The position numbers and the translations under genes were made by a program. From a virus, in IMG/VR virus record IMGVR_UViG_3300004807_000172, positions 1 to 20,428 of that record: 20,428 bases of DNA. One strand, 5' to 3'. The number at the start of each line of letters is the position of its first letter. Within the stretch, counting starts at the first letter, position 1. Shown here piece after piece: positions 1 to 20,428 of this stretch. The notes beneath the pieces were generated by a model that did not search any database, was not told the origin of the DNA, and saw only the letters and a program-made list of their open reading frames with translations.

Positions 1-987
1 ATTGACCAAAGAAATGCTGGTGCTAGTGTTACCCCCGGAACTGGTGGAACCTACACTTTAGATAGATGGCAATATGTAAATAATCAAGCGTCAAAGTTTT
101 CAATACAACAAAACGCTGGTTCTGTAACACCTCCGATTGGTTTTAATAACTATATTGGTTTTACTTCTTTATCGGCTTATTCTTCAGCTTCTTCAGATTA
201 TTTTGTTTTAACTCAATCTGTTGAAGGTTTTAACTGGTCAGATTTAGGATGGGGAACATCAAATGCCAAAACTGTTACTTTGTCTTTTCAGGTTTATAGT
301 TCATTGACTGGTACTTTTGGCGGTTCTTTTGTAAATTCAGCAACCAATAGAAGCTACCCATTTACATACACAATTTCTTCAGCTAATACATGGACATCAA
401 TTAGTGTAACTGTTGCTGGCGATACTGCTGGCACTTGGGTCGGTGCAAATAACGGCATTGGTGTTCGTGTTTATTTTGATTTAGGAAGTGGGTCTACATT
501 TAGAGGAACTGCTGGCTCTTGGTCTTCAAATTACTATCTTGCCCCAACTGGTGCAGTTTCCGTAGTAGGAACAAACGGAGCAACCTTCTACATCACCGGC
601 GTTCAACTCGAAGTTGGCAGCTCAGCAACTGGTTTTGAATATCGTCAGTATCAGCAAGAGTTGGCATTGTGTCAGCGTTATTATATTAAATATCCTCAAG
701 GAAGTATTGTTGGTAATGGTTTATCAGATGGCGGAACAAATATGCGAGTTGTAAACGCAATAACTCCAGTAACTATGAGAACAGCCCCCTCTCTTAATTG
801 GAATGCAATGGTAGTCTATTCTGGTAATTTAACAAATTATGGATTTACTGGAGTGGGTGGCACAGTATTAGGCCCAAGTAGCGTTAAATTTGATGGCGTC
901 ACATCTTCAAGTCCAGCAGCTAATACAGCATTGTGTTTAATTGCTGACGCCTCTGGCGCTTATTTTGCAATGTCTGCGGAGTTATAA
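1..987 (+). CDS. Tail fibre / receptor-binding protein, C-terminal part (5' end outside window)
   Basis: The reading frame is open from base 1 to the TAA at 985-987, so the gene begins upstream; a TTG at 280 is internal, not the start. The 328 visible residues are rich in Ser, Thr, Gly, Asn and aromatics and look all-beta. The first ~200 (including a TYTLDRWQY stretch) resemble the carbohydrate-binding-module-like sandwich common in phage tail fibres. It closes with FYITGVQLEVGSSATGFEYR and ELALCQRYY (bases ~588-690), a block I recognise from many tail fibre C-terminal regions. A variable, AT-rich tip of ~100 residues follows. Inferred role: recognition of a surface glycan or protein on the host. 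The next three genes follow within a few bases, consistent with a fibre-plus-chaperone cassette. The fold is inferred from sequence style; the receptor is unknown. Confidence 0.75.
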   Translation: MDQRNAGASVTPGTGGTYTLDRWQYVNNQASKFSIQQNAGSVTPPIGFNNYIGFTSLSAYSSASSDYFVLTQSVEGFNWSDLGWGTSNAKTVTLSFQVYSSLTGTFGGSFVNSATNRSYPFTYTISSANTWTSISVTVAGDTAGTWVGANNGIGVRVYFDLGSGSTFRGTAGSWSSNYYLAPTGAVSVVGTNGATFYITGVQLEVGSSATGFEYRQYQQELALCQRYYIKYPQGSIVGNGLSDGGTNMRVVNAITPVTMRTAPSLNWNAMVVYSGNLTNYGFTGVGGTVLGPSSVKFDGVTSSSPAANTALCLIADASGAYFAMSAEL

Positions 988-988
988 A

Positions 989-1147
989 ATGTATAAATTA
1001 TTTAATATAGATAATAAAACAACAACTATTATAAGATTAGAAGATAATACTTTTATTCCGCTTAACCCTGACAACACAGACTACCAAGCCTACCTCAAAT
1101 GGCTCGAAGCCGGCAACACACCCCTACCAGCAGACACAGGAGCATAA
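989..1147 (+). CDS. Small tail-fibre-assembly-like protein
   Basis: This 52-residue protein starts at ATG 989, one base after the fibre stop, with a GGAG ribosome site at 978-981 and a 7-base spacer; a possible upstream start at 941 would lie inside the fibre gene and lacks such a site. The C-terminal half reads IPLNPDNTDYQAYLKWLEAG followed by NTPLPAD. This is a signature I know from short proteins next to phage tail fibres and from the N-terminal parts of tail fibre assembly chaperones (XkdW-like or tfa-like). A role in fibre folding or attachment is therefore inferred from motif and position. The base composition changes sharply near 1062: the first half is extremely AT-rich and the second about half GC. 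This suggests a recombination joint inside the gene. Confidence 0.65.
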   Translation: MYKLFNIDNKTTTIIRLEDNTFIPLNPDNTDYQAYLKWLEAGNTPLPADTGA

Positions 1148-1150
1148 TCA

Positions 1151-1675
1151 ATGAGCTTAATTTTATCCGGTAACTCCGGCTCGATGACGGTAGATAGTAC
1201 CGCAGGGGTGACATTCCCCAACGGCACTAATCCTCAAGCTGCACCTAGTAAAGTGTTGCAAGTTATTCAAACAACATTAAATACTGTTTTCAGTACAACA
1301 TCGTCTACTGCGGTAGATACTGGTATTACAGCTTCCATAACACCGTTGTTTTCTACAAGTAAAATACTTGTTATGATGTCTATTCCTTATCAATTCTCTG
1401 GCGGAAGTGATAACGGAGGAACTTTTTTAATTGTAAGAAATTCGACAACTATTTGGAATGGCCAAAGTGCAACTTTATACGCCTATAATAGTAATGGGGC
1501 AAATATTTACAATAGTGGAGTTGCAGCTTTACAATATTTAGATAGCCCAGCAACAACAAGCTCAACGACTTATAAATTGCAAATTTACACCAGACAAAGC
1601 CCCGGTGTATCAACAGTTCAAGTTGCATCTAATAACGCACCTGCAACAATAACTATTATGGAGATAGCACAATGA
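1151..1675 (+). CDS. Tail-fibre-like / adhesin-like virion protein
   Basis: This is a 174-residue protein with ATG at 1151 and a strong AGGAG site at 1138-1142. It opens with a short conserved-looking module, MSLILSGNSGSMTVDSTAG then VTFPNGTNPQAAPSKVLQVI, typical of phage tail appendage proteins. It continues as a Ser/Thr/Asn-rich beta domain (SITPLFSTSKILVMMSIPYQ, FLIVRNSTTIWNGQS) and ends in ITIMEIAQ. Proteins with this head-plus-sandwich pattern are frequent in fibre regions of aquatic phages and are presumed receptor-binding or decoration proteins. No catalytic motif is visible. Its last four bases overlap the start of the next gene (ATGA at 1672-1675). The middle section is more AT-rich than its ends, as in the upstream fibre gene. 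Function is inferred from composition and position. Confidence 0.6.
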   Translation: MSLILSGNSGSMTVDSTAGVTFPNGTNPQAAPSKVLQVIQTTLNTVFSTTSSTAVDTGITASITPLFSTSKILVMMSIPYQFSGGSDNGGTFLIVRNSTTIWNGQSATLYAYNSNGANIYNSGVAALQYLDSPATTSSTTYKLQIYTRQSPGVSTVQVASNNAPATITIMEIAQ

Positions 1676-1920
1676 TCAATTTACATGACGCTATTCGTGC
1701 ACTAAATCCATTAATTATTACGATCCGTGGCGATGTAGCCTATGATGCAAACGAGCAAGAAGTTGCTTATGACAAAGCTGCCGCAGAAGCCAAACTAACC
1801 GAACTCCAAGCAGCGCAAGCACAAGCCGAACAAGCCGCAGCCACAGCTAAACAATCTGCTCTAACCAAACTCGCCGCATTGGGCTTAACCCAAGCAGAAA
1901 TCAACGCACTCATTGGTTAA
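1672..1920 (+). CDS. Small Ala/Gln-rich protein of the tail fibre cassette, function unknown
   Basis: This is an 82-residue protein starting in an ATGA overlap with the preceding gene, with GGAG at 1660-1663. The N-terminal part (residues 1-35) includes ITIRGDVAYDANEQEVAYD. Residues 35-70 form a probable coiled coil very rich in Ala, Gln, Glu and Lys. The C terminus, KLAALGLTQAEINALIG, matches a short ending I recognise in small proteins downstream of phage tail fibres. A helical partner or chaperone of the fibre is plausible from position and shape, but no family assignment is certain. GC content rises in the coiled-coil half compared with the first half. Confidence 0.55.
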   Translation: MINLHDAIRALNPLIITIRGDVAYDANEQEVAYDKAAAEAKLTELQAAQAQAEQAAATAKQSALTKLAALGLTQAEINALIG

Positions 1921-1924
1921 TTAA

Positions 1925-2173
1925 ATGAACGAAATGGATCCAATTAAGACGGCAAGGGAGCTTGCCACCCATGCTAATGATATTGAGCATTTACAAGCCG
2001 ACATGGACAAGATGATTCAGGAGATGAAAGAAATCAAGGAATGCATCCAAGCCATCCAGAAGACCTTAGCTGAGGCTCATGGCGGTTGGAGACTGCTCCT
2101 CGGTATTGGTGGCGCTGCGGCTCTGTTAGGTGCCATTTTGGCCAATCTGTTCCAAGGCTTTCTGAACAAGTGA
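1925..2173 (+). CDS. XhlA-like coiled-coil membrane protein (putative holin accessory)
   Basis: This 82-residue protein has a charged, coiled-coil N-terminal region (about 10-50, containing LQADMDKMIQEMKEIKECIQ) and one C-terminal membrane segment (about 55-78, LLLGIGGAAALLGAILANLF). That layout is characteristic of haemolysin XhlA-type phage proteins, which sit beside holins and endolysins and are thought to help permeabilise the inner membrane. The start could be ATG 1925 or ATG 1934; neither has a strong ribosome site. The stop overlaps the GTG start of the next gene (GTGA, 2170-2173). Being first in the lysis cassette supports a lysis role. The family assignment rests on topology rather than on a diagnostic motif. 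Confidence 0.55.
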   Translation: MNEMDPIKTARELATHANDIEHLQADMDKMIQEMKEIKECIQAIQKTLAEAHGGWRLLLGIGGAAALLGAILANLFQGFLNK

Positions 2174-2394
2174 GCCAAATACTAAAACAGCTCCTCACCG
2201 GCAAAGACTGTCAAACTTATGACATCGGTCGGGTGACTTGGCTAATTAGTTTATTGGCCGTGATTGCGCTTGCTTTTTATGAGGTAATGCACAGCACCAT
2301 CAGCATTCGTGAACTGGCTGAGTCATTAGGCATTGTCTCTGCAGCTGGCGGCGCCAGTGTGGCCATGAAGGGCAAAACGGAACCGGGGGACTGA
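2170..2394 (+). CDS. Putative holin-like single-membrane-segment protein
   Basis: I place the start at GTG 2170, which overlaps the previous stop in a GTGA junction. The same frame is open from 2086, but that extension would lie inside the preceding coding sequence. The resulting 74-residue protein begins MSQILKQLLTGKDCQTYDIG, then has a membrane segment at about 22-39 (VTWLISLLAVIALAFYEVM). It ends with a small-residue-rich segment (LGIVSAAGGASVAMKGK). The LLTGKDxxTYDxGR opening followed by one or two membrane helices recurs in short proteins in phage lysis regions, where they are often called holins or left unnamed. It directly precedes the spanin genes (TGATG overlap). A holin or antiholin role is inferred; it is not the only holin candidate here. 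Confidence 0.5.
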   Translation: MSQILKQLLTGKDCQTYDIGRVTWLISLLAVIALAFYEVMHSTISIRELAESLGIVSAAGGASVAMKGKTEPGD

Positions 2395-2804
2395 TGTTTC
2401 CACTATCCATACTAACTTATGCAAAAATTGGATTTTGTGCTTTATGTTTATGCGGGGCTGGCTATCTTGGCTACTCTTTGGAAGCTGCTCGCTTTGATCG
2501 TTATAAAGCTGAGCAACTGGCTCTTACTCAAAAAGCCGAACAAAAACATCAAGCAGCCGCCGACGAAATAAGGAAAGAAAAAGATGCGCAAATCGCTTCT
2601 ATCAATAACAGCCTCGCTGATGCTCTTGTGCAGCTGCGTAGCCGTCCCAGTCGCGCCCAAGCCTCCAGCAATGGACAAGGCGGAACTGGGCTGTCCCTTT
2701 CTGCAGAGGATGCAACTTTTCTTGAGCGGGAAGCTGCCAGAGCAGACATCTTGCGCTCAGCCCTAGACGCTTGCTATAAACAATACGATTCGTTAAACAA
2801 ATGA
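2394..2804 (+). CDS. Rz: Inner-membrane spanin (Rz-like)
   Basis: This is a 136-residue protein with one N-terminal membrane helix (about 7-28, LTYAKIGFCALCLCGAGYLG) followed by a charged, helical periplasmic region. The coiled-coil section is at ~35-80 and includes KAEQKHQAAADEIRKEKDAQ. This is the topology of lambda Rz, the inner-membrane component that pairs with an outer-membrane lipoprotein to fuse the two membranes in the last step of lysis. The strongest support is the complete Rz1-like lipoprotein gene nested inside it in the +1 frame at 2584-2766. It overlaps the previous stop by one base (TGATG at 2392-2396) and the next start by four (ATGA at 2801-2804). Rz proteins diverge fast, so identification is by architecture and context rather than sequence. 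Confidence 0.8.
   Translation: MFPLSILTYAKIGFCALCLCGAGYLGYSLEAARFDRYKAEQLALTQKAEQKHQAAADEIRKEKDAQIASINNSLADALVQLRSRPSRAQASSNGQGGTGLSLSAEDATFLEREAARADILRSALDACYKQYDSLNK
2570..2574 (+). promoter_or_regulatory. Ribosome binding site for the nested Rz1 gene
   Basis: AAGGA lies nine bases upstream of ATG 2584, inside the Rz coding sequence. It supports translation of the embedded Rz1 frame from its own start. Confidence 0.6.
2584..2766 (+). CDS. Rz1: Outer-membrane spanin lipoprotein (Rz1-like), fully nested in Rz
   Basis: This 60-residue frame lies wholly inside the Rz gene, shifted by +1. It has a classic short lipoprotein signal: a basic N terminus (MRK), a hydrophobic stretch (SLLSITASLMLL), then a lipobox-like LCSC whose Cys18 would be lipidated. 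The mature part begins VAVPVAPKPP, the proline-rich feature typical of Rz1. An AAGGA site sits nine bases before the ATG. Rz1 anchors in the outer membrane and binds the periplasmic tip of Rz to complete lysis. Embedding of Rz1 within Rz is the known lambda arrangement. Start, lipobox and proline content together make this a convincing gene despite its overlap. The -2 Cys in the lipobox is unusual but the core L-x-S-C fits. Confidence 0.8.
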   Translation: MRKSLLSITASLMLLCSCVAVPVAPKPPAMDKAELGCPFLQRMQLFLSGKLPEQTSCAQP

Positions 2805-3019
2805 AAAAAGAAGAACTGTCCGCTTATGTCACCCTTATGGCTACTGCCACGCTTACTGTTATCCTTCTTAGTATGGTTGGTGCTTTGCTTGTGGGTTTAT
2901 TTAATCCTGCAGTAGACAATACCGAGATATTTAAAGCAATTACTCCAGCCTTCCAGACTATCGTCGGGGGCTTTATTGGCCTAATCACTGGCATTAAGAT
3001 TGGCGAAAACCAAGAGTAG
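2801..3019 (+). CDS. Putative holin with two membrane segments
   Basis: This 72-residue protein starts in an ATGA overlap with the Rz stop. It is mostly membrane: helix 1 at about 9-35 (TLMATATLTVILLSMVGALL), a short polar loop (NPAVDNTEIFK), helix 2 at about 46-67 (TPAFQTIVGGFIGLITGIKI) and a charged tail. Small proteins with two such helices in lysis cassettes are typically class II holins, which form the inner-membrane lesion and set lysis timing. It is the last gene before the endolysin, which begins 42 bases downstream. With the single-helix protein at 2170 and the XhlA-like protein at 1925, it is one of three candidate inner-membrane effectors; which is the true holin cannot be decided from sequence. 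Confidence 0.55.
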   Translation: MKKEELSAYVTLMATATLTVILLSMVGALLVGLFNPAVDNTEIFKAITPAFQTIVGGFIGLITGIKIGENQE

Positions 3020-3030
3020 TACCCCAATTT

Positions 3031-3045
3031 ACGCTATACTAGCGT
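3031..3045. promoter_or_regulatory. Perfect inverted repeat upstream of the endolysin (possible promoter/operator or leader hairpin)
   Basis: ACGCTA-TAC-TAGCGT is a perfect 6-bp inverted repeat with a 3-base centre, lying 16 bases before the endolysin ATG. It contains TATACT (3035-3040), five of six matches to a bacterial -10 box, but I see no convincing -35 element at the right distance. It could be a weak promoter, an operator-like site or a small hairpin in the endolysin leader. It lies in one of only three sizeable gaps between genes in the window. Confidence 0.35.
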
Positions 3046-3061
3046 AGAGTAAGGAGCAAAA

Positions 3062-3583
3062 ATGAATAAAAAGATAGTTGTAGTACTGTTGTGGGTTTTA
3101 GGCATATTTGCCGCAATTCACTTCACAGACCGTTATACCCAGATTGAAGAAAACATTATGGCAATTGCTAAATCAACCCTAGACTTCATTACCAAAGAAG
3201 AAGGCGCCCGTAACAAGGCCTATAAGGATTCTAAAGGCCTTTGGACTATTGGTGTTGGCCACCTCATCAAAGCGGACGAGCAGTACCTTCTTAATGCGAC
3301 CCTGACAAACGAGCAGGTAGAAGACCTGCTTAAAAGCGATTTAAAGTGGTGTAGCGAGGCCGTAGAGAGCTCGGTGAAGGTACCCCTTCAACAGAACCAA
3401 TTTGACGCTCTATACAGCCTTTGCTTCAATATTGGAGAGACTAACTTCCGTAAGTCTACCGTTGTTAAGAAAATTAACGCAAATGATATGCGGGGGGCAG
3501 CAGACGCTATCCTCATGTGGAATAAGCCAGATGTGCTTGTTAACCGCAGAAAACGCGAAAGAGCATTATTTTTAGGGGCGTAA
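3062..3583 (+). CDS. Endolysin: GH24 lysozyme with N-terminal signal-anchor (SAR-type) helix
   Basis: This is a 173-residue muramidase of the T4 lysozyme/P21 R type that cleaves the glycan strands of peptidoglycan. The catalytic signature E-(8)-D-(5)-T is visible as Glu47, Asp56 and Thr62 in EEGARNKAYKD and LWTIGVGH. The family's downstream helices follow (QNQFDALYSLCFNIG, and VNRRKRERALF at the end). The N terminus carries a hydrophobic segment at 5-21 (IVVVLLWVLGIFAAIHF) after a short basic start, as in signal-anchor-release endolysins. These reach the periplasm through Sec and are activated when the holin or pinholin collapses the membrane potential. The start at 3062 is supported by AAGGAG at 3051-3056. 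An internal ATG at Met33 (base 3158) would give a soluble form. A terminator overlaps the stop codon. Confidence 0.92.
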   Translation: MNKKIVVVLLWVLGIFAAIHFTDRYTQIEENIMAIAKSTLDFITKEEGARNKAYKDSKGLWTIGVGHLIKADEQYLLNATLTNEQVEDLLKSDLKWCSEAVESSVKVPLQQNQFDALYSLCFNIGETNFRKSTVVKKINANDMRGAADAILMWNKPDVLVNRRKRERALFLGA

Positions 3584-3597
3584 ACCCCCCATTTTTT
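3574..3597 (+). terminator. Rho-independent-type terminator after the endolysin
   Basis: A GGGG (3575-3578) faces a run of six C (3585-3590), giving a short GC stem across the TAA stop, followed by A and six T (3592-3597). The stem is only four pairs, so it is weaker than the similar element at 10315. Its position at the end of the lysis cassette and the T tract support the call. Confidence 0.6.
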
Positions 3598-3614
3598 GCA
3601 TTAGTATAAGTAGG
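3593..3614 (+). promoter_or_regulatory. Repeated intergenic motif, copy 1 (putative late promoter)
   Basis: The 22 bases running from the terminator T tract through GCATTAGTATAAGTAGG match copy 2 at 10334-10355 at 20 of 22 positions; the differences are A/G and G/A. Both copies sit directly after a terminator and before a gene with its own ribosome site. There is no recognisable sigma-70 -35 box at normal spacing. A promoter for a phage-encoded or phage-modified polymerase, or a processing site, is inferred from position and conservation. Confidence 0.5.
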
Positions 3615-3654
3615 ACTGATCATCCTTTTTTAATCAATTACTCGAGGAATTGCC

Positions 3655-4770
3655 ATGGAAGGCTTTAAAAAGATAGTTAAAATGAAGACAGGCGGCGGCG
3701 TGTCTAAGGCTGTAGCTAAGTGCTACGGCGGCAAGATGAAAAAAGGCGGCGAAGTAGATGCTGCTGACATCAAGCAAGATAAAGCAATTGTTAAAAAAGC
3801 CTTTGCTATGCACGATAAACAAGAGCATGGCGGTGAAAAGACTGATCTTTCCAAACTCAAGCGTGGTGGTCGTTCTAAAAAAGAATGCGGAACTGTACGT
3901 AAATACAAGACCGGTGGCTCTGTAACCAACGTTTACGAAGCTAAGAAATCTTCTGGTGACTTAGATAACATCCGCAAAACCAAGTTAATCAAACCCGGTA
4001 AAGCAGATGCCCCATCTAAAGCAGCTGTAAAAAGCAAAGATGTTGGTGCAAAAACCACTGGTGCATCTGGTCACAAAGACCCGTACATTAAGAGCAAAGA
4101 ATCTGGTAAAACAGCTGCAGCCCCATCTGGTGCTAAAGGTGGACCAAACAAATATAAGTGCGGCGGCAAAGTAAAGAAAATGGCTGGTGGTAAACAAGTA
4201 GGTGCTTCAGCAGCACAACAAAAATACTACGATAAAAACATGGCTGAAGGCGACAAAAAAGCAGCAAAAGCTGATTACGAAGCCTTTGGTTCACGTGGTG
4301 ATGCAGCTCGTAAGGGTATGTCAGAAGGTCGTATGGACGCGCTTGGTAATGCGTATAAGAAGGGTGGCAAAGCAAAAGTAAAAAAGTTTGCTGACGGCGG
4401 CTATACTGGTGACGACCCTATTGTTAAGTATCGTATGGGTATGACAGACGCCGCTGGTAATCCAACAACACCAACTCCAGCTGCTGCCCCAGCTCCTACA
4501 GCACCTAATCCAGCTATGATTGAAGACGAAAGCGATCGTGGCAATGTAAGCCCAGCTGCTGCAGCTTTCAACAAAGATATTCCTGGCGCAGGTCCTGTTG
4601 CTACTGCAATGCGTCCTACTCCAAGAGTACGTCGTGTTACAGCAATGAAAAAACCTGGCATGATTGATAACCTTTTAGCTAAGCCAAGCGTTAAAAACTT
4701 CCTAAACAACTTTAACCAGTCTGCTTTAGTAGGTGCTAAAAAAGGCGGCAAAATTAAAGGTAAATGCTAA
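3655..4770 (+). CDS. Lys/Gly-rich basic protein with repeated GGK motifs, function unknown
   Basis: This is a 371-residue, very basic, low-complexity protein with GAGGA seven bases before ATG 3655. A motif of the form GGK-x-K recurs: CYGGKMKKGG (23-32), CGGKVKKMAGG (169-179), KKGGKAKVKKFADGG (near 236-250) and KKGGKIKGKC at the very C terminus. Related Gly-Gly turns occur near 70 and 87. Four cysteines (23, 78, 169, 371) lie in or beside these basic patches. Residues ~40-72 form a small helical module (DKAIVKKAFAMHDKQEHGGE). A Pro/Ala-rich linker occupies ~275-290. No enzyme motif is visible. Similar patchwork basic proteins occur in aquatic phage structural regions. DNA binding, or packaging as a virion protein, is a guess from charge and location. 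It is the first gene after the terminator. Confidence 0.6.
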   Translation: MEGFKKIVKMKTGGGVSKAVAKCYGGKMKKGGEVDAADIKQDKAIVKKAFAMHDKQEHGGEKTDLSKLKRGGRSKKECGTVRKYKTGGSVTNVYEAKKSSGDLDNIRKTKLIKPGKADAPSKAAVKSKDVGAKTTGASGHKDPYIKSKESGKTAAAPSGAKGGPNKYKCGGKVKKMAGGKQVGASAAQQKYYDKNMAEGDKKAAKADYEAFGSRGDAARKGMSEGRMDALGNAYKKGGKAKVKKFADGGYTGDDPIVKYRMGMTDAAGNPTTPTPAAAPAPTAPNPAMIEDESDRGNVSPAAAAFNKDIPGAGPVATAMRPTPRVRRVTAMKKPGMIDNLLAKPSVKNFLNNFNQSALVGAKKGGKIKGKC

Positions 4771-4771
4771 T

Positions 4772-4942
4772 ATGCCAAGTAAATCACAAGCACAAGAGCG
4801 CTTGATGGCTGCTGCGGCACACAACCCTAAGTTTGCTAAAAAGGTTGGTGTTCCTACTAAAGTTGCCAAAGAGTTTAACAAGGCCGACACAGGCGTAAAA
4901 CTTAAATCATTACCAAAGCGAGTTTCTGGTAGGGGGCGCTAA
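4772..4942 (+). CDS. Small basic conserved phage protein, function unknown
   Basis: I choose ATG 4772, one base after the previous stop, giving 56 residues that begin MPSKSQAQERLMAAAAHNPK. The frame is open from 4733, but that would overlap the preceding gene. The pattern S-x-x-Q-x-R-L-M-A-A-A-A-H-N-P followed by AKKVGVPTKVAKEFNKAD is one I recognise from short hypothetical proteins near phage structural genes. It is rich in Lys and Arg and ends SGRGR. It may bind nucleic acid or a virion component; nothing in the sequence decides. The next gene's ATG abuts its stop at 4943, with an AGGGGG site inside this gene's end. Confidence 0.65.
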   Translation: MPSKSQAQERLMAAAAHNPKFAKKVGVPTKVAKEFNKADTGVKLKSLPKRVSGRGR

Positions 4943-6013
4943 ATGGCGTACAGCAACACAACTGGTCAAACAACAATCAATGTTGACCAGTTAATTTCAT
5001 ACGCGTTTCGTGACTCCGGCAAAGCTGCTGAGGAAATGACACCTGAGCTAGTTAACGCTGGCAAGCAGGCGCTATTCTACAATTTACAAAACCTTTCTAA
5101 TCTTGGTGTAAACCTTTGGTTATTGGATAACATTCTGTTGGGCGCTCAAACCGACCAACAGATTTTAACGCTTCCAAAAACAACCATTGACATCCGTGAA
5201 GCTAACTGGGTTTATGTTCAAAACATTGCCCCAAACGCAGCTCTTCCAGCGGATAATGCCGGCGCTCCTAACTTATTTACTCAGTCCTTACAAAGCGGCC
5301 ACGCCACTTCTACGCTAGCTGAAAACTGGTTTGGCGCTGCATACAATCCAGAACAACGAGTATTTTACGTTGGTTTTAACGCATACTCCCCAGGTACAAC
5401 CACCACATACAATCTTATTTATGAGACCAGCTATGATGGTGTTACTTGGACCAACCAGCAAGTTCTCCCATCTACCACATTAAGTGATTATCAATGGGCT
5501 TACTTTAATATCAATATTACACAGAATTATGGATTCTATCGCCTGCGTAACGCAAGCACAACATCCACGTTCTCCTTACGTCAGATAGTATTTTCACAGT
5601 CACAACAAGTCATTCCTTTGGCTCGTTTAAACCGTGATGATTACTGGAATCTGCCTAATAAGCAATTCCCGTCTGTTCGTTCTTTGCAATATTGGTACGA
5701 TCGTCAGATCGAACCACAGATGTATCTTTGGCCTGTACCAAACAATGATTTCCAAATGTTTCAGCTTGTTATTGAAAAACAAATGGAAGATGTTGGTTCA
5801 TTAACAAATCAAATCTACGTACCAGATCGCTGGATTAACTCAGTGCAGGCCACATTGTCGCACCGTTTATCCCTACAGATTCCTGGTGTGGATGCAAACC
5901 GTATTCAGTATTTAGAAGGCTTGGCAGAGAAATACTTCATGCAAGCTAACAATGAAGAGCGTGATAAGTCACCTATTTACTTCCAACCTAACATAAGCTA
6001 CTACACAAGATGA
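4943..6013 (+). CDS. Neck/tail adaptor-like structural protein with inserted beta domain
   Basis: This is a 356-residue protein starting directly after the previous stop. The N-terminal ~90 residues are helical (VDQLISYAFRDSGKAAEEMT, KQALFYNLQNLSNLGVNLWL), as in adaptor proteins that dock under the portal. Residues ~110-215 look like a jelly-roll-type insertion (YNLIYETSYDGVTWTNQQ, YGFYRLRNASTTSTFSLRQI). The C-terminal part has DDYWNLPNKQFPSVRSLQYW and PQMYLWPVPNND, a pattern I associate with structural proteins encoded just before the hub protein in podoviruses. It then ends in helices. The role, a ring between portal and tail nozzle, is inferred from position beside a second adaptor and the gp10-like hub. 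It shares four bases (ATGA) with the next gene. Confidence 0.6.
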   Translation: MAYSNTTGQTTINVDQLISYAFRDSGKAAEEMTPELVNAGKQALFYNLQNLSNLGVNLWLLDNILLGAQTDQQILTLPKTTIDIREANWVYVQNIAPNAALPADNAGAPNLFTQSLQSGHATSTLAENWFGAAYNPEQRVFYVGFNAYSPGTTTTYNLIYETSYDGVTWTNQQVLPSTTLSDYQWAYFNINITQNYGFYRLRNASTTSTFSLRQIVFSQSQQVIPLARLNRDDYWNLPNKQFPSVRSLQYWYDRQIEPQMYLWPVPNNDFQMFQLVIEKQMEDVGSLTNQIYVPDRWINSVQATLSHRLSLQIPGVDANRIQYLEGLAEKYFMQANNEERDKSPIYFQPNISYYTR

Positions 6014-6624
6014 GCGTAATAATGACTTACGATTCGCTGGTGTTGAACATCCAGCAATACATGGAGCGCGATGATGCTGATTTCGTTGCTCAGATTCCTA
6101 ACCTTATTGCGTTGGCAGAATCATCTATTGCTGCAGAACTCAAGACATACCTCCAGCTTATCGTAGTAGAAACCAATCTGGCAACTAACCAGACTGTGCT
6201 TAATAAGCCAGCTCGTTGGCGTAAAACTGTTTCTATGAAAGTCAATGGCAAACCAGTGTTGCTTCGTAGTCAAGATTATGTAGCTCAGTATCTTTCAGAA
6301 TCTAGCAACGCCCAGCCACAGTACTATTCAGAGTACGATTATAATAACTGGAATTTTGCGCCATCTCCAGACACAAGTTATCCAGTGGAAATTATTTATT
6401 ATGCTGAAGTGCAACCATTGGATGCAGTAAACCAACAGAATTTGTGGACAGCTATTGCACCACAAGCTATGTTATATGGTGCGCTGTTACAAGCTCAAGG
6501 ATATTTAAAAGCATTAGATAAACTGCCTGTTTGGAAAGGCTATTATACAGATGCTATTGCAGCACTTAAGAAAGAAGACAATTCTCGCCGTGTGGATCGT
6601 AACACTTCGGTACAGGAACCCTAA
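6010..6624 (+). CDS. Phage adaptor (head-to-tail connector) protein
   Basis: This is a 204-residue protein. Early residues form helices (YDSLVLNIQQYMERDDADFV, AQIPNLIALAESSIAAELKT). A beta section follows (RWRKTVSMKVNGKPVLLRSQ, NWNFAPSP, YPVEIIYYAEVQPL), then a closing helical region (APQAMLYGALLQAQGYLKAL). This order matches the adaptor family known from podoviruses such as SU10, whose ring joins the portal to the tail nozzle. Start ATG 6010 overlaps the previous stop (ATGA); ATG 6022 is an alternative. No strong ribosome site is seen, consistent with translational coupling. The assignment is fairly good by pattern and supported by the adjacent hub gene. Confidence 0.7.
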   Translation: MSVIMTYDSLVLNIQQYMERDDADFVAQIPNLIALAESSIAAELKTYLQLIVVETNLATNQTVLNKPARWRKTVSMKVNGKPVLLRSQDYVAQYLSESSNAQPQYYSEYDYNNWNFAPSPDTSYPVEIIYYAEVQPLDAVNQQNLWTAIAPQAMLYGALLQAQGYLKALDKLPVWKGYYTDAIAALKKEDNSRRVDRNTSVQEP

Positions 6625-6627
6625 TAT

Positions 6628-7896
6628 ATGACTACTCCAGTTTACGTATCCCCCTTTACAGGTACAGTAGTAACTGCTACTGATGTATCTTACTATGCTC
6701 TTGCATTTAGTTCAAATACGCAGCTTTTCTGGCCTTCTACAGTTAACAATAGCCAAACACCAGCGGCCCGTATTATTGATTGCGTTGCTTCTACTTCTGG
6801 CCTTGTTATTAAATTACCTCAAGGCAATCAAGGTACATTGGGTGCGGATATTCTATTCCGTAACTTAGGTGCGCAACCATTTACTATTACAGATTATAAT
6901 GGCGGCGGTTCTTTTACTGTTCCGGTTGGTATTTCTAAATATGTATATCTTGTTGATAATACAACTGTAGCAGGTGTTTGGAACAACGTAACATTTGCAG
7001 CTGGTACATCTTATGCTGATGCAGCGTCATTAGCAGGTTCTGGTTTAACAACTGTATCTGGTAAATTAGCAACAACACAAAATCCTATTGATTTAACAAC
7101 TAGCCCTGTTATTAACGATAACAGCCGTGCAGCTACCTTTGTTTGGAACTCCGGCGTTGGTACGTTTACACTTCCAGCAATTTCTAGTTTATCAACAGGT
7201 TGGTATATTGGTTTCCGTAATAACGGAACAGGCTCATTAACAATTAACCCAACATCACCAAATACAATAAATGGCTTTACAACCATTACAGCAAATCCTG
7301 GTGATTCAGGGTTTATTATGCTGGATTCAAACAATGGTGGTTTTATTACCGTTGGTTTAGCTCCAGCTAATAACGTTACATTTACAGCAGCTACATACGA
7401 TGTTGATACTATTCCTGGTAATACATTTAGCTTAACTTCGTTTGCTCCAATCATTCAAACCTATATTGCTCAGACTACCACTCGTACAGCAACACTAGCA
7501 GTAACATTACCAGCGATTACCCAGATTTATATTTTAGTTAATAATACTAATCAAACTGGCTATAACATTACATTCCAAAACCAAGGCAGCTCACAGCCAC
7601 CATTGGTGTTATCTGCAGGTAACGTATTAACTGTTCTTAGCGATGGTTTAAATTTATTCCCATTAACAACCGCATCCACCGGTTTGTTCTATGCAGCAAA
7701 CGGTACTGCTGCCCTTCCTTCGTATTCCTTTAACAATGATACAACTACAGGCATGTACCTTGTCGGTTCTTCTATTCTTGGTTTAACAGCTAACGGCCAT
7801 GAAATTATTCAAATGGATAACTCAAACTTATCTGTACCTCTTGTAACAGTAAACGCAACTCTTAATGCCCAATTAATTCCTGGTGGGACGTTCTAA
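6628..7896 (+). CDS. Tail-fibre-like protein built from three beta repeats
   Basis: This is a 422-residue Thr/Asn/Gly-rich protein preceded by AGGA. It contains three diverged copies of a beta unit around 'h-x-LP ... h-x-F-x-N-x-G ... I'. The LP landmarks are at residues 63-64, 182-183 and 294-295, and the matching turns are ILFRNLGAQPFTI, IGFRNNGTGSLTI and ITFQNQGSSQP. The C terminus has PSYSFNNDTTTGMY then GLTANGHEIIQMD. This is the widespread phage fibre motif (PxYxFxxDxxTGMY...xxG) found near tail fibre ends. Being encoded between the adaptor and the gp10-like hub suggests a fibre or appendage attached at the neck or nozzle. No enzymatic motif is visible. Its stop abuts the next start. 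Confidence 0.65.
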   Translation: MTTPVYVSPFTGTVVTATDVSYYALAFSSNTQLFWPSTVNNSQTPAARIIDCVASTSGLVIKLPQGNQGTLGADILFRNLGAQPFTITDYNGGGSFTVPVGISKYVYLVDNTTVAGVWNNVTFAAGTSYADAASLAGSGLTTVSGKLATTQNPIDLTTSPVINDNSRAATFVWNSGVGTFTLPAISSLSTGWYIGFRNNGTGSLTINPTSPNTINGFTTITANPGDSGFIMLDSNNGGFITVGLAPANNVTFTAATYDVDTIPGNTFSLTSFAPIIQTYIAQTTTRTATLAVTLPAITQIYILVNNTNQTGYNITFQNQGSSQPPLVLSAGNVLTVLSDGLNLFPLTTASTGLFYAANGTAALPSYSFNNDTTTGMYLVGSSILGLTANGHEIIQMDNSNLSVPLVTVNATLNAQLIPGGTF

Positions 7897-10062
7897 ATGG
7901 CGGCTGATAATCAGCAACAGGATACCTCGCAATATACTTCGATTTACTCACTGGCTATTCCAGCGGGTATCAAGCGCGATGGTACTCAGTTTCAAAACGA
8001 CCAATACACCGATGGTGTGTGGTGTCGTTTTCAGCGTGGTGATCCTAAAAAGATAGGAGGCTACCGCACACTGTTTCAAAGTCTTGTTGGTATTTATCGC
8101 GGAATGATAGCTCAACCATTTAATGGTGTTAACTACATTTTTGCTGGTAACTACCAAGAGCTAGACGTATTTACAACTGGTACTACATACGCAACTGGTA
8201 GTGGCCCATTTAAAGTTAACATACTTCCAGGAACAACGTATGTAACTTTGGTATCTAATACAACGTCTTCTTTTGTTGTAGCCGGCAACCAAACAACTTT
8301 ATTTCCTACTGGTACTAAAGTTATTTTTACCCAAACTGGTACACCAACAGTGTATACAGTTAGTACATCTACATTCTCTACACCAAATACTACAGTAAAC
8401 GTTACTGGCGGATCTATTTCCGGTACACCAACCAAAGTATGGATTGACAATACTCCCGTGTTTACTAGTGATGTAGATCTTCAAACAGACCCATCAATTG
8501 GTAACTATCGTGTTACTTGGCAGTTTGATTCAATCTTTAGCCCATCCGGCGGCAATCTTCAAGTATTAGCACATCCAGGATACAACTTAGAAAATATTGA
8601 TAACGGTGTTGTAAGTCAAGTTCTTATTGGAAACATTACGCCAGACTCAACAGATACTTGGAACTTTACTGGCTTATCTGATAGCGCAGGTCAAAACCCA
8701 ACATATAAACCAATTAGTGTTGACGGCGGCGTTTGTGTTCTGTATCCATTTATATTTGTTTACGGTTCTAGTGGCTTTATTGCCAATAATAATGTAAGCA
8801 CTACATACGCATCTCAAAGCCCCTATGATTGGAATGGTACATTTGCCAATCAGGTAAACGTAGCCTCATCAAAGATTGTTAAGGGTATGCCAATGCGTGG
8901 TGGTACTAACTCACCATCGGGTTTATTTTGGGCCACTGACTCCCTTATTCGTGCTTCTTTTAACTCCCAAGCAACTGGAATTTATTGGACGTACGATATT
9001 ATTTCTAGCCAAATTTCTATCATGTCTTCCAACGCTGTTGTGGAGATGGACGGAATTTATTTCTGGATGGGCGTTGATCGTTTCTATCTATATAACGGTT
9101 CTGTACAAGTATTACCAAACGATAAAAACGTAAACTGGTTGTTTAACAACATTAACTACGAACAACGCCAAAAAGTGTGGGCTACTAAGATTCCACGCTA
9201 TAATGAGATTTGGTTCTTTTACCCTCGTGGTACCGCAACAGAATGTACAGATGCTATTATTTATAACGTAAAAGACAAGCTCTGGTATGATGCTGGTCAA
9301 GCAACAGGTGCTCAACGTTCTTGTGGATATACTACAGAAATTTTTCCAACACCTATTTGGGCTGATTGGAATTATAATCCAATTTTTAGTAGAACATTTA
9401 ATGTTATTGCACACCCAGCTAGTTTACCCGCTCCAAACGCTAATCAATTTTATTTAGCTGGCGATCAAACAATTGGATTTAGCCCGGGTGACTCAGTATC
9501 ATTTAGCAACACAAACAGTTTTAATAAAACTTATGTTATTACAAATAGTACCAATATTTATAATACAACTGTAGTTCCACCGGGTGTTACTCGGATAACT
9601 GTTGCTGAAAACTTTTCCCCTAGTCCAACCGTTGGGGAATCAGTATACAGCGTTGCAGGTGGGTTTAATATTTGGCAACATGAATATGGTCAAAATGAAA
9701 TTGCACTAAATGGTGAATTTGCTATTTACTCTAGCATTACTACCAGCGACATTGGCTGGTTAACAGGTACGCCAAGCCAAGATGGTTTAGTTGGGGTTAA
9801 CCGACGTATGCACTTGCGTCGTGTTGAGCCAAACTTTTTACAATCCGGCACAATGTCTATGAGCATTTTAGGTCGTAAGTTTGCTGGCAGTCCAATGCAA
9901 GAAATTGCGGGACCATATTACTTTAACCAAGACACTGGTAAAATTGATTTACGTGTAGAATACCGTTTAGTTCGTTTAAAATTTGAATCTAATGTAATTG
10001 ACGGTAATTTTGAAATGGGTCGCAATTTAATTACAGCAGAGTTTGGCGATGAGCGCCCTTAA
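7897..10062 (+). CDS. P22 gp10-like hub / tail nozzle (packaged-DNA stabilisation) protein
   Basis: This is a 721-residue protein starting on the base after the previous stop. Near the N terminus, DGVWCRFQRGDPKKIGGY (39-56) matches the 'D-x-x-R-F-x-x-G-x-x-x-K-I-G-G' pattern typical of P22 gp10-type proteins, which plug the channel below the adaptor and form the nozzle. The middle is propeller-like (AVVEMDGIYFWMGVDRFYLY, WATKIPRYNEIWFFYPRG). Two related beta insertions interrupt it at about 124-172 and 516-565. The C-terminal ~120 residues (RRMHLRRVEPNFLQSG, YRLVRLKFES) also fit this family. In P22 the hub follows the gp4 adaptor gene; here two adaptor-like genes precede it, separated by a fibre-like gene. 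Confidence 0.75.
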   Translation: MAADNQQQDTSQYTSIYSLAIPAGIKRDGTQFQNDQYTDGVWCRFQRGDPKKIGGYRTLFQSLVGIYRGMIAQPFNGVNYIFAGNYQELDVFTTGTTYATGSGPFKVNILPGTTYVTLVSNTTSSFVVAGNQTTLFPTGTKVIFTQTGTPTVYTVSTSTFSTPNTTVNVTGGSISGTPTKVWIDNTPVFTSDVDLQTDPSIGNYRVTWQFDSIFSPSGGNLQVLAHPGYNLENIDNGVVSQVLIGNITPDSTDTWNFTGLSDSAGQNPTYKPISVDGGVCVLYPFIFVYGSSGFIANNNVSTTYASQSPYDWNGTFANQVNVASSKIVKGMPMRGGTNSPSGLFWATDSLIRASFNSQATGIYWTYDIISSQISIMSSNAVVEMDGIYFWMGVDRFYLYNGSVQVLPNDKNVNWLFNNINYEQRQKVWATKIPRYNEIWFFYPRGTATECTDAIIYNVKDKLWYDAGQATGAQRSCGYTTEIFPTPIWADWNYNPIFSRTFNVIAHPASLPAPNANQFYLAGDQTIGFSPGDSVSFSNTNSFNKTYVITNSTNIYNTTVVPPGVTRITVAENFSPSPTVGESVYSVAGGFNIWQHEYGQNEIALNGEFAIYSSITTSDIGWLTGTPSQDGLVGVNRRMHLRRVEPNFLQSGTMSMSILGRKFAGSPMQEIAGPYYFNQDTGKIDLRVEYRLVRLKFESNVIDGNFEMGRNLITAEFGDERP

Positions 10063-10312
10063 AAACTTTCAGCAGTTTTTTCCATGTTTGCCGGACTATA
10101 TGACATGGGAAGACTGGAATGGCAATTTGGCTATTTATTACGGCCAAAAGAATATTGAATTTTCCCCGGAAGAAGATTGGAAATACGGCGCCATGAATAT
10201 TGTTTTATCCGAGACTTTTGGCACATATCCTGTGCCGTCTCCCAGCACCTATGATAATTGGCAGGATTGGGCCAAAGATTTTACTGAAATAATTAACGGT
10301 CCAAGTCGTTGA
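10049..10312 (+). CDS. Small Trp/Tyr-rich protein after the hub gene, function unknown
   Basis: I choose ATG 10049 (87 residues, MSALKNFQQFFPCLPDYMTW), which overlaps the hub gene's 3' end by 14 bases; a TTG two codons earlier is less likely. The protein is acidic and unusually rich in Trp, Tyr, Phe and Pro (TWEDWNGNLAIYYGQ, FSPEEDWKYGA, YDNWQDWAKDF). No membrane segment or catalytic motif is visible. Coupling to the hub gene and the terminator right after its stop make it the last gene of the neck/tail unit. A minor virion or assembly protein is plausible but unproven. Confidence 0.6.
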   Translation: MSALKNFQQFFPCLPDYMTWEDWNGNLAIYYGQKNIEFSPEEDWKYGAMNIVLSETFGTYPVPSPSTYDNWQDWAKDFTEIINGPSR

Positions 10313-10314
10313 TT

Positions 10315-10338
10315 TAGGGCGAAAAACGCCCTATTTTT
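10315..10338 (+). terminator. Rho-independent terminator
   Basis: TAGGGCG (10315-10321), loop AAAAA, CGCCCTA (10327-10333) form a perfect 7-bp stem followed by five T. It begins three bases after the stop of the preceding gene and closes the neck/tail unit. Confidence 0.88.
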
Positions 10339-10355
10339 GCATTAGTATAGGTAGA
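10334..10355 (+). promoter_or_regulatory. Repeated intergenic motif, copy 2 (putative late promoter)
   Basis: GCATTAGTATAGGTAGA with the preceding five T matches copy 1 at 3593-3614 at 20 of 22 bases. It lies between a strong terminator and the first gene of the ejection-protein cluster (ATG 10376). The sequence after it is AT-rich and not conserved with copy 1, so the similarity is limited to this block. Confidence 0.5.
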
Positions 10356-10375
10356 AATATTTAATAAAAGAGAAC

Positions 10376-10870
10376 ATGTCCTCATTTGTTGATTCTAAAC
10401 ATCAAAAGCTAAGCCAAGAGGAAATCTTTGCAATTGCTGCCAAAGAGACTGGCGGTAAATACACGCCTGAACAAATTAAGGCAAGTGTAGCTTTAGAGGT
10501 ATCACAATTGCATGCTCTTTGTATGCAGCAGGGCAATACTATTTTTATAGTACATCCAACACCCGTGGATAAAACCATTGGTGTTTTTCGTGCTTTAAAC
10601 GCCGATACAATGCCTAACTACTTAAAGAACAGTTTAGTATTTACTAAAGCCATGGGTTTGGCTGGGTTTAAACATCTGGTTACTCAATTTGAAGAGCCTT
10701 CTTTATTAAATATTTTTAAATACGTTAAACGTAATCGCCCGTTTCCTAACATGGGATATATGGTTCAAAAAACTAAAGATCACCAATATAAAGTTACTGT
10801 CAATTTAGGCGACGCTAAAAAAGGTGGTCTCCCAGACCAAGCACAACCTCAAGAACAAGGGGCGCTATAA
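10376..10870 (+). CDS. Probable internal virion protein, possibly GNAT-fold-like
   Basis: This is a 164-residue protein starting after an A-rich AAAGAG region. After a helical start, the core reads like an alpha/beta fold: GNTIFIVHPTP, then KTIGVFRALNAD, then a helix with MGLAGFKHLVTQFEEP, then FKYVKRNRPFPNMGYMV. This order loosely recalls GNAT acyltransferase folds, which occur in some internal virion proteins of T7-like phages. The acetyl-CoA binding loop (R/Q-x-x-G-x-G/A) is not evident, so activity is doubtful. It is the first gene after the terminator and motif at 10315-10355 and overlaps the giant downstream gene by one base (TAATG). Its place before the ejection proteins is similar to that of gene 14 in P22. 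Function is inferred. Confidence 0.45.
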   Translation: MSSFVDSKHQKLSQEEIFAIAAKETGGKYTPEQIKASVALEVSQLHALCMQQGNTIFIVHPTPVDKTIGVFRALNADTMPNYLKNSLVFTKAMGLAGFKHLVTQFEEPSLLNIFKYVKRNRPFPNMGYMVQKTKDHQYKVTVNLGDAKKGGLPDQAQPQEQGAL

Positions 10871-13800
10871 TGGGTGGAGTGGCAGATGCAGTTTCTAACG
10901 TAGTAAGTGATGTTGGTGGTGCAATTGGCGACGTTGTAAATGCCGTTGGTACTATTGCAGAAGATACCGTCCACGTTGTTGAGCAAGCTGCTAATACTGT
11001 AGGACATGCTTTAGAGTCTGTTGGTAGAACGGTTGTTAATGATCCTATAGGCACACTTGCCAAAGTTGGTGCCGTTGTAACACAACAGTATTGGGCTTTG
11101 CCACTTATTTCTGCTGCAGACGTAGTTGCTCATGGTGGTAACTTAGAACAAGCCGCTATTGCTGGCGGGGTATCATATATTGGTGGTAATATTGCTGCGG
11201 GTGTTAGTGATGCTTTAGCAACTAGCGCAGATTCAACATTGCAAGGCGTTCAAACAACAGCAGACGGTAGCACAGTGTATACCTATAGTGATGGTAGCAC
11301 AATGACTCAAACTGCTGCCGGTGAAACTTCATACACAGATCCAACTGGATTAAGTCAGGGCACAGCAAATGCTCTTGGTGGTGCTGCAGCAAATGCTGCT
11401 AAAACACTAGTTCAAACAGGTGATATTACTAAAGCAATTACATCTGGTGCTATTAGCGGAGCTGGTGGTTATCTTGGTTCAGAAGCTAGCGGCGCCCTTC
11501 AAGGTGAGGGTGTTAGTACAGGAACTGCCAACGTAACTGGTGGTATTGCTGGTTCTACAGCAGCTGGTATTCTTGCAGGAAAAACCGGCAGTGATGCGTT
11601 AGCTGGTGCAATTTCTGGTTCCATTATGAAAACTGTAATGGGTCAAGCTAGTAGCACATTAAAGTCTGCATGGAATGATGTAAATAATACGGTTACAGAA
11701 TATAATACTCAGTTAGATTCTGCAAAACAATTTTTATCAAACGAGTTAACACCAGCACAACAAGACGCAACTGCAGCACAAACTGCTGCTAAAACATCTT
11801 ATGATAATTACAATAATTTAAATAGTCAATTTAATGATTTAGTAAGCAAATATAATGATGCTAAAAATTCTGGTGATACTGCATCTGCAAATACTTATGC
11901 TGATCAAGCTAATGCGTTAATACCACAATTAAACGCAGCTACAGACCAGTATAACAAAGACGCTGGAACTTACCAAACAGCCTTAGATAAATTTAATAAT
12001 TTAAATAGCCAGTTTACAGACACAACTAGTAAGCTGTCAGATTTAAAGAATACATACTCTGAACAAAACGCAGCACTAACGCAACAATCCGCAGAGTTGC
12101 AAGCCGCGGCTCAAAAAGTTGCTGGTATGTCTACAGAAGCACAAACAGCGTTTACAAATGCAACAAGCACTGGCGCTGATGTTGCAACAGCATTAGATAC
12201 AACTACTAAAGTTAATAGCATGAATGATGTTGCACAAACAACATTTAATAGACAGTTTGCTGAAAATGGTAGTTTAACAGATTCATTAAACCAAGCTAGT
12301 ACTGTTAATTCTTTAGATTCTAATCAGTTATCTGCTTACACTCAAGCAGTTAAAAACAATTTGAATTACGACCAGTCTTTGACTGTAGCAAGTAACGCCG
12401 CTAATTTTAATGCCGCCGGTCAAGACGCGTATGCTCAAGCATTAAAAGCTGGTAATAGTGCGCAAGATGCTTCAGAATTGGCATTGTTAACACAAGTAAC
12501 AGCACCGGATACACCATCTATAACTGGCAGTGATGTAGTAGGTGCTTTAACTGGTAGCTCGACTGCAAACGCAGCGGAAACACCGGCACCAGCTAGTACA
12601 ATTGAGGGTAAGTATCACCAAGACCCAAGCACAGGTATGTGGAGTGTTGTTGGGGCAGGGCCAGATGGTAAACAAGTTACATTAGTTCCTTTAGCTCAAG
12701 GAGCAGGTGCTCCACTAGTTGAAGGCGCTTCCGCTGGTCAATATAGCCTTGGTGCAGATAATACTGCGGTTCCTGTTTCATCTACCCCAACATTGGTATC
12801 TGAAACAACGGACCCAACAACTGGTAACGTAACACAAAAACTTAGCGATGGTACAACTAAAGTATTAGATGCTAATGGTGATCCTGTTGCAACAACAAGT
12901 CCAAGTCCAACAGAAGCCCAACCAGGTGTTACAGGAACAGAAACACAACCTCCCACAACAGCATCTGATAGTTCTTCTGGAACAGGTGGACCATCTATTG
13001 CTTCGGCATTGACAAACACAACAGGTTTGCCAGTTGGTGGTACACCTAGCAGTACAGGTACAGCTCCTGTAAAAGCTCCCCTAGTATGGAGCCCATCTTT
13101 AGGTAAATGGATTCCAGCTGGTTCTGCCGCAACTGCTGCGGCTGCAGCGGCACCGGTAGCTTCTACTACTGCAACAGCACCAGCAACTACAGCACCAGCA
13201 ACAACACCAGCACCAGTTGCTAGTACAGACATTAAAGATTTAACCCCAGGTTTAACTAAAGGATCTGAGTTTAAATTTGCTAATGAACCAACGTTTACAC
13301 CGCAATTAACCCAAATGCCACAACAGGCTATTAACCCAGACTATGCGACTGAAATTATGAGTGCAGCTACAGGCGGATCAACTAACAACGCTAATACAAC
13401 TTCATCGTCAACTATTACGGATTTGACTCCGACGTTGACACAAGCTGGTAATAAGTTTAAATTTGCATCTTCACCAACATTTACACCGGGTACATTTACC
13501 CCTGTAATGACTGGTGCTTTACCATCGTCGCAAAACATTTTAGCTGCTGCAACAGGCGGTCAAGTTCCTGGATATGCTGAGGGTCAAAGCGTTCAAATAC
13601 CAGATGCCCCATCACCCTATTTGCGTCCAACATTAACACGTGGTCGTGGTTTACAACCATTTAGCCATTTTGGTGGTGCTCAGTTCCCAGGATACCAGCC
13701 ACAGCGTTTTGCTGCAGGTGGTAGTCCAGATATTCCAGAAGGGCATGATCCACAGTTCTTTAGTGAAGGTGGTTTAAACTCATTAGAAAACAAATTTGTT

Positions 13801-14043
13801 ACTGGTGACGGTGACGGAACTAGCGATAGCGTAGCAGCTATGCTGGCAAAGGGTGAGTTTGTAATCCCTGCTGATGTAGTATCAGATTTAGGAAACGGTA
13901 GCAACGATGCTGGTGCAGAAGTTCTTGATGAGTTCTTAAAAACAATTCGTGAGCACAAACGTGCAGCAGACGCAAAAAATTTACCGCCCGACAGTAAGGG
14001 CGCCCTCGCATATTTATTAGACGCAAAACGTAAGGTAGGCTAA
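10870..14043 (+). CDS. Large probable ejection / internal virion protein with internal repeats
   Basis: This is a 1057-residue protein with AAGGGG at 10857-10862. In order it shows: an Ala/Val/Gly helical N terminus (1-75); Gly/Ala-rich small-residue stretches (~90-250) that could insert in membranes; a Gln/Asn-rich coiled-coil section (~270-418) with a duplicated NNLNSQF; four exact-length 31-residue repeats (419-542); a Pro/Thr/Ala linker (~550-785); and a 61-residue tandem repeat (788-909) that starts DLTPxLT. The end has small Gly-rich motifs (FAAGGSPD, FFSEGG) and a module GDGTSDSVAAMLAKGEFVIP then LGNGSNDAGAEVLDEFL, which recurs at the ends of many aquatic phage structural proteins. No catalytic residues are seen. 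Role in a trans-envelope DNA channel is inferred from size, composition and position. Confidence 0.6.
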   Translation: MGGVADAVSNVVSDVGGAIGDVVNAVGTIAEDTVHVVEQAANTVGHALESVGRTVVNDPIGTLAKVGAVVTQQYWALPLISAADVVAHGGNLEQAAIAGGVSYIGGNIAAGVSDALATSADSTLQGVQTTADGSTVYTYSDGSTMTQTAAGETSYTDPTGLSQGTANALGGAAANAAKTLVQTGDITKAITSGAISGAGGYLGSEASGALQGEGVSTGTANVTGGIAGSTAAGILAGKTGSDALAGAISGSIMKTVMGQASSTLKSAWNDVNNTVTEYNTQLDSAKQFLSNELTPAQQDATAAQTAAKTSYDNYNNLNSQFNDLVSKYNDAKNSGDTASANTYADQANALIPQLNAATDQYNKDAGTYQTALDKFNNLNSQFTDTTSKLSDLKNTYSEQNAALTQQSAELQAAAQKVAGMSTEAQTAFTNATSTGADVATALDTTTKVNSMNDVAQTTFNRQFAENGSLTDSLNQASTVNSLDSNQLSAYTQAVKNNLNYDQSLTVASNAANFNAAGQDAYAQALKAGNSAQDASELALLTQVTAPDTPSITGSDVVGALTGSSTANAAETPAPASTIEGKYHQDPSTGMWSVVGAGPDGKQVTLVPLAQGAGAPLVEGASAGQYSLGADNTAVPVSSTPTLVSETTDPTTGNVTQKLSDGTTKVLDANGDPVATTSPSPTEAQPGVTGTETQPPTTASDSSSGTGGPSIASALTNTTGLPVGGTPSSTGTAPVKAPLVWSPSLGKWIPAGSAATAAAAAAPVASTTATAPATTAPATTPAPVASTDIKDLTPGLTKGSEFKFANEPTFTPQLTQMPQQAINPDYATEIMSAATGGSTNNANTTSSSTITDLTPTLTQAGNKFKFASSPTFTPGTFTPVMTGALPSSQNILAAATGGQVPGYAEGQSVQIPDAPSPYLRPTLTRGRGLQPFSHFGGAQFPGYQPQRFAAGGSPDIPEGHDPQFFSEGGLNSLENKFVTGDGDGTSDSVAAMLAKGEFVIPADVVSDLGNGSNDAGAEVLDEFLKTIREHKRAADAKNLPPDSKGALAYLLDAKRKVG
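11809..12015 (+). repeat. Duplicated NNLNSQF block in coiled-coil region
   Basis: Residues 314-321 (YNNLNSQF) and 375-382 (FNNLNSQF) of the 1057-residue protein are near-identical and 61 residues apart, each followed by a similar Ser/Lys/Asp-rich helix. The underlying DNA (from 11809 and 11992) is also similar, suggesting an internal duplication. Confidence 0.55.
12124..12495 (+). repeat. Four tandem 31-residue protein repeats
   Basis: Residues 419-449, 450-480, 481-511 and 512-542 each have exactly 31 residues. The approximate pattern is x-[MLF]-x-x-x-x-[QL]-x-[AT]-[FY], then a polar helix, then a hydrophobic residue at position 24 or 26. Units start GMSTEAQTAF, SMNDVAQTTF, SLDSNQLSAY and NFNAAGQDAY. 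DNA identity is low, so the duplication is old and the length is conserved. Confidence 0.65.
13231..13596 (+). repeat. Two tandem 61-residue protein repeats
   Basis: Residues 788-848 and 849-909 align without gaps at their starts: IKDLTPGLT...FKFANEPTFTP and ITDLTPTLT...FKFASSPTFTP. Both copies end near an AATGG. The repeat sits between the Pro/Thr linker and the C-terminal module of the 1057-residue protein. Confidence 0.65.
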
Positions 14044-14045
14044 TC

Positions 14046-15158
14046 ATGGCTGGATTAAATAATTTATTATCCGATTCCCAACAAACCCAAACAACGATGC
14101 CAGCTTGGTATGACCAAGCACAACAGGCAATTGTTAATCAAGGGACTCAAGCAGCTGCTGCAGCGCCTACAATGGCCAATACAACAGCTCAGCAAGCTAT
14201 TAACACGCTGCAAGGGCCTACTAATCCTTTTAGCCAAGCTCAGGGCACATTACAACAAATCTCCAGTGGTGCAGCCAATCCTTGGATTACCAATCCTATA
14301 ACCGGTACTGTAACACCAAATACCCAAACAGCTATGGGTGGTTTGTTCCAAGCTGAAAATCAGCAGTTAAATCAACTGTTACCTAACTATACTGCCGGCG
14401 CAGAAGCTAGCGGTATTGGTTCTGGCAACTTTGGTAGCTTGCGTGGTCAAACTGCAGTAGATAAAGCTAAAGCTGACGCGTTCTCTAACCTTACAGCCCA
14501 ACAAATGGCTGCTGCACTGCAAAACCAGCAAACAGGTCAGGCAGCTGCTGCTAACTTAGGTAACGTTGGTTCACAAGGTATTACATCAGAAATGAACGTT
14601 GGTACAGCCCAACAAAATGCCCCATTCCAAACTGTTGGAAACTTGGCCAGTTTACTAGGCACTTTGCAAGCTCCTACAACAGTTACAAGCCAAAAACAAC
14701 TTTCACCATTGGGTCAGATGACAACCCTTGGAAATACATTACAAGGCGGTTTAACAGCACTTGGCAATACTTCAGCTGGTGCAAGCCTATTAAAAACTTT
14801 AGGATTAACTGGTCTTGTTCCTGGTAGCAATAAAACTACTACAACTGGTGGTGGTACTTCTACAGGTGGTGGTACTTCTACAGGTGGAGTTGATACGGCA
14901 GGTCAAGGTCAAACTACTGTAGCTCTGCCGGTTGATCCAAGTTGGGGTGCTCCAGTAGCAGGAACAGGCGCTAACGGTGGTGCAGGTGCTGGTCAAATCC
15001 TGGGTCAAGACGGTAACGTGTATAATGATCCATCCTATGGAACAAACGCTGGCGGATTAGACACCGGTATTTATGGGCCAACACCAGATGGTAGCAATAT
15101 TGATTTGCAACCAACTGATACAACTGTAACCGATACGCAGCAACAATACGGAGTTTAA
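14046..15158 (+). CDS. Probable ejection / internal virion protein, Gln/Ala-rich
   Basis: This is a 370-residue protein starting two bases after the previous stop, with AAGG upstream. The N-terminal two thirds are helical and rich in Gln and Ala (AWYDQAQQAIVNQGTQAAAA, AFSNLTAQQMAAALQNQQTG), with a Gly/Ser turn region GIGSGNFGSLRGQ. A LSPLGQMTTLGNTLQGGLTA stretch leads to a Gly-rich hydrophobic segment, then a disordered Thr/Gly tail that includes two perfect 18-bp repeats (14847-14882). I recognise the overall pattern from virion proteins of aquatic podovirus-like phages, located among ejection genes, but cannot name a characterised homologue. No catalytic motif is visible. Placement between two larger probable ejection genes supports an internal virion role. 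Confidence 0.5.
   Translation: MAGLNNLLSDSQQTQTTMPAWYDQAQQAIVNQGTQAAAAAPTMANTTAQQAINTLQGPTNPFSQAQGTLQQISSGAANPWITNPITGTVTPNTQTAMGGLFQAENQQLNQLLPNYTAGAEASGIGSGNFGSLRGQTAVDKAKADAFSNLTAQQMAAALQNQQTGQAAAANLGNVGSQGITSEMNVGTAQQNAPFQTVGNLASLLGTLQAPTTVTSQKQLSPLGQMTTLGNTLQGGLTALGNTSAGASLLKTLGLTGLVPGSNKTTTTGGGTSTGGGTSTGGVDTAGQGQTTVALPVDPSWGAPVAGTGANGGAGAGQILGQDGNVYNDPSYGTNAGGLDTGIYGPTPDGSNIDLQPTDTTVTDTQQQYGV
14847..14882 (+). repeat. Two perfect 18-bp tandem repeats
   Basis: GGTGGTGGTACTTCTACA occurs twice in tandem (14847-14864 and 14865-14882), followed by the start of a third unit. It is in frame and encodes GGGTST twice in a flexible linker. Perfect identity suggests recent slippage. Confidence 0.9.
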
Positions 15159-15160
15159 GA

Positions 15161-17023
15161 ATGGCAGACTCAAAAGGTAACTTACCTACAGAAGAACTAG
15201 ATCAAGCAGATACGGAAGCTGCAACTCCTTCTGCTGCTGGCGCACTTCCCGGTGCAGGTGCTACAGTTAAAGTTACACCTGGTAAAGGAAGCAACATTTC
15301 TGTACCAGGTGCTACTTCAATGGATGAAGCACAAACCATGGCTGTTTTAAACCGTTTACAAGAATACGTAGACCAAAAAGATAGCAACAAAGGTTTCTTA
15401 AACCCATTGATGAAGGGTTTAAATCTTGGCTATGCTACTACATACGGACCAGAATCCTTTCAACGTGCTCAAGCACAATACGATTTACAAGATAAAGATA
15501 TACAAAATACACTAGCTACTATGGGAAGTTTGGCATCTAGCTTGTCACAAAATAAAGCATTCTTGCAAGCAGCTAACGCCCCAACTGGTGGCGGCGCAAC
15601 TGGTGCAGGAGCAGCTGGCCCAGGTGGTGCAATGCAAATGCAAGGCACACAGCTCTCCCCTATTGATAGCATTATTGCTAGTTTACCACCAGCATTACAA
15701 GAACAAGCCCAAATCTATAAAAAGATGGGCACCCGTGCTGGTTACGATGAGATCTTTAAAATGGGTCGTGAATACGAAACTAAAGGTCGTACTAGCGAGT
15801 CTAAGAACCGTGCTGAAATCTTTGCTATGCCAGAAGGCCCAGAAAAAGATATTGCTATGCAAGAGTTCTTTAGCAAAGCATACCAACCTGTTTCTACTTT
15901 TCAAGGTGGCTTTGAAAGCAAAACAAGTGGTGCTGGCGCTGCACGTGGAACGGGTGCTATGCCACCTGCTGTTTCGTTTGTTAATAACGCTAGAGCGGCT
16001 GGTATTCCAGTCATTAGCGGTGTTCGTACACCATTAGAACAAGCTGAGCTACGCCATCATCGTGACCCAAACACCGGAGAGTGGTTAACTAAAGAAGGCC
16101 GACCAGTTGCAGAAGATAGCAAACACTTTACTGGTACAGCAATTGACGTAGATCCATCTAAGCCGCTTGGTCCACAAGAAAAGGCTTGGTTACAAGCTAA
16201 CGCATACCAACCAAATCCTAGCCGTGATGCTAATCATTGGGAAATGCGCCCAGCTACAATCGCTCAAAATACAGCACAAGCTCCTGCTCGCGCTTCTTCG
16301 GCTCCTGGTGGACCTCCTGCAGGTTCTGTTGAAGGTGCTAAATACCAGACTGAGCAGTTTGGTAAACAAAATGATATGGACCGTGATGCTATTGTTAAAC
16401 CTCTGCGTGAAACACAGCAAAAGAACTTAGCGTTGCCATCACAGATTGATAGCACTTTGGCTACAGTTGAAAAAGGTAAGTTTGGACCAGGCACTGGTCT
16501 GCGTAAATTTGCTTTGGAAACAGAAGGCATGTTTACCAACTTAAGCAAGAAAGAACTAAAAGAACTTACAGACTCTAGAACACTGGAATCTACCGCTAAG
16601 AAACTTATTTTGGCAGATGCTAAAGGTTCTTTACCAGGTTCATTCTCCGATTCTGACCGTGCTTATATTGATAGCACTGGCGCTGGTATTAATGATCCTA
16701 AAGACTTTATTAAAGCCACATTGCAACTTAAGAAGGCTTCTATCCTAGCTAATAACGACTTGGCTAATTTCCTTAGCCGTCCAGAAAACTCTAGCCGTAT
16801 TGCTGAAGCATATCAACAATACCAAGACAGTGGGCGCGGTATGCAGATTCTTCGTGAAAATGCACCAACATTGTTTAAGTACGAGAAAAAAGCCGCAGCA
16901 GCACCCGCTGAAAAGAAAGCAACTACAACAGCTCACAGCGATGATGCAGCACGTGCTTGGTTAGCTCAAAATCCAAATCATCCTAAAGCAGCAGCAGTAA
17001 GAAAATCTTTAGAAGGTAAATAA
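15161..17023 (+). CDS. Ejection / internal virion protein with M15-type peptidase domain
   Basis: This is a 620-residue protein with GGAG at 15150-15153. Residues ~1-265 are mostly helical and low complexity. Residues ~267-365 match the zinc peptidase M15 (VanY/D-Ala-D-Ala carboxypeptidase-like) fold. It has SGVRTPLEQ with Arg289, then KHFTGTAIDVD giving zinc ligands His322 and Asp329, then DANHWE giving the probable catalytic acid Asp356 and third ligand His359. That order (SxHxxGxxxD ... DxxHW) is the family signature. Such enzymes cut peptide bonds in peptidoglycan. The C-terminal ~220 residues are helical. Within an ejection-protein cluster, the natural inference is local cell-wall opening during DNA entry, comparable in purpose to the transglycosylase of T7 gp16. 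It is distinct from the lysis endolysin. The stop overlaps the next start (TAATG). Confidence 0.78.
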   Translation: MADSKGNLPTEELDQADTEAATPSAAGALPGAGATVKVTPGKGSNISVPGATSMDEAQTMAVLNRLQEYVDQKDSNKGFLNPLMKGLNLGYATTYGPESFQRAQAQYDLQDKDIQNTLATMGSLASSLSQNKAFLQAANAPTGGGATGAGAAGPGGAMQMQGTQLSPIDSIIASLPPALQEQAQIYKKMGTRAGYDEIFKMGREYETKGRTSESKNRAEIFAMPEGPEKDIAMQEFFSKAYQPVSTFQGGFESKTSGAGAARGTGAMPPAVSFVNNARAAGIPVISGVRTPLEQAELRHHRDPNTGEWLTKEGRPVAEDSKHFTGTAIDVDPSKPLGPQEKAWLQANAYQPNPSRDANHWEMRPATIAQNTAQAPARASSAPGGPPAGSVEGAKYQTEQFGKQNDMDRDAIVKPLRETQQKNLALPSQIDSTLATVEKGKFGPGTGLRKFALETEGMFTNLSKKELKELTDSRTLESTAKKLILADAKGSLPGSFSDSDRAYIDSTGAGINDPKDFIKATLQLKKASILANNDLANFLSRPENSSRIAEAYQQYQDSGRGMQILRENAPTLFKYEKKAAAAPAEKKATTTAHSDDAARAWLAQNPNHPKAAAVRKSLEGK

Positions 17024-19236
17024 TGGCTGATTTTAATCCAGATGAGTACATCGCCCAAAAAAGCGGTGGCTTTAATCCTGATGAGTACATTGCTCAAAAA
17101 GGCAAAGTAACAGTAGAGGCTGCTCCAGAAGAAGAAAAACCAAGTAGCCTACCAAAGCTAGGTACTTGGAAAGATGCTGCTAAATCTGCAGAACGTATGG
17201 CTATTGCTGTAGCTAAGCCACCTGCAGCTATTGCAGAGTATCTTGGTTGGGGTGCTCCTGCTAAACAACTCTTGGCCCGTGATGAACAGCTTAGAGAAGA
17301 AACTGGACTTGGTGGTTCGTTGTCCAGTTTGGCTGGTGATGTTCTTGGTTATATGATGCCAGCTAAAGCTATTTCTACTGGCGTACAAGCTGCAAAGACA
17401 ATTCCTAAAGTAGCAGAATTAACTGCTAAAATTCCACAAGCATTAGAAGCTGTCCCAGCTCTTAATAGGATTGTTCAAAATCCGTATGCTCAAGCATCCG
17501 CAGCTGGTGCTGGCGCAACACTATTAAACCCAGCTGGTAAAGATATAACTGAAGAGGGCTTTGGTGAAGAACGTGCTAAGCAAGCTATCACTGGTGCTAT
17601 TGCTGGTCCTGTATTAGCTGGTGCAGCTAAAGGTTTTAGCAATGTATTAGATCCAGCTCTTAAACGTATTGCTGAACTTAAAGCTCAAGGTATTGATACC
17701 GAGGCGCTCATCAAGGGTGACTCTACACTAGGTCAGATTCTAGGTGGTGGTACACAAGCAGTTGAGAACTTCTTAAAGGTATTCCCATTCAGCGGTCTTA
17801 AAAAGGCTACTGAAAAGGGTGATATCAATCTTAAGAATCTAACTACTGCTAGAAACGATATCACCAAACAGACGGCTCAAGAAGCTACTGATGATATTAC
17901 TAGAACTATTGACCAAGATATTGCTAAACAAAAAGCAGCGTTAAACTTTAAGAACACAGCTTTAGACCAAGGTCATAGAAACCTGGTACAGCAGGAAAAC
18001 CAAGCCTTAGCAGATGAAGTTAGTGGTTATAGCCATCCCGTTATTAACCGCGCATTGGCTCCGATTGGCCATGAATTGCCAGCTGGTGTTAAAGGTACAG
18101 AAGCAGTTGATTGGGCTACTAATAAAGTATCTCAGGGCTACCAAGATACTCTTAAAGATATTGGTAAAATTCCATTTGCAAAAGTGCACAAAGATGATAT
18201 TTCATCATTCTTAGATCCCAAAAACTTAAAACAATTTGATTTGACACTTGCATTTAAAGAAAGACTTGCTGCAGACGTAGCAGATCTTACATCTGCGGCA
18301 GGTAGTGCCCGTACATTACCAGCTACCGTATGGCAAGCCAAGTTGCAGAAGTTGGGCGATAAAGCCTATTCAATCCGTAATGAAGCAGACAACAAGTTTG
18401 AAAAAGGTGAGTACGCTAAAGCTCTGTTAGAGTTAAAAGATAAGTGGATGAAGATGATGGAAGATGCTTCTGGCAACACCAACATCCGTAAGCTCAACGA
18501 AGCCCATTCATTGTTGCAAGCGCCTATCCGTGCTTCTACACACCTTAAGACTATGCTTGAAGGCGGAGACTTTAAACCAGAAACTTTGGTTGCTGCATTT
18601 AAATCTGAGATGCCACAAAAGCGTTTTGCTAAAGCACAAGATGAGTATGTTCAAGACGCTATTAAAAAGTATCAAGAAATTGCCAAACGTAAGGCTGCAT
18701 TAAAATCGGCACAAGAGCAACGGGCACTTGATTTAGAATCTGTTAAGGGCACTAATAAACAGGCGCACGATGATTTTGTTTCTCGTATGCAAGAAGCTAA
18801 AACAAAAGCTACCCGCAACGTAGCACAGCAATCTGCTAAGACTCAAGAGCAGTTAAACGAGTTAGTTGGTGGTATTCATAAAGAAGGTTTACCAAGTGGT
18901 ATTCTAAACAAATTAGGATACGTATTGGCGGCTGCTCCAGCGGCTCGTATTGTTAGTGGTGCTGGTAGTTTTATGGGTGTTCCGGGTGCTGGCTTAGCTG
19001 CTTCTGCTTTGAACTGGCCTGCTATTGGTGCTGCCGCAGTTGGCCCACTGACACGTTTAGGCTATACATCACAACAGCAAGCGCTTAAAAAGCTAGCAAC
19101 AGCCCCACGCTCCGAAGAGATGAAAGCTGCTGCTCAGCAAATTAGACAAAACCTACCACAGATCGGTGGGCTTGGTGGTTACTTAAAAGCAAGAACCGGC
19201 GAAGGTTACGCACCGGACGAAGGCGAAGAAGAGTAA
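17023..19236 (+). CDS. Large probable ejection / internal virion protein, membrane-active
   Basis: This is a 737-residue protein with AGAAGG six bases before ATG 17023. It opens with a twin short motif: FNPDEYIAQK at residues 4-13 and again at 17-26. Such F-x-P-D-x-Y-h-A motifs recur at the N termini of phage virion proteins and look like docking peptides. Small-residue helical segments follow (~100-210). Long charged helices (~280-340 and 540-640) probably form coiled coils. A hydrophobic, Gly/Ala-rich C-terminal region (~650-715; LGYVLAAAPAARIVSGAG, ALNWPAIGAAAVGPL) could cross or line a membrane channel. The tail is acidic (PDEGEEE). No enzyme motif is visible. Position at the end of the ejection cluster suits a DNA-transfer protein. 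It ends stop-to-stop against the opposite-strand polymerase. Confidence 0.6.
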   Translation: MADFNPDEYIAQKSGGFNPDEYIAQKGKVTVEAAPEEEKPSSLPKLGTWKDAAKSAERMAIAVAKPPAAIAEYLGWGAPAKQLLARDEQLREETGLGGSLSSLAGDVLGYMMPAKAISTGVQAAKTIPKVAELTAKIPQALEAVPALNRIVQNPYAQASAAGAGATLLNPAGKDITEEGFGEERAKQAITGAIAGPVLAGAAKGFSNVLDPALKRIAELKAQGIDTEALIKGDSTLGQILGGGTQAVENFLKVFPFSGLKKATEKGDINLKNLTTARNDITKQTAQEATDDITRTIDQDIAKQKAALNFKNTALDQGHRNLVQQENQALADEVSGYSHPVINRALAPIGHELPAGVKGTEAVDWATNKVSQGYQDTLKDIGKIPFAKVHKDDISSFLDPKNLKQFDLTLAFKERLAADVADLTSAAGSARTLPATVWQAKLQKLGDKAYSIRNEADNKFEKGEYAKALLELKDKWMKMMEDASGNTNIRKLNEAHSLLQAPIRASTHLKTMLEGGDFKPETLVAAFKSEMPQKRFAKAQDEYVQDAIKKYQEIAKRKAALKSAQEQRALDLESVKGTNKQAHDDFVSRMQEAKTKATRNVAQQSAKTQEQLNELVGGIHKEGLPSGILNKLGYVLAAAPAARIVSGAGSFMGVPGAGLAASALNWPAIGAAAVGPLTRLGYTSQQQALKKLATAPRSEEMKAAAQQIRQNLPQIGGLGGYLKARTGEGYAPDEGEEE
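17032..17100 (+). repeat. Twin N-terminal FNPDEYIAQK motif
   Basis: Two 10-codon copies (17032-17061 and 17071-17100) encode identical residues separated by a three-codon linker. The DNA differs at three positions, all synonymous third bases. Confidence 0.9.
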
Positions 19237-20428
19237 TTACTTTCTATAGCGTTTAGAAATCCAACCTTCCGCAGCTAGCGGAAAGTCTGGCGCCCAGGCT
19301 GGTGGAGTAACCATAATACTGGTTACATCTGCCAGCGCTTTATCCGCATTACCCTCATCAACTAGGAGTAACACCTCGTCATGGATAGAGTTGATAATGT
19401 TATAACCAGCTCCCTCGAGAGCTATCATAGCAAACGCCAAGAAATCGCGAGCCGTACCCTGAACAGCACTTTGGAAAATACTACTTCCAATCAGGGGATT
19501 TCTACTCCACTGCCGTGTGTAAGTGTTTTGGGAGTGGACAGTAACTCCAACCTTTTGACTACCCCATGGTGTGGTGAGCAACTCGAGCTCTGGCCTTTGC
19601 CAGCAGATGAGACGCTTACTGGGTAACTGCATCCACAATGTATCTTTAGCACACTTAATCACAATCTTCCCACCAGCCATATAAGGAACCCCTGGGTTCT
19701 CTACAGCTTGGATTGCGGAAGTCTCGCACATCCCCCACAAAGCCTTAACACGTGAGTAGGCGGCACGATAGTTATCTACCGCATTCTTCGCTTGTCCTTC
19801 CGAGATTTGCACTCCCATCCCCTCAGCGTATTTGACAAGTCCTTTAGCCCCTTGTCCGAACATCGCTCCAAGAACTGCCGATTTGGATATCTGCCGTTGA
19901 TCTTTTGTAACTTCATCATAAGGTACGTGATATAAAGATTCCGAAGCAAATACTTTATACTCATCTAATCCCTTTCTAAACAGTTCTACTTTATCTTTTT
20001 GCCCAGCCAAGTAGACTCCCACTCGGTTTTCAATTGAACTAAAATCCACGTCAACGAAGGTTTTTCCGTCTGGAGCTTTGATAGCACTTCGGACGAGGGA
20101 GGAGAGTTCTTGCATAGAAGCCACTCCTTCAACAAATGCCTTTGGTATTGCTTTCTCAATCGCTTCATCATCGAGTGTAGGTCTAGCAATATTTTGCAAA
20201 TTAAGACCGCCACGACTGGCCCAACGACCTGTCGAAGCTCCATGGTAAACGAGGGTATTTCTAATCCTGCCATCTCTTTGTATCTCCATCATTTTGGCGA
20301 ACTTCGCCACACTAGTTTGACTTCCCTCTTGACGCAACTCTAAAGCCCTACGCACATTTTTAGATAAGTTAGTGTCCGCTAACTTAGCGGCAACCGTCTC
20401 AGCGGTCATGTTTGCCATGTCCGCGCCT
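19237..20428 (-). CDS. polA: Family A DNA polymerase, polymerase domain (5' end outside window)
   Basis: The minus-strand frame stays open to the right edge, so the first visible Met (20418) is not necessarily the start. The expected N-terminal exonuclease region is outside. The 393 residues from that Met carry all three family A motifs. Motif A is DFSSIENR (Asp125 and Glu130). Motif B is RQISKSAVLGAMFGQG, aligning with E. coli Pol I Arg754, Lys758, Phe762 and Tyr766 but with Leu183 at the 762 position and Phe at 766. Motif C is IHDEV (His346, Asp347, Glu348). GASTGRW and NLQNIARP, conserved in the family, precede motif A. It synthesises phage DNA. It is the only clear minus-strand gene and converges on the ejection cluster with no spacer. 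Confidence 0.95.
   Translation of the reverse strand, partial: GADMANMTAETVAAKLADTNLSKNVRRALELRQEGSQTSVAKFAKMMEIQRDGRIRNTLVYHGASTGRWASRGGLNLQNIARPTLDDEAIEKAIPKAFVEGVASMQELSSLVRSAIKAPDGKTFVDVDFSSIENRVGVYLAGQKDKVELFRKGLDEYKVFASESLYHVPYDEVTKDQRQISKSAVLGAMFGQGAKGLVKYAEGMGVQISEGQAKNAVDNYRAAYSRVKALWGMCETSAIQAVENPGVPYMAGGKIVIKCAKDTLWMQLPSKRLICWQRPELELLTTPWGSQKVGVTVHSQNTYTRQWSRNPLIGSSIFQSAVQGTARDFLAFAMIALEGAGYNIINSIHDEVLLLVDEGNADKALADVTSIMVTPPAWAPDFPLAAEGWISKRYRK

Follow-up and report, generated by a model that had tools for sequence, protein, structure and literature searches.

Which hosts a phage can infect depends largely on its fibre tips, and to our knowledge few phages have shown how a new tip can be fitted while the fibre stays intact. 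A 1998 study of T-even-type adhesins reportedly described hypervariable tip segments lying between short conserved motifs and exchanged by recombination at those motifs. Published tail-fibre chaperones combine a variable fibre-binding N-terminal beta domain with a conserved C-terminal helical domain (PMC9608196). In the Alteromonas phages A5 and V22, the hairpin strands of the modelled chaperone form a joint sheet with the fibre head, and a fibre with its cognate chaperone is common to distantly related phages (PMC10579305). Metaviromic islands, in which host-recognition genes vary among otherwise near-identical environmental phages, have likewise led to recombination being proposed (PMC3909814, PMC7468147).

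We analysed a whole 20.4-kb virus record (20,428 bases; the window), which begins within a tail fibre gene that is followed by a gene for a 52-residue protein (Table 1). It is probable, in our judgement, that positions 541-1270 are a plug-in site for receptor-binding tips, where a cassette consisting of the fibre tip (670-984) and the N-terminal half of the small gene (989-1054) sits between DNA-conserved anchors; recombination would act at the anchors, the small protein would be a chaperone, and cell binding would change with the cassette. The left anchor would be the end of the CBM-like module of the fibre (541-684), and the right anchor would comprise the small-gene IP..NTDYQAYLKW segment and the start of the next fibre gene (1055-1270).

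Architecture of the fibre gene and its small partner

The jelly roll in the structure model of the fibre aligns with CBM4-2 (2y6j) with a Z of 12.2 over 151 residues (rmsd 2.9). Beyond the jelly roll, the model continues through a short helix (217-225) into a separate C-terminal beta tip. No close relative of the window's own tip was found, the best match being 50% over 47 residues. Relatives of the 52-residue protein are encoded in 294 viral stretches from a first query and in at least 584 confirmed stretches from a second, and 190 distinct fibre/small-gene units were built from 337 sequences. Bacterial genomes with small-gene relatives (L342-L345) belong to Nitrosomonadales, Cupriavidus, Pandoraea and Polynucleobacter, a hint of Burkholderiales-type hosts.

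Table 1 Features of the fibre region in window coordinates.
Feature	Position	Strand	Description
Fibre gene	5' end cut by contig end (window's left end)	+	phrog_4492 tail fiber; 328 residues visible
CBM4-like jelly-roll module of fibre	1..669	+	residues ~1-205; model pLDDT 88.5
Left anchor (..GTNGATFYITGVQLEVGSSATGFEYRQYQQELALCQRYY)	541..684	+	GC-richer; conserved protein and synonymous codons; ends at left border of cassette
Exchangeable fibre tip, CQRYY ... SAEL	670..984	+	AT-richer, hypervariable; median pairwise identity 0.23 (190 units)
GCGGAGTTATAAAATG	976..991	+	final codons of fibre also serve as ribosome-binding site of small gene (GGAG, 978-981)
52-residue small gene	989..1147	+	likely a one-domain fibre-binding chaperone module; model pLDDT 90
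Variable N-half of small gene	989..1054	+	AT-rich; moves with fibre tip
Right anchor, conserved C-half (IPLNPDNTDYQAYLKWLEAGNTPLPADTGA)	1055..1144	+	DNA-conserved core is codons 1055-1090; GC step at 1058
Start of 174-residue fibre-like gene (MSLILSGNSGSMTVDS..)	1151..1270	+	GC-richer; part of right flank; protein 86-95% identical in close relatives
Second variable tip (174-residue gene)	1271..1672	+	34-45% protein identity to close relatives
82-residue small gene behind second fibre	1672..1920	+	exchangeable front half, conserved back half

The small gene opens (ATG, 989) one base past the fibre stop, and in 174 of the 190 units its homologues start between -1 and 3 nt past that stop, a position typical of chaperone genes. 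Nearly all fibres (187/190) terminate in EL. At the fibre end, Ala is encoded by GCG in 131/172 units as compared to 9% of other fibre Ala codons, and Glu by GAG in 157/172 units as compared to 31% of other fibre Glu codons; GGAG stands at ribosome-binding distance upstream of the small gene in 153/172 units. The conserved fibre C-terminus (A/S)EL, in the window (976-991) and in homologous units, is thus encoded such that its GCGGAG supplies the ribosome-binding site of the next gene, and this second role may be a reason for the conserved ending. A ribosome-binding site placed within fibre codons suggests that the two genes are likely joined at the level of translation.

The model of the 52-residue protein (pLDDT 90) contains three strands (2-7, 10-16 and 21-24) and a helix (30-40), after which the chain stops, so that the C-terminal helical assembly domain of chaperones is absent. 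The family matches phrog_20370 and phrog_34019, both of unknown function, and a Pfam/NCBIfam search with 70 members gave no match beyond chance hits. A fold search returned only weak, unrelated chemokine-like matches (Z 3.8 or less), which were taken as chance, and listed neither TfaMu nor Pam3 gp25; a sequence search of solved structures with the fibre, the 52-residue protein and a long homologue gave no match. This long homologue, a 123-residue protein, lies directly behind the fibre in Pseudomonas phage Kaagvere. Its first half belongs to the 52-residue family, and its second half matches tail-fiber-assembly profiles with E of 1.5e-4 to 5e-4 (phrog_4628, 1.5e-4) and Phage_tail_APC with an E of 0.027, below the cut-off. 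It is carried by 25 Pseudomonas isolates, five of which were compared and are 95-97% identical throughout the region, and thus uninformative on swapping. Most likely, the 52-residue protein corresponds to the fibre-binding half of a tail-fibre-assembly chaperone in free-standing form; we do not class it as a full Tfa/TAC, Phage_tail_APC or DUF4376-type member because it lacks the assembly domain.

The 174-residue gene downstream repeats the pattern of a conserved N-terminal block and a variable tip; this tip is 45% identical to that of L171, where it sits on an unrelated N-terminus. The 82-residue gene that follows is GC-richer in its back half (0.529 over 1780-1917). Against L023, its front half has no match and its back half is 81% identical, with homology resuming only at 1789. 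L023 itself carries two consecutive fibre/small-gene units with different tips (123-2710), so phages can stack cassettes. L148 matches the window over 1924-2173 (91%) and then not before 3146, and the small gene at 1924-2173 may likewise move as a unit. In L097, a close relative, identity is 87-88% over most of 2394-10162 and 79% over 2167-2373, with no matching DNA left of 2167, so that its fibre region is entirely different. Further downstream, a 136-residue frame with a hydrophobic start (2394-2801) overlaps a frame with a lipoprotein-like start (2584-2766; MRKSLLSITASLMLLCSC). Lying next to the endolysin (3062-3583), the two frames resemble an inner and an outer spanin in nested arrangement, and L023 has the same overlap of spanin-like frames.

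Base composition and codon conservation around the joint

The original prediction was drawn from base composition, and its hand counts are borne out: exact counting gives a GC of 16.7% (0.167) for 989-1060 and 52.3% (0.523) for 1062-1147. The step was scanned with adjacent windows of 72 and 86 bases at every position of the 20,428 bases, and the joint in the small gene, said to be the sharpest switch, does give the largest value of all (0.445 at 1058). Steps reached at most 0.371 in 100 order-2 Markov simulations. The two further shifts that had been pointed out are equally present: 541-650 has a GC of 0.50 as compared to 0.376 for 1-540 and 0.401 for 651-987, and 1151-1250 has 0.50 as compared to 0.358 for 1251-1675. 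Across the joint, GC3 rises from 0.08 (989-1060) to 0.54. From amino-acid content alone, at the codon usage of the window, GC values of 0.261 and 0.442 are predicted for the two sides, and synonymous codon choice deviates with z values of -3.0 and +3.5. Amino-acid composition and synonymous codon choice each account for approximately half of the contrast in the 52-residue gene.

The contrast recurs throughout the family. The N-half is AT-richer than the C-half in 71 of 72 deduplicated homologous units, and tips are AT-richer than anchors in 89% of the 72, in keeping with the proposed pattern of GC-rich conserved blocks and AT-rich tips. The GC of tip, N-half, C-half and anchor each tracks that of its own locus (r 0.66-0.75; 72 units). 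Since the step is present in 71/72 homologues and the segments follow the GC of their own genome, it is a trait of the family and not the scar of one event. We had considered GC as a sign of foreign origin, and rejected it because tips and anchors both follow their own genome.

The same data bear on a reading in which the switch records that tips were acquired from donors whose base composition differed. Tips do use fewer GC-ending codons than their own locus predicts (0.223 vs. 0.344; lower in 96% of units), which speaks for such donors. Donor composition is nevertheless an unlikely explanation, given that every segment follows its own locus, that the step occurs in nearly every unit and that amino-acid content accounts for about half of the window's contrast. 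With nearly every homologue showing the contrast and both sides following the genome, the GC contrast alone is weak evidence of exchange. The GC step at 1058 marks the right edge of the cassette only indirectly, and the case for exchange rests on homology breaks and on codon-level conservation of the anchors rather than on GC.

Synonymous codons are fixed in both anchors and not in the tip or the N-half. In the left anchor, fixation reaches 0.5-1.3 bits at many codons, up to CQRY. In the C-half, GCC has a frequency of 0.82 (expected 0.14), TAC 0.88 (0.40), AAC 0.88 (0.45) and GAC 0.85-0.87 (0.40), with fixation relaxing past codon 11; no codon fixation is seen at the well conserved Asp (86% of units) that lies four codons upstream of IP. 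This letter-level conservation explains why GC-ending codons are in excess in the C-half (0.504 vs. 0.369 expected), and the synonymous half of the GC contrast arises because the anchors keep their codons. No RNA structure was found in the right anchor (z 0.40). Codon fixation of this kind fits DNA-level selection and recent sharing through recombination alike. A tentative extension, which we regard as possible but somewhat doubtful, is that the anchors are DNA kept or homogenised by exchange itself: a plug of ~36 bases inside a coding gene (core AACACAGACTACCAAGCC, 1073-1090) and a matching left plug would allow unrelated phages to exchange tip-plus-chaperone cassettes drawn from a shared pool, the chaperone gene being divided so that only its tip-specific half travels.

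Homology breaks and reassortment of tips

In DNA comparisons with the window, L002 matches over 1-683 (74%), 1050-1270 (88%) and 1630-2173 (84%), and L023 over 1-684 (71%), 1072-1374 (85%) and 1789-2804 (81%). Homology to relatives breaks at 683/684, 1050-1072, 1270-1374 and 1630-1789. Breakpoints had been proposed at about 650, 1062 and 1250; a break does occur at each of the three edges, with the left one shifted to ~684, that in the small gene refined to the IP codons (1055-1060) and that in the next gene variable between 1270 and 1374 depending on the relative. In the 190 units, the borders of homology fall on the CQRYY codons (670-684) and on the Ile-Pro codons (1055-1060). These alignments delimit the cassette to approximately 670-1060 of the window, with its right edge at the GC step (1058).

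Median pairwise identity in the 190 units is 0.66 for the fibre anchor protein, 0.23 for the tip, 0.38 for the N-half and 0.77 for the C-half; tip identities are saturated at background, which makes correlating whole identity matrices uninformative, and individual pairs are compared here. Tip identity over all pairs is nearly bimodal, with almost all at background and 13 pairs at 0.6 or above. Relatives with like flanks carry unrelated tips. Tips are at background in 16 of 19 pairs with matching right flanks (mean 0.243, against 0.234 overall) and in 23 of 26 pairs in which both anchors are at least 85% identical in DNA. L230 and L014, for example, agree closely on both sides of the cassette: identity is 99.1% over 231 bp on its 5' side and 97.9% over 3,092 bp from a point 8 bp ahead of the IP codons. 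Between these stretches the fibre end and N-half are replaced. The converse is also found: L243 and L332 share a tip (98%) and N-half (88%), whereas identity is 0.65 in anchor DNA, 0.71 in C-half DNA and 0.20 in downstream DNA. Aligned on the IP codons, 16 same-right-flank pairs rise there from 0.28-0.58 to 0.86-0.99 identity. Pairs sharing tip and N-half hold 0.82-0.97 to about IP+27 and then drop towards background, and same-left-anchor pairs aligned on CQRYY fall from 0.91-0.97 before it to 0.36 after.

Among the 10 informative pairs with shared tips (at least 0.6) and different downstream DNA, some of which are interdependent (L201, L211 and L237 make up a trio), the N-half is at least 0.7 identical in 8. 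That level is reached in 43 of 17,955 pairs as background, and the link between tip and N-half was matched in 0 of 5000 permutations. The N-half goes with the fibre tip, and the exchanged unit is therefore tip plus N-half; in two pairs (L210/L314 and L198/L289) tip and N-half have parted, so that the boundary between the genes can also serve as a split point. Halves of the small gene that always co-vary, which would have spoken against the original prediction, were not found: the N-half and C-half have different partners in many pairs, and the predicted exchange is supported.

Could the tips and the N-half simply evolve very fast under diversifying selection between constrained anchors, with no exchange at all? 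Scattered framework residues kept in tips (e.g. MRTAP and SAEL) point to one fold, and a spread to ~23% identity could be divergence. Fast evolution is quite improbable, however, in view of near-identical tips on unrelated flanks (L243/L332, L201/L237 and L249/L020) and of tips at random background between near-identical flanks, values in between being almost absent.

Most loci are metagenome contigs, and short conserved anchors can mislead assemblers into joining unrelated phages. Such artefacts are a highly improbable source of the pattern, as many contigs agree and shared tips from different samples differ in DNA (91.4% over 573 bp for the L243/L332 tip). A swap of this kind is also present in complete genomes of isolates on one host. 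In the Synechococcus MW02 phages RB11-B and RN05-S, 92% identity extends to a position within a fibre gene; past it the two carry a different fibre end and a different small gene (122 vs. 60 residues), and then similarity returns. This makes assembly chimeras unlikely as a general cause. This isolate pair swaps the whole small gene, and breakpoints inside the small gene come nearly all from metagenome contigs. Programmed variation within one phage is barely credible: hypervariable fibre ends beside a conserved stretch resemble such systems, but a reverse transcriptase (RVT_1), as for a diversity-generating retroelement, is found in 0 of 12 related virus records (which may be fragments), tips differ over their whole length and in length rather than only at A positions, and 1-3100 contains no inverted repeats of 14 bases or more, as for an invertible segment.

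Homology breaks, reassortment, the joint movement of tip and N-half, the codon conservation of the anchors and the ribosome-binding site in the last fibre codons can all be read from the aligned sequences. Under the plug-in model, cassettes would be exchanged during co-infection by homologous or homology-assisted recombination at the anchors; an Erf recombinase was not found in 12 related records. The 52-residue protein would act as a tail-fibre-assembly chaperone of one domain, its variable hairpin fitting the matching tip and its conserved half doing a general job, and a cassette swap would change which cells the phage can bind, and hence its host range.

Comparison with described exchange systems

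This small exchange frame is common to hundreds of environmental phages; its edges can be placed at codon resolution, and it includes the matching half of a helper gene together with its ribosome-binding site. It offers a concrete criterion by which receptor-binding tips can be identified in metagenomes, and a case in which joint exchange of fibre and chaperone can be tested. As in the exchange reported for T-even-type adhesins, a hypervariable segment lies between short conserved motifs, and natural mosaics have their borders at those motifs. The proteins and phages are different, and in the present case a second gene contains the right motif, with the result that the tip takes half of a helper gene along.

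The small gene resembles those of Pam3 (gp24/gp25) and phage Mu (Tfa) in its position directly behind the fibre and in its variable N-terminal beta part and conserved C-terminal part, and the Pam3 N-domain (residues 1-55) is approximately the size of the whole 52-residue protein (PMC9608196). In contrast to these chaperones, the 52-residue protein has no C-terminal helical trimerisation domain, and the fold search matched neither of them. Whole modules are shared in A5 and V22, whereas the unit described here is a tip plus half of a small gene, bounded by codon-level anchors (PMC10579305). Metaviromic islands are described at the scale of genes or domains, whereas at this locus the breakpoints, the DNA-level anchors and the linked half of the small gene are resolved.

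Follow-up and report, generated by a model that had tools for sequence, protein, structure and literature searches.

Two homologous small beta modules in the nozzle protein of a short-tailed phage

The nozzle gene and its surroundings

The window discussed here is a stretch of 20,428 nucleotides that makes up positions 1 to 20,428 of an IMG/VR virus record (IMGVR_UViG_3300004807_000172). It encodes a nozzle protein carrying two inserted segments, here called modules A and B, and the family to which they belong is referred to as module W. The following features, with blade numbers that are our own count from the strand list of a predicted model and not a three-dimensional measurement, are used throughout:

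6010..6624, plus strand: adaptor protein (PF24175 SU10_adaptor, E 1.5e-19, above the cut-off)
6628..7896, plus strand: tail-fibre-like protein, 422 aa (phrog_28766 tail fibre, E 3.4e-5, over 40 residues only)
7897..10062, plus strand: nozzle (hub, 'tubeB') protein, 721 aa, a propeller scaffold with two inserted modules
8218..8472, plus strand: module A (residues 108-192), between propeller blades 2 and 3, absent in GB2A
8239..8406, plus strand: part of module A aligned to B (residues 115-170; hhalign, strand register)
8590..8721, plus strand: site C (residues 232-275), in blade 3, with no module in the window and module S in the ctpbd312 group
9352..9369, plus strand: PIWADW (residues 486-491), which probably corresponds to where the short-fibre dock loop of SU10 begins
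9394..9660, plus strand: module B (residues 500-588), at the edge of blade 1 after a conserved PIW, absent in GB2A and ctpbd312
9415..9606, plus strand: part of module B aligned to A (residues 507-570; hhalign, strand register)

The adaptor gene lies two genes upstream of the hub gene, with the fibre-like gene between them. The adaptor is preceded by a 356-aa protein (4943-6013) that has no Pfam family and a weak PHROG match (phrog_12985, 4.8e-4), and positions 3655-4770 hold an ORF of 371 aa that is rich in Lys and Gly, repeats short GG/KK stretches and matches no PHROG or Pfam family. By eye, the C-terminus of the protein at 10870-14043 has an GEFVIPADVVSDLGNGS-like stretch in common with the C-terminus of a 640-aa ORF in one of the related loci (L144). 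The carriers of this stretch are large, otherwise dissimilar proteins encoded downstream of the hub. Nine of the 21 relatives from bacterial assemblies bear betaproteobacterial names (including Burkholderiales, Limnohabitans and Nitrosomonadales), among them L246, the sole bacterial-assembly relative close to the window's group. From these names, the window phage may plausibly have a betaproteobacterial host, bearing in mind that bins can contain stray phage contigs.

The 721-aa ORF at 7897-10062 is the nozzle protein of a short-tailed phage. It matches phrog_3287 (virion structural protein) at E 2e-24, and a scaffold profile of 68 sequences (A1), searched against the PDB, finds the nozzles of Pa223 (9nwi, E 4.6e-15) and VP1 (8zkk and 8zkm, E 4.1e-10). 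Its central, channel-lining part is homologous in sequence to podovirus nozzle proteins of the T7 gp12, SU10 gp17 and Pa223 type. Solved nozzle relatives consist of a platform and a seven-bladed beta-propeller that gates the DNA channel. The AlphaFold2 model of the hub (pLDDT 85.5, pTM 0.85) has this platform and propeller fold, with a Foldseek match at E 2.4e-22. Fold comparison gives Z 26.8 for the Pa223 nozzle (rmsd 2.9, 459 aligned of a 512-residue chain, 19% identity), Z 25.3 for VP1, Z 25.2 for SU10 (rmsd 3.4, 468 aligned) and Z 21.5 for P22 gp10. The sequence-only reading had called the scaffold P22 gp10-like; the fold is indeed common to both proteins, but the nozzles of Pa223, VP1 and SU10 score higher. 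Pfam includes a model of P22 gp10, and the whole 721-aa protein matches no Pfam family, that of P22 gp10 included, at E <=0.1. The window's nozzle would presumably assemble as a hexamer under the ring of the adaptor.

Likeness of modules A and B

The sequence-only reading had proposed that one small domain was inserted or duplicated twice in the hub, based on a pattern (F-x-x-A-G-x-Q-T-x-x-F-x-x-G-x-x-V-x-F) common to two segments. The pattern is present at residues 126-144 and 518-536, with FVVAGNQTTLF beginning at residue 126 and FYLAGDQTIGF at residue 518. Segments A and B are homologous: a small beta domain of common descent occupies two sites of the scaffold, and relatives without the module exist. 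To compare them, profiles of A (residues 108-192) and B (residues 500-595) were made from 78 alignment rows that exclude GB2A and ctpbd312 (62 / 60 distinct segments), with the IMG/VR relatives being the best 80 of 204. Aligned with hhalign, the two profiles match with a probability of 94.9% (E 4.3e-8, score 44.7), or 93.7% when insert states are removed (E 2e-7, score 41.4).

Several controls put these scores in context. Of 91 pairs of stretches taken from this one protein, the top two (40.1 and 35.9) are those that contain A and B, followed by a pair scoring 21.0. The maximum over 60 column shuffles is 18.9, a reversed profile scores 10.5, and in 24 comparisons with the fibre-like protein (12 stretches, each aligned to both A and B) the highest score is 15.2. 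The unrelated modules Y and S, which are found in other hubs, score at most 14.1 against A or B. Profile searches also detect the relationship reciprocally. In 31 records of the window group, a profile of A plus the fibre copy described below matches B in 15, and the B profile matches A in 9 (E <=0.1 per record). Of the 135 distinct complete hubs of the window group, 102 have their B recognised by a profile built solely from site A, and 47 have their A recognised by one built solely from site B (i-E <0.01, 281 hubs searched).

The likeness extends to the predicted strands. Module A has strands at residues 114-121, 125-129, 141-143, 153-161, 164-170 and 180-183, and module B at 517-521, 533-535, 545-554, 564-569 and 582-595. 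Over the 56 aligned residues, three-state agreement is 82%, a value that none of 537 other placements reaches (best 77%). Structure prediction, which could have revealed two different folds, instead puts the core strands of both segments in the same register, as read from the strand list of the predicted model; the sole exception is the first strand of A (114-121), which is coil in B. A second part of the original observation, a later NTTV motif common to both segments, fared less well. NTTV does occur at residues 164 and 556, but the profile alignment shifts by 7 residues near its end and places the NTTV of A (164-167) opposite GVTR of B (564-567), a pairing with which the predicted strands at 164-170 and 564-569 agree. 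Because the profiles do not align the two NTTV, their occurrence in both modules is probably incidental.

The window's sequence taken alone gives a local alignment score of 63 for A against B (shuffles: mean 36.6, sd 6.7, highest 73), and its significance is only moderate as 3 of 1000 shuffles score as high. Convergence or chance between Ser/Thr/Asn-rich beta segments, for which one may cite these shuffles, the 15 of 500 that score as high in L080's own hub and the unaligned NTTV, is highly improbable given profile scores about twice those of every control of similar composition, the agreement in strand register and the failure of modules Y and S, which occupy comparable sites, to match A or B; chance or composition bias is rejected by several kinds of control.

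Insertion sites, their contents and the module fold

A and B are insertions because the hub of the Caulobacter phage GB2A (510 aa) aligns along the scaffold without either of them, an alignment that the sequence-only reading had suggested as a check. In the predicted model, blades 2 and 3 would flank A, and B would lie at blade 1, ahead of its closing strand. Comparable positions are used in other nozzles. In the SU10 nozzle, additional domains are set between blades 2 and 3, and blade 1 bears a loop that docks the fibre (PMC9509320). In crAss001, the inserted domains IG1, likewise between blades 2 and 3, and IG2, within blade 3, are similar in topology (PMC10172136), and in T7 a tip domain emerges from a loop of blade 3 while a fibre dock joins propeller and platform (PMC6702177). 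Within the PIWADW motif ahead of module B, W488 and W491 are invariant in all 158 complete hub ORFs of the window group (duplicates included). When the window's hub is aligned by hhalign to the single SU10 gp17 sequence, P486-W488 pair with the Trp 839 segment, W488 falling on W839 (E 1.2e-4, probability 56%). From this mapping and the W488/W839 pairing, site A appears to correspond to the tip-domain site of nozzles, and site B probably to the fibre-dock site, the latter by a modest score against one SU10 sequence.

What occupies these sites was compared across related hubs, which we sorted by best-matching query protein and not by tree (P0002, the window; P0003, GB2A; P0004, ctpbd312). Viral scans took the best 80 loci out of 204 to 525 relatives each. 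The 343 hub ORFs include 331 complete ones, of which 281 are distinct; 10 incomplete ORFs, a fragment (L257) and a remote hub (L266) were left out. One locus (L265) has no ORF of 400 aa, and two others (L039 and L343) are the same contig. A site was called filled by length, and its module type was assigned by profiles and by eye.

In the window group (best 80 per scan), both sites are filled in all 135 distinct complete hubs, and in each of them the A profile matches site A and the B profile site B. The GB2A group (72 distinct hubs) has site A empty in 68 and occupied in 4 by a module with a different sequence, whereas site B is short in 61 and empty in 11. In the ctpbd312 group (74 distinct hubs), site A is filled in 65, all 65 with a match to module Y there, and empty in 9; module S matches at site C in 74 of 74, and site B is empty in 73. 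The ctpbd312 hub itself lacks B and has other content at A. Module W profiles have no match in hubs of the GB2A or ctpbd312 groups at i-E <0.01, and no relative with only one module W was found among the 281 distinct complete hubs (best 80 loci of 204 to 525 per scan). The exception at site B in the ctpbd312 group is L250, where module Y is present (99%, E 4.9e-18); module S matches at both B and C in this hub, the match at B being weak by hhalign (E 5.7e-4).

Some side observations concern the same sites. The L250 hub (828 aa, from a Limnohabitans MAG), with module Y flanked by S-like sequence at B, is another hub with one family at two sites, and one window-group hub also gives a match to the Y profile at site A. 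At site B, members of the GB2A group (e.g. L084, L088, L111 and L124) carry short R-[IV]-T-[EQ] repeats, with three exact copies in 61 of the group's 91 hub ORFs and two in 15 (duplicates included). They stand at the same place as the three-Trp dock loop of SU10, which binds a trimeric fibre, and by analogy might possibly be a three-fold dock of another kind.

Module A folded alone is predicted with a pLDDT of 87.4. Its best match among solved folds is a six-stranded barrel of a K1 capsule lyase (7w1d, about residues 135-234; Z 8.2, rmsd 3.7, 79 aligned, 16% identity), a score close to those of other, unrelated small barrels, which run from Z 7.8 down to about 6. Uba1 chains, matched in what we take to be the E1 FCCH domain, score Z 5.9-6.0 without a sequence match. 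Among predicted structures, the matches are mostly unnamed viral proteins and some tail fibres, with six predicted viral proteins matching at E <=0.001. As many unrelated small barrels score around 6, the model of module A reads as a small beta-barrel and nothing more specific, and this predicted fold itself points to neither carbohydrate nor fibre binding.

Family searches add no name. The window's own copies of A and B match no Pfam family at E <=10, and within each module alignment, any given Pfam or PHROG family matches 4 members at most (best E 0.0019). For Ig-like Pfam families, aBig_2 is matched by 2 of the 31 rows of alignment A2 (best E 0.056), and an Ig family by none of the 30 rows of A3. 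A known domain name for module W was sought in PHROGs, Pfam and PDB sequences, which gave nothing consistent. With tblastn, 50,697 phage records hold no relative of A or of the fibre copy at E <=10, and B gives only two matches, both at E 9.

The fibre copy is a third module W, located in the homologues of the adjacent fibre gene of L070 and L080. It is rare, being found in 2 of 156 fibre ORFs or 2 of 128 distinct ones (the window's included; best 80 per scan). By profile it matches A (75%, E 2.6e-5) and not B. In pairwise comparison, it beats 500 of 500 shuffles against A; against B it does so in L080 and beats all but 2 of 500 in L070. A fibre-like gene of L144 that matches the A profile at E 1.6e-4 was left uncounted, as it appears by eye to hold a different C-terminal fibre domain.

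Origin and possible roles of the modules

The modules diverge much faster than the scaffold that carries them. In 75 hubs less than 90% identical to each other, scaffolds have a mean pairwise identity of 0.733, against 0.455 for A modules and 0.451 for B modules. The similarity between A and B of the same genome exceeds that between genomes in 38 of the 75, i.e. it is no higher, so the two copies would have separated before the group diversified; judged from these sequences, the A/B split appears to be old. Distances of A and B correlate at 0.09, and the notion of a co-adapted A-B pair was rejected on this lack of correlation. Three disjoint parts of the scaffold correlate at 0.65-0.80 with each other, and A or B with them at 0.24-0.39. 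Short variable segments correlate less anyway, as illustrated by a 39-residue loop (232-270) used as yardstick, which gives 0.49-0.59 with the scaffold parts. The nearest neighbour of a module is that of the central scaffold in 23 of 75 hubs for A and 21 for B, compared with 29 and 26 for the scaffold ends. Certain relatives differ mainly in one module, such as L274 and L270, with 85% identity in the scaffold, 91% in B and 46% in A. Such pairs would fit a replacement of modules one at a time, although near-saturated four-fold sites leave room for fast divergence, which could reflect relaxed constraint.

How one family came to occupy two sites can be approached with a tree of 52 modules (25 A, 25 B and 2 fibre copies; few columns, no outgroup). 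In it, B is separate from A with support of 100/100. The fibre copies sit inside A on a long branch, above a fork (starred in the tree) with 99/94 support, and apart from L070's own A, only one of their two genomes being represented. A single internal duplication, from A to site B or the reverse, before the group diversified and without an outside donor, is a serious contender, though we would not assume it. It would account for both modules being present in 135 of 135 distinct complete window-group hubs, for the two well-separated sets of the tree (B 100/100) and for the 38 of 75 that indicate an old split. The same outgroup-less tree is equally compatible with two acquisitions, however, and modules do move in this family, as seen from the fibre copies in L070 and L080 and from module Y, which in the ctpbd312 group mostly stands at A (65 of 74 distinct hubs) but in L250 at B.

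As to function, we consider it likely that the window encodes a nozzle with two copies of barrel module W, serving as exposed, exchangeable contact modules at the tip and the fibre dock. At two sites of the nozzle, members of one small beta-barrel family are inserted. A may make contact with the cell surface or with neighbouring subunits at the nozzle tip, while B, at the edge of blade 1 and next to the probable fibre dock, may act in fibre docking or spacing. Both modules would change fast since they face variation of the host or the fibre. Exposure and a contact function are what we infer for A and B, and neither is expected to be an enzyme.

A quieter role is conceivable, in which the modules are structural glue between neighbouring subunits, unrelated to host contact. 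Precedents come from the SU10 nozzle, whose domains touch each other and the neighbour's fibre dock (PMC9509320), and from the 'rider' of the K1 lyase, the best fold match, which stabilises the trimer, though it is also involved in polysaccharide binding (PMC8822698). We regard this as unlikely, because many relatives have empty sites and because the divergence of A and B, far faster than that of the scaffold and uncorrelated between the two, is unlike that of a conserved interface. Quite improbable is a homotypic docking code, in which the barrels of nozzle and fibre pack together and keep the fibre in place until it is freed by contact with the receptor; if it were true, a module copied to a new site would be a new docking point. 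Uncorrelated divergence of A and B, and a fibre copy in only 2 of 128 distinct fibre ORFs, argue against a fixed A-B contact of this kind.

The nozzle and its modules can be compared with known systems. SU10 gp17 (Kuravirus; PDB 7z47 and 7z4b) is similar in its scaffold fold, and the window also encodes an SU10-family adaptor nearby. It differs at both sites (PMC9509320): in SU10 the first holds four Ig-like domains and the second just a loop with three Trp, whereas the window's nozzle has one homologous barrel at each. The crAss001 muzzle gp44 (PDB 7qol), a seven-bladed nozzle with two inserted domains, is a precedent for a matched pair; these domains are Ig-like and not the window's barrel, and the second site is in blade 3, not blade 1 (PMC10172136). 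The Pa223 nozzle (9nwi, 512 residues in the chain) is the closest solved scaffold and, judged from its length, would be too short for both modules, and the GB2A hub (510 aa) is a sequence relative without A or B. Like module A, the K1 lyase 'rider' is a small beta-barrel that a phage virion protein carries in one of its loops (PMC8822698), but its host protein is a beta-helix, and no sequence link to module A was found. Accessory domains, Ig-like ones among them, that are shuffled between phage virion proteins (PMC10684548) are like module W in being small modules that recur in different proteins. Module W has no convincing Pfam or PHROG match and is not Ig-like by family search. Ig-like domains among phage virion proteins are said to have been reported by Fraser in 2006.

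Insertions at these nozzle sites are already known, and so are paired Ig-like insertions in one nozzle. The window's barrel pair, a full domain at the blade-1 site and the comparative series seem to be new; no description of the A/B barrel pair was found in the accessible papers that were searched. Relatives have the sites empty or filled with unrelated modules, so the pair looks like a swappable virion decoration and not a new type of system. In podovirus nozzle (tubeB) proteins, the outer, variable part can change as entire small domains are gained, lost or replaced. Depending on the related group, a shared set of two or three sites is empty or holds module W, module Y or S, or short repeats. 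These hubs thus form a natural series for asking what nozzle decorations do in adsorption and fibre attachment.
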